A stretch of DNA of 64,000 nucleotides, from assembly GCA_018667335.1 (NCBI GenBank), contig JABIVD010000011.1, positions 1 through 64,000 of the forward strand, in the 5' to 3' direction. The notes under the pieces were generated by a model that saw only the letters and a program-made list of their open reading frames with translations, had not been told where the DNA came from and did not search any database. The translations under genes and the position numbers were made by a program. Of this stretch, positions 1-64,000 are shown in pieces; the stretch's first letter is position 1; every line of letters starts with the position of its first letter. Origin of the DNA: Rhodospirillaceae bacterium. GTDB lineage: Bacteria; Pseudomonadota; Alphaproteobacteria; UBA6615.

Positions 1-153
1 CTCTGCAACGGCATCCGGCATCTGGTCTGGGACGCAGGCAAGGGGTTCGAGTTGAGCACCGCCTTTGCATCCGGCTGGCTGGTCGTCGTTGCGGCGGTCG
101 TGCTGACCGTCATCAGCTGGGTCGCCGGTTACGCCAGCCTCGGAGGGCTCTAG
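1..153 (+). CDS. sdhC: Succinate dehydrogenase cytochrome b556 subunit (3' end only)
   Basis: Only the last 50 codons are present; the gene begins before the window. SdhC is one of the two membrane anchors of respiratory complex II, holding haem b and the quinone site with SdhD. The visible part starts with a GIRHLVWDAGKG stretch, the conserved segment of SdhC that carries a histidine near the haem, followed by one hydrophobic helix of about 20 residues and a short tail ending SLGGL. The stop at 151-153 is 2 nt before the sdhD start, so the genes are co-transcribed and probably translationally coupled. The call rests on this motif and on the sdhD-sdhA-sdhB order downstream. Confidence 0.93.
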   Translation, partial: LCNGIRHLVWDAGKGFELSTAFASGWLVVVAAVVLTVISWVAGYASLGGL

Positions 154-155
154 AG

Positions 156-533
156 ATGAACATGCGCTCCCCCCTGAGCCGTGCACGCGGCCTCGGATCA
201 GCCAAGAGCGGCACCGACCATTGGTGGATGCAGCGACTGACGGCACTAGCCCTGATCCCGCTGGTGATCTGGTTTGTCGTATCCATGATAATCGTGACAG
301 GCGCCGACCACGCGGCGGCCGTAGAATTCATCAGCAGCCCGATCAACTCGGTACTGCTGATCCTCCTGATCGTCGCCACCTTCATCCATGGCCAGCTCGG
401 CCTGACTGTAGTGATCGAGGATTACATCCACACACGATGGCTCGAAGTGGGTCTGATCATCGCGGTCAAAGGCGCAGCCATTTTCCTTGGCGTCGCCTCG
501 GTCTACGCCGTGATCGCAATCGCATTGAATTAA
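156..533 (+). CDS. sdhD: Succinate dehydrogenase membrane anchor subunit
   Basis: A 125-residue inner-membrane anchor of complex II. Three hydrophobic helices are visible at roughly residues 27-48, 63-86 and 97-122, after a basic N-terminus. His78 in the segment [10 protein letters not shown] is the likely axial haem b ligand, and the Asp89-Tyr90 pair in EDYIH matches the conserved quinone-site residues of SdhD. The length is normal for the family. It lies 2 nt after sdhC and 10 nt before sdhA in the sdhCDAB operon. The assignment is firm from position and residues; SdhD proteins diverge strongly in sequence elsewhere. Confidence 0.95.
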
Positions 534-543
534 GGGGTTAACG

Positions 544-2337
544 ATGGCGGAAAATGGCGCATACGAGATCATCGACCATGACTACGACGTTATCGTCGTG
601 GGCGCGGGCGGTGCCGGATTGCGTGCCACATTCGGCATGGCGAACCAGGGCCTGAAGACGGCCTGCATCTCGAAAGTATTTCCCACACGCTCCCATACGG
701 TGGCTGCGCAGGGCGGCATCTCGGCCGCGCTCGGCAATATGGGTAAGGATGACTGGCGCTGGCACATGTACGACACCGTCAAGGGGTCGGACTGGCTGGG
801 CGATCAGGACGCGATCGAATATATGGTGCGCGAGGCGATCCCCGCGATCATCGAGCTTGAGCATCAGGGCGTGCCGTTCAGCCGCACGGAAGCAGGCAAG
901 ATCTATCAGCGCCCCTTCGGCGGCATGACCACGAACTACGGCGAAGGCACGGCTCAGCGCACCTGCGCCGCGGCCGACCGCACCGGGCATGCGATCCTGC
1001 ATACGCTGTATCAGCAGTCGCTGCGCTACAACGCCGAGTTCTTCATCGAGTATTTTGCCCTCGACCTGATCATGGAAGACGGCAAGTGCCGAGGCGTCAT
1101 GGCCTGGAACCTGGCCGACGGCACGATGCACCGCTTCCGCGGGCATCTTGTCTGCATGGCGACCGGCGGCTACGGCCGGGCCTACTTTTCAGCCACCTCG
1201 GCGCACACCTGCACCGGCGACGGCAACGCGATGGTCGCACGCGCCGGCCTGCCCCTGGAAGACATGGAGTTCGTGCAGTTCCACCCCACCGGCATCTATG
1301 GTGCCGGTGCGCTGATCACCGAGGGATCACGCGGCGAAGGTGGGTATCTGACCAACTCCGAGGGCGAGCGGTTCATGGAACGCTATGCGCCGTCGGCCAA
1401 GGATCTGGCGAGCCGCGACGTTGTCAGCCGTTCGATGACCATTGAAATGCGTGAGGGCCGCGGCGTCGGTGGCGAGAAGGATCATATCCATCTCCACCTC
1501 GAACATCTCGACCCTGCCGTGCTGGCCGAGCGCCTGCCGGGTATTTCCGAGACCGCCCGCATCTTCGCAGGCGTCGATGTGACCAAGGAGCCGATCCCGG
1601 TCTTGCCGACCTGCCACTACAATATGGGCGGCATTCCGACGACCTATCAGGGCCAGGTCCGGACCTGGACCGCCGAAGATCCCGAGGCGGTCACGCCAGG
1701 CCTGATGGCGATTGGCGAATCGGCCAGCGTGTCGGTCCATGGTGCGAACCGCCTGGGTTCGAACTCGCTGCTCGACTTGGTCGTGTTTGGAAGGGCCGCA
1801 GCCCTGCGCGCCGCCGAGCTGGTCACGCCGGGTGCGCCGCACGAACCGCTTGCCGCGGATGCGGGCGACGACGCGCTGGCGCGCCTCGACAAGCTACGCC
1901 ATGCCAGCGGTGGCACACCGACTGCCAAGCTGCGCGACGCGATGCAACGCACGATGCAGAACAACTGCGCCGTGTTCCGGACCGGCGAAGTCCTGCAGGA
2001 AGGCGCAGACAAACTCGACGAATTGTGGGGCGCACGCGATGACCTGCACGTGTCAGACGACTCGCTGATCTGGAACTCCGACTTGGTCGAGACCCTCGAA
2101 CTAGAGAATCTGATGATGCAGTCGGTGATCACGATGAACGGCGCGAAAGAGCGCGAAGAAAGCCGGGGCGCACATGCACGCGAAGACTTCCCCGACCGAA
2201 ACGACGATGAGTGGATGAAGCACACCCTGGCGTGGGTCGATGAGAAGGGCAAAGTCGATCTGAAGTATCGCCCGGTGCATCTCGAACCCATGACCAATGA
2301 AGTCCAGAGCTTCCCGCCCAAGGTGCGGTCCTACTAG
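544..2337 (+). CDS. sdhA: Succinate dehydrogenase flavoprotein subunit
   Basis: Oxidises succinate to fumarate on the cytoplasmic face of complex II and passes electrons to SdhB. The protein has 597 residues, the usual length. The FAD-binding Rossmann motif GAGGAGL is at residues 20-26. His51 in [10 protein letters not shown] is the histidine that carries covalent FAD in this family. The substrate-site segment [10 protein letters not shown] and the C-terminal [19 protein letters not shown] are also present. The start ATG follows AAGGGGTTAACG, a good ribosome site. It sits between sdhD and sdhB. Absence of the assembly factor sdhE from this stretch is unremarkable. Confidence 0.98.
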
Positions 2338-2368
2338 GCCGCCCCAGGCGACGAGGAGAATTTAAGAT

Positions 2369-3148
2369 ATGGCTGAGTTTACACTGCCGAAGAATTCCAA
2401 AGTGACCGAAGGCAAGGTCTGGCCGAAGCCCGACGGCGCGACCAAAGTGAAGGCCTTCAAGATCTATCGCTGGTCGCCCGACAGCGGCGACAATCCCAGC
2501 GTCGACACCTATCATCTCGACCTCGACGATTGCGGCCCGATGGTCCTCGACGCGCTGATCAAGATCAAGAATGAGGTCGATCCGACCCTCACCTTCCGGC
2601 GGTCATGCCGCGAGGGCGTGTGCGGCTCCTGCGCGATGAACATCGACGGCACCAACACGCTGGCCTGCACCAAATACATCGCCGACGCGAAGGGCGACGT
2701 GCGGATCTATCCCCTGCCCCACCAGTCTGTGATCAAGGATCTGGTGCCCGACCAGACGCATTTCTTCGCCCAGTATCGAGAGATCGAGCCGTGGCTGAAG
2801 ACCGACAGCCAGACGCCCGAGCGCGAGCGCCTGCAGAGCCCGGAAGACCGGGCCAAGATCGACGGCATGTGGGAATGCGTCCTGTGCGCCTGCTGCACGA
2901 CATCCTGTCCGAGCTATTGGTGGAACGAGGACAAGTATCTCGGCCCGGCAATCCTGCTGCAGGCCTATCGCTGGCTCGCCGACAGCCGCGACGAAGCGAC
3001 AGGCGAGCGCCTCGATCAGCTCGAAGATCCCTTCCGCCTGTATCGCTGCCACACCATCATGAATTGCACCCGCACCTGCCCGAAGCATCTCAACCCGGCC
3101 AAGGCAATCGCGGAGATCAAGAAGATGATGGTGGAACGCCGGGTTTGA
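2369..3148 (+). CDS. sdhB: Succinate dehydrogenase iron-sulfur subunit
   Basis: Carries electrons from FAD in SdhA to ubiquinone through three iron-sulfur clusters. It has 259 residues. The N-terminal ferredoxin domain binds [2Fe-2S] with Cys80, Cys85, Cys88 and Cys100 ([10 protein letters not shown] followed by NTLAC). The C-terminal domain has [16 protein letters not shown] and [17 protein letters not shown] for the [4Fe-4S] and [3Fe-4S] clusters. The start at 2369 is preceded by GAGGAGAATTTAAGAT. It is the last gene of the operon, with a strong intrinsic terminator about 55 nt after the stop. Confidence 0.98.
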
Positions 3149-3201
3149 CCGGTCCGCAATCATCATCCGGCAGCCCGGCGCGGCTGTCAGTTACAGAATT
3201 C

Positions 3202-3236
3202 AAAAACCGCCGTGGTGCCTGCCGCGGCGGTTTTTT
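3202..3236 (+). terminator. Rho-independent terminator of the sdh operon
   Basis: A perfect 11-bp stem pairs 3202-3212 (AAAAACCGCCG) with 3225-3235 (CGGCGGTTTTT) around a 12-nt loop and ends in a run of six T residues. It lies downstream of sdhB and before the next gene on the same strand. The A-run on the 5' arm also gives it a bidirectional look. Confidence 0.9.
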
Positions 3237-3266
3237 GTTCCGCGGTCACGAACCGGAGGCCATGAC

Positions 3267-3890
3267 ATGTTCATTCCGAAGCATTTCGAAGAGACCGACA
3301 CCGGCGTCCTGCAGGACCTAGTCGCAGCCAACCCGTTCGGGATATTGATCGGAACCCGTGATGGCGCGCCATTCGCAAGCCACATCCCGTTCATGCTGGA
3401 TCGTGCGGCGGGCCCCAACGGTACCCTCTTCGGCCATGTGGCAAAGAACAATCCCCATGGCGAGATATTCGACGGGAAGACCCCCATGTTGGCGATCTTC
3501 GAGGGGCCGCACGCCTATGTGTCGCCGCGCTGGTACGCGCCGGGCAATGCCGTGCCCACCTGGAACTACGCCGTCGTGCATGCCACAGGCGGGCCCCATG
3601 AGGTGACCGACATCGCGACGGTGCGCGCGCAGCAGGAAGCGCTGATCGCCGTGTTCGAGGGCGCGGGCCCCGACGCCTGGTCGATGGGCGCGCAGCCGGA
3701 GAAATATATCGAGGGCATGCTGCGGGGCGTCACGGCGTTCGAGATGCCGATCGACCGACTTGAGGGTAAGTTCAAGCTGAGCCAAAACCGGCCGGCAAAC
3801 GACCGAGAGACCGTCGCCGACGCGCTGGCCGACAGTGCGCGCGAGACCGACCGGGACCTCGCCGCCCTAATGCGAAAGCGTGCGCAGTAG
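3267..3890 (+). CDS. PaiB-family FMN-binding protein
   Basis: A 207-residue protein of the PaiB / FMN-binding split-barrel family, named after the Bacillus PaiB protein, annotated as a negative transcriptional regulator. Family hallmarks are visible: MFIPKHFEETD at the start, FGILIGTRDGAPFASHIPF, and YVSPRWYAPGNAVPTWNYAVVHATG in the middle (positions about 90-115). These build the flavin barrel. Biochemical roles of most members are unknown; binding to flavin is more certain than binding to DNA. It is the first gene after the sdh terminator and has GGAGGCC upstream of its ATG. It may be part of the accessory block between sdhB and zapE. Confidence 0.88.
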   Translation: MFIPKHFEETDTGVLQDLVAANPFGILIGTRDGAPFASHIPFMLDRAAGPNGTLFGHVAKNNPHGEIFDGKTPMLAIFEGPHAYVSPRWYAPGNAVPTWNYAVVHATGGPHEVTDIATVRAQQEALIAVFEGAGPDAWSMGAQPEKYIEGMLRGVTAFEMPIDRLEGKFKLSQNRPANDRETVADALADSARETDRDLAALMRKRAQ

Positions 3891-3893
3891 CGG

Positions 3894-4238
3894 CTATTTC
3901 ACCCGGCGCAGTTGAGGCGGCTTGCGGTCCTCAGGCGGCGGTCCGCCGTCGCGGGGGCCCTTCGAATTCCGGCGCATGAAGCGGTAGAGATAATAGACGC
4001 CCATGGTGACAATCAACGCACCGATGAGCCGCAGAGCGGTTTGGGCGACGAGCCCCTGCAGATCGAGAAATGAGACCTTGCCCAGCGCCAGCGCGAAAAT
4101 CTGGACCGCCAGCCCCCAGAGGAACGCATATTTGACCGCCCGCCAGGGTGTCGTGGCATACACGCCGAGCCCGATATAGCCGGCGAGCGCGACGGGGCTC
4201 GCGGTGAGTTCGAGGGCAAGGTTCAGATAGGACAGCAT
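3894..4238 (-). CDS. Small three-helix membrane protein, unknown function
   Basis: A 114-residue protein not assignable to a named family from sequence alone. Hydrophobic segments at about residues 5-28, 36-55 and 64-86 suggest three membrane helices, with YLYRFMRRNSK marking the cytoplasmic edge. The C-terminal 30 residues are polar, basic and proline-rich (GPRDGGPPPEDRKPPQLRRVK). It is convergent with the PaiB-like gene, whose stop is 4 nt away, and divergent from the dioxygenase gene at 4403. The ORF has normal GC-rich codon use. Function is unknown. Confidence 0.7.
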   Translation of the reverse strand: MLSYLNLALELTASPVALAGYIGLGVYATTPWRAVKYAFLWGLAVQIFALALGKVSFLDLQGLVAQTALRLIGALIVTMGVYYLYRFMRRNSKGPRDGGPPPEDRKPPQLRRVK

Positions 4239-4402
4239 GGGTGGACCCGACGATTGAAAACGCCTGCAAATCTAGCCTTAAATGCGCCCAGGAACCACCC
4301 GGGGAAACCACCAATGCGGAGTCACCTCTGTCGGCTCGCCCACAGAGTGATAGCGGGCTATAATTCCCGCGCTACACAGACAGATTGGCCGGGAGCGGCA
4401 CC

Positions 4403-5206
4403 ATGGAACTAGATCAGGACCAGCTCGAACAGTTCGACACGGAAGGTTGGGTGTTTTTACCCGACGTGTTCAGTCAGGCAGAGATGGATGTCCTTTCCGG
4501 CGAATTGCCAGGCATCTTCGCGATGGACCGGGACGAGGTCTGGCGCGAGGCCAACGGCGAGGCTGTGCGCACCGCTTTTGCCGCCCATTACTACAATGAG
4601 GCGTTCCGCCGCCTGGGCCGCCACCCCCGGCTGATCGGCCCGGTGAAGCAGCTGCTCGACGGCGACGTCTACATGCATCAGTACAAGATAAACGGGAAGG
4701 CAGCGTTCGACGGCGATGTCTGGCAGTGGCACCAGGACTACGGCACCTGGGCTCGTGACGACAAGATGCCCGAGGCCCGGGCCATGAACATCGCGCTGTT
4801 CATCGACGAAGTGACCGAGTTCAACGGCCCGCTATATCTCATTCCGCGCAGCCACAAGGGCGGCGTGATCGAGGCCGGGCATGACTTGGCGACCACGTCA
4901 TATCCGCTCTGGACACTGGACAAGGAAACCGTCGCACAACTGGCCGAAGACGGCGGCATGATCGCGCCGAAGGGCAAGCCGGGCTCGGTCCTGCTGTTCC
5001 ATTCGAACCTGGTGCACGCCTCGGCGCCGAACATCAGCCCCTGGGGCCGGGTGATCGCCTATCTGAGCCTTTGCCATGTCGACAATCACATCCGCCAGTT
5101 CAAGCGCGAGGAATGGATCGCGCACCGCGACTTCGCGCCGATCGAGCCGCTGAACGACGACTGCCTGATGGAACTCGCCCGGGAAAACGCGGCCGCGGCA
5201 GAGTAG
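4403..5206 (+). CDS. EctD/PhyH-family Fe(II)/2-oxoglutarate dioxygenase
   Basis: A 267-residue non-haem iron oxygenase of the phytanoyl-CoA dioxygenase superfamily, probably a small-molecule hydroxylase. The iron triad is visible as His110-x-Asp112 in WQWHQDYGTW and His205 in LFHSNLVHAS; Arg216 in the GRVIAYLS segment would bind 2-oxoglutarate. The segments MHQYKINGKAAF, EFNGPLYLIPRSH and GKPGSVLLFHSNLVH resemble the ectoine hydroxylase and trans-4-proline hydroxylase clade more than true phytanoyl-CoA enzymes. No ectABC genes are present, so the substrate is open. I chose the ATG at 4403 because GGGAG lies 7 nt before it; an upstream TTG at 4385 lacks such a site. Confidence 0.85.
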   Translation: MELDQDQLEQFDTEGWVFLPDVFSQAEMDVLSGELPGIFAMDRDEVWREANGEAVRTAFAAHYYNEAFRRLGRHPRLIGPVKQLLDGDVYMHQYKINGKAAFDGDVWQWHQDYGTWARDDKMPEARAMNIALFIDEVTEFNGPLYLIPRSHKGGVIEAGHDLATTSYPLWTLDKETVAQLAEDGGMIAPKGKPGSVLLFHSNLVHASAPNISPWGRVIAYLSLCHVDNHIRQFKREEWIAHRDFAPIEPLNDDCLMELARENAAAAE

Positions 5207-5228
5207 CGCCGGGGCGAGTCCGGCCCAA

Positions 5229-5786
5229 TCAGTCCGGCATCGGCGTGCGGTCGATCGAGTCCTCAATCGGCACATGCAGCGTCGTGCAGAAGGTGCCGAC
5301 GAGCTGGTAGTAGCCCACCATCACCGTCAGATCGACGAGGCCCCGATCACCCAGGGACGCGCGGATTTCCTCGATCAGCGCGTCGTCGGCCTTTTCATTG
5401 TTGGCGACGATCCGGGAAAACCGTAGCGCCGGGCCGACCGGCGCGGGGAGTTCCTCAGCCGCCAGCGTGCCGCAGACTGCGCGCATATCGTCGGGCATCC
5501 GGTGAATGTGATGGGTCCATTCGTACCAGTTGCCGACCTCCTTCGAGACCGTGCAGATGATCATCTCGCGCAAGACCTCGTCGAACACGCTGTGGAAGCG
5601 TACATGCTCGCCGACCGACGCCACCGCCTCGAGCGCGCCGGGGCTGCTGGCCATTCGCGCGAACAGCTCGGCCATGAATTCCAGCTTCCGGGTTTCCATG
5701 ATGTGGTCATAAATACCGACCTGGTCGGCCGGGAATTCGTCGCGCGCCACGTGCGGCACGCGTGCATCCTCATTGTAGTCGGTCAT
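5229..5786 (-). CDS. Carboxymuconolactone decarboxylase-like protein
   Basis: A 185-residue all-helical protein of the CMD / AhpD superfamily. The core motif region reads EVLREMIICTVSKEVGNWYEW followed by THHIH, which matches the family helix pair. The redox CxxC of AhpD is missing: the usual position is occupied by NWYEWTHH, so a peroxidase-reductase role is unlikely and a decarboxylase or hydrolase-like role is more plausible. It is convergent with the dioxygenase gene (22-nt gap) and divergent from the SAF-domain oxidoreductase (77 nt between starts). Its substrate is unknown. Confidence 0.82.
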   Translation of the reverse strand: MTDYNEDARVPHVARDEFPADQVGIYDHIMETRKLEFMAELFARMASSPGALEAVASVGEHVRFHSVFDEVLREMIICTVSKEVGNWYEWTHHIHRMPDDMRAVCGTLAAEELPAPVGPALRFSRIVANNEKADDALIEEIRASLGDRGLVDLTVMVGYYQLVGTFCTTLHVPIEDSIDRTPMPD

Positions 5787-5862
5787 GGTTCCCCTCCAGC
5801 TTTGCTTGCATTTCGTTGTAAACTCGCCCGACAGGATAGCTGGAAATACATAGGATTTTGCA

Positions 5863-7218
5863 ATGAACCTCTACGCGATGCTCGGCCGGCGCGCCGAAGA
5901 CGGACGGCCTGTCCGCGTCGGCCTGATCGGGGCAGGCAAGTTCGGTACGATGTATCTGTCCCAGGCGGCACGCACGCCGGGCATCCACGTGATGGCGATC
6001 GCCGACCTGGACCCGGAGCGCGCCCGTGCGGCCTGCGCGCGGGTCGGCGGGCTCGACCCGTCTGCCGCGACGTTCGATGCGGCGCTGTCCCAGGGCAATA
6101 CCCACCTGACCGACAATTCGATGGCGCTGGTGGCCGCCGGCGGGATCGACGTGGTGATCGACGCGACGGGCAGCCCGGCGGCCGGAATCGCCCATGCGCT
6201 CGCCGCCTGCGAGCACGGCAAGCACATCGTGATGGTCAATGTGGAGGCCGATGTCCTGGCCGGGCCATTGCTGGCCGAACGCGCGCGCCAGGCGGGCATC
6301 GTCTATTCGCTGGCCTATGGCGACCAGCCGGCGCTGATCCACGAACAGGTGGACTGGGCGCGGGCCTGCGGCCTCGAGGTGATCGCCGCAGGCAAAGGCA
6401 CCAAGTATCTCGACGGCTATCACTATGTGACGCCAGACGATGTCTGGGATCATTACGGGCTGACCCCGGCGCAGGCCGCGGCGGGCGGCATGAACCCGCA
6501 GATGTTCAACTCATTCCTTGACGGCACCAAGTCGGCAATCGAGATGGCCGCCGTCGCGAATGCTACCGGGCTCACGCCCGCGCCCGACGGGCTCGCCTTT
6601 CCGGCATGCGGTGTTCATGACCTGCCGCATGTGATGCGGCCCGCTGCCGAGGGTGGCCAGCTGCACCACAAGGGTCAGGTGGAGGTGATCAGCTCGGAAG
6701 AGCGCGATGGCCGCCATGTGACCGGCGATCTGCGCTGGGGGGTCTATGTCGTATTCGAGGCGCCGAGCGAGTATGTCCGCGCCTGTTTCGACGAATACGG
6801 ACTGGTGACCGATGTGTCGGGCAACTACGCCGCGCAGTGGAAACCTTATCATCTGATCGGGCTCGAGCTCGGCATCTCTGTCGCGAGTGCCGCATTACGT
6901 AACGAGCCAACCGGATCGCCGACCGGGTTCCGCGGCGATGCCGTAGCGACCGCCAAACGCGACCTGAAGCCCGGCGACGCGCTGGATGGCGAGGGCGGCT
7001 TCACCGTCTACGGGAAGCTCATGCCGGCCGCGGCCAGCCTCGCCGCCGGCGGGCTGCCGATCGGGCTGGCGCATGGCGTCACGCTCAAGAATGCAGTGGC
7101 CAAGGACCGGCCGGTCGGCTGGGCGGATGTGGAGATCGATCCAAACATTCAGGCCGTGCAGGTGCGCCGCGAGATGGAGGCCATGTTCGCTGATCCTGCC
7201 ACCGCCGCCGCCCAATAA
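5863..7218 (+). CDS. SAF-domain NAD(P)-dependent oxidoreductase (homoserine-dehydrogenase-like)
   Basis: A 451-residue protein with an N-terminal Rossmann fold (VGLIGAGKFGTMYL, residues about 19-32) related to the NAD-binding domain of homoserine dehydrogenase and Gfo/Idh enzymes, and a C-terminal SAF domain (about residues 350-430, from VATAKRDLKPGDALDG). Members of this architecture occur in sugar-acid catabolic operons, but few are characterised. The central part includes AAGKGTKYLDGYHYVTPD, a conserved block of the family. It lies alone between a divergent CMD-like gene and zapE. Redox function is likely; the substrate cannot be read from the sequence. Confidence 0.82.
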   Translation: MNLYAMLGRRAEDGRPVRVGLIGAGKFGTMYLSQAARTPGIHVMAIADLDPERARAACARVGGLDPSAATFDAALSQGNTHLTDNSMALVAAGGIDVVIDATGSPAAGIAHALAACEHGKHIVMVNVEADVLAGPLLAERARQAGIVYSLAYGDQPALIHEQVDWARACGLEVIAAGKGTKYLDGYHYVTPDDVWDHYGLTPAQAAAGGMNPQMFNSFLDGTKSAIEMAAVANATGLTPAPDGLAFPACGVHDLPHVMRPAAEGGQLHHKGQVEVISSEERDGRHVTGDLRWGVYVVFEAPSEYVRACFDEYGLVTDVSGNYAAQWKPYHLIGLELGISVASAALRNEPTGSPTGFRGDAVATAKRDLKPGDALDGEGGFTVYGKLMPAAASLAAGGLPIGLAHGVTLKNAVAKDRPVGWADVEIDPNIQAVQVRREMEAMFADPATAAAQ

Positions 7219-7280
7219 CCCGCGCAATAACGCGCCACCCGGTTGCACCCGGAGCCAAGCTGGCCTACGTAACCGCCGCC

Positions 7281-9529
<2,249 letters not shown>

Positions 9530-9549
9530 CCACCCAACACCCGAATGTT

Positions 9550-9594
9550 CGACTTTAGGCCCGGTTGCGCAGTGCAACACGGGTGTTAAAGTCG
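9550..9594 (+). other. Large stem-loop after mdh
   Basis: Three nested helices are directly visible: 9550-9557 (CGACTTTA) with 9587-9594 (TAAAGTCG); 9560-9563 (CCCG) with 9580-9583 (CGGG); and 9564-9568 (GTTGC) with 9574-9578 (GCAAC), closing a 5-nt loop. That is 17 pairs with one small internal loop and one bulged A. There is no following T-run, so it may be a 3' stabiliser or processed terminator for mdh rather than a classic intrinsic terminator. A second small hairpin follows at 9615-9630 (GCCCG / CGGGC). Confidence 0.65.
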
Positions 9595-9601
9595 TACTTC
9601 G

Positions 9602-9667
9602 TTAACCATACTTGGCCCGATCAACCGGGCTTCAATCGCGACGGCGGGCGAAAAAAATTAACCATAC
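9602..9667 (+). promoter_or_regulatory. Paired TTAACCATAC motifs upstream of sucC
   Basis: The 10-mer TTAACCATAC occurs at 9602-9611 and again at 9658-9667, 56 bp apart, in the 201-nt gap between mdh and sucC. TTAACCAT resembles the half-site of the alphaproteobacterial cell-cycle regulator CtrA, but a full TTAA-N7-TTAAC arrangement was not found. The direct repeat is seen; its link to CtrA is inference. The gap presumably also holds the promoter of the sucCDAB-lpd operon. Confidence 0.35.
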
Positions 9668-9730
9668 GGTAATCCCGGACGGTCATCGTCACCGCCGCTC
9701 ACCTCTTCAGTCTCTCGGAAAAAACCGCCA

Positions 9731-10927
9731 ATGAACATTCACGAGTATCAGGCCAAGGGCCTGCTGGCGAAGTTTGGCGTCTCCGTGCCCCGCGGCGCGG
9801 TGGCATACACGCCGGACGAAGCCAGCAAAGCGGCCAAGGAACTCGGCGGCGATATCTGGGTGGTAAAATCCCAGATTCATGCCGGCGGACGCGGTGCAGG
9901 GCATTTCGCCGAAAACCCCGATGGCGGCGGCGGCGTGCGCCTGGCGCGCAGCGACGACGAAGTCCGCGCCCATGCCGAGGCCATGCTCGGCCAGACGCTG
10001 GTCACCAAACAGACCGGCCCGGACGGCAAGGAAGTAAAACGAATTTACGTCGAGGAAGGCTGTGATATCGCGCGTGAGCTGTATCTGAGCCTGCTCGTCG
10101 ACCGCGAGACATCCCGGATCGTCATCGTCGCCTCGACCGAAGGCGGCATGGATATCGAGACTGTCGCGGAAGAAACCCCCGAAAAGATCGCACAGGTGGC
10201 GATCGATCCGGTGACCGGCATCATGCCGTTCCACACCCGCGAGATCGCCTTCGGGCTCGGCCTTGAGGGTAGCCAGATCAAGAGCGCCGCCAAATTCCTG
10301 ACCGCGATGTACAAGGCATTCCTCGAACTTGACGCCTCGATGGTAGAGATCAACCCCCTGGTGGTGACCGGGTCGGGCGATGTGATCGCGCTCGATGCGA
10401 AGATGAATTTTGATGACAACGCGTTGTATCGACAGGCCGATGTCGAGGTATTGCGCGACGAAGACGAAGAGGACCCGATGGAGCTCGAGGCCTCGAAGCA
10501 TGAGCTCAACTACATCAAACTCGACGGCTCGATCGGTTGCATGGTGAATGGCGCCGGCCTGGCGATGGCCACGATGGACATCGTCAAGCTGCATGGCAGC
10601 GCACCGGCCAACTTCCTGGATGTCGGCGGCGGCGCGACCAAAGAACGGGTCACGTCTGCCTTCAAGATCATCCTGTCCGATCCGAATGTCGAAGGCATCC
10701 TGGTCAACATCTTCGGCGGCATCATGCGTTGTGACGTCATTGCCGAAGGAATCGTCGCCGCGGCGCGCGAAGTTTCGCTGCATGTTCCGCTGGTGGTTCG
10801 CCTCGAAGGCACAAACGTCGATCTCGGCAAGAAGATTCTTGCAGAGTCGGGGCTCCCGATCGTCTCAGCAGACGACCTCGGAGATGCCGCCGAAAAAATC
10901 GTAACCGCGGTGAAGGAGGCAGCCTGA
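9731..10927 (+). CDS. sucC: Succinyl-CoA synthetase beta subunit
   Basis: With SucD it converts succinyl-CoA to succinate with ATP or GTP formation. The 398-residue protein begins [17 protein letters not shown], the ATP-grasp domain start typical of SucC, and has [17 protein letters not shown] in the nucleotide site. The C-terminal CoA-ligase domain shows [10 protein letters not shown] and [19 protein letters not shown]. It is the first gene of sucCD-sucAB-lpd, and the sucD start is only 4 nt downstream. Length and motifs are normal. Confidence 0.98.
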
Positions 10928-10931
10928 CGCC

Positions 10932-11807
10932 ATGTCCGTACTCGTCGGCAAAAATACCAAAGTCATCTGCCAGGGCTTCACCGGAGCCCAGGGCACTTTT
11001 CATTCCGAGCAGGCCATCGCCTACGGCACCCAGATGGTCGGCGGCGTGACCCCCGGCAAGGGTGGCACGTCACATCTCGATTTGCCCGTGTTCGACACGG
11101 TGGACGAAGCCGTCAGCACGACAGGCGCGAATGCCTCCGTCATCTATGTGCCGCCGCCGTTTGCGGGCGACGCGATCCTTGAAGCGATCGACGCCGGTGT
11201 CGAGCTGGTGGTGTGCATCACCGAAGGCATTCCGGTCCTCGATATGGTTGCGGTCAAGCGCGCGCTGAGCGGCTCGCGCACCCGCCTGATCGGCCCGAAC
11301 TGCCCGGGCGTCATCACGCCCGACGAGTGCAAGATCGGCATCATGCCGGGTCACATTCATCAGCGCGGCAACATCGGTATCGTCTCGCGGTCGGGCACCC
11401 TGACCTATGAGGCCGTCGCGCAGACGACTGCGGTCGACCTCGGCCAGACCACCTGCATCGGTATTGGCGGCGATCCTGTGAACGGCACCAATTTCATCGA
11501 CTGCCTGGAACTGTTCCTGGACGACGATGAGACCGAGGGCATCATCATGATCGGCGAAATCGGCGGTTCGGCCGAAGAGGACGCCGCTGAATTCCTGAAA
11601 TCATCAAAGATCAAAAAACCGGTCGCCGGGTTCATCGCCGGCGTCACGGCGCCTCCCGGAAAACGCATGGGCCATGCCGGCGCCATCATTTCGGGCGGCA
11701 AAGGCACCGCGGATGCAAAAATGGACGCCATGAAATCCGCGGGCATACTGGTTGCTGAATCGCCGTCGGCGCTCGGCACCACGATGTTGAAGGCAATGAA
11801 GGGCTAG
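10932..11807 (+). CDS. sucD: Succinyl-CoA synthetase alpha subunit
   Basis: The 291-residue alpha subunit binds CoA and carries the phosphohistidine intermediate. The N-terminal CoA-binding fold has [12 protein letters not shown], and the active-site histidine is His248 in [14 protein letters not shown]. The motif [10 protein letters not shown] (residues 121-130) is also present. It is separated from sucC by 4 nt and followed after 80 nt by the 2-oxoglutarate dehydrogenase gene. Identification is secure. Confidence 0.98.
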
Positions 11808-11887
11808 GTTGATCGTTTTTTTCTGTTGGTGAGGGGGACGCCAACGCGCTGAAACCAGGGACCGCAGCCTCATCGCGCGGTTAGGAT

Positions 11888-14818
11888 ATGAACAACTATA
11901 TCGGCCATACGTCGTTTCTGAACGGCGCCAACGCGACCTTTGTTGCGGAACTGTACGCGAACTACCTCGAACAACCCGACAGCGTCGATCCCGAATGGGG
12001 CGAGTTTTTCGCCACGTTGCACGACGACGCCCGTGCGCTACTGGAAGATCTGCGGGGTGCCAGCTGGGCGCCGCGCGACGCGCGCGTGATCGGCGAACAT
12101 CGCGGGAATGGTGCGAACGGCGCGCATCCCGGTAACGGGCATGCTGCCCCCGCCGCGAATGGCGCCCCCCTGAACGGGGCACCCTTGTCCTATGGCGCCG
12201 CGAGCGAGTCTCCGGCACCGCCCGACCAAGTCCGCCGCGCGACCCTCGATTCCATCCGCGCCCTGATGCTGATCCGCGCCTATCGTGTGCGCGGCCATCT
12301 GGAAGCGCGCCTCGACCCGCTGGGCCTGTTGAAACCCGATGCCCACCCGGAGCTCGACCCGCGCACCTACGGGTTTGCGGAGTCAGACCTCGATCGGCCG
12401 ATCTTCATCAATTATGTGCTGGGCCTCGAAACCGCAACCATGCGCCAGATCATCGACGTGGTGCGCGCGACCTATTGCGGCAATATCGGCGTCGAGTTCA
12501 TGCACATCCAGGGCCCGGAAGAGAAGGCCTGGATCCAGGAGCGCATCGAGGGCATCCGCAACCAAACCGAATTCACCGAGCAGGGGAAACAGGCCATCCT
12601 CGGCGCGCTGACCCGCGCCGAAATCTTCGAGCAGTTTCTCGACAACAAATACACCGGCGCCAAGCGGTTCGGCCTGGAGGGGGGCGAGACCCTGATCCCG
12701 GCCCTGGAACAGCTGGTCAAGCGCGGCGGCCAGCTCGGCCTGCGCGAGCTCGTAATCGGCATGCCCCATCGCGGGCGGCTGAACGTGCTGGCAAACTTCC
12801 TGGACAAGCCGTTCCGCGCGATGTTCTCGGAGTTCGAGGGCAATTCCCCCAACCCCGACGACGTCATGGGTTCGGGCGACGTGAAGTATCATCTCGGCAC
12901 CTCCTCCGACCGTTCCTTCGACGGCAACAACGTGCATCTCTCGCTGACGCCGAACCCGAGCCATCTGGAAGCGGTCAACACCGTCGTCCTGGGCAAGGTT
13001 CGGGCCAAACAGCAACTGCGTAGCGATTCCGAGCGCGACAAGGTGATGGGCCTGCTGATGCATGGCGATGCGGCGTTTGCGGGCCAGGGCCTCGTGGCCG
13101 AGACGCTCGACCTGTCGCAGCTGCGCGGCTATCGCACCGGCGGCACGTTCCACCTGATCGTCAACAACCAGATCGGGTTCACGACCAATCCAACGGCGGC
13201 GCGCTCGTCGCCCTATTCCTCGGATGTCGCCAAGATGACCCAGTCGCCGATCTTCCATGTGAATGGCGACGACCCGGAATCGGCCGTGCATGTGGCGCGG
13301 ATCGCAACCGAGTATCGCTACCGTTTCAAGGCAGATGTTGTGATGGATCTGTGGGGGTATCGCCGCGCCGGACATAACGAGTCCGATGAGCCGGCCTTCA
13401 CCCAGCCCCGGATGTATAAATCCATTTCCGAGCAGCCGACAACACGGGCGCTCTACGCCCAGCAGCTCGAGGCCGAGGGGGTCATCCCGTCAGGCGGCGG
13501 CGATCGTATGGCCGAGGAGTTCCACGCTCATCTCGAGCAGGAGTACGAGGCCGCCAGGAGCTACAAGCCGAACAAGGCAGACTGGCTTGAGGGCCGCTGG
13601 GCCGATCTCGGCATGGCGGAAGGCGATGAGCGACGCGGCGAGACGGCCGTGGACAACGACCTTCTGCACGAGGTTGGGCACGCCATCTCCGAACCGCCGC
13701 AGGGGCTCGAGATGAACTCGAAAATTCTGCGCCAGCTCAAGAACAAACGGAAGATGATCGAGACCGGCAAGGGCATCGACTGGGCGACCGGCGAAGCGCT
13801 GGCGTTCGGCACATTGTTGTGTGAATCCACACCCGTCCGGTTGTCGGGCGAAGACGTGGGCCGCGGCACCTTCTCTCAGCGCCACGCGGTCCTGGTGGAC
13901 CAGACGCATGAGGAAAAGTATCTGCCTCTGGCGAATATCCGCTATGGCCAGGCCCCAATCGAGGTAATCGACAGCCCGCTATCGGAGTTCGGCGTGCTCG
14001 GCTTCGAATATGGCTACAGCCAGGCCGAGCCCCACGCGCTCGTGCTCTGGGAAGCGCAGTTCGGCGACTTCGCCAACGGCGCACAGGTGATCATCGATCA
14101 GTTCATCGCCTCGGGCGAATCCAAATGGCTGCGCATGTCCGGACTGGTCCTGCTTCTGCCTCACGGTTTCGAGGGTCAGGGGCCGGAACATTCCTCGGCC
14201 CGAATGGAGCGTTATTTGCAGCTGTGCGGCGATGACAACATGCAGGTCTGCAACATCACCACACCTGCAAACTACTATCACGCGCTACGCCGACAGATCC
14301 GGCGCAACTTCCGTAAGCCGTTGATCGTGATGACTCCGAAATCCCTGCTCCGACACAAGCTGTGCGTATCGAACCTGGAAGATTTCGGGCCCGGTACAAG
14401 TTTCCACCGCGTCCTCTACGACAATGAGAAACTGTGCGACGACAAGGACGTGAAACGGGTCGTGCTGTGTTCGGGCAAGGTCTACTACGACCTGTACGAA
14501 GAGCGTGCGAAACGGGGCATCACCGATGTCTTCTTCCTGCGGCTGGAGCAGCTCTATCCCTTCCCGCGCAAGGCGCTGATGGAGGAGTTGTCGCGGTTCA
14601 AGCAGGCCGAGATCGTCTGGTGTCAGGAAGAGCCCGAGAACATGGGCGGCTGGACGTTCGTCGACCGGCGGCTCGAGGCGGTGCTGGAAGAGATCGACGC
14701 CGAACACACCCGCCCACGCTATGTCGGCCGCGTCGAATCGGCCTCACCTGCCACGGGCAGCGCCGCACGTCACCGGCGCGAACAGGACAAATTGGTCGAC
14801 GAAGCGCTCACGGTCTGA
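11888..14818 (+). CDS. sucA: 2-oxoglutarate dehydrogenase E1 component
   Basis: Thiamine-diphosphate-dependent decarboxylase of the 2-oxoglutarate dehydrogenase complex. The 976 residues include an N-terminal helix that docks on the complex ([19 protein letters not shown]), the substrate motif [10 protein letters not shown] (residues 292-301), the ThDP region GDAAFAGQG (393-401), and C-terminal [12 protein letters not shown] and [11 protein letters not shown] segments. An Asn/Gly/Ala/Pro-rich stretch at about residues 70-115 ([16 protein letters not shown]) looks like a flexible linker between the docking helix and the catalytic core. It is followed by odhB after 28 nt. Confidence 0.98.
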
Positions 14819-14846
14819 GCCGAACGGCCACAACGGGGAACCAGAA

Positions 14847-16466
14847 ATGACGATCGAGATCAAAGTGCCCGACATGGGCGAATCCGTGAACGAGGGCACC
14901 ATCGCGCGCTGGTTCAAGGCCGTGGGTGAGGCCGTCGCCGCCGACGAGCCCCTGGTCGAGATCGAGACCGACAAGGTCACGGTCGAGGTGCCATCCCCCA
15001 GCACCGGCGTTCTGACGGCGATCGGCGCCGATGAAGGTGCGGACGTCGAGGTCGGTGCCGTGATCGGCGCCATCGACGAGAACGCCACCGCAGCCCCCAC
15101 AGCGGCGCCGGCTCAAGAAAAGCCCGCAGAAGAAAAACCCGCCGAAGCTGCCACTGCCGCCACACCTGCACCTACGGCGGGGGCCGCTGCTGCCGCATCC
15201 GGCGAGACCCTGGACGTCACGGTGCCCGAACTGGGCGAGTCCGTCAGCGAGGGCACGGTCGGCCGCTGGCTCAAACAGGTCGGCGAGAGCTTCGCCGCCG
15301 ACGAGCCACTGGTCGAGATCGAAACCGATAAGGTGACTGCGGAACTGCCGGCTCCCGCCGCCGGGACCCTGATCGAGATCATCGCCGACGAGGGTATCGA
15401 TGTGGAAGTGGGCGCAATCGTCGGCCGCATCACCACAGGCGACGCCGCCGCATCAACGGCAGATGCAGCACCTGCAGCGGCACCTGCGCCAGCCCCTGCG
15501 GCCACCCCCGCACCCGAACCGGATGCCGCGCGGGCAAACCTCGACTACCCCCTCGCCCCGGCAGTGCACAAGCTGGTCGACGAGAACGGCCTCGACCCGA
15601 CCGCAATCCCGGCCACCGGCCGCGACGGACGCATCACCAAGGGTGACGTGATGCGCTATCTCGACAGCCGCGGACCCGGCGGCAAAACCGCCCCGGCACC
15701 TGCTGCGGCTCCAGCACCAGAGGGATTCACCAAAGCCGGCGATCTGCCGGAACGCGCGATCGACCCGCGCGGCGAGGAACGGGTGCGCATGTCCAAGCTG
15801 CGCCAGACCGTCGCCACCCGCCTCAAGCAGGCCCAGAACAGCGCGGCGATGCTGACGACCTTCAACGAGGTCGACATGCAGGGCGTGATGGATTTGCGCG
15901 CCCGCTACCGCGATGATTTCGAGAAGAAGCACGGCGTGAAGCTCGGCTTCATGAGCATCTTCGTGAAGGCCGCGATCAATGCGCTGAAGGAACTGCCGTC
16001 GGTTAACGCGGAGATCCATGGCGACGAGATCGTCTACCGAAACTACTACGACATCGGCATCGCCGTCGGTGGCGCGCAGGGGCTGGTCGTCCCGGTACTG
16101 CGCGACGCCGACAAGCAGAGCTTCGCCGGGATCGAGGGCCAGATCGCCGATTTCGGGCAACGCGCCCGTGACGGCAAGCTGACCATGAAGGAACTCACGG
16201 GCGGCACATTCACGATCACCAATGGCGGCATCTTCGGCTCGATGCTGTCGACGCCGATTCTCAACCCGCCCCAGTCGGGCATCCTGGGCATGCACAACAT
16301 CGTCAAGCGGCCGGTCGTGGTCGACGACGAGATCGTCATCCGCCCAATGATGTATCTGGCAATGAGTTATGACCATCGGATCATCGATGGTCGCGAGGCG
16401 GTGACCTTCCTGGTCCGGATCAAACAGGCAATCGAGGACCCGGAGCGTCTTCTCATCGAGGTGTAG
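14847..16466 (+). CDS. odhB: Dihydrolipoamide succinyltransferase (E2o) with two lipoyl domains
   Basis: E2 core of the 2-oxoglutarate dehydrogenase complex, 539 residues. Two lipoyl domains are visible, at about residues 2-78 with Lys43 in [10 protein letters not shown] and about 121-197 with Lys162 in [10 protein letters not shown]. They are separated by an Ala/Pro/Glu linker. The peripheral subunit-binding domain lies near 234-271 and the catalytic domain near 300-539, with the [11 protein letters not shown] active site (His510, Asp514). The IDGREAV signature and position after sucA mark it as the succinyl rather than acetyl form. Most E2o enzymes have one lipoyl domain. The start at 14847 begins the lipoyl fold; upstream in-frame codons overlap sucA. 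Confidence 0.96.
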
Positions 16467-16472
16467 AACGAC

Positions 16473-17885
16473 ATGGCAGACGACCAGATTTTCGACCTCG
16501 TCGTGATCGGCGCAGGCCCCGGCGGCTATGTCGCGGCTATCCGCGCCGCGCAGCTCGGCCTCAACGTGGCGTGCGTGGAAAAACGCGCGACCCTGGGCGG
16601 CACCTGCCTCAACACCGGCTGTATCCCCTCGAAGGCCCTGCTGCAATCGTCGGAGCATTACACCCATGCCCAGCACGGGCTCGGCGCCCACGGCGTGAAG
16701 GTCGGGAACGTCTCGTTCGATCTCGACGCGATGATGGCCCACAAGACCAAGGTCGTGGACGACAACACCCAAGGCATCGAGTTCCTGTTCAAGAAGAACA
16801 AGGTCACGTCGGTGTTCGGCACGGCGGAGATCAAGAGTGCCCACGAAGTCGTGGTGACACCCGAAGACGGCACGCCACAGACCCTCAAGACCAAGTATGT
16901 CCTGATCGCGACGGGATCCGAATCCACACCCCTGCCCGGTGTTGACGTTGATGAGAAACGCATCGTCAGCTCGACCGGCGCATTGGAGCTCGAGAGCGTT
17001 CCCAAGCATCTCGTGGTGATCGGCGGTGGCTATATCGGCCTCGAGATGGGGTCCGTCTGGGCCCGGCTTGGCGCCAAGGTCACGGTGGTCGAATTCCTCG
17101 ATCGCATCACGCCGGGCATGGACGGCGAAGTCGCCAAGACCTTCCAGCGCATCCTCAAGAAGCAGGGGATGACCTTCAAGCTCGGCACCAAGGTCACCGG
17201 CGCCGAGACCCTGAAGACCAAGATCAAGCTCTCGGTCGAACCGGCCGCGGGCGGCGACGGCGAGACCATCGAATGCGACACGGTCCTGGTCGCGATCGGA
17301 CGGCGGCCCTATACGGACGGCCTCGGCCTGGACGACGCCGGCGTCAAAACCGACGACCGTGGCGTCATTGAAATTGATGAAAATTTCCAAACCAACGTGG
17401 CAGGTATATTTGCCATCGGTGATTGCGTGCCGGGCCCCATGCTGGCCCACAAGGCCGAGGATGAAGGCGTCGCGGCGGCCGAGATCATCGCCGGCGAGAC
17501 CGGCCATGTGAATTACGAGACCATCCCCGGGATCGTCTACACTTGGCCGGAGGTCGCGGCGGTCGGTAGGACCGAGGAACAGCTGAAAGAGGCCGGAATC
17601 GAATACAGCGCCGGTACCTTCCCCTTCTCCGCCAACGGCCGCGCGCGCGCCGCCAACGAGACCGACGGGTTCGTGAAAATCCTGGCCGATGCAACAACCG
17701 ACCGGATTCTCGGCGCGCACATCATCGGACCCGACGCGGGCACCCTGATTCACGAGATCGTCGTGGCCATGGAGTTCGGCGCATCGGCCGAGGACATCGC
17801 ACGCACTTGCCATGGGCACCCAACCCTGGCCGAAGCGGTCAAGGAAGCCGCGCTCGCCGTGGGCAAGCGCACCATTCATATCTAG
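16473..17885 (+). CDS. lpdA: Dihydrolipoyl dehydrogenase (E3)
   Basis: FAD enzyme that reoxidises dihydrolipoamide with NAD. The 470-residue protein has the N-terminal FAD motif GAGPGGYV, the redox disulfide Cys45-Cys50 in [16 protein letters not shown], a second Rossmann motif [13 protein letters not shown] for NAD, and the C-terminal catalytic His449 with Glu454 in [11 protein letters not shown]. It lies 6 nt after odhB, so it is the dedicated E3 of this operon, but may also serve other 2-oxoacid complexes and the E1 fusion at 47978. Convergent with the response regulator gene. Confidence 0.98.
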
Positions 17886-17894
17886 AGATTACGG

Positions 17895-17910
17895 CCGCCT
17901 CTCGAGGCGG
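17895..17910. terminator. Short hairpin between convergent genes
   Basis: A perfect 6-bp stem (CCGCCT at 17895-17900, AGGCGG at 17905-17910) with a CTCG loop lies in the 28-nt gap between the stop codons of lpdA and the response regulator. There is no T-run on either side, so termination is only suggested by position. Confidence 0.35.
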
Positions 17911-17913
17911 GTG

Positions 17914-18282
17914 TCAGTCCGAGTTCAGATTGGCGCTGAATGCGGCGGAGAGCTCACTCAGATCAAGCGGCTTGCGCAGCAGGACCGTTGCGCCCGCGTC
18001 GAGCGCTTCCGCCTCGGCCTCGCGGAGGACCTGGCCCGTCACGACGATGATCGGAAGTTCGGTATCCCCGGACCGGATGGCGTGGATCAGCTCCACCCCG
18101 TCGCCGTCGGGCATGCGCAGATCGGTGACGATCATGTCGGCGGGATCGCGCTGATGCAGGGCCAGCGCGCTGCGCCCGCTGCCCGCCGTGCTGGTGCGCA
18201 CGGACGGACTCTCGAGAAAGCGCGCCACCTGCTCGGCCGCGAGCGGTTCGTCATCGACGACAAGGATGTGGGCGTCAGGCAT
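17914..18282 (-). CDS. Single-domain response regulator
   Basis: A 122-residue CheY-like receiver with no output domain. Asp10-Asp11 form the acidic pocket, Asp54 in VTDLRMPDG is the phosphorylation site, and Lys104 in LLRKPLDL completes the active site; Thr82 is at the switch position. It starts 4 nt after the histidine kinase gene stop, so kinase and receiver form a pair. Without a DNA-binding domain it must act by protein contact, for example as a phosphorelay intermediate. The target is not in the neighbourhood. Confidence 0.9.
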   Translation of the reverse strand: MPDAHILVVDDEPLAAEQVARFLESPSVRTSTAGSGRSALALHQRDPADMIVTDLRMPDGDGVELIHAIRSGDTELPIIVVTGQVLREAEAEALDAGATVLLRKPLDLSELSAAFSANLNSD

Positions 18283-18286
18283 GGGG

Positions 18287-19990
18287 CTATTCTAGTTCGA
18301 TCGGCGCCGCAGATGCACCCGCTACGTCGGCGGGCATGATTCGCGGCAGTTCGACACGAAACAGGGCGCCGTCGTCGGTGTTCTCCGCCAGCAACGTCCC
18401 ATTCATTCCGCTGACAATGCCATAGGAAATCGAAAGCCCCAGGCCCGTACCCGATCCCGGGTCCTTGGTGGTGAAGAACGGCTCGAACACACGGTCGATG
18501 TGCGCGGGCGGAATGCCCTGGCCATTGTCCTGAACCGCAATGGTCACCGTCTCGTGCACCGGATCATCGGTGACGGTAACGCGAATATTCCGCGCCGGGT
18601 CCGCCGTGACGGAACCGCCTGTATTCTTGTCGGGGGTATTCTGTTCGACCGCATCGCGCGCATTGATCAGTAGATTTACGATGACTTGTTCGAACCGCGA
18701 TGGCTCTCCAAACACGCGGCCGCACGGCGCCGGTACATCGATTTCGAGGGAAATCCCGCGCCCCTCAAACTCGGAGCGCAACCAACCGACCGCCTGGGCA
18801 ACCGACTGGGCGGGGTCGAACGCAACCTTGAGGCCGTAATCGTCACGACTGAAGATTCGCATGCTCTGGATGATGTCGGCCATGCGCTCGGTCTGCCCGG
18901 CGATGATCTCGAGTTGCCCGTCGATCGTTTCCGAATCCGGATCACCATCCGCGACATGGAACTTGCCCTGAGTCCGTTCGGTGGCCATGCGGATGATATT
19001 CAGCGGTTGATTCAATTCATGCACCAGTCCGGCCGCCATTTCGCCCAGCAGCGCAAGTTTGCTCGACTGCGCAATCTGACGGTCCTTCTCGGCCAGCTGG
19101 CGATCGTCGTCCGCGACACGCCGGGCCGTGCGCAGGACCTGGCGGACAAACAGCAGGCTCAAGGCCAGGACCAGAACCAAACCCAGAAGCCGCCAGACCC
19201 GGAGCGGGCCGATCAGCGCAGTGCCGGGGCGCGGGGCGCGCCAGGTCAGCCACGCGATGGCGCTGCCGCCGGGCGCCGAAAGGGAAACCGAAACCCGCGC
19301 CGGGTCCGCGGCCGGCGGCGCATAAGCGATTGTGAGATCCTCAATCGCAAACCCCGCCGACAATTCATTTAGGAACTCCGCCGAGACTTGCCGGCCATAT
19401 ACGAGGACATCGCGCACACGGCGTTCGGTTTCGATACCGATTGGGTTTTCACGGGTCAGCGCGCTGACGGCGACCAGATGCAGGTTCCCGTCGCGCAGGA
19501 AGTATCCCGCCGCCGGCTCGGGCTCGAACATGGACGCGGCGCGCGCATCGCGCACCAGCGTATCCAGCTCCGGCCCGAAATAGCCATGCGCGTTCTCGCG
19601 GGACGGGACGCCATGGACATAAGCGATCTTCGTCCCATTGTTCGGCAACACGACAAAGGATTCCGACAGATCGAAGGTCTCCGCAGCGTAGGTCCCGATA
19701 TTGTTGTCTGCCCAGTCCTTGTTCAGATCAGAAACGAGATTCTCTACTGCGACATCCCACCAGCTGTAGTCATAAACGAGCCGATTGAGATCACGTTCGA
19801 AACTCGATACGAGCGCGCGCACGAGCGTCTCCGACGTGGCGGCCGCAATTCGGTCCTGTTCGCGCGCGGACAGGTTGATGATGATCGCCGCCGAAACGGT
19901 GACGACCACGACCGCGAGAACAAACGGCGTCACGAGACGCCAGAAAACCCTAGCTTCAAAGCTGCGCGGCGTGACATCGGAATTCAACAT
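18287..19990 (-). CDS. Membrane sensor histidine kinase (CHASE4-like sensor)
   Basis: A 567-residue sensor kinase. Membrane helices lie near residues 18-40 and 265-285 and enclose a periplasmic domain of about 220 residues; [14 protein letters not shown] at about 73-86 is typical of CHASE4 sensors. A short coiled coil (290-312) leads to the H-box [18 protein letters not shown] with His324 as the phosphoacceptor. The ATPase domain shows [20 protein letters not shown] and [18 protein letters not shown]. The H-box type is that of NtrB/DctB-like kinases. It is upstream of and coupled to the single-domain receiver. The signal sensed is unknown. Confidence 0.93.
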
Positions 19991-20149
19991 TCTGGCGACC
20001 GTCTCCGGGATATGACCCGTACGCTAACGCCCCAAATCGCGGCATGCAAACGCACCCTATGTGCGCTTTTGTGGCGATTCAATGGTAGCCTTATCATCCG
20101 CCGCCGACGGCGCGGCGGGAGTTCCAATTCACCGCTTGGCACCTGTTCC

Positions 20150-20866
20150 ATGGTCGGATTTACACGCAAACTCGCCCGCCGCTTCGGCTTTGACATCGCA
20201 CCCTTCCCGGGCGGTGCAAAACACTGGACGCAGATTGTCTCTTTGCTTGCGCGCCACGAAGTCAATTGCGTGTTCGACGTCGGCGCGAATGTCGGCCAGT
20301 ACGCGAACGCGATCCGGAAGAACGGCTATCCGGGCCGGATCGTTTCGTTCGAGCCGCTTTCGGGCGCACATGCGCAACTGGTCGCTCGAAGCGCCGGTGA
20401 CTCGAACTGGGACCTGGCCCCGCGTACAGCGGTTGGCGCCAAGCAAGGCGAGACGCAAATTCACGTGTCGGCGGAATCCGACATGAGCTCCATCCTGCCG
20501 CTCGATGCCACGGCGCATGAACGACTGGCCAGCACCCGGTCCACGGGCACCGAGACCGTGCCCGTGACCACCGTGGCGGCCGCGCTCGCGGCGCATACCA
20601 GCGACGAGACACATATTTTCCTGAAATCCGACACCCAGGGTTTCGAGGCGCAGGTGCTTGCCGGCGTGGCCGGGTGCTGGGACCGGATAACCGGCGTTCA
20701 GCTGGAGTTGTCCATCCAGCCCATCTACGAAGGCCAGCCGGACCATCTGCCGCTGCTCGAACAGCTTGCGGCACACGGGTTCCGCCCGCATCTCGTCATC
20801 CCGGGTTACTGGAGCCGCCACTATGGCCGCATGCTGGAATATGACGTGGTTTGCTTCCGCGATTAG
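20150..20866 (+). CDS. FkbM-family methyltransferase
   Basis: A 238-residue SAM-dependent O-methyltransferase of the FkbM family. The SAM motif is CVFDVGANVGQYANAIRK (about residues 41-58), followed by IVSFEPLSGAH, and the conserved FLKSDTQGFEAQVLAG lies near 160-175. FkbM enzymes usually methylate sugar or lipid-linked glycan hydroxyls. I use the ATG at 20150, where family similarity begins; a much longer in-frame reading extends upstream across the histidine kinase on the other strand and has no family similarity. It is convergent with xerC, 6 nt apart. No glycan cluster surrounds it. Confidence 0.88.
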   Translation: MVGFTRKLARRFGFDIAPFPGGAKHWTQIVSLLARHEVNCVFDVGANVGQYANAIRKNGYPGRIVSFEPLSGAHAQLVARSAGDSNWDLAPRTAVGAKQGETQIHVSAESDMSSILPLDATAHERLASTRSTGTETVPVTTVAAALAAHTSDETHIFLKSDTQGFEAQVLAGVAGCWDRITGVQLELSIQPIYEGQPDHLPLLEQLAAHGFRPHLVIPGYWSRHYGRMLEYDVVCFRD

Positions 20867-20872
20867 CTTTGA

Positions 20873-21844
20873 TCAGCTTTTCTGGGCCCGGGGATGGGCC
20901 TTGCCATAAACCTCAAGCAAGTGCGCGCTGTCGACATCGGTATAGCGTTGGGTCGTCGACAGGGAAGCATGCCCGAGCAACTCCTGAATGGCGCGAAGAT
21001 CGCCTCCGGCCGCCAAAAGATGGGTGGCGAAGGAATGGCGCAGCGCATGGGGCGTGGTCTCGCGCGGAAGTCCGAGCGCCAGACGCAACGCCTGCACCCG
21101 TTTCTGCACCACCCGCGGGCTGAGTCGGCCGCCCCGGACACCGACGAACAGAGGCCCGTTCGGGGTCAGCGCATGGGGACAGGTCGAAAGATAAGTGTCG
21201 AGCGCCTCGCGCACCGCAGGCAACACGGGAACCATCCTGGCCTTCCCCCCCTTGCCGACCACCGTCAGGCTGTCGTCACGGGGCATGTCCCGTTTGTTGA
21301 GATCCAGCGCCTCGGAGATACGCAGCCCACACCCATAAAGCAGTAGTACGACAGCGATATCGCGCGCGGTGATCCATGCCGGCGCCGCTTCGCCCTGGTC
21401 CATCGCCTGCAACAGGTCCTCGGTCTCGGGGCGGCTCAATGCCTTGGGAACCGCACGCGGCAGGCGGGGGCCGCGTACCGCGCCAATAGCCGGGTTGTGT
21501 CCAAGCCCCTCCCGATCGAGGTAACGGAACAACATACGCACGGACGAAAGCGCCCGAGACGTCGAACTGCGGGCATATCCCGCCGTGCTGCGCATCGCGA
21601 GCCAGGCACGGAAATCGCCCGGCTTGAGTGCGAACAAGGTCTCAAGTGAAACCGTCCCGCCACAATGTTCGGACAGAAAATTCAGAAAAGCGCAAACGTC
21701 GCGGAGATAGGCCGAGACCGTGTGCTCGGATGCACGGCGTTCGGTGAGAAGCAGGCTCCGCCAGCTTGCCAACGCGTCGCTCAGATCACGCGCGGCGGGT
21801 GCCGACGAGATATCAAATTTATTCAGCGCGGCAGGTCGAGCCAT
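20873..21844 (-). CDS. xerC: Tyrosine recombinase XerC
   Basis: Chromosome-dimer resolving recombinase that works with XerD at dif. The 323-residue protein has the SAM-like N-terminal core-binding domain (about 20-115) and a catalytic domain with Arg175 (GCGLRISEAL), Lys198 in VVGKGGK, His266 and Arg269 (TPHALRHSFATHLL), His292 (LLGHASL) and nucleophile Tyr301 (QRYTDVD). It sits downstream of DUF484 with a 22-nt overlap; a DUF484-xerC pair is widespread in proteobacteria. This context separates it from an integrase: no att sites or phage genes are near. Confidence 0.95.
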   Translation of the reverse strand: MARPAALNKFDISSAPAARDLSDALASWRSLLLTERRASEHTVSAYLRDVCAFLNFLSEHCGGTVSLETLFALKPGDFRAWLAMRSTAGYARSSTSRALSSVRMLFRYLDREGLGHNPAIGAVRGPRLPRAVPKALSRPETEDLLQAMDQGEAAPAWITARDIAVVLLLYGCGLRISEALDLNKRDMPRDDSLTVVGKGGKARMVPVLPAVREALDTYLSTCPHALTPNGPLFVGVRGGRLSPRVVQKRVQALRLALGLPRETTPHALRHSFATHLLAAGGDLRAIQELLGHASLSTTQRYTDVDSAHLLEVYGKAHPRAQKS

Positions 21845-22554
21845 GTGCGGATGCTGTGTTCCATGATCGCCGCCAGGAACACCAACAGCTCGGACCCCTG
21901 ACCGGCATGGAAGCGTCGCGGGTCGCGGCTTCCAAGTGCCAGCAAGGCAATCGGCGCGTCCTCGCGCACCGTGAGGCGCAACAACACTTCGGAACGCACG
22001 AGGCCCGCTGCTTCGCCATAGAGCCTGCGATCGCCCTCGATGTCCTCGCGCAACGTTACCGCGCGCGAGATATCAACAAGCCGCTCGATGGTACCGACCG
22101 GAACAACGCGCACACCCTGGTTGCTGGACGGCGCGACCGTTCCGCCCTCAAGACACAGTGCGGCAGCATCGACATGCAGGAGCCCCACCAGATCGATTGT
22201 CAGAAGCTCGATCAGATGATCCAGCGAACGCGCCTTGAGCAGCGCAACGACGGCCGCGTGGATACGATTCTGGCTTTGCAGGTTCGCGCGGCCGGCATCG
22301 ATCAGATCATTGCACTGTTCGCGTTGCTGCCCGAGATCCGCGCGCACACGCGCAAGCATGGCATCCTGCAGATCGACGACCTCGCCTCCCGCGGGATCGA
22401 CATCGCCGAATGCGCGTTCCGGTGCCTCAAGCACCGAAAGCAGCTCGGGATGACGCTTCAGGAAGTCCGGGTTGGCTTGCAGAAAATCGGCGACCTGGGT
22501 TTCGTTCAGCGCGATCGGCGCGGATGCATCCTGACGCGGGGCCTTGGTGTTCAC
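21823..22554 (-). CDS. DUF484 family protein
   Basis: A 243-residue GAF-like protein of the DUF484 family. The N-terminal segment ETQVADFLQANPDFLKRHPELL is the family signature. It is followed by a helical region (residues about 60-110) and a GAF-like sensor domain. Function is unknown; it is nearly always encoded directly upstream of xerC, as here, where the genes overlap by 22 nt. It lies 36 nt after the transaldolase gene on the same strand, suggesting a three-gene transcript. Confidence 0.9.
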   Translation of the reverse strand: MNTKAPRQDASAPIALNETQVADFLQANPDFLKRHPELLSVLEAPERAFGDVDPAGGEVVDLQDAMLARVRADLGQQREQCNDLIDAGRANLQSQNRIHAAVVALLKARSLDHLIELLTIDLVGLLHVDAAALCLEGGTVAPSSNQGVRVVPVGTIERLVDISRAVTLREDIEGDRRLYGEAAGLVRSEVLLRLTVREDAPIALLALGSRDPRRFHAGQGSELLVFLAAIMEHSIRTWLDLPR

Positions 22555-22590
22555 CGCCGTGCCTCCGCGATCCGCCTGCTCTCTCGCTTG

Positions 22591-23280
22591 TTATTCTGCG
22601 GCATTCTTCCGGTCATTCGCCTGTTCCAGAATCGACTGTCCGGTCGCCTCCCAATCTTTCAGGAATGCAGCCAAACCATTATCCGTCAGCGGATGCTTGT
22701 ACAGCTGACGCAATACGTTCGGCGGCAAGGTCACGACATGCGCGCCCGCCATGGCAGATTCGACCACATGGGCCGGACCGCGGATCGAAGCCACGAGAAC
22801 CTCGGTCTCGAAATTGTCGTACTGGGCATAGATCTCGACGATGTCCTCGATCAGATCGATGCCGCGCAATCCGATATCGTCGAGCCGCCCCACGAACGGC
22901 GAGATGAAGCTCGCGCCCGCCTTGGCCGCCAGAACGGCCTGAGCCGCCGAGAAGCAAAGGGTCACATTGACCATGATGTCGCGGTCACGCAGCGCCTTAC
23001 ATGCCTTCAGACCGTCGGGCGTCAAGGGAACCTTGATCGTCACATTCGACGCGATGACGGAGAGCACGTCGGCCTCGGCCATCATGGTCTCGAAATCCGT
23101 TGCCGTGACCTCTGCGCTGACCGGCCCGGGAACGACGTCGCAAATCTCGGCGATGACATCGAGCATGTTACGCCCCGACTTCGCGATCAGGGACGGGTTC
23201 GTGGTCACCCCATCCACAAGTCCGCTGTCGGCCAGATCACGAATTTCCGCCAGATCAGCGGTATCCACAAAAAACTTCAT
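22591..23280 (-). CDS. Transaldolase / fructose-6-phosphate aldolase family
   Basis: A 229-residue protein of the short (TalC/FSA, MipB) transaldolase family. It starts [20 protein letters not shown], and the Schiff-base lysine is Lys83 in [12 protein letters not shown]. The segment GADLSPFVGR of the family appears as [16 protein letters not shown]. In alphaproteobacteria such proteins supply transaldolase for the pentose phosphate pathway, though some act as FSA. The ATG at 23280 is chosen because GAAGGAATTCGGGGA precedes it. It is divergent from priA, with 110 nt between starts for two promoters. Confidence 0.92.
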
Positions 23281-23390
23281 TCCCCGAATTCCTTCTTTCG
23301 CGTCGTGTTTTCGATGCGCCAGGAAATTGTTCTCGCAATCGCCTGCGCCATGCGTTGGCCGACTGCGAGTCGCCGGATAAAGTGTACCCG

Positions 23391-25607
23391 ATGCCCCTGA
23401 CCGACACCACCACACCCGGACACGACAACCCGACGGAAATGGCCGCCGATACAATCAGCGTATTGCTGCCGCTGCCCGTTGCCGGCCCCTATGACTACAA
23501 GGTGCCGCCGGACATGATTCTGCAACCCGGTGACTTCGTGCATGCACCGCTCGGGTCGCGCGAGATGACGGGCGTGGTGTGGGGGCCTGCCGCCGGGGAT
23601 GTGGATGAAAAAAAATTACGCCCGATCACCGAACGCATCGAGACCCGCCCGCTGCCTGAGCAGTCGCGGCGGTTTATAGATTGGGTTGCTGCCTACACAT
23701 TGAGCGCCCCGGGGGCGGTGCTGCGCATGGCGTTGCGCACGCCCGACGCGCTGGCGCCACCCAAACCCGTTACGGCCTATCTGGCGGCCACTCCACCCGA
23801 GGGGCTGCGCATCACGCCAGCGCGCGCGCGGGTGATGGACGTAATGCGAGACGGCCCGCCCCTCACCGCCCGCGACCTGGCGAATGAAGCAGGGGTCACG
23901 CAAAGTGTGATCAAGGGACTGGCGGATGCGGGCGCGCTTGAGCGGGTCGAGCTGGCCCCGCCGCCCGCCTTCCCGGTCCCCGATGTCTCGCGCGCCAGCA
24001 TGACGCTCTCGGACGACCAGGCGCAGGCTGCGCGGGCGCTGTGTGATGATGTGGTGGCCGATTGTTTTTCGGTCACGCTGCTGGACGGGGTGACGGGGTC
24101 GGGGAAAACCGAAGTCTATTTCGAAGCACTCGCCGCGGCGCTCACAGCCGGTAATCAAGTGCTGGTGTTGTTGCCCGAGATCGCACTCACGCCCCAATGG
24201 CTCGACCGGTTCGAACGGCGGTTCGGCGTGGCACCCGCGGTCTGGCATTCAGACCTCGGCCAGGTGCGCCGGCGCAAGACATGGCGGGCCGTGGCCGACG
24301 GGGATGCCCGCGTGGTGGTGGGTGCCCGCTCCGCGCTTTTCCTGCCCTTCCCCGAGCTTGGACTGCTGATCGTCGACGAAGAACATGAATCCGCCTTCAA
24401 GCAGGAAGACGGCGTGTCCTATCACGGGCGCGACATGGCCGTCGTGCGTGCCCGGATCGCCGATTGCCCGATCATCGTCGCGTCCGCAACGCCGTCACTG
24501 GAGACCCGCGTCAATGTCGAACGGGAACGTTACAAGGCGATCGCACTTCCCGAACGGTTCGGCCTGTCGGCGTTGCCGACCATCGAGACAATCGACATGC
24601 GCGACAGCGAACTGCGCGCCGACCGCTTCCTCTCGGACCCGCTGGTGAGCGCGCTCACCCAGAATATTGCCGATGGGGAACAGGCGCTCCTGTTCCTCAA
24701 CCGGCGGGGTTACGCCCCGCTGACACTGTGCCGGACGTGCGGCCACCGTTTCGCCTGTCCGAGCTGTAGCGCGTGGCTCACCGAGCACCGGTTCCGCAAG
24801 CGGCTACAGTGCCATCATTGCGGCTATGAGGTGCCGGCCCCGACGAACTGCCCGTCTTGCGACAACGCAGACACGCTCGTGGCCTGCGGCCCGGGGGTCG
24901 AGCGGATTGCCGAAGAGGTCCGGGCGCTGCTGCCCGATGCGCGCATGGAAATCATGACCAGCGACACCATGCGTGGCCCAGAGGCCGCACAGCAGCTGGT
25001 TCGTGCGGTCGAGAATCAGGAGATCGACATTCTGATCGGCACCCAGATGGTCGCCAAGGGTCATCATTTTCCGAATCTGACTCTCGTCGGGATCGTCGAC
25101 GCAGACCTGGGACTCTCCGGCGGCGACCTGCGCGCCGCCGAACGCACCTATCAGGTGCTGCAACAGGTGTCTGGCCGTGCCGGCCGCGCCGAGCGTCCGG
25201 GCCGGGTGCTGATCCAGACCTTCCAGCCCGATCATCCCGTCATGCAGGCCCTGGCAACGGGTGACCGGGACGGGTTCATGGCGCTCGAGACGGACGCACG
25301 TCGAGCCGGTGCCTGGCCACCGTTCGGACGCCTGGCGGCCGTTATTGTCTCGAGCCGGGATCCGCAGGTCGCCGACGAGCTGGCACGCGCCCTCGCCCGC
25401 TGCGCGCCCGACGGACCCGATGTGCGGGTGCTCGGGCCCGCACCCGCGCCGCTCGCTCTTCTACGCGGCCAGCATCGGCGTCGGCTTTTGCTCAAGGCCG
25501 GGCTGGACCAGCCGATCCAGGGGCTCGTCCGTGCCTGGTTCGCGCAGATCAAGGTTCCCTCAAGCGCACGGGTGCGCGTGGATATCGACCCGTATAGTTT
25601 CCTTTAG
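23391..25607 (+). CDS. priA: Primosomal protein N' (PriA helicase)
   Basis: Restarts stalled replication forks. With a start at 23391 the protein has 738 residues: N-terminal DNA-binding domain ([13 protein letters not shown]), a winged-helix part, then helicase motifs GVTGSGKT at 233-240, [14 protein letters not shown] and [10 protein letters not shown]. The zinc-binding cysteines are visible in [13 protein letters not shown] and [17 protein letters not shown]. The C-terminal domain has [18 protein letters not shown] and [14 protein letters not shown] second ATG at 23439 is an alternative start. It is followed after 261 nt by the F1 ATP synthase operon. Confidence 0.96.
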
Positions 25608-25797
25608 AATCCGAGTTGTCCGGCGCATGTCGGGTCACGACGACAATGCGCGACGAATCGCCGCCGAGGCGAACCACCGAAAATCCGGCGCTTTTCTACA
25701 GTTTTTGCACTGCGGTACGCTTGCCAGCCCCCAAGCCTTATGCTACCAAGCGCCTGCTTCATCGGCGGGGTTCTTCTCGTCAGACGGCAGCCGAAAA

Positions 25798-25811
25798 ATA
25801 TCTATAGATAT
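25798..25811. promoter_or_regulatory. AT-rich palindrome in the atp operon leader
   Basis: ATATCTATAGATAT is a perfect 14-nt palindrome about 60 nt before the atpH start. It stands out in a GC-rich genome and lies in the only non-coding stretch before the atp operon (25608-25868). It could be a regulator site, part of a promoter, or chance; no factor can be named. Confidence 0.35.
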
Positions 25812-25868
25812 CAATCGGTTAAAACTAATCGCGCAAGCAAAAACGAGCTCCGGGGGGGCGGTCGCAAA

Positions 25869-26426
25869 GTGGCGGCGGATACAAGTGTTGTCGGTGATAT
25901 CGCGGAACGGTACGGGCTCGCACTCTACGAGCTCGCGGACGAGGCCAAATGCCTCGACGAAGTGGCCAGCGATCTCGCAGACCTGAAAGAACTCATTGCG
26001 GACAGCGAGGAGCTGACGAAGCTCCTGCGTTCGCCATTGATCAACCGCGACGACAAGGCGGGTGCAATGGCGGCGATCCTGGTGCAAGGCGGCGCGAACG
26101 AACTGACCCGGCGCTTTGTCGGTGTCGCAGCAGAAAACAGCCGGCTGTTCGCCCTGGCCGCCATGATCGAGGCCTATCTGGACGAACTCGCGCGCCGGCG
26201 CGGTGAAATCACCGCCGAGGTGACGTCAGCCCGCGCGTTGAATGATGAACAACTGCAGCAGCTCACGGAGAGTTTGCGTGCAAAGTTGGGTGGAAAAATA
26301 TCCGTCGAACCGAAAGTGGATCCCTCGCTCATTGGCGGGTTGGTGGTCCGGGTCGGTTCGCGGATGATCGATGCATCGCTGAAAACCAAGCTTCAGCGCC
26401 TGCAGTTTGCCATGAAGGGAGCGTAG
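25869..26426 (+). CDS. atpH: ATP synthase F1 delta subunit
   Basis: The delta subunit (185 residues) links the F1 head to the peripheral stalk. The sequence VVGDIAERYGLALYELADE at the start and the C-terminal LIGGLVVRVGSRMIDASLKTK are typical. I start at the GTG at 25869 because a G-rich site lies about 9 nt before it and the length then fits the family; the frame stays open upstream but that part is unrelated. It opens an F1-only operon atpHAGDC; Fo genes are elsewhere, as usual in alphaproteobacteria. Confidence 0.94.
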   Translation: MAADTSVVGDIAERYGLALYELADEAKCLDEVASDLADLKELIADSEELTKLLRSPLINRDDKAGAMAAILVQGGANELTRRFVGVAAENSRLFALAAMIEAYLDELARRRGEITAEVTSARALNDEQLQQLTESLRAKLGGKISVEPKVDPSLIGGLVVRVGSRMIDASLKTKLQRLQFAMKGA

Positions 26427-26429
26427 AGG

Positions 26430-27959
<1,530 letters not shown>

Positions 27960-27995
27960 AACCCTACGGACCGCAGCAAGCGCAAAGACAAGACG

Positions 27996-28898
27996 ATGGC
28001 AAACCTCAAGGAATTCCGCGTCAGGATCGCGTCAGTAAAATCGACGCAGCGCATTACGTCGGCCATGAAGATGGTTGCCGCTGCGAAGCTGCGCCGTGCG
28101 CAGGAAGAAGCGATTGCGGCGCGGCCATATTCCGAGCGCATGGAACGTATGCTTGGCTCGCTCGCGCAAAGTGCCGCGGCGTCGGGCAACGCACCGCCCC
28201 TGCTCGCCGGCAGCGGTAAGGACCACACCCACCTGCTCGTGGTCATGACGACCGATCGCGGCCTGTGCGGCGGCTTCAACGGCAGCGTAGGCCGAGTGAC
28301 GCGGCAGAAAATTCTTTCCCTCCGCGCCGAAGGCAAAGAGGTCAAACTGCTCATCGTCGGCCGCAAGGGCCGCGGCATACTGCGGGCCGAATTCGGCAAC
28401 ATGATCATCGACACGCTCGAGGACACGGCGCGACCCGCACCCCGCTTCGAGACCGCGGTCGAGATCGCACAGCGCGTGCGCACGATGTTCGAGGCCGGCG
28501 AAATCGATGTCTGCACCATCATTTACAACAAATTCATTTCGGCGCTGACGCAGGAAGTAACCCCGCAACAGCTCATTCCGTTCGCCCTGCCCGAGGCCGA
28601 TGCTTCGGACGCCGCGGATACCGATACGGAGGTCGCGGCCAACGCGGCCTATGAGTACGAGCCGGACGAGCAAGAAATACTGACGGATCTGCTGCCGCGA
28701 AACCTGTCGGTTCAGGTCTTTCGCTCGATGCTCGAATCCTTCGCCTCCGAACAGGGTGCGCGGATGACGGCCATGGACAGCGCCACACGAAATGCAGGTG
28801 ACATGATCAACCGTCTGACCATCCAGTACAACCGAACACGCCAGGCGGCGATTACCACCGAACTCATCGAAATCATCTCTGGCGCTGAAGCGCTCTAG
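27996..28898 (+). CDS. atpG: ATP synthase F1 gamma subunit
   Basis: Central rotor shaft of F1, 300 residues. The conserved N-terminal helix reads [26 protein letters not shown] and the C-terminal helix [28 protein letters not shown]; both form the coiled coil inside the hexamer. An acidic stretch near residues 196-225 ([20 protein letters not shown]) is longer than in E. coli, in line with other alphaproteobacteria. The spacing to atpA is 36 nt. Confidence 0.98.
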
Positions 28899-30353
<1,455 letters not shown>

Positions 30354-30366
30354 CAGGAGATGACGC

Positions 30367-30789
30367 GTGGCGGATAACGCGGTTCAGTTCGAACTTGTAT
30401 CACCCGAGAAGCTGTTGCTCTCGGAGGATGTCGAGATGGTGGTGGTGCCCGGCGTCGAAGGTGACTTCGGTGTTCTGCCAGGCCATGCGCCGATGATTTC
30501 GACCGTGCGCCCCGGCGTGATCCATGTGTTCGAGGGTGGTTCGGTGAAAACACGCATCTTCGTGGCCGGCGGGTTCGCCGAAGTCACGACGGAGCGCTGC
30601 ACCATTTTGGCCGAAGAAGCCGTCGCACTCGACGATATCGACCGGGCCGGCGTCGAGAAAGACCTGCAGGACGCGAACGAAGATATCCGCGATGCCGGCG
30701 GGGATGCGACCCAATTGGCGCTGGCGGAAGCACGCGCAGATACCGCACGCGCGAAACTCGTCTCACTCGACAATCTGGTTTATCAATAA
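30367..30789 (+). CDS. atpC: ATP synthase F1 epsilon subunit
   Basis: Regulatory rotor subunit with an N-terminal beta-sandwich (VQFELVSPEKLLLSEDVEMV, GDFGVLPGHAPMIS) and a C-terminal helical pair. It has 140 residues, the usual size. The start is a GTG at 30367; AGGAGA lies 7 nt upstream and an ATG inside that region is out of frame. It ends the atpHAGDC operon. Confidence 0.95.
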   Translation: MADNAVQFELVSPEKLLLSEDVEMVVVPGVEGDFGVLPGHAPMISTVRPGVIHVFEGGSVKTRIFVAGGFAEVTTERCTILAEEAVALDDIDRAGVEKDLQDANEDIRDAGGDATQLALAEARADTARAKLVSLDNLVYQ

Positions 30790-30831
30790 AATCAATGATT
30801 TGCCCTAATTTGCACTTCTGTGCACAGGGTT

Positions 30832-30861
30832 TTGACAGCACGACATATCCGACGATATATA
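30832..30861 (+). promoter_or_regulatory. Sigma70-like promoter for the ferritin-like gene
   Basis: TTGACA at 30832-30837 is followed after 18 nt by TATATA at 30856-30861, overlapping a TATAAT at 30858-30863 with a 20-nt spacer. This lies 49 nt before the start of the ferritin-like gene and after atpC, so that gene is likely transcribed independently of the atp operon. Confidence 0.55.
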
Positions 30862-30909
30862 ATGGTGACGCGGACTTTGGATTCGCATGCCATTCGTTGA
30901 TGTGACGTC

Positions 30910-31743
30910 ATGATCGAAGATCAGAGTAGACACTGGACGCCCGACGACATCCCATGGGACCAGTTCGACCCTACAAAGGTTGACCCGGAGATGCTGCGCA
31001 TCGTGAAGGCGGCGGCCATGGTCGAGTTCAATGGCAACATCTACGCCGACTATCTGTGCAACATTTTTAACGACGACCCGGAATTCCAGGCCGCCGCGCG
31101 GCGCTGGTCTCTCGAAGAGGTCCAGCATGGCGAGGTGCTGGCGCGCTGGGCGAAGATGGCCGACCCCGATTTCGATTTCGAAACCCGCTTTGCCGATTTC
31201 TCCGAGAAAATTCAGCTTCCGGTCACGGCCGAGCAATCCGTCCGCGGCACGCGCTGCGGCGAACTGGTCGCACGTTGCATGGTCGAGGTCGGGACCTCGT
31301 CCTATTACACCGCGCTACGCGAAGCGACCGACGAGCCGGTACTGCGGGATATTTGCCGCCGGATCGCCCATGACGAGATCCGGCACTACAAGCTCTTCTA
31401 TACTCACATGGAGCGCTACCGGACGATCGAGCGGTTGGGGCGGATCAAGCGGCTCATGGTCGGGATCGGACGGATCGGCGAGACCGAGGACGACGAACTC
31501 GCCTACGCCTATCACGCCGCCAACAACAACGGCGAGCCCTACGACCGCAAGCGGTGTGTTCGCGCCTATATGTCTCGTGCCTACGGCTTCTACGAGACCC
31601 ACCATGTGGAACGCGCGGTGACGCTGATCTTCAAGGCCATGGGCTTTTCACCGCACGGCAAGATCGCCAACTGGATCGCCCGCCTCACCTGCTGGTTCAT
31701 GAACTTGCGCGCCAACAATCGCGACGAGCCGGCAACGGCCTGA
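30910..31743 (+). CDS. Ferritin-like di-iron protein, unknown substrate
   Basis: A 277-residue helical protein with a complete set of carboxylate-bridged di-iron ligands: Glu39 (MVEFNGN), Glu70 and His73 (LEEVQHGE), Glu126 (MVEVGTSSYY), and Glu156 and His159 (HDEIRHYKLF). This matches ferritin-like/rubrerythrin-type oxidases and desaturases. The C-terminal 70 residues end in a hydrophobic amphipathic stretch (KIANWIARLTCWFMNLRAN), so membrane association is possible. No close Shine-Dalgarno is seen before the ATG. The function is unknown; a hydroxylase or oxidative-stress role is plausible. The stop lies inside a 26-bp tandem duplication. Confidence 0.8.
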   Translation: MIEDQSRHWTPDDIPWDQFDPTKVDPEMLRIVKAAAMVEFNGNIYADYLCNIFNDDPEFQAAARRWSLEEVQHGEVLARWAKMADPDFDFETRFADFSEKIQLPVTAEQSVRGTRCGELVARCMVEVGTSSYYTALREATDEPVLRDICRRIAHDEIRHYKLFYTHMERYRTIERLGRIKRLMVGIGRIGETEDDELAYAYHAANNNGEPYDRKRCVRAYMSRAYGFYETHHVERAVTLIFKAMGFSPHGKIANWIARLTCWFMNLRANNRDEPATA

Positions 31744-31774
31744 AATCAGACGAGCCGGCAACGGCCTGAAATCA
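31723..31774. repeat. 26-bp perfect tandem duplication across a stop codon
   Basis: The 26-bp unit at 31723-31748, beginning GACGAGCCGGCAACGG and including the TGA stop of the ferritin-like gene, is repeated without change at 31749-31774. The second copy is non-coding because the first stop terminates the frame. The identity of the copies points to a recent duplication. Confidence 0.95.
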
Positions 31775-31797
31775 TACAAGCCTGCGAAAGCCTGCTT

Positions 31798-32286
31798 TCA
31801 AACAATGTGCGGCTGGAAGATCTCGACCAACGCCTCGTAGACCGGACGTTTGAAATCGACGATGACGCGCGGCAGCTCGCCGAGCCCGACCCATCGCCAG
31901 CGCCCGAACTCGGGTGATTCCACACCCCTAACGTCGATCTCGGCATCGTCGCCCAGATGGCGGAAGGCGAACCATTTCTGCATCTGGCCGCGCCACCGCC
32001 CTTTCCACGCCTGCCCGGACAATTCAGGCGGCAAATCATATTTCAGCCAGTCCGGCGCCTCGGCCAGGAACGCCACATTCGACACACTGGTTTCCTCGGA
32101 TAATTCCCGCAGGGCTGCGGCACGCGGCTCTTCGCCGGCATCGATGCCGCCCTGGGGCATCTGCCATGCGCCAGGGAAATCATCACGCTCGCCGACCCAC
32201 ACCCGGCCTTCAGGGTTGACCAGCATGATGCCGGCGCAGGGGCGGTAAAATTCGGCGTCGACCTCGGTCGCGATCAGCGTGCTCAC
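31798..32286 (-). CDS. rppH: RNA pyrophosphohydrolase (Nudix)
   Basis: Removes pyrophosphate from 5' triphosphate RNA ends and triggers RNase E decay. The 162-residue protein has YRPCAGIMLVNPEGRVWVGER near the N-terminus and the Nudix box at 46-68, with Glu52, Arg60-Glu61 and Glu64-Glu65; the usual Gly near the end of the box is Ser67. The start is the GTG at 32286, which overlaps the TGA of the upstream deacetylase-like gene by 4 nt, so the two are coupled. Typical RppH length supports this start. Confidence 0.93.
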   Translation of the reverse strand: MSTLIATEVDAEFYRPCAGIMLVNPEGRVWVGERDDFPGAWQMPQGGIDAGEEPRAAALRELSEETSVSNVAFLAEAPDWLKYDLPPELSGQAWKGRWRGQMQKWFAFRHLGDDAEIDVRGVESPEFGRWRWVGLGELPRVIVDFKRPVYEALVEIFQPHIV

Positions 32287-33668
32287 CGGTCCGCCTGTGT
32301 ATTGACCACCGCAGAGACGGGAACCAGGGTCAGGCCCTTGCTGTCCAGCGTCTGCGCCCATTCACGAACACGCTCGATCGTGACGGGGAACCCTTGACCG
32401 ATGGCGATCGAAACACCGGCATCCTTGGCGATCCGCTCGATCTCGGTCAGCCGCGCATCGATCGTCACGCGGGACACTTCGCGCGAGTCCAGGAAACGAT
32501 CATTGATCGCACGGGGAACCTGCATCTCGGAAGCCATGACTGTCGCGACACTACGCGCCGAGGAACGCGCATCGACATAGAGCAAACCCCGCGCCTTGAT
32601 CTCGGCCAGAATGGGCTGCATCGACTCGCGCGACGTCGTGAAGCGCGATCCCATATGGTTGACCACCCCGACATAACCGGTGACGCGCGACAGGGCCCAG
32701 CGCAGCCGCTCTTCGTTCTCATCGGGAGACAAGGTAACGAACAGCGCCCGCGGGCCAGGATCGTTGGCCGGGAAGTCGACGGGCTCCATCGGCAGATTGA
32801 GCAGCACCTCATGCCCCGCCGCGCGGGCGAGCCTGATCCATTGCTGGATGTTGTCGGCAAATGGCTGAAACGCCAGCGTGACTTCACCCGGTAAGCCCTG
32901 AATCGCAGCCTCCGTCGCGGCGCTCGAAAGCCCGAGTCCGCTGAGAATGACGGCGACGCGCGGGCGATCGGTGCGGCGGTCGGTCGGGCGCGCATATGCC
33001 TGCCATGGCTCGCGTCCATTCGCGCCGATCCGTGGCAACGGACCAAAGCTCGACTGCTCCACCAGCGCCGGGTCAGGTGCCGGCCGGAGGCCGCGGCCGG
33101 CCGGTGCGAGCTGCGGCAATTGTGGTACCGCCGGCGGTACCGATGCCACCTGCGGTGCTTTGTCAGGCTCCGGCGCAGGTGCCACGGCCGGTTCGGCCGG
33201 AGTTTCCATGCGGGGCTCAGCCGATGTCCCGGTCACTGCCTCAGACGCCGCGTCCGGTTCGGGCGCGATCGCCTGTGTCACGGGTGTCTGGGTCACGGGT
33301 GGCAATGGCGCCGGCTCGTCAGCATGCGTCGCCGCATCGGGTGATTCTGCACCATGTTCGACTGCCGCAGGCCCCATCGCCGTCGTCTCGGCGGGAGCTG
33401 GTTGCGCATCCCCGTGGCCCGCATCTCCGTCAGTCGCCGTCCCTTCAGGCGGTGCCGCAGCGAGTTCCGAATCCGTGGGCGGGTCGGCCGTGATTCCGAT
33501 AGCGATGGCAGCAACTAACCCGGCCAGCACGACAAAAAGCGCGACGGCAAGTATCGACGGCAGGAGAACACGCCCGTTCAATCGGGATCTCGGTTCACCG
33601 TAGTCTTCGCTCATACCCTGATCCGTACCCTGAGAGCCGTCCGAATGACTAGTTCGTGACCCGGACAT
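32283..33668 (-). CDS. Divergent polysaccharide deacetylase family protein
   Basis: A 461-residue membrane-anchored protein of the YibQ family. One N-terminal helix (about 35-57) follows a short cytoplasmic tail; then comes a 150-residue Ala/Pro/Glu/Thr-rich linker and the folded domain (about 235-455), with RVAVILSGLGLSS, LAFQPFADNI, EVLLNLPMEPVDFP, GVVNHMGSRFT and LLYVDARSS. The catalytic HxxxH metal site of true deacetylases is not evident. It is encoded between ctpA and rppH, overlapping both. The role is probably in envelope maintenance. An ATG at 33614 is an alternative start. Confidence 0.85.
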   Translation of the reverse strand: MSGSRTSHSDGSQGTDQGMSEDYGEPRSRLNGRVLLPSILAVALFVVLAGLVAAIAIGITADPPTDSELAAAPPEGTATDGDAGHGDAQPAPAETTAMGPAAVEHGAESPDAATHADEPAPLPPVTQTPVTQAIAPEPDAASEAVTGTSAEPRMETPAEPAVAPAPEPDKAPQVASVPPAVPQLPQLAPAGRGLRPAPDPALVEQSSFGPLPRIGANGREPWQAYARPTDRRTDRPRVAVILSGLGLSSAATEAAIQGLPGEVTLAFQPFADNIQQWIRLARAAGHEVLLNLPMEPVDFPANDPGPRALFVTLSPDENEERLRWALSRVTGYVGVVNHMGSRFTTSRESMQPILAEIKARGLLYVDARSSARSVATVMASEMQVPRAINDRFLDSREVSRVTIDARLTEIERIAKDAGVSIAIGQGFPVTIERVREWAQTLDSKGLTLVPVSAVVNTQADR

Positions 33669-34914
33669 TGTAGGTCGCGATCCCCTTCAGAAGATCGATG
33701 GCGCGGGCCAGCTGGTAATCCTCCGGCGCCGAGGTTTCCGTGCTCTGTGCACCATCCTCGGACTCAACACCTTCATTGTCGCGCGCGTTTCGCAGATCGC
33801 TTTCCCGGACTCGTTCCGGCGTGTCGGCGGTTTCGATACGGGCCTGCTCGACGATGATGTCGGGCATGATGCCGGTCTTCTGTACCGAGCGGCCACTCGG
33901 CGTGAAATAGGCCGCCGTCGTCAGGCGCATGGCACCATGACCCGGAATGGGCATGATGGTCTGCACGGAGCCTTTGCCAAAACTCTCGGTGCCCATGATG
34001 ACCGCCCGCTTGTGATCCTGAAGCGCACCGGCGACAATTTCCGATGCGGACGCAGATCCGCCATTGATCAGAACGACCATCGGCAGGCCATTGGCCAGAT
34101 CACCCTTCTTGGCATTGAACCGTTGGGAATCGTCTGCACTGCGGCCTCGTTGCGAGACAATCTCGCCGCGCTCCAGGAACGCATCAGAGACCGACACGGC
34201 CTCGTTCAGCAGGCCACCCGGATTGCGTCGCAGATCGAGCACAAGGCCGATCATGTCATCGCCAAGTTCGCTCTTCACATCGGCCATCGCGGCTTCGAGG
34301 CCCGTGGTCGTCTGCTCGTTGAAGGTCGTGATGCGGACATAACCGACCTTACCTTCGACCCGGCTGCGAACCGACTTGATGCGCACGACATCTCGGGTCA
34401 CGGCCACATCAAAGGGATCTCGGCCTTCACGCCGGATCGTCAGGTTGATGTCGGATCCGACCCGGCCGCGCATTTTATCAACCGCCTCGGAAAGGGTGAG
34501 CCCGAGCACCGTATCGCCGTCCAGATGGGTGATAAAATCACCGGCCTCAATGCCCGCGCGTGCCGCCGGGGTCTCATCGATGGGAGAGACCACCCTGACA
34601 AATCCCTGTTCCATGGTCACTTCGATACCGAGACCGCCGAATTCGCCACGAGTCTGCACCTGCATGTCACGGAAGCCATCCTCGTTCAGGTAACTCGAAT
34701 GGGGATCAAGGGATTGCAGCATGCCATTGATCGCTGCCTCGATAAGGTCCCCATCTTCTGTCTCGTCGACATACTGGGAGCGCACCCGCTCGAAGATGTC
34801 GCCAAACAATTCAAGCTGACGGAATGTTTCTTCGTCCGAGTCCGCGGCAATCGCGGCGACGGGAACGATAAAGAGCATCGCCGAGAATACGAACGCGGTG
34901 ATCAGATTGCGCAT
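33649..34914 (-). CDS. ctpA: Carboxy-terminal processing protease (S41)
   Basis: A 421-residue periplasmic serine protease. A signal peptide ends near residue 24 (VPVAAIAAD), followed by a PDZ domain (about 95-175) and the S41 core. The catalytic Ser/Lys pair appears as Ser289 in NGGSASASE and Lys314 in GTESFGKGSVQ, 25 residues apart as in Prc. It acts with the EnvC-like factor upstream, whose TAA shares one base with this ATG (TAATG). The C-terminal tail is acidic and low-complexity. In alphaproteobacteria this protease lies in the same envelope cluster. Confidence 0.95.
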   Translation of the reverse strand: MRNLITAFVFSAMLFIVPVAAIAADSDEETFRQLELFGDIFERVRSQYVDETEDGDLIEAAINGMLQSLDPHSSYLNEDGFRDMQVQTRGEFGGLGIEVTMEQGFVRVVSPIDETPAARAGIEAGDFITHLDGDTVLGLTLSEAVDKMRGRVGSDINLTIRREGRDPFDVAVTRDVVRIKSVRSRVEGKVGYVRITTFNEQTTTGLEAAMADVKSELGDDMIGLVLDLRRNPGGLLNEAVSVSDAFLERGEIVSQRGRSADDSQRFNAKKGDLANGLPMVVLINGGSASASEIVAGALQDHKRAVIMGTESFGKGSVQTIMPIPGHGAMRLTTAAYFTPSGRSVQKTGIMPDIIVEQARIETADTPERVRESDLRNARDNEGVESEDGAQSTETSAPEDYQLARAIDLLKGIATYNVRVTN

Positions 34915-36266
34915 TAGCCTTGTGTCCTGTTCGTTTGCGCTGCCAACCAGGGCAACGGGTTAATCGGTTGTCCGTCGAGGCGGAGCTCTACATAGAGCTT
35001 CGATCCGCCCGATCGGTCTTCGGCCCTCGCGGCCTGCCCCCCGCTTTTCGTCCCCCCGCTGGCGCCCTGAGACCGATCCACATCGTCGTCCGTGCGGCCC
35101 AGCGGTTCTCCCACGAGGACCCATTGGCCAACTTGCGCATCGATCCGCCCCAGTCCGGCGATAAGTGTATGATATCCCTCGCCATGATCGATGATCAAGA
35201 TTTGCCCGAAACGCCGAAACGGCCCGGCAAACGCGATCCGGCCATCCCATGGCGCCACCACAGTCGCATCGGCACGAGTTTGCCACGTAACGCCGCGGGC
35301 GCGCGGTCCAGCCGTTGTCTGATCACCAAATCCCTGAATCACCCGGCCATGGGCGGGTGGCGTCAGATTCCCGCGCGCCGACGCGATCGACGGACCCGCC
35401 GGGGCCAGGGTCGGCGTGACGAAGTCAGCCGGGGGAGATCCCGGCCGGGGCCGGGGCTGCGGTGCCGCGGTAGCCGTGCTGTCACGCAGACGTGACAATA
35501 ATTCCTCAAGTGTTTGCGCCTCGCGGCGAAGATTGGCCACGCGCGCATCAGCCGCAGTCTGCGCACCACGCGTTTGCTTCAAGACGTCATCCTTGGTCTT
35601 CGACAAGCTTTCCAGACGACCCGTGTCGCGCCGCAAGTCAACCGCGGCCTGCTGTAACGCGCCGCGCCGAACCTCGATCCGATTCCGCAAATCCGCGAGT
35701 TCGGCGATATCGTCGCGCAAAATTCTGGCCTGGCGTTCGATTTCCGGCACCGCGGTCCGCAGCAGCAAGCCGCTGCGGACGACATCGTTCGGGTCTCCCG
35801 GACTGACGAGCAAGGCCGCCGTCGGTCGTAAGGACAAGCGCTGCAGCGCAGCCAGTGTGCCGCCGAGCTGCGCGCGACGGCCCTTGAGATCATCCTGCTT
35901 GCGCGCAGCATCGTTTTCGAGACTGGCAAGCTCGGCTTCGATCCGATCGAGTGCTGCTTCATGGGACTGCACGGCGCGGGCCGCTGCGCGGAGCTCGGTG
36001 CGAAGGGACTGCAGTTCACGTGCCTGGGTCGCCGCCGCTCGGGCCAAGGCCTCGGCGGATTTCCGGTCGGTCTCGATCGCCTCGCGAACCGATTGGAGGC
36101 GGTCCTCTACCACGTCGGGCTCGCCCGTCTGCGCGACAGCTTCGACGGTCGTCATACCCGTCAGTACAATTGGGACAAACGCAATCACAACCGCGGCCCG
36201 CAGGACACGGCGCGCCCGGGATATCTGGCTAATCGCCGAGATAGTAGCTCTTCTGCTTGATGCCAT
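34914..36266 (-). CDS. envC: Murein hydrolase activator, EnvC/LytM-like
   Basis: A 450-residue periplasmic protein: signal-anchor (about 15-50), a long coiled coil (about 60-270, many Ala/Arg/Glu heptads), a Pro-rich hinge and a degenerate M23/LytM domain (about 315-450). The metal-binding HxxxD and HxH motifs of active enzymes are missing: ARGVTWQT and YHTLIAGL occupy those places, so it should activate amidases rather than cut peptidoglycan. The ATG at 36266 overlaps the end of gpmA by 38 nt and gives a full signal peptide; an ATG at the MTTVEA segment would lack one. The stop overlaps ctpA. Confidence 0.88.
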   Translation of the reverse strand: MASSRRATISAISQISRARRVLRAAVVIAFVPIVLTGMTTVEAVAQTGEPDVVEDRLQSVREAIETDRKSAEALARAAATQARELQSLRTELRAAARAVQSHEAALDRIEAELASLENDAARKQDDLKGRRAQLGGTLAALQRLSLRPTAALLVSPGDPNDVVRSGLLLRTAVPEIERQARILRDDIAELADLRNRIEVRRGALQQAAVDLRRDTGRLESLSKTKDDVLKQTRGAQTAADARVANLRREAQTLEELLSRLRDSTATAAPQPRPRPGSPPADFVTPTLAPAGPSIASARGNLTPPAHGRVIQGFGDQTTAGPRARGVTWQTRADATVVAPWDGRIAFAGPFRRFGQILIIDHGEGYHTLIAGLGRIDAQVGQWVLVGEPLGRTDDDVDRSQGASGGTKSGGQAARAEDRSGGSKLYVELRLDGQPINPLPWLAAQTNRTQG

Positions 36267-36870
36267 CGATGAACTCGAACACCAGCGGCCGGCCAGTCGG
36301 CAGCTCCACCCCGGTGATTTCGTCAGCTGTATACTCACCCAGAATGAGCAGGAGTGCGCGCAGACTGTTGCCGTGCGCCGAGACCAACAGATTTTTGCCG
36401 GATCGGACCAGCGGGCTGATTTCTGCCTCGTAATAAGGCCGCACTCGTTCGACCACGTCGGCAAGGCTCTCACCATTGGGCGGGCGGATCTCGAACCCGC
36501 GCCGCCAGAGATGGACCTGCTCGTCACCGAACTTCTCGGCTGTCTCCGCCTTATTCAGGCCCACCAGGTCGCCATAATGACGCTCGCGTAATGCGTCATC
36601 GCGGGTGATATCCCAGATGCTCCCATCACGCAGGTGCGACAGGTCGGCCCCAGCTTCGGCCGCTGAATCGAGGGCCATCTCGACGGTCCGTTGCGCGCGT
36701 TTCAGCGTCGAGGAATACACCGCATCGATCGGAAAATCCTTAAGCAGAACGCCGGCATGGCGCGCCTCGTCCTCGCCAACCTGGGTCAGATCAACGTCTT
36801 CCCAGCCGGTGAATCGGTTCTCCAGATTCCACTGGCTCTGGCCGTGGCGCATGATGATCAGATAATTCAT
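36229..36870 (-). CDS. gpmA: 2,3-bisphosphoglycerate-dependent phosphoglycerate mutase
   Basis: Interconverts 3- and 2-phosphoglycerate in glycolysis. The 213-residue protein has the phosphohistidine His9 in IMRHGQSQWNLENRFTGW, Glu96 in LRERHYG, and the second histidine His166 in SAHGNSLRALL. It lies between rlmH and the EnvC gene. In related genomes this place is, to my recollection, usually taken by the unrelated gpmI enzyme, so this may be a replacement. The ATG at 36870 fits the family start. Confidence 0.95.
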   Translation of the reverse strand: MNYLIIMRHGQSQWNLENRFTGWEDVDLTQVGEDEARHAGVLLKDFPIDAVYSSTLKRAQRTVEMALDSAAEAGADLSHLRDGSIWDITRDDALRERHYGDLVGLNKAETAEKFGDEQVHLWRRGFEIRPPNGESLADVVERVRPYYEAEISPLVRSGKNLLVSAHGNSLRALLLILGEYTADEITGVELPTGRPLVFEFIDGIKQKSYYLGD

Positions 36871-36950
36871 CCGCAATCCCTTTATGCCTGTGCGGTTCGA
36901 TGTGTCGGTATGCCCGTGGTTTTGCCCGATTCGAGCCCGGTTCGCCAGCG

Positions 36951-37412
36951 TCACGCGCGATGATACGGGTGGCGGGCGATGATTTGCTGGGCGCGATAGA
37001 TCTGTTCAACAAGCAGAGTCCGCATCAGCATATGAGGCCAAGTATTGCGACCGAAGGCGATCATCCGGTCGGCGCGCGCGCGCACAGCATCTCCGTGCCC
37101 GTCTGCGCCGCCGATCAGGAACACGACGTTCCGGCATCCCGAATCCTGAAGGTCGGCCATCTCCTTCGCGATTCCGGCGCTTGACGATATTTTTCCCGTC
37201 TCATCGAGCACGACAACATGGGCGCCGTCGGGGATGGCGGCGAGCAGCAACTCCCCCTCCGCATCCGACACACGGTCCGGCGCGGCTTTCTTCTTCAGCT
37301 CGAACTCGCGCAGCGCCAAGGGCCACGCGGTGATGCGCTTTTGAAAATGTTCAAGGAGCGCCGCTTCGGGGCCAGCCCGCAGGCGGCCGATCGCGCCAAT
37401 TAAAATTTGCAA
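36951..37412 (-). CDS. rlmH: 23S rRNA (pseudouridine-1915-N3)-methyltransferase
   Basis: SPOUT-fold enzyme that methylates pseudouridine 1915 of 23S rRNA. The 153-residue protein has the N-terminal MQILIGAIGRLRAGPEAALL, the knot segment VVFLIGGADGHGDAV and the C-terminal QIYRAQQIIARHPYHRA that is diagnostic of RlmH. It is 15 nt after rsfS on the same strand. Confidence 0.97.
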   Translation of the reverse strand: MQILIGAIGRLRAGPEAALLEHFQKRITAWPLALREFELKKKAAPDRVSDAEGELLLAAIPDGAHVVVLDETGKISSSAGIAKEMADLQDSGCRNVVFLIGGADGHGDAVRARADRMIAFGRNTWPHMLMRTLLVEQIYRAQQIIARHPYHRA

Positions 37413-37427
37413 CGCCAGCCTCCGCTG

Positions 37428-37817
37428 TCAGGCAGGCACTGCCTCCTGCGAGGCCCCGTTCACGAACTCGGTTTCCCAGAGTTTCTCGATGGCATAATGC
37501 TCGCGGGATTCCGGCCGAAACAAATGGACGATGACATCGCCGGCATCCACCAGGACCCATTCTCCCGAACGCCGCCCTTCCGCGTGGGAACCCTTCACGC
37601 CCGCAGCTTTCAGCCGCTCAATGAGATGCTCCGTGATCGAATCCAGCCGACGCGACGAGGTGCCGCTGGCGACGACCATAAAGTCTGCGATGTCCGATTT
37701 ACCAGCGAGTGGCACAACCTTCACATCGTCGGCCTTGTCTTCGTCGAGGGATTCTTCGACGAGGGCCAGGATTGCCTCCGCTGTTGGCTGCGGAGCCGCC
37801 TTTTTCTTGCGTGCTAT
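37428..37817 (-). CDS. rsfS: Ribosomal silencing factor RsfS
   Basis: Binds uL14 and stops subunit joining in starved cells. The domain reads ILALVEESLDEDKADDVKVVPLAGKSDIADFMVVASG and so on. Only a GTG at 37724 is a standard start in this frame, but it would remove the conserved first helix and give 98 residues. The sequence remains open upstream to an ATA codon at 37815-37817 with GAGGAA 6 nt before it, giving 129 residues beginning MARKKKAAPQ if ATA is read as methionine. This start is inferred, not proven; see the findings. It is downstream of nadD and upstream of rlmH. Confidence 0.82.
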   Translation of the reverse strand: MARKKKAAPQPTAEAILALVEESLDEDKADDVKVVPLAGKSDIADFMVVASGTSSRRLDSITEHLIERLKAAGVKGSHAEGRRSGEWVLVDAGDVIVHLFRPESREHYAIEKLWETEFVNGASQEAVPA

Positions 37818-37875
37818 AACGAGTTCCTCGTTTTCAAACTACGCTTGCATATGCATCCGGGTCTGCCCGGTGCGT

Positions 37876-38532
37876 TCATTCCTCGGTACTTGCGCCGGTC
37901 CCGGTACTGGCCGGCCAGCTGCCGTTCTGCCGCAGTTCCGTCGCCGTCGCCGGGTGCGGCCTGATACGCAAATACACCCAGGCAGGTGGCGCGGCGTCTG
38001 GCAGCAGCCTTGCCGCACGTTCCGGAATTCGCGCGCGGCGAAAACGAACTGACGCAAGTTCCGACAACGCCTTCGAATCATATGAATCACGCGCGAAGAC
38101 GGCAATGGGGATCGTTTTAAATATTTGTGTCCAGGCACGCCAGTGCGGAATCTGGACCAAATTGTCGGCCCCCATCAACCAGACGAAATGCGTCGCCGGA
38201 TACCGGGTTTGCAGGGCATCGAGCGTATCGGCCGTGAATCGCGTGCCCAGCTCCGCCTCGATTGCCGACACCCGGATACGCCGGTCGCAAGCGACCTCGT
38301 TCGCCGACCGCAACCGCGACTCGAAGGGAGCCATTCCGGCTTCGGGCTTGAGCGGGTTTTGCGGCGAGACGAGCCACCAGACCTCATCAAGCCCCAACCG
38401 GACCAGAGCCAACCGGCTGATATGAAGATGCCCGTCATGCGCAGGATTGAAAGATCCGCCCAGCAGTCCGATCCGCCGGCCGCGATGGCGAAAGCTGCCG
38501 GACCGCGGGATGTGGTTCGGAGAAGTCGCCAC
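37876..38532 (-). CDS. nadD: Nicotinate-nucleotide adenylyltransferase
   Basis: Adds AMP to nicotinate mononucleotide in NAD synthesis. The 218-residue protein has IGLLGGSFNPAHDGHLHIS, with the nucleotidyl-transfer motif His32-Asp33-Gly34-His35, and FVWLMGADNLVQIPHWRAW, both typical of alphaproteobacterial NadD. The C-terminal ISSTxIR motif is weakly represented by PATATELR. The start is a GTG at 38532, 5 nt after the proA stop. Tightly linked to rsfS downstream, as in many bacteria. Confidence 0.95.
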   Translation of the reverse strand: MATSPNHIPRSGSFRHRGRRIGLLGGSFNPAHDGHLHISRLALVRLGLDEVWWLVSPQNPLKPEAGMAPFESRLRSANEVACDRRIRVSAIEAELGTRFTADTLDALQTRYPATHFVWLMGADNLVQIPHWRAWTQIFKTIPIAVFARDSYDSKALSELASVRFRRARIPERAARLLPDAAPPAWVYLRIRPHPATATELRQNGSWPASTGTGASTEE

Positions 38533-38537
38533 CGGGT

Positions 38538-39827
38538 TCAGGGTCGGGTCTGCCCGGCGCCGCGCACCAAATATTTGTAGCTGGTCAGCTGTTCGGCCCC
38601 GACCGGGCCGCGCGCATGCATCTTTCCGGTGGAGATGCCGATCTCGGCACCCATGCCGAACTCACCGCCGTCGGCAAACTGCGTCGAGGCGTTGTGCAGG
38701 ACGATGCCGCTGTCGATACGCGCCAGGAAACGCTCCGCCACATCTGCATCCGATGTCACGATCGCATCGGTGTGGTTTGAACCGTGGCTGTTCACATGTT
38801 CGATGGCGGCTTCGACGTCATCGACCACCCGGACCGAAACGATCGCGTCGAGATACTCCGTATTCCAGTCATCGTCGTTGGCCGGCACGATGCGGTCATC
38901 GATGGCCTGTGCGGCGTCATCGCCGCGCACCTCGCACCCCGCACCTGCCAGATCGTCGACGATGGGGCGCAGCAGGTCTGGAGCAACTGACCGATCGATC
39001 AGCACGGTCTCGGTGGCGCCGCAGATGCCCGTCCGGCGCATCTTGGCGTTGAGCACGATATCCCGCGCCATCTGCGGGTCCGCCGCGCCATGCACATAGG
39101 TGTGACAGAGCCCCTCGAGATGGGCGAAGACCGGGATGCGGCTTTCGGTCTGCACGCGCTCGATCAGGGACTTGCCGCCGCGCGGCACGATCACATCGAT
39201 AAAGTCGACCATGGTCAGCATCGCGCCCACGGCCGCGCGATCGGTCGTCGGCGGCGCCTGGATCGCCGCCTCGGGCAACCCGGCCGCGCGAAGCCCATCC
39301 TGCAGGCAGGACAGGATCACATTCGACGATTCAAAGCTTTCCGAGCCACCGCGCAGGATCGCGGCATTGCCGGCCTTGAGGCACAGCCCGCCCGCATCCG
39401 CGGTCACGTTCGGGCGCGATTCATAGATGACGCCGATGACGCCCAGTGGCACGCGCACCCTCGCTATCCGCAATCCGTTCGGCCGGTCCCACTCCGCCAG
39501 CACAGTGCCGATCGGGTCGGCCAGCGCCGCGACCTCTTCCAGACCGCCGGCCATACCTTCGACCCGGTCGTCGTTCAGGACCAGGCGGTCGAGGAAGGAC
39601 CCCTTCACGCCGTTTGCTTCCGCGCGCGCGACATCATTGGCGTTCGCCGCCAGGATTTCATCCTTGCGAGACCGAATGGCGGCCGCAGACGCATGCAACG
39701 CCGCGTTCTTGGAATCCGGTGTCGCCGTCGCCAATTCCAGGGCAGCCGCCTTTGCCGCCGCACCGATGCCCTGCATGGTCGCGTGAATGTCGGCGGCATC
39801 CGCCGAGATATCCTGTGCTGCCGTCAT
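38538..39827 (-). CDS. proA: Gamma-glutamyl phosphate reductase
   Basis: Second step of proline synthesis, NADPH reduction of gamma-glutamyl phosphate. The 429-residue protein has [35 protein letters not shown] and the catalytic Cys269 in [15 protein letters not shown]. The ATG at 39827 has GGAG about 10 nt upstream. It is separated from proB by a DMT-type transporter gene, unlike the usual adjacent proBA pair. Confidence 0.97.
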
Positions 39828-39888
39828 ATCTGTTCTCCGACCGTTTCTGCGGTCTGGCCGGCGACGATAGTCAATTTGCCGGCAAATT

Positions 39889-40794
39889 TCATCCCGTTTG
39901 CTCCGTGATCGGTGTTCCCCGAGCCCGAACACCCAGATACACGGCGGCCAAAATCAACGCGCCGCCGATCGCGGTCTCGCGGGCAAAACCCTCGCCGAAG
40001 TAAAACCAACCCAACGCTGTGCTCAACAAAGGCTCGGTGAGGAACAGCAAGGCCAGCACCATCGGCGAGATCACTCGAACCGCCCAGTTGAAGCCCGTAT
40101 GGCCGATGATCTGACTGACCAGTCCCAACCCGATAAATGCCAGATAGGTCTCCAGAGACAGCCCGACAACCGGTAGGTCCAGCGCAAACACCGTCGCCCA
40201 AAGCAGGATCGCCGCGCCGCTATAGACCAGCGTGACGAACGCGACGATGCCGATCGTCCGACGCGCGGCCTCGGCCAGCAGTAAAAAGCCGACGAAGAGT
40301 ATGCCGCCGGCCAGCGCAAGGCCGTCGCCGAACAGGGTCTCCAGCCCGACCCGGGCACTGCCCGACCCCATCACAATGCTGCCCGCCAGGGCCAGGCCGA
40401 CGGCAAGCCATGTCCGGCGGCCAGGCGGCTGGCGCAACGCGACCACGGCCCAGACCGCCAGCCAGACCGGCGTCAGGGTCACCAGCACGACCGAATTGGC
40501 GATCGACGTGAAATCGAGGGACGCGATCCATGTCGCAAAGTGGAGTGCCAGAAACACCGCCGCCCAGCCAATCAGCCGCCATTCGCGTTTGTTCAGCCGG
40601 AGTATTTCCCGCCGCGCCGTCACGGCCGCGACGGGCAACAACACCGCGGATGCGATCAGCATCCGGTAAGCGGCCGTCACCAGCGGGTCCGCATCGGCCA
40701 TCCGAACGAAGATCGCAGCGTGGGCGACCGCGACCAACGAAGCGACCAGGACGATTGTGTAGGTCATGGGACTTTCGGCGCGCGCGGCAGCCAT
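39889..40794 (-). CDS. EamA/DMT-family membrane transporter
   Basis: A 301-residue inner-membrane protein with about ten hydrophobic helices and an EamA duplication (two halves of roughly five helices each, e.g. residues 10-145 and 155-290). The end of the first half includes [24 protein letters not shown], a conserved EamA block. It lies between proB (10-nt gap) and proA (61-nt gap), so it is likely co-expressed with proline synthesis; amino-acid or osmolyte export is possible. A second ATG at 40767 is an alternative start. Confidence 0.88.
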
Positions 40795-40804
40795 AGGGGC
40801 GCGC

Positions 40805-43360
<2,556 letters not shown>

Positions 43361-43366
43361 CTCTGA

Positions 43367-43915
43367 CTACTCCTTGTCGGCGGCCGGCTTGGCGTCCGCA
43401 TCCTTCTTGGCAGCCGGCTTCTTGGCTGCAGGTTTCTTGGCTGTGGTTGAAGCGGCCTTCTTGGCGGCCGGCTTCTTTGCCGCAGGCTTCTTCGCGGCAG
43501 GCTTTGCTTCTGCAGCGGGTGCCGCTTCGGCCGGTGCTGCCTCAGCAGGCGCATCGTCGGCTTTCGGCGCAGCCTTCGCAGCCTTCTTCGCCGGTGTCTT
43601 GGACTTGCCCGTCACATCAATGACGCGCAGGACCGTAATATCCTGGCGATGGCCCTGTGTGCGCTGATAGCCCTTGCGGCGCTTTTTCTTGAACACCACG
43701 ATCTTCTTGCCGCGGGTCTGCTCAACCACTTCGGCGGTGACCGCAGCACCCTCGACGATCGGCGTGCCGACCTGGGTTTCCTTGCCGTCGTCGAGCATCA
43801 GCACCGGCGCGATCGCCAGAGTGCTGCCCGCTTCGCCTTCGAGCTTCTCGACGGTAATCACATCGCCATTGGCGACGCGATACTGCTTCCCGCCGGTTTG
43901 AATCACTGCGTACAT
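43367..43915 (-). CDS. rplU: Ribosomal protein bL21 with a long basic C-terminal tail
   Basis: The first 103 residues are a normal bL21 ([39 protein letters not shown]). The protein then continues for about 80 residues rich in Lys, Ala and Pro, with repeated [15 protein letters not shown] units like histone H1 tails, ending [10 protein letters not shown], for a total of 182. The start ATG at 43915 is the family start. It heads the rplU-rpmA operon. Extended bL21 tails are known in some alphaproteobacteria but are much longer than in E. coli (103 residues). Confidence 0.96.
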
Positions 43916-44208
43916 GTTCCGCATCCGTTGTGTCGTGGCATTCGCACCGCGCTCCAGCGCGGCCTAACGAATGCCGAATGTTCCAGCAAAAACAAGGCGG
44001 ACCGCGAATAAATCCGTCGGCCCGTCAATTGCGGGCGGACTATACGCCGCCAGACACGCGTGTCAACCGCTCCGAGCACGGGAAAAGACCGAAAAATCGC
44101 CCACCCACGGCGGGTTGCAGGTTTGTCGGTGGGTGCGGTAGAACCCCTGCGCCTGCACACATATTGCGGGTCCGTTCCGGATATCACACATGATACCCGG
44201 AAATCGGC

Positions 44209-44298
44209 GGAGGGGTGCCGGAGTGGTTGAACGGGGCAGTCTCGAAAACTGTTGAGCGTGCAAGCGTTCCGAGAGTTCGAATCTCTCTCCCTCCGCCA
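44209..44298 (+). tRNA. tRNA-Ser (anticodon CGA)
   Basis: A 90-nt tRNA with encoded CCA. The acceptor stem pairs GGAGGGG (44209-44215) with TCCCTCC (44288-44294), one G-T pair included, followed by discriminator G and CCA. The anticodon loop CTCGAAA is at 44241-44247, with anticodon CGA at 44243-44245, reading UCG. The long variable arm (TTGAGCGTGCAAGCGTTCC region) is typical of serine tRNAs, and the T-arm contains GTTCGAAT. Divergent from the L21 operon. Confidence 0.95.
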
Positions 44299-44371
44299 AA
44301 TTTTCTTCGCCATCCGAACATTCGGCATTCGAAAACCGCCGCGCCGAAGCACGGCACAGCCCGTTCCACGA

Positions 44372-45304
44372 CTAGTCCCCGATTGGGGCACCCATGGGTG
44401 CCCTGGCCGCTTCCTCGCGTATCCAGTCGCGAAACGCTTTGACGTCCGGGTTTTCGGCTTTCCTTGATGTCGTCACGCTGTAGATGCTTGTCGGGAAGGG
44501 AATGTCGATGTCGAACGGCGCGACAAGATGTCCAAGTTCGAGATCGCGGCTGGCGATCGCTCTGCGGCCCAGGACGATGCCAGTGCCCGCGATCGCCGCG
44601 TCCATAGCGTGGTCGGCGTGATTGAAATGCAGCCCTGCGTGAACCTCGATGTCGGGCAACCCCGCAAGCGCCAGCCACTTTGACCAACCTGGCGTATTCG
44701 GCCAATGCCGCGACAATGAATCGTCGTGGATCAGGGTGTGGCGGGTGAGATCCGCAGGCCCGTCTAGCGGAGGGTCGCCCTCGAGCAAATCGGGATGGCA
44801 CATCGGCGTCGCCGCCTCGTCCATCAACTTGTCGGCAACCAAACCTTCATTTTCGCCAATATTGTAGCGAATCGCGACGTCGGCCTGATCGGTGTCGAGA
44901 TCGATCGTGAATATATTCGCGCTGATGCGGAGATCGATTTCAGGGTGGCGCTCGACGAAGTTTGTCAGCCGCGGTGTGAGCCACTTTGCGGCGAACGACG
45001 GGGCGACCGTGACAACGACGACCCGGTCGGTGCGCGCACGCCTGCCGATATGGCCTACCGCACGCTGAAGAACTTCGAAGCCGTCCCGGACACCTGGAAA
45101 GGCGAGTGCACCGGCATCGGTCAGGACAATAGCCCGGTTGAGCCGGCGAAACAGTTTCACCCCCAGTCGATCCTCGAGTGTGCGGATCTGATGGCTCACA
45201 GCCCCCGGCGTAACATTCAGCTCTTCCGCGGCCTTGGCAAAGCTGAGGTGCCGGGCGGCAGCCTCGAAGGCGCGCAGGCCATTTAGGGGGGGCAGGTCAT
45301 ACAT
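44372..45304 (-). CDS. LysR-family transcriptional regulator (GcvA-like)
   Basis: A 310-residue LysR regulator: N-terminal winged helix (PPLNGLRAFEAAARHLSFAKAAEELNVTPGAVSHQIRTLE, here in parts at residues 6-45), then a ligand-binding domain from about 90. The start MYDLPPLNGLRAFEAAARH is of the GcvA/AmpR subgroup. It is divergent from a small ORF at 45448 with 143 nt between starts, and is the only regulator near the catabolic genes that follow. The ligand is unknown. Confidence 0.93.
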   Translation of the reverse strand: MYDLPPLNGLRAFEAAARHLSFAKAAEELNVTPGAVSHQIRTLEDRLGVKLFRRLNRAIVLTDAGALAFPGVRDGFEVLQRAVGHIGRRARTDRVVVVTVAPSFAAKWLTPRLTNFVERHPEIDLRISANIFTIDLDTDQADVAIRYNIGENEGLVADKLMDEAATPMCHPDLLEGDPPLDGPADLTRHTLIHDDSLSRHWPNTPGWSKWLALAGLPDIEVHAGLHFNHADHAMDAAIAGTGIVLGRRAIASRDLELGHLVAPFDIDIPFPTSIYSVTTSRKAENPDVKAFRDWIREEAARAPMGAPIGD

Positions 45305-45447
45305 TTCACATTCAGAATATATTTTCTCATGCGAACTGGCAACATAACTCGTTTGTCAAAGCCCGAAAAATGGCCATTTTAAGGGGCAAGGAAGAATTAC
45401 AACAATCCATTCGGACTAATTTTATTCTGCTGTAAGGAGCCTGAATA

Positions 45448-45702
45448 ATGACCCAATCGACCCAAAATTTCCCTGAACAGGCATACTTTTTCCAGGACAA
45501 CCTCGATGTGACTTACGCCGAGCCCCTGGACCCCCTCGGCGAGGCCGAGATCGTGCGCAGCGCCGAGCACTTGCGTCTCCAAGTCATTGGCGCCGCGTTC
45601 TCACGCTTATTCCGATCTCTGCGGACGCGTCAGAAGCGAGCCGCACTGCAGTTCGACGGCGTGCGGTGCGCGGCCACTCCGGGAACAGGAGCGTGCATAT
45701 GA
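45448..45702 (+). CDS. Small protein divergent from the LysR gene
   Basis: An 84-residue protein preceded by a good site (AAGGAGCCTGAATA before ATG). The central part, LGEAEIVRSAEHLRLQVIGAAF followed by SRLFRSLRTR, is an amphipathic basic helix like that of short alphaproteobacterial proteins encoded next to GcvA-like regulators (RSP_7527-type). The last 20 residues, rich in Cys, Ala and Gly, do not fit that pattern and may be read-through of a lost stop. The family link is from memory and tentative. Likely controlled by the divergent LysR protein. Confidence 0.55.
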   Translation: MTQSTQNFPEQAYFFQDNLDVTYAEPLDPLGEAEIVRSAEHLRLQVIGAAFSRLFRSLRTRQKRAALQFDGVRCAATPGTGACI

Positions 45703-45769
45703 ACGTCCACGCATTTCGCCAGAAGGCGTTCGGCGAGAACATAACGCAGCGCCACAATCGAAATTTCTG

Positions 45770-46384
45770 ATGGGCGACATGCAACAACGAATTGATGAAA
45801 TTATCGATTTTTGGTTTGGTGAACTGAACGATGACGGCCAAGTCAGCGAAGACAAAAGGGTGCGCTGGTGGAAAAAAGACCCGGCCTTCGACGATCTAAT
45901 TGCTCAACGATTTGGCTCACTTGTGGCTGTTGCCGCAACTGGTGAACTCGAAGACTGGAGGCTATCTGCGCGTGGTCAGCTCGCGGCGGTTTTGCTCATC
46001 GACCAGTTTCGTCGAAACATATTTCGCGACCGTCCCGAGGCGTGGTCCGAAGATGCGGCTGCCCAGGAATTCAGTCGCGAACTCATCGATTCCGGGCGGA
46101 TCAATGACCTGCCTGAGCAACACCGCTATTTCGCTCTGATGCCTCTTATGCATGCGGAATCGATAACCAGTCAGGGCGAATGCGTCGCGCGCTTCGACGC
46201 TCTGGCTTCAGTAACTCCGTTAGGGGGTCTGAAAAGCACCTTTGAGGAAGCCGCCAAATATGCGCGCATGCACCGGGATATTATCCGGCGCTTCGGTCGG
46301 TTTCCTCACCGAAACGCTGTCATTGGACGCGTCAGTACGGCCGAAGAAACTGAGTTTCTGAAGACGACCGGCTCCTCATTCTAA
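45770..46384 (+). CDS. DUF924 family protein
   Basis: A 204-residue helical protein of the DUF924 family, recognised by IDEIIDFWFGELND, VRWWKKDPAFDDLIAQRFG, LAAVLLIDQFRRNIFRD, the HRYFALMPLMHAES segment and the closing FGRFPHRNAVIGRVSTAEE. The function of the family is not known; a tetratricopeptide-like fold has been proposed. It starts 67 nt after the small protein. The ATG at 45770 or 45779 (MQQRID) may be the true start. Slightly lower GC than the neighbours. Confidence 0.88.
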   Translation: MGDMQQRIDEIIDFWFGELNDDGQVSEDKRVRWWKKDPAFDDLIAQRFGSLVAVAATGELEDWRLSARGQLAAVLLIDQFRRNIFRDRPEAWSEDAAAQEFSRELIDSGRINDLPEQHRYFALMPLMHAESITSQGECVARFDALASVTPLGGLKSTFEEAAKYARMHRDIIRRFGRFPHRNAVIGRVSTAEETEFLKTTGSSF

Positions 46385-46817
46385 GGCCGGTTGGATTGAG
46401 CCAAGTCGGTAAACCAAAGTCTATTGTCGTAATTTGACGGCCCTTCGCGCACGAGATCGGGGAACGCCATATCCAACGGTGTTCATGTTCGAACTGGCGC
46501 TGGCATCTGTTGCCGGCGTAGACGCTGAACCGGTCGGGGCCTTGAGACACGGGTTCACTCAAGGCTCCCCCTTCCGCCATTTTCTCAGGCTTTGAATGTT
46601 CCGCAGCCGCAACCAGATTGACTCCCAGCCCACCTGAATAATCCGGGCGCCGGCGGAAGGTTCACAACCCGGCGGAGGCACCGTGAGTCGCGAATGGGCT
46701 GATCATCTCCGGATCGAAGGCAACCGGCGCCTCGAAGGCCACGATGTGGGCAATCGCTATAGTGCCGACGTCGACTGCGCCTATAGTAAAATCTCGTCAG
46801 CGCCGTGAGGAGACATC
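46385..46817. other. 433-nt intergenic stretch with a gene relic
   Basis: No intact gene is supported here. A minus-strand reading at 46332-46580 of 82 residues has no family look and overlaps DUF924. The stretch includes the OYE-like relic at 46662-46736. The last 15 nt hold GAGGAGACATC, the ribosome site of the aldo/keto reductase gene. Confidence 0.6.
46662..46736 (-). pseudogene. Relic of the 3' end of an Old Yellow Enzyme gene
   Basis: Minus-strand translation of this segment gives FEAPVAFDPEMISPFATH, a short tail and a stop. The functional OYE gene at 51057 encodes GEAPLAFDPEMISPFATL at the same place. At the DNA level 46687-46734 matches 51112-51159 in about 41 of 48 positions, including 26 identical bases in a row from 46699 to 46722. 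No OYE-like sequence can be traced upstream of this. It looks like the remains of a second copy. Confidence 0.75.
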
Positions 46818-47795
46818 ATGCAATATCGACACGTTGGCAACTCCGACCTGCAGGTCTCGCTGATCGGTCTCGGATGCAATAATTTCGGCGCCCGCATGAC
46901 GACCGAGGATGCGCGCCCGATCGTCTACAAGGCACTCGATCTCGGCGTCACGCTGTTCGATACCGCCGATTCCTATGGCTCCGGCGGGTCCGAGAGCGCA
47001 CTCGGCGATATCCTGGGCAGCCGGCGACAGGACATCGTGCTGGCCTCCAAGTTCGGCCTGTCTCTGGAAGATTCACCGCGCCGTGTCGTACCCACCACAC
47101 GCGACTACATCATGAACGCCGTCGAGGGCAGCTTGCGCCGGTTGCAAACCGACTGGATCGACCTGTACCAGTTGCATGCCCTGCATGCCGAAACGGCGAT
47201 GGACGAGGTTCTGCGCGCACTCGACGATCTCATTACCCAGGGCAAGGTTCGCCATGTCGGTTGCAGCAATCTTTCCGCGTGGCGCGTTGTCGACGCCAAC
47301 TGGATTGCGGAAACCCAGGGACACTCGGCCTTTGTCTCTTCGCAGAACGAATACAATCTGCTCAATCGCGGGGTCGAGAAGGAACTCCTGCCCGCGCTGC
47401 AGGAAAAGCAGATGGGATTTCTGCCCTTCTACCCCCTCGCCGCCGGCGTGCTGACCGGCAAGTATCGCAAGGGCGAGGCTGTTCCCGAAGGCACACGGCT
47501 CGACAAGATGGATCATCTTGTGACGCGCTTTTTCAATGACGAAACCATGGACATCGTCGAGGCATTGCGAGATTTCGCCGAAGCGCGTGGCCGCACATTG
47601 CTGGAACTTTCCTTCGCCTGGCTGGCCAGCCGCGACGTGATCCCGAGCATCATCGCCGGGACAAGCCGCCCGGAGCAGGTCGAAGCCAACGTCGCCGCCG
47701 TCGAATGGCAACTGAGCGACGACGAGGTTGACGAAATCGACCGGATTTCAGCCCTCGCATCCGATGCGCGCTTCGGCAGCCTGTTCCGGAACTAA
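46818..47795 (+). CDS. Aldo/keto reductase
   Basis: A 325-residue NADPH-dependent carbonyl reductase of the YajO/aryl-alcohol-dehydrogenase-like group. The catalytic tetrad is visible: Asp48 and Tyr53 in LFDTADSYGSGGSE, Lys78 in ASKFG, His120 in YQLHALH. The C-terminal SIIAGTSRPEQVEANVAAVEW binds the cofactor. Good ribosome site GAGGAGACATC. It may reduce a ketone or aldehyde intermediate of the catabolic locus downstream; the substrate cannot be inferred. Confidence 0.93.
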   Translation: MQYRHVGNSDLQVSLIGLGCNNFGARMTTEDARPIVYKALDLGVTLFDTADSYGSGGSESALGDILGSRRQDIVLASKFGLSLEDSPRRVVPTTRDYIMNAVEGSLRRLQTDWIDLYQLHALHAETAMDEVLRALDDLITQGKVRHVGCSNLSAWRVVDANWIAETQGHSAFVSSQNEYNLLNRGVEKELLPALQEKQMGFLPFYPLAAGVLTGKYRKGEAVPEGTRLDKMDHLVTRFFNDETMDIVEALRDFAEARGRTLLELSFAWLASRDVIPSIIAGTSRPEQVEANVAAVEWQLSDDEVDEIDRISALASDARFGSLFRN

Positions 47796-47977
47796 AGCGC
47801 GTTCCCGCAGTGATGGCGTGGGTAGGTTTTCGGCGGATTGTCGCGCCGGGGGAGACGCCGCTACCTCAATTTTCCGCCTCAGTGGGTGACCCGATGATCA
47901 GAGCCCTCTGGCTTTTCGCAGTTGTCTGCGGAACACTGTCAGCATGAGGATGCATGGCATCCAAACAATGATCGGAG

Positions 47978-50017
47978 ATGGTGTTGGCACAGAGGAAAAG
48001 CAGCCGAAAGGCGTCGCCGCGCGGACCCGCAAAGAGCGGTGACAATCTGCAGCTGAACGCCGATGTTCTCGAGGATTTCTTCCGCACCGCGGTGCGAATC
48101 CGCACCTTCGAAGAACGTGTCCAGCAGGCATTCGAAGACAACACCATCAAGGGCACGGCGCACTCCTCCGTCGGCCAGGAAGCGATCGCGGTGGCGACCT
48201 GCGCCAATCTGCGAGACGACGATTATATCGCCACGCATCACCGCGGACACGGCCACACTATCGCCAAGGGCGCCAGCATTGACCGTATGATGGCCGAGTT
48301 GATGGGGCGCGTGGACGGCTACTGTCAGGGCCTCGGCGGCTCCATGCACATCGCCAATCTCGATCTCAAAATTCTCGGTGCCAACGGCATTGTCGGCGCC
48401 GCCATGCCGCTCGGCCTCGGAGCGTCCCTGGCGTCGAAGATACGGGGTACCGACCAGGTCGCGGTCTCCTATTTCGGTGACGGTGGTGCCAATCAGGGCC
48501 TGTTTCACGAAACCATGAACCTCGCTGCCGTCTGGAAATTGCCACTGATCTTCATTTGCGAGAACAACCAGTATGCGCTGAGTACGGCCATGACGAGCAC
48601 GACGTCAGTGGCGCAGATCTCCGACCGCGCCGTGGCATACGGTATTCCCGGCACGACCGTCGACGGCAACGATGCTGCAGAGATCTTTCATGTCATGCGC
48701 GATGCCGTTGAGCGCGCGCGCGCCGGAGAAGGACCCTCGTTGATCGAGGCGATGACCTGGCGCTGGGGACAGCATTCGGTGCGCGGCGGCATAGCCGATC
48801 CGAGGTCTGACGAAGACCGGGATCACTGGATCTCTCGCGACCCCCTGAAACGCCTCGAGAAGGACTTGCTGGCGCGGAAAGTGACGACCAAAAAGGGGCT
48901 CGAGACGATCCGCACACAAGCCGTGCAGGAGGTCGAGGAGGCCGTCGACTTCGGCGCCGCCAGCCCTGAGCCCGACGAAGAGACGATGTACAACTCGGTC
49001 TATTCGCCGCACGCATCGTATGACGAGCCCACATCACACGGTGATCGTCCACTGACCTATACCGAGGCGCTGAACGAGGCCATGCATCAGGAGATGGCGC
49101 GTGATGAGTCGGTTTTCATCATGGGCGAGGACATCGGCGCAACCGGCGGCATTTTCGGGACCACCAAGGGACTGTTCGACAAATACGGCCCCGCCCGGGT
49201 GCGCGACACGCCGATCTCCGAGCCCGCCTTCTGCGGCGCCGGGGTCGGCTCGGCGCTCGCCGGCATGCGCCCCATCGTCGAGGTTCAGATCTTCGACTTC
49301 GTCACCCTGATGATGGATATGCTGGTCAACCAGGCCGCAAAATTCCGCTACATGATGGGGGGCGAGCCGACCGTGCCGCTGGTGGTGCGAGGACCGCAGG
49401 GCGGCGGCATACGGCTTGCGGCGCAGCATAGCCAGAGCCTCGAGGCCTGGTTCACGCACGTCCCGGGTCTGGTCGTCGTCGCACCATCCACACCTTACGA
49501 CGCCAAGGGGCTGCTAACGGCAGCAATCCGCGACGACAACCCGGTGGTCTTCCTCGAACACAAATTGCTCTATTTCGGCGACGCAGAACCCGTGCCGGAA
49601 GAGCCCTACGCCATCCCGCTCGGCAAGGCCGACATCAAGCGCGAAGGCGCCGACGTCACCATCGTTGCGACACAGGCCATGGTGGCGCGTGCGCTGTCGG
49701 CTGCCCAGCAGCTCGAGAATGAGGGCATCAGCGTCGAGGTGATCGATCCGCGTACGTTGCGGCCGCTCGATGAAGAAACGATTCTCGAATCGGTTCGCAA
49801 GACCAACCGCCTCGTCGTCGTTCACGAGGCCTGGACCAAGGGTGGATTCGGCTCCGAGGTCTCGGCGATGGTCATGGAAAAAGCATTCGACTGGCTCGAT
49901 GCGCCAGTCACCAGGGTTGGTGCACCGGATGTGCCGATGCCGTTCAACGATCGACTCGAACTGGCGGTGATCCCGTCGGTCGAACGCATCGTCGCTGCGG
50001 TACGCGCCTTGTATTGA
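47978..50017 (+). CDS. Fused E1 alpha-beta 2-oxoacid/acetoin-type dehydrogenase
   Basis: A 679-residue thiamine-diphosphate enzyme in which the alpha (about 28-320) and beta (about 350-679) E1 subunits are joined in one chain by an acidic linker around 320-350. The alpha part has the ThDP motif [12 protein letters not shown] (167-178) with the closing ENNQY; the beta part has [17 protein letters not shown] and [20 protein letters not shown]. It resembles pyruvate, branched-chain and acetoin dehydrogenase E1. No E2 gene is near; lpdA at 16473 could supply E3. A crotonase follows after 27 nt. The ATG at 47978 has only a weak ribosome site; the basic Ser/Arg/Lys-rich first 20 residues are unlike other E1s. 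Confidence 0.88.
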
Positions 50018-50044
50018 TGTTCAAACTTAGGAGGAGAAACAGTT

Positions 50045-50908
50045 ATGTCGTTGGTCAAATTCATACCAGACCCGAAATTCGACGATTACCAAGAGGTCTT
50101 CAAGGACAACTACAAGATGGAACGGCGCGACGACGGCGTCATTCTTGTCCAGTCTCACATTGAGGGCGGCCCCATACAGCTGAGCGTCGAGAACCATCGT
50201 TCCGTCGCGCAAGTCTTCAAGACCGTCGGCGCCGATCCCGAGAACGAGGTCATGATCTTCACCGGAACCGGCGATGATTTCATGATGGAGCCCGACCCGA
50301 CAGGGTTCGAGATCGAGAAGAATGACCTGAACTACTGGGCGTACGAATATGCCTTCAAGGACGGGCGGGTCAATCTGAACTCCCTCATGAACGATCTGGA
50401 GATTCCCACGATCGGCGCGCTCAACGGCCCCGGCTTTCATACCGAATTGTGCCTGATGTGCGATCTGACGATCTGCAGCGAGGATGCGATCATTTTCGAT
50501 CTGCACTACGACATCGGTTCGGTCCCCGGCGACGGCATCAACGTGTGCTTCCAGGAACTGCTCGGCACCAAGCGGGCGGCCTATGCCCTGCTGACCGGTC
50601 AGGCGATCGACGCCCAGCAGGCATTGGATTGGGGCATGGTCAACGAGGTTGTACCCAAGGACAAATTGCTGGAGCGCTCCTACGAGCTGGCCGACCAGAT
50701 CATGAGCCAGCCACGCACCACCCGCCGCATGACCACCCAGGTCGTTCGCCGTCCGTGGAAGCGGAGAATGACCGACGATTTCGATGCCGGGCTGGCCATG
50801 CAGATGTTCTCGCAGGTCGCCGCAGACAGCGCGCATCACGATCAGCGGCACATCGGCGATGTCATCGCCTATGTCCGGGAAGGCAAGAAAAACAACTTCG
50901 ACAAGTAG
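50045..50908 (+). CDS. Crotonase-fold hydrolase, 6-oxocamphor-hydrolase-like
   Basis: A 287-residue crotonase-superfamily protein. Its motifs ENEVMIFTGTGDDF, GALNGPGFHTELCLMCD, FDLHYDIGSVPGDG and ALLTGQAIDAQQALDWG align with 6-oxocamphor hydrolase, which cleaves cyclic beta-diketones by a retro-Claisen reaction. The three residues I recall as catalytic there (His122, His145, Asp154) fall on His132, His154 and Asp163 here; the 9-residue spacing of the last pair is kept. This favours diketone cleavage over enoyl-CoA hydration, whose paired glutamates are not seen. AGGAGGAGAAACAGTT precedes the ATG. Probably co-transcribed with the E1 fusion. Confidence 0.82.
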   Translation: MSLVKFIPDPKFDDYQEVFKDNYKMERRDDGVILVQSHIEGGPIQLSVENHRSVAQVFKTVGADPENEVMIFTGTGDDFMMEPDPTGFEIEKNDLNYWAYEYAFKDGRVNLNSLMNDLEIPTIGALNGPGFHTELCLMCDLTICSEDAIIFDLHYDIGSVPGDGINVCFQELLGTKRAAYALLTGQAIDAQQALDWGMVNEVVPKDKLLERSYELADQIMSQPRTTRRMTTQVVRRPWKRRMTDDFDAGLAMQMFSQVAADSAHHDQRHIGDVIAYVREGKKNNFDK

Positions 50909-50920
50909 CGCGACGCGAAG

Positions 50921-50950
50921 CCAAAGCCCGGTTTCCAAACCGGGCTTTGG
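50921..50950. terminator. Strong hairpin between convergent genes
   Basis: CCAAAGCCCGGTTT (50921-50934) and AAACCGGGCTTTGG (50937-50950) are fully complementary over 14 bases. It lies 13 nt after the crotonase stop, with the minus-strand OYE gene ending at 51057. There is no external T-run, but its location and stability suggest a bidirectional terminator. Confidence 0.65.
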
Positions 50951-51056
50951 CCGCAGCGGGCTCCTTCAGGCACCTGGATCGGGACGAAATTCAATAAGCG
51001 ACGCAAAACCTCTGGTCGCTATATTTGAGTTCTTCAGCCTCAACGGCCCAGGCGCA

Positions 51057-52211
51057 TCAGGCCTCGAACGTCACCCCGTTGGCTGCCCGCCAAGCGGCAG
51101 TGGCATCGAGCGTCGCAAACGGACTGATCATCTCCGGATCGAAGGCGAGGGGTGCCTCGCCCTTCGCCAATTTATCGGGCCAGGACGGATCGCCGATGGC
51201 GCCGCGCGCGATCGCGACCAGATCGGCTTCCCCCGCCGCCAGAAGCTGCTCGCCATTGGCGGGGTCTTCCAGCTTGCCGCAGGCAATGACGGGTACTCCG
51301 GCATACGCGCGCGCCAGGCCGGCCAATGTACGCCCGCTGCCGAACTCCTCGCCCAGGCCCTGATGGGTGCTGACATGGATGTAGTCCGCGCCCGCGTCGG
51401 CCAGTGCTGAGAAGATTGCCTTCGCGTCGTCGACGCCACCGGCCCATTTATAGTTGAAGTCGTTCGAGCGGCTCTGGGACATGCGCATGCCGGCGAGCCC
51501 CCGGCCCGCGACACCGCGCACCACCGCTGCCATAATTTCGAGATGGAAGCGCAGGCGGTTCTCCAGCGACCCGCCATATGCGTCCGTGCGGGTGTTGCTC
51601 TCCGGCGTCAGGAACTGAACCGGCAGATAGCCGTTGGCGCCGTGAATCTCGACGCCGTCGAACCCGGCTGTCATCCCATTCGCGGCGGCCGTCTCGAATG
51701 AGGCCACCACAGCCGTGATCTCGTCGCCCGTCATGGCGCGCGGCGTGTGGAACGGGCCATCGCCATAGTAACGCGCGCCCATGGCACCGGCCGGCTGGAT
51801 CGCCGATGGCGCGACGATGTCGTCGGTGTAGCGATTCTCCTGGACCAGTGCCCCGGCATGCATGACCTGCAGGACGATGCGCCCGCCCGCGGCGTGCACG
51901 GCGCCTGTCACCTGGCGCCAGCCATCGACCTGGGCCGGTGTCACGATCCCCGGCTGGTCCCGATAGCCCTGGCTCTGGAGCGTGTCGGTATGGGTGCCCT
52001 CGGTGATGATCAGGCCGAAGCCGCCACGCGCGAACGCGGCGTAATGGTCGGCCATCTGCGCCGTCGGCACGCCGTCGGCATCCGCACTGATCCGGGTCAT
52101 CGGCGCGACGACCGAACGGTTCGGCAGATCGAGCGAACCCAGGTGAAACGGGGAGAGAATATGCGGCCAGCGGGCCGCGCCGGAATCATTCCCTGAATTA
52201 TTCATCGACAT
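51057..52211 (-). CDS. Old Yellow Enzyme family flavin oxidoreductase
   Basis: A 384-residue FMN ene-reductase. FMN/substrate motifs are visible: LPNRSVVAPMTRISAD near residue 30-45, the active-site EIHGANGYLPVQFLTP, then NTRTDAYGGSLENRLRFHLEIM and LVAIARGAIGDPSWPDK. The class is the NemA/classical OYE type without an iron-sulfur domain. It would reduce an enone or nitro compound with NAD(P)H. It is the last gene of a minus-strand set of four (21 nt after the IMDH-like gene). A relic of its 3' end is found at 46662. Confidence 0.93.
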   Translation of the reverse strand: MSMNNSGNDSGAARWPHILSPFHLGSLDLPNRSVVAPMTRISADADGVPTAQMADHYAAFARGGFGLIITEGTHTDTLQSQGYRDQPGIVTPAQVDGWRQVTGAVHAAGGRIVLQVMHAGALVQENRYTDDIVAPSAIQPAGAMGARYYGDGPFHTPRAMTGDEITAVVASFETAAANGMTAGFDGVEIHGANGYLPVQFLTPESNTRTDAYGGSLENRLRFHLEIMAAVVRGVAGRGLAGMRMSQSRSNDFNYKWAGGVDDAKAIFSALADAGADYIHVSTHQGLGEEFGSGRTLAGLARAYAGVPVIACGKLEDPANGEQLLAAGEADLVAIARGAIGDPSWPDKLAKGEAPLAFDPEMISPFATLDATAAWRAANGVTFEA

Positions 52212-52232
52212 CGTCTTTCAACCGGGAGGTTC

Positions 52233-53297
52233 TTATTGTGCTGCAGCGTCCAGCGCCGCGACGATCGCATCGGTCATCTCTGTGCTCGTCGCTGTGCCGC
52301 CGAGGTCGCCGGTCCGCACGTCGCCGCGCGCCAGTACGCCATAGACCGCCTGGTCCACAGCGTCGGCGCTGTCGTCTTCGCCCAGATAGCGCAGCATCAT
52401 GGCCGCAGTCAGGATAGTGGCACAGGGGTTGGCGATGCCCCGGCCCGCGATGTCGGGCGCGGTGCCGTGCACGGGCTCGAAATAGGCCCAGCGCTCGCCG
52501 ATACAGGCCGATGGCGCAAGCCCCAGGCCCGCCGCGAGCCCGGCGGCCACGTCGGACAGGATGTCGCCGAACACGTTGGTCGCCAGAATCACATCGTAGT
52601 GGCCCGGCTCGCGCACCAGTTCCAGCGCGCAGGCATCCACGTTGCGGGTCTCGTATTCGATGTCGGGATAGTCCTGCGCGACGCCGGCGCAGACCTCGAG
52701 GAACAGACCGTCGGAAAGCTTGAGGACGCCGACCTTATGTACCGACGTGACCCGGGTCGGCTTGGTCGACCCGGACGCCGCCCTCGCCGCCTTTCGCATG
52801 CGCGCCTGCTCGAAGGCCATGCGTGCGGCACGGGTAGATGCCTCACGGGTGATCACGCGCACCGCATAGGCCGTGTCTTCGTCGTGCATATACTCGTCGC
52901 GCGAGTAGAGCCCCTCGGTCACCTCGCGGACCACCAGGCAGTCTATATCGTCGGCGGGGGACACCACGCCGGGGATCACACGCGAGGGCCGCACACTCGC
53001 CGCCACTTCGAGACCAATGCGCAAATCCCCCAGCGGATCGCCGCCCTGGGGCGGGATTTGGGCCACATCCATGGCACCGACCAACACCGCATCGGCGGCC
53101 TTCGACGCCGCCATGCTGCTCTCCGGCATGGCGTGCCCGGTCTCAAGAAACGTCCCGTGGCCCGCCGGGTGGGTCTCGAACGAAAAGCCGGGCCCGCCCG
53201 CCGCCGTCAGCGCGTCGAGCACCCGGCGCGCGCAATCGATGACCTCTTCCCCGATACCGTCACCGGGCAGAACACAGATGGAGTGGGTTTTTGGCAT
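52233..53297 (-). CDS. Isocitrate/isopropylmalate dehydrogenase family protein
   Basis: A 354-residue NAD-dependent decarboxylating 2-hydroxyacid dehydrogenase. It has CVLPGDGIGEEVIDCARRVL, REVTEGLYSRDEY (substrate loop), HKVGVLKLSDGLF, NVFGDILSDVAAGLAAGLG and FEPVHGTAPDIAGRGIANP. These are family features of LeuB, tartrate and homoisocitrate dehydrogenases. No leuCD or lysine genes accompany it, so a catabolic malate-type substrate such as tartrate or an alkylmalate is more likely than leucine synthesis. It lies in the catabolic minus-strand group. Confidence 0.9.
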   Translation of the reverse strand: MPKTHSICVLPGDGIGEEVIDCARRVLDALTAAGGPGFSFETHPAGHGTFLETGHAMPESSMAASKAADAVLVGAMDVAQIPPQGGDPLGDLRIGLEVAASVRPSRVIPGVVSPADDIDCLVVREVTEGLYSRDEYMHDEDTAYAVRVITREASTRAARMAFEQARMRKAARAASGSTKPTRVTSVHKVGVLKLSDGLFLEVCAGVAQDYPDIEYETRNVDACALELVREPGHYDVILATNVFGDILSDVAAGLAAGLGLAPSACIGERWAYFEPVHGTAPDIAGRGIANPCATILTAAMMLRYLGEDDSADAVDQAVYGVLARGDVRTGDLGGTATSTEMTDAIVAALDAAAQ

Positions 53298-53324
53298 CAG
53301 TCAGATTTCCCCGGTGTTGGTCCG

Positions 53325-54206
53325 TCAACCCGTCCGCGCAAAGGCGGCGGCATGGTCGGTGATGAATTCCTCAAGCGTCCGCGCCGGATGGCCCGCGATG
53401 TCCTCGGTCACCCTCGTGACATAGGAATAGGCGCCGTTGGCGGCGAAACCGATCATCTTCACCTGATGCTCGATCAGCCAGGACGGCAGCCCCCGCTTCG
53501 TCACCATGTCCTGCCAGACTTCAACGTCGACCGTCTCGTAGCGGATGTCCCGACCCAGGACCCGGCTGAACGTCTCAGCAACGTCGTCCAGACTGACCGC
53601 AGCGCCGGTCTGGTAATAGCCCTCGCCGTCATGTTTTCCACCCTCGGCGAGAACCGTCGCCGCCAGATCAGCCACGTCGCGCGGATCGGTCATGCTCATT
53701 GTCACGTCGCGCGGGATCGCGCTGGTGAACACGTCGCCGTCCTTCAGGCCGGCGGCCAGATATTGCAGGTTCGTCATGTAGAAATTCGGCCGCAGGAACG
53801 TGTAGCGCAGGCCACAGGCTGCGATCTTCGCCTCGAGGGCCTTGTGCGCCTCGGGGATCGGCGCTGGTGAATCGACGTTGCCGGACAGCTTGACGATGCG
53901 TTCGCATCCGGCGGCCACCGCCGCCTCGATGGCATTGGTCTGCTGCTGCTCCAGCACCGGGCTGTGGCCCGAATTCAGATACAGCGTGTGGACGCCCTGG
54001 AGCGCGCGGTCGTAGGACGCGCGGTCATCTAGATCGGCCGCAACCAGCTCTGCGCCGTGGTCCAGAGCCGGCCCGAGCGTTACACGCGCCTTATCCAGGT
54101 CACGCACGAGATAGCGAATGTTGAGCCCACGCTCCGTCAGCCGCGGCGCCAACTGAAGCCCGGTGACACCGGTCGCCCCTGTAACGGCGATCACATGTTC
54201 ATTCAT
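53325..54206 (-). CDS. NmrA-like atypical SDR oxidoreductase
   Basis: A 293-residue NAD(P)-binding protein of the NmrA/atypical short-chain dehydrogenase group. The Rossmann motif is VTGATGVTGLQL (8-19), with YLVRDLDKARVTLG following; the catalytic Tyr-Lys of classical SDRs is not evident. FLRPNFYMTNLQYL is a family block. Related proteins are quinone or azo reductases or redox sensors. The ATG at 54206 is the family start; a longer in-frame reading runs into the neighbouring hydrolase gene. It lies 27 nt upstream of the dehydrogenase gene. Confidence 0.87.
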   Translation of the reverse strand: MNEHVIAVTGATGVTGLQLAPRLTERGLNIRYLVRDLDKARVTLGPALDHGAELVAADLDDRASYDRALQGVHTLYLNSGHSPVLEQQQTNAIEAAVAAGCERIVKLSGNVDSPAPIPEAHKALEAKIAACGLRYTFLRPNFYMTNLQYLAAGLKDGDVFTSAIPRDVTMSMTDPRDVADLAATVLAEGGKHDGEGYYQTGAAVSLDDVAETFSRVLGRDIRYETVDVEVWQDMVTKRGLPSWLIEHQVKMIGFAANGAYSYVTRVTEDIAGHPARTLEEFITDHAAAFARTG

Positions 54207-54246
54207 CTCTTTTGTCCCCCCTGCCGATGCAGACCCGCACGACTGG

Positions 54247-55101
54247 CTATGCCAGATGCTTTTGGAAAAATTCCACGAGCGGCCCCAGAAGCGCCGGATC
54301 GGAGCGATTGCCCTGCTCCACATGGACGATCTCGATGGCACCACCGGCCTTTCGATAATTCTCGGCGAAACGCTCGGGCTCATTGAGGTCGAGGGGCGAT
54401 TCCAGATCACGATAGTCATGCACCGGGTCCGGGGTTCCCTGGAACCAGATCGCAGGCAAAGTCTCGACAGCCTCGCCGCGTTCCAGCGCAAGCATCGGAT
54501 TGCCCTCTTCCATATTGTCCTCGGTGACCCAATAGGTGTCGTGCCGCTCGGGCAGATCGGCCACCCAGGCCGGTGGATCACCCGCGGCGCGCAGACCCAT
54601 GACGCGCTTGTATCGCGACAGAGGGTTGATCACCGGCCACATCATGCCGACGCAGCGGACTTTCGCATCTACATTTGGCGCTTCAAGCGGAAGTGCGGCA
54701 TAGCGTGGATCGTCGGGCCGCATCGCCGCCAGCATGGCAAGGTGACCGCCGCTGGACTGCCCAAGGATCGCGATTCGGCCGGGGTCGAGACGCAGCTCCC
54801 CCGCATGCGCCTTCAGCCAGCGCAGCGCATAGTTGATGTCCTCCAGGGAGGACGGATAAATATCGGTGGCCTGGCGAAAATCCAGCGCCGCCGATGCCAT
54901 CCCTGCCCGGGCAAAAACTTCGCCGCGTACACCGCACTCACCCGGCCCGCCATTGTTCCAGCAGCCCCCATGCATATCGAGAATGGCCGGAAACGGGCCA
55001 GCGCCATCAGGACGGATCAGCCGCACGATCATTGGCCGGTCGCCATGTCGATAGATCTCGATGTCCTCGGTGGTCACGGACGGCATTTCGGTGATGGTCA
55101 T
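54247..55101 (-). CDS. Alpha/beta hydrolase (esterase/lipase fold)
   Basis: A 284-residue hormone-sensitive-lipase-like hydrolase. The oxyanion hole segment is DMHGGCW (44-48) and the nucleophile Ser116 lies in ILGQSSGGHLAM. An Asp in QGTPDPVHDY and a His in VHVEQGNR near the C-terminus could complete the triad. It probably cleaves an ester or lactone. The start at 55101 has GGGGGAAAA upstream; this gene heads the minus-strand group (hydrolase, NmrA-like, IMDH-like, OYE). Confidence 0.9.
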   Translation of the reverse strand: MTITEMPSVTTEDIEIYRHGDRPMIVRLIRPDGAGPFPAILDMHGGCWNNGGPGECGVRGEVFARAGMASAALDFRQATDIYPSSLEDINYALRWLKAHAGELRLDPGRIAILGQSSGGHLAMLAAMRPDDPRYAALPLEAPNVDAKVRCVGMMWPVINPLSRYKRVMGLRAAGDPPAWVADLPERHDTYWVTEDNMEEGNPMLALERGEAVETLPAIWFQGTPDPVHDYRDLESPLDLNEPERFAENYRKAGGAIEIVHVEQGNRSDPALLGPLVEFFQKHLA

Positions 55102-55417
55102 GAATTTTCCCCCGTTCCTGACGCGCGGCACTAACCCACGGCCCTTCGAACGATCCTAGCCGGGCGTGACGCCGGCTGAAAGCCCCGGGAAACAGGTCGG
55201 AATCTACAGTCATAAATATGCCATGCTCTACGCCCACAAGTTGCGCCCATACCGTCTTGCAGTTCTTCGCCAGACGAAATTGCGGTACACGAGTCCGTTA
55301 CTTGAGCGCCCATGAGTGGTAATGCGTTAATCAGTTTCGCATTCTAGGCCGTAACGGCACGAATTCGCCGATGAGCCAACAATAGTTCAGACAATTATTC
55401 TCTGGGAGGAGATGCCC
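55102..55417. promoter_or_regulatory. Divergent control region, hydrolase set versus TRAP operon
   Basis: A 316-nt non-coding stretch between the starts of two divergent transcription units. It contains a short hairpin (AGCCGG at 55158-55163 with CCGGCT at 55172-55177) and an inverted pair CCGTTAC (55295-55301) / GTAACGG (55351-55357). Either could be an operator, but neither can be tied to a known factor. The end carries GGGAGGAG, the ribosome site of the TRAP binding protein. Confidence 0.45.
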
Positions 55418-56437
55418 ATGTCATCGAAATTTACCGTCACAACAATTCTATCGGGTGCCATCGTCACCGCAGGGCTGCTGTTCGCGGGGCCGGCGTCGGC
55501 GCAGACCGAAGTCCTGATCAACAATTACCTGCCGCCGAAACACCCGTTCCAGACGCAGATCGTTGCGCCCTGGATTGACGAGGTCATCGTCGCGACGGGT
55601 GGTTCCGTGAAGCCGACACTTTCCGCTGCCGCAGTCGGTCCGCCGCCGAAGAACTGGCAGACTGTCGTCAAGGGCGTCGCGGACGTCGTCGTGCTGGCCA
55701 ACCTGTTTCAGCCGAAACGCATTCAGCTCCCGCCGGTAGCCGAGATGCCGCTGAACTCGGGATCGTCCGAGAAAACCTCCGCGGCGCTCTGGACCACCCA
55801 TGAAAAGTTCTTCGCGGCCGCCAACGAATATGACGGCGCGGTTCTGCTCGGCTCCTTCTCGCTGACCCCGAATGTCATTCACAGCGGCGGTACGCCGATC
55901 ACCTCGATTGCGGACCTCAAGGGATACAAGCTGCGGGCATCACCGGGCATCACCACCAATGTGCTGAAGGAACTCGGCGCGGTGCCGGTTGCGTCCGGGC
56001 CGTCCAAGATCTTTGGCCTGATCTCCAAGGGCGTCGTGGACGGAGTCGCGGTGCCGGCACATGGTCTGCGGGCGTTCCGCATGCTGCCCTACATCAAGGC
56101 CACCACGACCTTCCCAGGCGGACTGTCGAACACGACCTTCTCGCTGCTCATGAACCAGGACAAGTGGGACAGCCTGAGCGCCGAACAGCAGGCGCAGGTG
56201 ATGAGCGTGTCGGGCGCCCATATTTCGTCCAAGGGCCCCGGCATGGACAAGGTCGCCGCAGGATCCCTCAAAGCATTGCGGGACCAGGGCGGCCAGGTTG
56301 TTGCGGCAGACGCAGAGATGGTCGCAGCGATCGCCAAGTTCTCGGCGCAGCTGGAAGCCGACTGGCTCGCGAAGGCAAATGCCAAGGGCGTTGACGGCCC
56401 GGCCGCACTGGCCTTCTTCCGCGCGCAACTGAAGTAG
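55418..56437 (+). CDS. TRAP transporter solute-binding protein (DctP)
   Basis: A 339-residue periplasmic binding protein. The signal peptide is MSSKFTVTTILSGAIVTAGL and ends near ASAQ at residue 29; the mature part has VLINNYLPPKHPF, DLKGYKLRASPG and SLLMNQDKWDSLS, with Arg in the conserved KLRASPG block that salt-bridges carboxylate ligands. This indicates an organic acid ligand. I prefer the ATG at 55418 because GGGAGGAG sits 6 nt before it, while an ATG at 55412 abuts this site. It leads dctP-dctQ-dctM; a hairpin follows the gene. Confidence 0.94.
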   Translation: MSSKFTVTTILSGAIVTAGLLFAGPASAQTEVLINNYLPPKHPFQTQIVAPWIDEVIVATGGSVKPTLSAAAVGPPPKNWQTVVKGVADVVVLANLFQPKRIQLPPVAEMPLNSGSSEKTSAALWTTHEKFFAAANEYDGAVLLGSFSLTPNVIHSGGTPITSIADLKGYKLRASPGITTNVLKELGAVPVASGPSKIFGLISKGVVDGVAVPAHGLRAFRMLPYIKATTTFPGGLSNTTFSLLMNQDKWDSLSAEQQAQVMSVSGAHISSKGPGMDKVAAGSLKALRDQGGQVVAADAEMVAAIAKFSAQLEADWLAKANAKGVDGPAALAFFRAQLK

Positions 56438-56478
56438 CAGCGGGTTCGCAGCATCACGCAACGCGCTGATGCACGCAC

Positions 56479-56510
56479 AGCCGCCGTCGGAGTAGCTACC
56501 GACGGCGGCT
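56479..56510 (+). other. Intercistronic hairpin between dctP and dctQ
   Basis: AGCCGCCGTCGG (56479-56490) and CCGACGGCGGCT (56499-56510) form a perfect 12-bp stem with an 8-nt loop 41 nt after the dctP stop. There is no T-run. Such elements often protect or partly terminate the message after a binding-protein gene, which would give excess binding protein over the membrane subunits. Confidence 0.7.
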
Positions 56511-56544
56511 GATCTGCTTCCCCCAACATAAAACAAAGATTTCC

Positions 56545-57111
56545 GTGAGCACGCCCGCAGACCCCCTCGACATCGACGAAAGTGCGCTAACCGAGGACTA
56601 TGCTGTCCCCGCGTCGAAGGCTGGCGGATTCGCCTGGCCGATCCGTATCCTGACAGGCATTGCAGCGATCTTCATGGCATTGATCGCGGGCGTGACATTT
56701 GTCGACGTGACGGGTCGCTATATTTTTACCGCGCCAATACCCGGTGGCGTCGAAATCATCGAATTCCTGCTCGGGCTTCTGATCTTCTCCGCCCTGCCCC
56801 TCGTGATCGTAAAGAACGCCCACATCACCGTGGAGCTGTTCGACGGGTTTATGAGCGAGGGTTTCAAGCGGATTCGCGATTTCATCGTCCTGCTCGGCAA
56901 CGCCGGCGTGCTGGCATTCATCACGTCTCGCATGTGGTTCACCGCGCTCGAGATGCAGGAATTCGACGAAATATCTCTGCACCTCGAAGTGCCGACGGCA
57001 CCGCTCCTGTTTACGCTCGCCGGCCTCAGCGCCATGAGCGTGCTGACGCAGCTCTACTTGGCCTGGATGATGATCGCTTCGCGTCGAACAGCCGCCGGAG
57101 GAAATGACTGA
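56545..57111 (+). CDS. TRAP transporter small membrane subunit (DctQ)
   Basis: A 188-residue inner-membrane protein with four hydrophobic helices (about 30-56, 68-87, 110-130, 150-175). VTFVDVTGRYIF and IIEFLLGLLIFSALPLVIVKNAHITVEL are typical DctQ blocks. The start is a GTG at 56545 and the stop TGA shares its final A with the ATG of the large subunit. Confidence 0.93.
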   Translation: MSTPADPLDIDESALTEDYAVPASKAGGFAWPIRILTGIAAIFMALIAGVTFVDVTGRYIFTAPIPGGVEIIEFLLGLLIFSALPLVIVKNAHITVELFDGFMSEGFKRIRDFIVLLGNAGVLAFITSRMWFTALEMQEFDEISLHLEVPTAPLLFTLAGLSAMSVLTQLYLAWMMIASRRTAAGGND

Positions 57112-58403
57112 TGGCGATATCACTGGCCGGATTCGGCATCTTGTTGGTGATCGCGTTCCTTGGTTTTCCGCTCGGATTCTCCATGATTATCGTCGGCTTT
57201 GCGGGGTTCGCCATTATCCGCGGCACGGTCCCGGCATTGGAGACGGTCAGCCAGCAAATTCTCGATCTCGCGCTCAACGCCAACTTCGTGACTCTGCCGC
57301 TGTTCGTCCTGATGGGGGTGTTCGTGTTTCGCGCAGCCCTGGCCGAGGACATCTATGAGGCCGCCCAATCCTGGCTTGGCGACAAGCGCGGTGGCCTGGC
57401 GATGACCACGGTCGCGGCCTGCGCCGGGTTCGCGTCGATCTCGGGTTCTTCCGTCGCGACCGCGGCGACGATGGCCAAGGTCTCGATCCCGCCCATGCGC
57501 CGCTACAACTATAACGAAGGCTTCGCGGCCGGGTCGGTCGCAGCTGGCGGGACGATGGGCATCCTGATCCCGCCCTCGGCGGCGTTGATCATCTACGGCA
57601 TCCTGACCGAGCAGAGCATCGGCGACCTCTTCATTGCCGGCCTGATCCCGGGCCTGGTCACCGTGCTGCTGTATATCGCCGTGATCTGGCTGGTCGCCAA
57701 GATCTGGCCGCACCTGGCACCGCGCGCAGAGCGCGGGAGCTGGGCCGTACGCTGGCGCACCCTGTCGAAGATCTGGGCCGTACTGGTGCTCTTCCTGGCG
57801 ATCATCGGCGGCATCTCCTTCGGCATATTCACGCCGACCGAAGGCGGCGGGATCGGCGCGATCGGCGCGTTGCTCTTCGCCATCGCCCGCCGCCGCATGA
57901 ACCTGCGGATCTTCTTCTTCGCCCTGGCCGAGGCGGCCGAGACGACCGCCATGATTTTCACCATCGCCTTCGGCGCGCTGATCCTGAACAACTTCGTGAA
58001 CGTCGCGGGCCTGCCCAACGCGATCGTGGCGTTCATTCAGTCGCTCGACATTGCGCCGCTCACGGTCATCCTGGTGATCTTGCTGATCTATATCCTGCTG
58101 GGCACGATCATCGAGGGCCTGGCGATGATCTTCCTGACGGTGCCCATCTTCGTGCCGGTTGTCGATGCCATGGGCTTCGATCTGATCTGGTTCGGCATCG
58201 TCATGGTGATGGTCGTCGAGATCAGCCTGATCACTCCGCCCATCGGACTGAACGTGTTCGTGATCAAGTCGATGCTGCCCGACGTGCCACTCAGCGCGAT
58301 CTTCAAGGGCATCGTGCCCTTCTTCGCCGCCGACATCGTCCGGCTCCTGCTCGTTGTCTTTCTGCCGGGGCTGGCACTCTGGCTGCCGCGGGTCCTGTCC
58401 TGA
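57111..58403 (+). CDS. TRAP transporter large permease subunit (DctM)
   Basis: A 430-residue sodium-coupled permease with about 12 helices. The segments TLPLFVLMGVFVF, SISGSSVATAATMAKVSIP and GGTMGILIPPSAALIIYGILTE are diagnostic of DctM. The start overlaps the dctQ stop by one base. With DctP and DctQ it imports a carboxylate or related acid. Ends 22 nt before the convergent acyl-CoA dehydrogenase gene. Confidence 0.97.
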   Translation: MAISLAGFGILLVIAFLGFPLGFSMIIVGFAGFAIIRGTVPALETVSQQILDLALNANFVTLPLFVLMGVFVFRAALAEDIYEAAQSWLGDKRGGLAMTTVAACAGFASISGSSVATAATMAKVSIPPMRRYNYNEGFAAGSVAAGGTMGILIPPSAALIIYGILTEQSIGDLFIAGLIPGLVTVLLYIAVIWLVAKIWPHLAPRAERGSWAVRWRTLSKIWAVLVLFLAIIGGISFGIFTPTEGGGIGAIGALLFAIARRRMNLRIFFFALAEAAETTAMIFTIAFGALILNNFVNVAGLPNAIVAFIQSLDIAPLTVILVILLIYILLGTIIEGLAMIFLTVPIFVPVVDAMGFDLIWFGIVMVMVVEISLITPPIGLNVFVIKSMLPDVPLSAIFKGIVPFFAADIVRLLLVVFLPGLALWLPRVLS

Positions 58404-58425
58404 CGCAATACGCGCCAGGCCAAGC

Positions 58426-59616
58426 CTAGGCCGCGCGTATCACGCGACCGGAAACCTTCAAACGCTGCACCGTGTCGCCGGCAAGGTGGCTCCAGATGAA
58501 CGCGTCGCGGGCCAGTTTGTCGGCCGCACGCTCCATCCCGCGGCCCGCTCCGTCATGGATGTCCATGTTGAGTTCGGTCACTTCCTGAACCGTGTCCGTC
58601 GCCAAATTCATGGCGAGCCCGGCGTTGTTGGAATGGACTTTCTGATCATGTTCCCAGGCCACGCGCATGACATAGGCGCGCAGCGCCTCCGTCACCATGT
58701 TCATACGGCCGATCTTAAGCTGAACCAGCTGCTGGTTCGCCAGGGGTTCGCCACGCAATTGCCGGCTCTTGATCGTCGCCAGGGCCTGTTCGCAGGCCGC
58801 ATCACAAATTCCCAGCGCGTTGGCCGCGAGTTCGAGATCGCCGAACATATCGCCTGACTGGTCACCCTCGCCCTTGCGCAGCGCGGCGTTGGTCGCGCCG
58901 ATCTGGTTCGCAACCGGCACCCGGGCGTCTTCGAAAACCATCTCGCCATTCTGATAAAATCGCCAGCCGCTCTTGTTGTAGACCTTGCCGACGCTGAAGC
59001 CCGGGGTGTCATTGGGGATCAGCAGGATGGTCGTGCCGTCGGTAAACGGCACCGAGAAATCCGTGCGCACATACAGGAAAAACAGCTTGGCGATATTGCC
59101 GTGGGCGATGAACTGTTTCTCGCCGTTCAGCACCCAATGGTCGCCATCCAGCTCTGCGCGCAATCGCACACCCGCATTGGGCGCATCGGGCGGCGGCATG
59201 CGGTTGTCGGAGCCACTGTTGGCCTCGGTCTGGCCGAAGCCAAGAACATAGGTATCGTCGGCCAGAAACGGCTTCAGGAAGCGTTCCTTCTGATCATCGG
59301 TGCAGGCCGCCGCGATCAGGTGGCTCCACTTCCAGCACTGGCTGAACGTCTTGGAGACGGCGCTGTCGGCGCGCGCCAACTCGGTCATCACCAGCGCCTG
59401 GGTGACATAGTCGATCCCGTGACCGCCCTGTTCCTTGGAAACGACCGACGTGCGGAATCCTAGCCGGGAGCCCTTCTTGATGAGGTCCCAATCGATGGTG
59501 TCTGCCGGTTCGGCAATCGCGTCACGCGCCAGCGAGACCGGCCGGATTTCCTCCTCGGCAAACTTGCGCGCCTTCATCTGCCAGGCGATCTGTTCTTCGT
59601 TCAGCGAAAAGTCCAT
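58426..59616 (-). CDS. Acyl-CoA dehydrogenase family protein (first)
   Basis: A 396-residue FAD flavoprotein of the acyl-CoA dehydrogenase fold. The start MDFSLNEEQIAWQMKARKFA and YVLGFGQTEANSGSDNRMP are typical. The catalytic Glu of the usual IYEGT motif is not seen: the matching C-terminal segment reads WSHLAGDTVQRLKV. It may use a different base, as some family members do, or have a different reaction. GAGGG precedes the ATG at 59616. The next gene upstream (11 nt) is a second family member, so the two may form a heteromer. Confidence 0.92.
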   Translation of the reverse strand: MDFSLNEEQIAWQMKARKFAEEEIRPVSLARDAIAEPADTIDWDLIKKGSRLGFRTSVVSKEQGGHGIDYVTQALVMTELARADSAVSKTFSQCWKWSHLIAAACTDDQKERFLKPFLADDTYVLGFGQTEANSGSDNRMPPPDAPNAGVRLRAELDGDHWVLNGEKQFIAHGNIAKLFFLYVRTDFSVPFTDGTTILLIPNDTPGFSVGKVYNKSGWRFYQNGEMVFEDARVPVANQIGATNAALRKGEGDQSGDMFGDLELAANALGICDAACEQALATIKSRQLRGEPLANQQLVQLKIGRMNMVTEALRAYVMRVAWEHDQKVHSNNAGLAMNLATDTVQEVTELNMDIHDGAGRGMERAADKLARDAFIWSHLAGDTVQRLKVSGRVIRAA

Positions 59617-59627
59617 ATCCCTCGCCC

Positions 59628-60848
59628 CTATCGTGGTTCGTGGCCCGCCAGCGCCTCGGCGAGGCGGAGACGGGCGTCGCTGGCACCGTGGCCGGAATGG
59701 CGGAACAGCCGCGTGTCGTGAATGTATTTCTGCATCGGCATGTCGCGCATCACACCCATGGCGCCGAAGCATTCGGCCGCATCCTTGGCCGCGCGGTAGA
59801 GCATATCGGCCGCCGCCACCTGGGAGATCAGCCCATGGGGAATGTCGGCAAGGCTTCCGTCGGCCCGGGCCTGCGGATTGTCGGCGTCCCATGCCGCGCG
59901 CCAGACCGCACCGCGGACCAGCTCCAGGCTGCCGGCGATATCGGCCAGCATGGACCCGATCGCCTGATGTTCGACGATCGGGCGCCCACCCTGGATGCGC
60001 AGTTTGGCGTAGTCGAGCGCCGCATCAAATGCCGCGCGGGCAACACCGAGATTGATCGCCTGCCCTTCCGGCGTCCCGGCCAGAACCGAACCGCGGTCGT
60101 CCAGGGATGAAACATCCCGGTTGCCGCCGGTCAGCCGGTTCGCCGCCGGCACCCGGCAGTCCTGCAGAACCACATCGCCCATGGCGCCGTGATACCAGCC
60201 GCCGTCGCGCGGCGTTTCGGTGACCGACAGGCCCGGCGCGTCATGGGGCACCAGAAGCGCCACCGTGCCGGCATCCGACGCGGCTGTGACGACGAACAAC
60301 CTGGCCACCGGGGCGTTGGCTATGCGTGTCTTGTTTCCAGTGATCACCCAATCATCACCGTCAGCCGTCGCTGTGGTAACCGGCAAACGCGCTGCCCGTG
60401 GGCGATGATAAGCTGTTCCCAGCCCGCTATCCGCATCGGGTTCCTGTGCCGCCAGCGCCAAGTGAAAGCCGCTATCCTCGACGAAATCCGTGAGATGCGC
60501 CGCGCGTTGATCCGCGCTCATCATCTGCCCGAACAGCAAGCCGCCGAGGGCCGCGGTTTCCGTCAACACAGCCGCGACATCCACGTCACCGGCCGCGAGT
60601 TCCTCCGCGACGAGGCAACGCGTCAATGTGTCCGCCCCAGCGCCGCCGTCCGCCTCATCCAGCGCCAAGCTGCGCAGACCTAACGCACTCGCCGTCTCGA
60701 TGAGATCGAGGGGGAGCGGCGGATCAAATGGCTCGAGCCGGGCCGGTTGCAGGGCGACAGGCGTGATTTCCGCGGCGACGAAGTCGCGTACGGTGTCCCG
60801 GATCGCGAGCTGTTCCTCGCTTAATTGAAGATTGTACATGGCGGCCAC
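59628..60848 (-). CDS. Acyl-CoA dehydrogenase family protein (second)
   Basis: A 406-residue member of the same fold, distant from its neighbour. Family features include LSEEQLAIRDTVRDFV at the start, GDDWVITGNKTRIANAPVARL in the middle domain and FGAMGVMRDMPMQKYIHDTRL near the end. Again the IYEGT glutamate is absent; that place reads FRHSGHG. Paired divergent dehydrogenases that form alpha2beta2 enzymes are known from steroid catabolism; this is only an analogy here. Upstream lies a 129-nt gap before the peptidase gene. Confidence 0.88.
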   Translation of the reverse strand: MAAMYNLQLSEEQLAIRDTVRDFVAAEITPVALQPARLEPFDPPLPLDLIETASALGLRSLALDEADGGAGADTLTRCLVAEELAAGDVDVAAVLTETAALGGLLFGQMMSADQRAAHLTDFVEDSGFHLALAAQEPDADSGLGTAYHRPRAARLPVTTATADGDDWVITGNKTRIANAPVARLFVVTAASDAGTVALLVPHDAPGLSVTETPRDGGWYHGAMGDVVLQDCRVPAANRLTGGNRDVSSLDDRGSVLAGTPEGQAINLGVARAAFDAALDYAKLRIQGGRPIVEHQAIGSMLADIAGSLELVRGAVWRAAWDADNPQARADGSLADIPHGLISQVAAADMLYRAAKDAAECFGAMGVMRDMPMQKYIHDTRLFRHSGHGASDARLRLAEALAGHEPR

Positions 60849-60977
60849 CGTGCTGTGGATCTTGTGTCTGGTGACGCAGCGCCAGAGTTAAGCGTCCCAG
60901 ATTTATCCAAACGGTAGTCCTTCCGGCCCGGTGCTGCAATGCCCGCACGCCCGGTGGGAACCGGTCGCCGGCTGGCC

Positions 60978-63056
60978 CTAGGCCAGACCTTCCTTCTCGA
61001 GCAGTGCATCCGCCGTGGGCAGCTTGCCGCGGAACGCCACGTAGGCGTCCTCAGGATCCAGAGAGCCACCGGACGAATAGATATGTTCATGGAGCTTGCG
61101 CGCGGTATCCGGATCGAACGGGTCACCCGCCTCGGTGAAGGCCTCGAACGCATCCGCATCGAGCACCCCGGACCACATGTAGGAATAGTATCCTGCGGAA
61201 TACCCATCGCCGGAAAACACATGGGCGAAATGGGGCGTCGCGTGTCGCATGACGATGGCGTCGGGCATGTCGAGCCCCGCCAGAATATCGGCCTGGAACG
61301 CCACCGGGTCGACCGCCGCCGCCTCATCCGGGCCGAGCGCATGGAACGCCATATCGACCAGCGCCGAGGAGGTGAACTCCACATTGGCGAAGCCCTTGTT
61401 GAACTTCTCGGCCGCGCGCAGCTTGTCCAGCAGCGCCGTGGGCATGGGCTCGCCGGTTTCGTGATGCACCGCGAAGCGCTGCAAAACGTCGGATACGGTC
61501 AGCCAGTGTTCATAGAGTTGCGACGGCAGCTCGACGAAGTCGCGGCTCACCGACGTGCCGGAAATCGAGGGATAGGTGACATCGGACAGCATGCCGTGCA
61601 GCGCATGGCCGAACTCGTGAAACAGGGTCCGTGCATCGTCCATCGTGATCAGGACCGGCGCGCCGGCCGCTGCCTTGGCGAAATTCATCACGTTGACGAC
61701 GATGGGAATTTGTTCCCCGTCGCCTGTGTCACCGGCGAGCCTGTGTTGGTCCTGAAACGACGTCATCCAGGCGCCCGAGCGCTTGGACGGGCGGGCGAAG
61801 TAGTCGGCCAGAAACACCGCGACGCGCGCGCCACTGGCATCGAGCACCTCGAAGACCCGGACGTCGGGATGATAGGCCTCGATGTCCGGATGCGGGCGAA
61901 AACTGACTCCGAACAGTCTGTGTGCGGTGTCGAACGCCGCCTCGATCATCTTCTCGAGCTGGAGATACGGCTTGATCTCGGCTTCGTTGAGGTCGAAACG
62001 CGCCGCGCGCTGCTTCTCGGAATAATGCCGCCAGTCCCAAGGCGCCACGGCGTGATTGTGGCCCTCGCCCGCGATCAGCGCCGACAGGTCATCGGCCTCC
62101 TCGGCGGCGCGCTGGCGTGCCTTGCCCCAGACGGTTTCGAGCAATTCACGGACCGCCTCGGGCGTTTTCGCCATCGTGTTGTCGAGCTTGAAATGGGCGA
62201 AGGTCGCAAATCCCAGAAGTGCGGCCTTTTCGGCGCGCAACTTGACCATCTCGGCGACGATGGGCCGGTTGTCCCGATCACCGGGGCCCTCGCCGCGCGC
62301 GACCCAGCCCCGGAAGGCCTGCTCGCGCAAATCACGGCGGGTTGAGAATGTCAGGAATGGTTCAATGATCGACCGGGACAGGGTCACGGCATGCTTGCCT
62401 GCATGTCCGCGCTCTTCGGCCGCGGCCGCCATGCTGGAAATCAGGAAATCCGGCAGCCCGGCGAGATCGACGTCGGTTTCGAGAACCAGCGCATAGTCGC
62501 GCTCGTCGGCCAGCACGTTCTGGGAAAATGCCGTCCCGAGGGACGCGAGACGCTCGTTGATTTCCGCAAGCCGCGCCTGATTCGCCGGATCGAGCTTCGC
62601 ACCGGACCGCACGAAGGATTTCCAGGTCAGCTCCAGGACGCGGGCGGCCTCAGAATCGAGACCGAGATTATCGCGATCCTGATAGAGCGCATCGATACGG
62701 ACGAACAACGCGGCGTTCATCATGACCATCGAATGATGGCGCGACAGTTCCGGCGACAGCTGGCGCTCGAGTTCCTGGAGTGTGTCGTTGGTGTTCGCGC
62801 CGGACAGGTTCCAGAAGACCCCCGACACCCGGCTGTACATCTCGCCGACGCGCTCGAGCGCAACGATGGTGTTTTCAAATGTCGGGGTCGCCGGATCATT
62901 CGTGATCGCGTCGATCTCCGCCAGATGGGCCGGCAGGGCCGCGGCAAACGCCGCCGCGAAGTCGCCATCGTCTATACGCGCAAACTCCGGAAGCCCCATC
63001 GGGCCGTCCCAGTGGATGAGCGCAGGATTGATGTCAGATGCCGGGGTCGTGGACAT
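60978..63056 (-). CDS. M3-family metallopeptidase (Dcp / oligopeptidase A type)
   Basis: A 692-residue cytoplasmic zinc peptidase of the thimet oligopeptidase family. The zinc motif HEFGH is at 480-484 (TLFHEFGHALHG), with a third ligand Glu509 in RDFVELPSQLYEHW. GVSFRPHPDIEAYHPDVRVFEV and the C-terminal GYYSYMWSGVLDADAF are typical of bacterial peptidyl-dipeptidase Dcp and OpdA. It breaks down short peptides. Length is normal. Expression unit: single gene or leading the dehydrogenase pair. Confidence 0.95.
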   Translation of the reverse strand: MSTTPASDINPALIHWDGPMGLPEFARIDDGDFAAAFAAALPAHLAEIDAITNDPATPTFENTIVALERVGEMYSRVSGVFWNLSGANTNDTLQELERQLSPELSRHHSMVMMNAALFVRIDALYQDRDNLGLDSEAARVLELTWKSFVRSGAKLDPANQARLAEINERLASLGTAFSQNVLADERDYALVLETDVDLAGLPDFLISSMAAAAEERGHAGKHAVTLSRSIIEPFLTFSTRRDLREQAFRGWVARGEGPGDRDNRPIVAEMVKLRAEKAALLGFATFAHFKLDNTMAKTPEAVRELLETVWGKARQRAAEEADDLSALIAGEGHNHAVAPWDWRHYSEKQRAARFDLNEAEIKPYLQLEKMIEAAFDTAHRLFGVSFRPHPDIEAYHPDVRVFEVLDASGARVAVFLADYFARPSKRSGAWMTSFQDQHRLAGDTGDGEQIPIVVNVMNFAKAAAGAPVLITMDDARTLFHEFGHALHGMLSDVTYPSISGTSVSRDFVELPSQLYEHWLTVSDVLQRFAVHHETGEPMPTALLDKLRAAEKFNKGFANVEFTSSALVDMAFHALGPDEAAAVDPVAFQADILAGLDMPDAIVMRHATPHFAHVFSGDGYSAGYYSYMWSGVLDADAFEAFTEAGDPFDPDTARKLHEHIYSSGGSLDPEDAYVAFRGKLPTADALLEKEGLA

Positions 63057-63169
63057 GGGTCGGTCCTCTGGAAATCAAGGCAATGCAAATGCACGCCCTT
63101 CATATGGGTGTTCCCGACCGGAAGGAAAATGATGCGAGCTTCAACGCATCGTGACTGTTGGGTGACCCG

Positions 63170-63376
63170 TTAGCGAGACCGGGCAGAACCACCGCGCCTG
63201 GCCTCGGCGAAGTTCGCGTTGTTCGTTCCGCCGCCCGGCTTGTTGATCGAACCCGACCCCGGATCGAATTTCCCCGGTGGCGTGTTCGTGTCCGGCTGAT
63301 CTGCTTGCGCCGCGCGTTTCTTGGCCTTCTGGCCCGCCTTCGCCTTTGCCCGTTCCCGGGCCCGTGCCTTGGTCAT
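63170..63376 (-). CDS. Small basic conserved-type protein, unknown function
   Basis: A 68-residue protein with a very basic N-terminal half (MTKARARERAKAKAGQKAKK) and a Gly/Asn/Pro-rich C-terminal half (GSINKPGGGTNNANFAEARR). AGGCGGA precedes the ATG. The low-complexity, cationic composition suggests RNA or DNA binding or a ribosome-associated role, but no function is known to me. I recall similar short proteins in alphaproteobacteria, which supports the frame. Confidence 0.65.
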   Translation of the reverse strand: MTKARARERAKAKAGQKAKKRAAQADQPDTNTPPGKFDPGSGSINKPGGGTNNANFAEARRGGSARSR

Positions 63377-63564
63377 CGCTGTTCCGCCTTTCGATCACCC
63401 GTGAAACTTCACGGTAGTCCCTTCCATATACGCGTGTGACCTCTCCGAAGCCAATCGGAACGCCATCGAACCGCATCAAATCAAGATGATGTTGGTACCG
63501 GCCCATTCGCCTGCCAAAGTGGCATCAACGACCAAACGCAACGTTGCACATGGGAGCATCACCG

Positions 63565-64000
63565 ATGGCGGAAACGACAAATGCCCGGTCACTGGAAGAC
63601 CGTCTGCGCGCGATCGAGGACCGGCTGGAGATCTACAACCTGATCGCGTCGCATCCCCCCAGCGCCGACACTGGCGCCGACTACTACACCCGCTCGGTCT
63701 ATACCGAGGACGGTGTGTTCGACCGGGGCGCCGGCCTCGACGGGGCGGTTGGCCACGAGGCGATCGGTGCCTTCACCCTGACCCCGGCGCATCAGGAGGC
63801 AATCGCGGGCGGTATCGCCCATCTCTCAGCGCTGCCCTATATCGAACTCGACGGCGACGAGGCCTTCGTCACATCCTATCTGCAGATCCTGCACCCGGAC
63901 CGGGAGGCCGAACCACGCGAATTGCCAAACCACGGCACCACAAACGGGTTCCGGGTCCATCGCGTCGTCGCCAACCGATGGTCGCTGGTTCGCACACCCG
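63565..64000 (+). CDS. SnoaL-like / NTF2-fold protein (5' part only)
   Basis: The window ends before a stop; 145 complete codons are visible. The protein starts MAETTNARSLEDRLRAIEDR and continues with LEIYNLIASHPPSADTGADYYT and DGVFDRGAGLDGAVGHEAIG, then AHLSALPYIELDGDEAFVTSYLQI, the pattern of SnoaL-like polyketide cyclase and steroid-isomerase-fold proteins. Such proteins often act on ketone ring substrates, which fits the catabolic locus next door. GGGAG lies 8 nt before the ATG at 63565; an in-frame ATG at 63550 lacks a good site. Confidence 0.85.
   Translation, partial: MAETTNARSLEDRLRAIEDRLEIYNLIASHPPSADTGADYYTRSVYTEDGVFDRGAGLDGAVGHEAIGAFTLTPAHQEAIAGGIAHLSALPYIELDGDEAFVTSYLQILHPDREAEPRELPNHGTTNGFRVHRVVANRWSLVRTP

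Follow-up and report, generated by a model that had tools for sequence, protein, structure and literature searches.

The window, as we call the whole 64,000 nt stretch of DNA analysed here, belongs to a genome of 62 contigs (3.55 Mb) and carries on the forward strand, at 50045..50908 (+), a gene for a 287 aa crotonase of the 6-oxocamphor hydrolase (OCH) type. We assigned the product to a clade T (the window clade) as a putative CoA-independent retro-Claisen C–C hydrolase. The bounds of the ORF are exact, with the ATG at 50045 and the stop codon at 50906-50908. A Shine-Dalgarno-like AGGAGG (50029..50034, +) is located ~9 nt 5′ of the start, and the GC contents of 0.59/0.34/0.81 at codon positions 1/2/3 represent a coding-like profile. 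An antisense ORF of 303 aa over the gene (50027-50938) was rejected on GC by codon position as a mere shadow of the coding frame. Promoter and terminator scans yielded no signal exceeding the shuffled expectation. The closest named relatives of the hydrolase belong to metagenome-assembled Alphaproteobacteria, and at least one of these assemblies bears a marine name.

The gene directly upstream (47978..50017, +) encodes a 679 aa fused E1 alpha-beta protein of the ThDP-dependent 2-oxoacid/acetoin dehydrogenase type, as judged by the Pfam domains E1_dh, Transket_pyr and Transketolase_C and by its PDB relatives among PDH E1 proteins. The original prediction had placed the hydrolase beside an E1 fusion, and this setting was upheld. 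As the E1 gene ends 27 nt 5′ of the hydrolase start on the same strand, the two genes are probably co-transcribed. An aldo/keto reductase gene (46818..47795, +) lies upstream of E1, and an old-yellow-enzyme-type oxidoreductase gene (51057..52211, -) is the convergent neighbour of the hydrolase; both are also present in the genome G005, the reductase likewise upstream. Farther downstream, the old-yellow-enzyme gene and isopropylmalate-dehydrogenase-like, NmrA-like and alpha/beta-hydrolase genes separate the hydrolase from a complete DctP-DctQ-DctM TRAP transporter (55412-58403). In another member of the genus, G002, a three-subunit xanthine-dehydrogenase-type molybdenum hydroxylase is located 3′ of the hydrolase instead (L033:10782-14438).

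Within the genus of the window, an E1 orthologue of at least 90% identity was found in all three members with the hydrolase and in none of the four without it, so that the remark on gene setting proved a useful lead. Five other hydrolase-bearing genomes of the family, from other genera, have no close E1 orthologue (best match ~50% or none). The window genome shows only two E2 genes, one adjacent to sucA and one on contig C11 close to a PDH-type E1 gene, so that the E1 of the window is left without an obvious partner of its own.

Relationship to OCH and conservation of the catalytic residues

The best phmmer matches of the hydrolase in the PDB were OCH of Rhodococcus (1o8u, E = 1.4e-43; also 1szo), which is 37-39% identical, and the Anabaena beta-diketone hydrolase ABDH (Alr4455; 2j5g, E = 1.8e-35; also 2j5s), which is ~30% identical; the next-best crotonase outside these two reached E = 1.8e-22. 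The Pfam family is ECH_1, and the cut-offs of the curated NCBIfam crotonase families were not reached (top score 122 bits versus 354 required). We placed the protein in a tree of 65 rows under LG+C20 PMSF, in which the program flags long branches. A branch with 100/100 support sets the window clade, a sister group S, OCH, ABDH and the OCH-like proteins apart from 16 CoA crotonases, among them E. coli CaiD, PaaF, PaaG and MenB. The hydrolase is thereby excluded from the enoyl-CoA hydratases and carnitinyl-CoA dehydratases, and CaiD groups with the CoA crotonases. The window clade has its own support of 100/100 and lies outside the group of OCH and ABDH (91/85).

The AF2 model of the hydrolase (pLDDT 92.8, pTM 0.92) was compared with known structures by VIA-align. 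The superposition on OCH that had been proposed as a check gave Z 34.5 and 1.5 Å over 249 residues, followed by ABDH (Z 33.0, 1.6 Å) and the best hydratase (Z 29.2, 2.2 Å). Mycobacterial EchA15-like proteins (3q1t, 3qk8), of which 3q1t was proposed to be a beta-diketone hydrolase through local-site matching (PMC3584854), are more distant, at ~20% identity and Z ~28. Given the tree split and the fold, the hydrolase does not take the place among hydratases or beside CaiD that the original prediction had named as evidence against itself. At both termini the hydrolase is longer than OCH, and it carries an insert at about residues 83-100.

The sequence blocks NGPGFHTE and DLHYDIGSVPGDG claimed to hold the catalytic triad were both found in the ORF. 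In the phmmer alignment numbered against 1o8u, His132 (codon 50438..50440, +), His154 (50504..50506, +) and Asp163 (50531..50533, +) correspond, as predicted, to His122, His145 and Asp154 of OCH; the residue aligned with His132 is Ala in 1szo, the His122Ala mutant. The spacing between the last pair is nine residues in both proteins, again as predicted, whereas the two His are 22 residues apart in the hydrolase and 23 in OCH because two loops are each one residue shorter. The predicted triad lacked a further residue, His51 (50195..50197, +), which aligns with His45 of OCH and His43 of ABDH. The catalytic residues of ABDH were assigned by active-site matching as H43, H144, D153 and E243 (PMC3584854), and the first three of these are matched in the hydrolase. 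The fourth catalytic site, Glu244 in OCH and Glu243 in ABDH, is Gln253 here (50801..50803, +), a substitution that had gone unremarked.

The four residues other than Gln253 are invariant in all 68 members of the window clade, as are H38 and D152: H38, H51, H132, D152, H154 and D163 show zero variation across the 68 proteins, which represent at least three phyla. Among 11 OCH-like proteins, H132 is present in 10 and the other five residues in all. Neither H132, H154 nor D163 occurs in any of the seven CoA crotonases compared, and His is found in the H51 column of one of them. The conservation of the four-residue set H51/H132/H154/D163 is beyond chance. At the fourth site, all 68 clade members have Gln, in contrast to Glu in 11/11 OCH-like proteins.

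The original reading was therefore probably right in the enzyme class but incomplete, and we regard it as partly supported: homology and the His/His/Asp set speak for an OCH-type enzyme, while the separate clade and the invariant Gln253 in place of Glu244/243 (68/68) set it apart from OCH and ABDH themselves. The hydrolase matches the OCH type in every tested respect bar one catalytic residue. Judged by sequence, the window protein is a variant of the OCH type with a clade of its own and not an OCH.

Distribution of the clade and its ThDP-enzyme neighbours

A scan of genome contigs recovered at least 80 loci, most of which encode full-length proteins of 60-89% identity in Alpha-, Beta- and Gammaproteobacteria, Acidobacteria and Actinobacteria. 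A second group at 40-44% identity includes Sphingobium, Nocardia, Paenibacillus and others. Across the class, 13/385 genomes have a match at E ≤ 1e-25, and the three close orthologues are all in the family of the window, in which 8/24 genomes carry the hydrolase. The spread of the window clade is thus broad yet patchy. The class had been described as having few known members, which holds for the characterised enzymes but not for their sequence relatives, with >500 stretches in one genome scan and 33 plasmid records. Phage records gave weak partial matches at 27-33% identity among the matches listed, one of which falls under an annotated carnitinyl-CoA dehydratase.

We compared the gene neighbourhoods of the clade. 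A ThDP gene is present in the fetched flanks of 38/67 loci and nearby in 29 of the 44 well-flanked ones, defined as having at least 5 kb to the left and at least 3 kb to the right of the hydrolase. The binomial tail for this enrichment is <1e-10 against 5-20% per 20 kb, a background that we assumed and did not take from a measured control. ThDP genes are rarer in sister group S (2/10 loci, p = 0.012). The main ThDP partner is a split transketolase-like pair of N and C halves, found at ~30 loci in several phyla, usually on the same strand as the hydrolase and with the C half <1 kb away; E1 beta was assigned at 10 loci of the clade and E1 alpha at 8. The flanks also repeatedly contain 3-hydroxyisobutyrate/2-hydroxy-3-oxopropionate-dehydrogenase-like genes, together with genes for SSADH-like aldehyde dehydrogenases, amidohydrolases and small-solute transporters. 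In the clustering of neighbours the ORFs were chosen by a composition score, and the 3-hydroxyisobutyrate-dehydrogenase-like genes were separated from the hydrolase by direct search.

Several individual loci showed further features. A DddP/DoeA-like M24 enzyme recurs by the transketolase and hydrolase genes, mostly in Actinobacteria (L063:3884-5137, L064:1939-3186, L069:1886-3133 and L092:9077-10480). Paenibacillus harbors two tandem OCH-related crotonases (L120:9989-11654; also L121 and L122), and in L120 two genes of Gfo/Idh/MocA dehydrogenases, identified by Pfam, are located upstream of them. On the Novosphingobium plasmid pLA3 (L143, 806-6726), an OCH-like crotonase gene lies directly 3′ of a molybdopterin oxidoreductase gene, and a ThDP-binding protein and an aldehyde dehydrogenase are encoded nearby, a setting that resembles that of the main clade.

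Pyrogallol-phloroglucinol-transhydroxylase-like homologues occur in 17/24 genomes of the family. In the window genome, the large subunit of this molybdoenzyme (G000:C40:170132-173071; L137:10087-13077, -) has an N-terminal extension and is accompanied by an Fe-S small subunit (L137:9239-10090, -), an SDR, a sulfatase-like gene and an IclR-type regulator. In the betaproteobacterial loci L073, L095 and L105 (~1-9 kb), the molybdoenzyme genes are located 3′ of a gene for a conserved MmpL/RND-like protein of 816-894 aa, which in L073 and L095 is itself preceded by a gene for a YCF48-like protein.

Candidate function, substrates and alternative readings

We consider the protein, with a probability of about 0.6, to be a putative CoA-independent OCH-type retro-Claisen hydrolase that would hand an alpha-ketol or alpha-dicarbonyl compound on to a ThDP enzyme. 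The hydrolase class is likely on the grounds of homology, residues, tree and fold, and gene order suggests the hand-over to the ThDP enzyme. We infer the catalytic steps from OCH and ABDH, from knowledge of the family and from PMC3584854. His154, held by Asp163, would activate a water molecule, which would attack one carbonyl of a 1,3-diketone, probably a cyclic one. In the retro-Claisen cleavage that follows, His132 and His51 would bind the second carbonyl and donate a proton to the departing enolate to give a ring-opened keto acid, with Gln253 standing in for the usual Glu in the window clade. The product would then be cleaved by the fused E1 in the window or by the split transketolase in most relatives. 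Dihydrophloroglucinol cyclohydrolase (PMC10470551) likewise opens a cyclic 1,3-diketone by retro-Claisen cleavage, an analogy only, as that enzyme belongs to an unrelated Mn-dependent 'cyclase' family. Points against the hydrolase reading are the change of Glu244/243 to Gln, the 30-39% identity to characterised enzymes, the shortening of both catalytic loops by one residue relative to OCH, an active-site geometry that is predicted only, the confinement of the E1 neighbour to one genus, and the fact that this E1 has no evident E2 partner.

Gene order is compatible with two types of product. The cut of a cyclic 2-hydroxy- or 2-alkoxy-1,3-dione would give a hydroxymethyl-type ketone, a transketolase donor, and that of a hydroxyquinone trione would give a methyl alpha-diketone fit for an acetoin-dehydrogenase-type E1. 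Two such products would account for the association of the hydrolase with one or the other type of ThDP enzyme. At somewhat under even odds, we tentatively propose that the clade represents an undescribed subfamily of retro-Claisen hydrolases (His-His-His-Asp, with Gln for Glu) that would feed ThDP enzymes in a novel ring-degradation pathway and would have spread horizontally over Alpha-, Beta- and Gammaproteobacteria, Acidobacteria and Actinobacteria. Enzymes of the OCH class, rare C–C bond hydrolases of camphor degradation, are prized for desymmetrising diketones. The characterised ones are few, and two with solved structures were found in the present analysis. With its 68 or more members, its conserved partner enzyme and an invariant substitution at a catalytic position, the clade offers fresh biocatalyst candidates, and its context hints at a catabolic route.

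One specific substrate class would be a polyol-derived 2-hydroxy- (or methoxy-) 1,3-dione, either an oxidised cyclitol or a 4-deoxygadusol-like mycosporine ring. Its cut would yield a hydroxymethyl ketone, the natural donor of transketolase, and this chemistry suits the split transketolase and the SSADH-like and 2-hydroxy-3-oxopropionate-reductase-like neighbours. A pair of Gfo/Idh/MocA dehydrogenases near the Paenibacillus relatives in clade S also speaks for it. Gfo/Idh/MocA genes are, however, missing from the most frequent gene families next to the main clade, and the proposal is drawn from chemical grounds alone; we consider it unlikely. An inositol-type route was also weighed, but sugar dehydrogenases are not recurrent beside the main clade.

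Alternatively, the hydrolase may act in polyphenol degradation and open a hydroxyquinone, either 2-hydroxy-1,4-benzoquinone as its 1,2,4-trione tautomer or a similar compound, and E1 would then cleave the methyl alpha-diketone to an acetyl group and a semialdehyde for an aldehyde dehydrogenase. One possible route of resorcinol breakdown passes through hydroxyhydroquinone, an oxidative dearomatisation and a hydrolytic cleavage (PMC10470551). A pyrogallol-transhydroxylase-like molybdoenzyme is encoded beside the hydrolase in the betaproteobacterial loci L073, L095 and L105; that of L095 matches 4v4c (E = 2.4e-279) and is accompanied by an ALDH and a full E1-E2-E3 set, and a homologue of 54% is present elsewhere in the window genome. 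There, however, it lies far from the hydrolase, and the molybdoenzyme occurs in 7/8 hydrolase-positive versus 10/16 hydrolase-negative genomes of the family (p = 0.35). In the order of L105, just 1/300 genomes has the hydrolase, namely that of L105 itself. As the co-occurrence is not significant, we keep the polyphenol reading as a rival only, and a quite improbable one.

It is similarly doubtful that the protein only looks like OCH and acts as an ordinary CoA-dependent crotonase, be it a hydratase, an isomerase or a ring hydrolase of CoA thioesters. It shares the fold and the Pfam family ECH_1 with enoyl-CoA hydratase, CaiD and MenB and retains Glu134 in the column of hydratase Glu144, and one OCH-like plasmid locus lies amid CoA-dependent genes. 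The column of the other hydratase residue, Glu164, is nevertheless occupied by His154 in 68/68 clade members, as it is by His in OCH and, inferred across two tables of PMC3584854, by H144 in ABDH. The oxyanion/CoA loop reads FMMEPDP instead of the hydratase-type GxD motif, the tree separates the two groups at 100/100, and the recurrent neighbours are ThDP and 3-hydroxyisobutyrate-dehydrogenase-like genes rather than CoA genes.

The weakest alternative, that Glu244 to Gln altered the chemistry within the retained fold toward a lyase, tautomerase or Claisen-type step in place of hydrolysis, draws on the strict Gln253/Glu difference between the clade (68/68) and the OCH-like proteins (11/11) and appears very unlikely, given that every member has the water-activating His-Asp pair and both other His, and that clade S has E in nine and Q in seven members, so the change may be tolerated.
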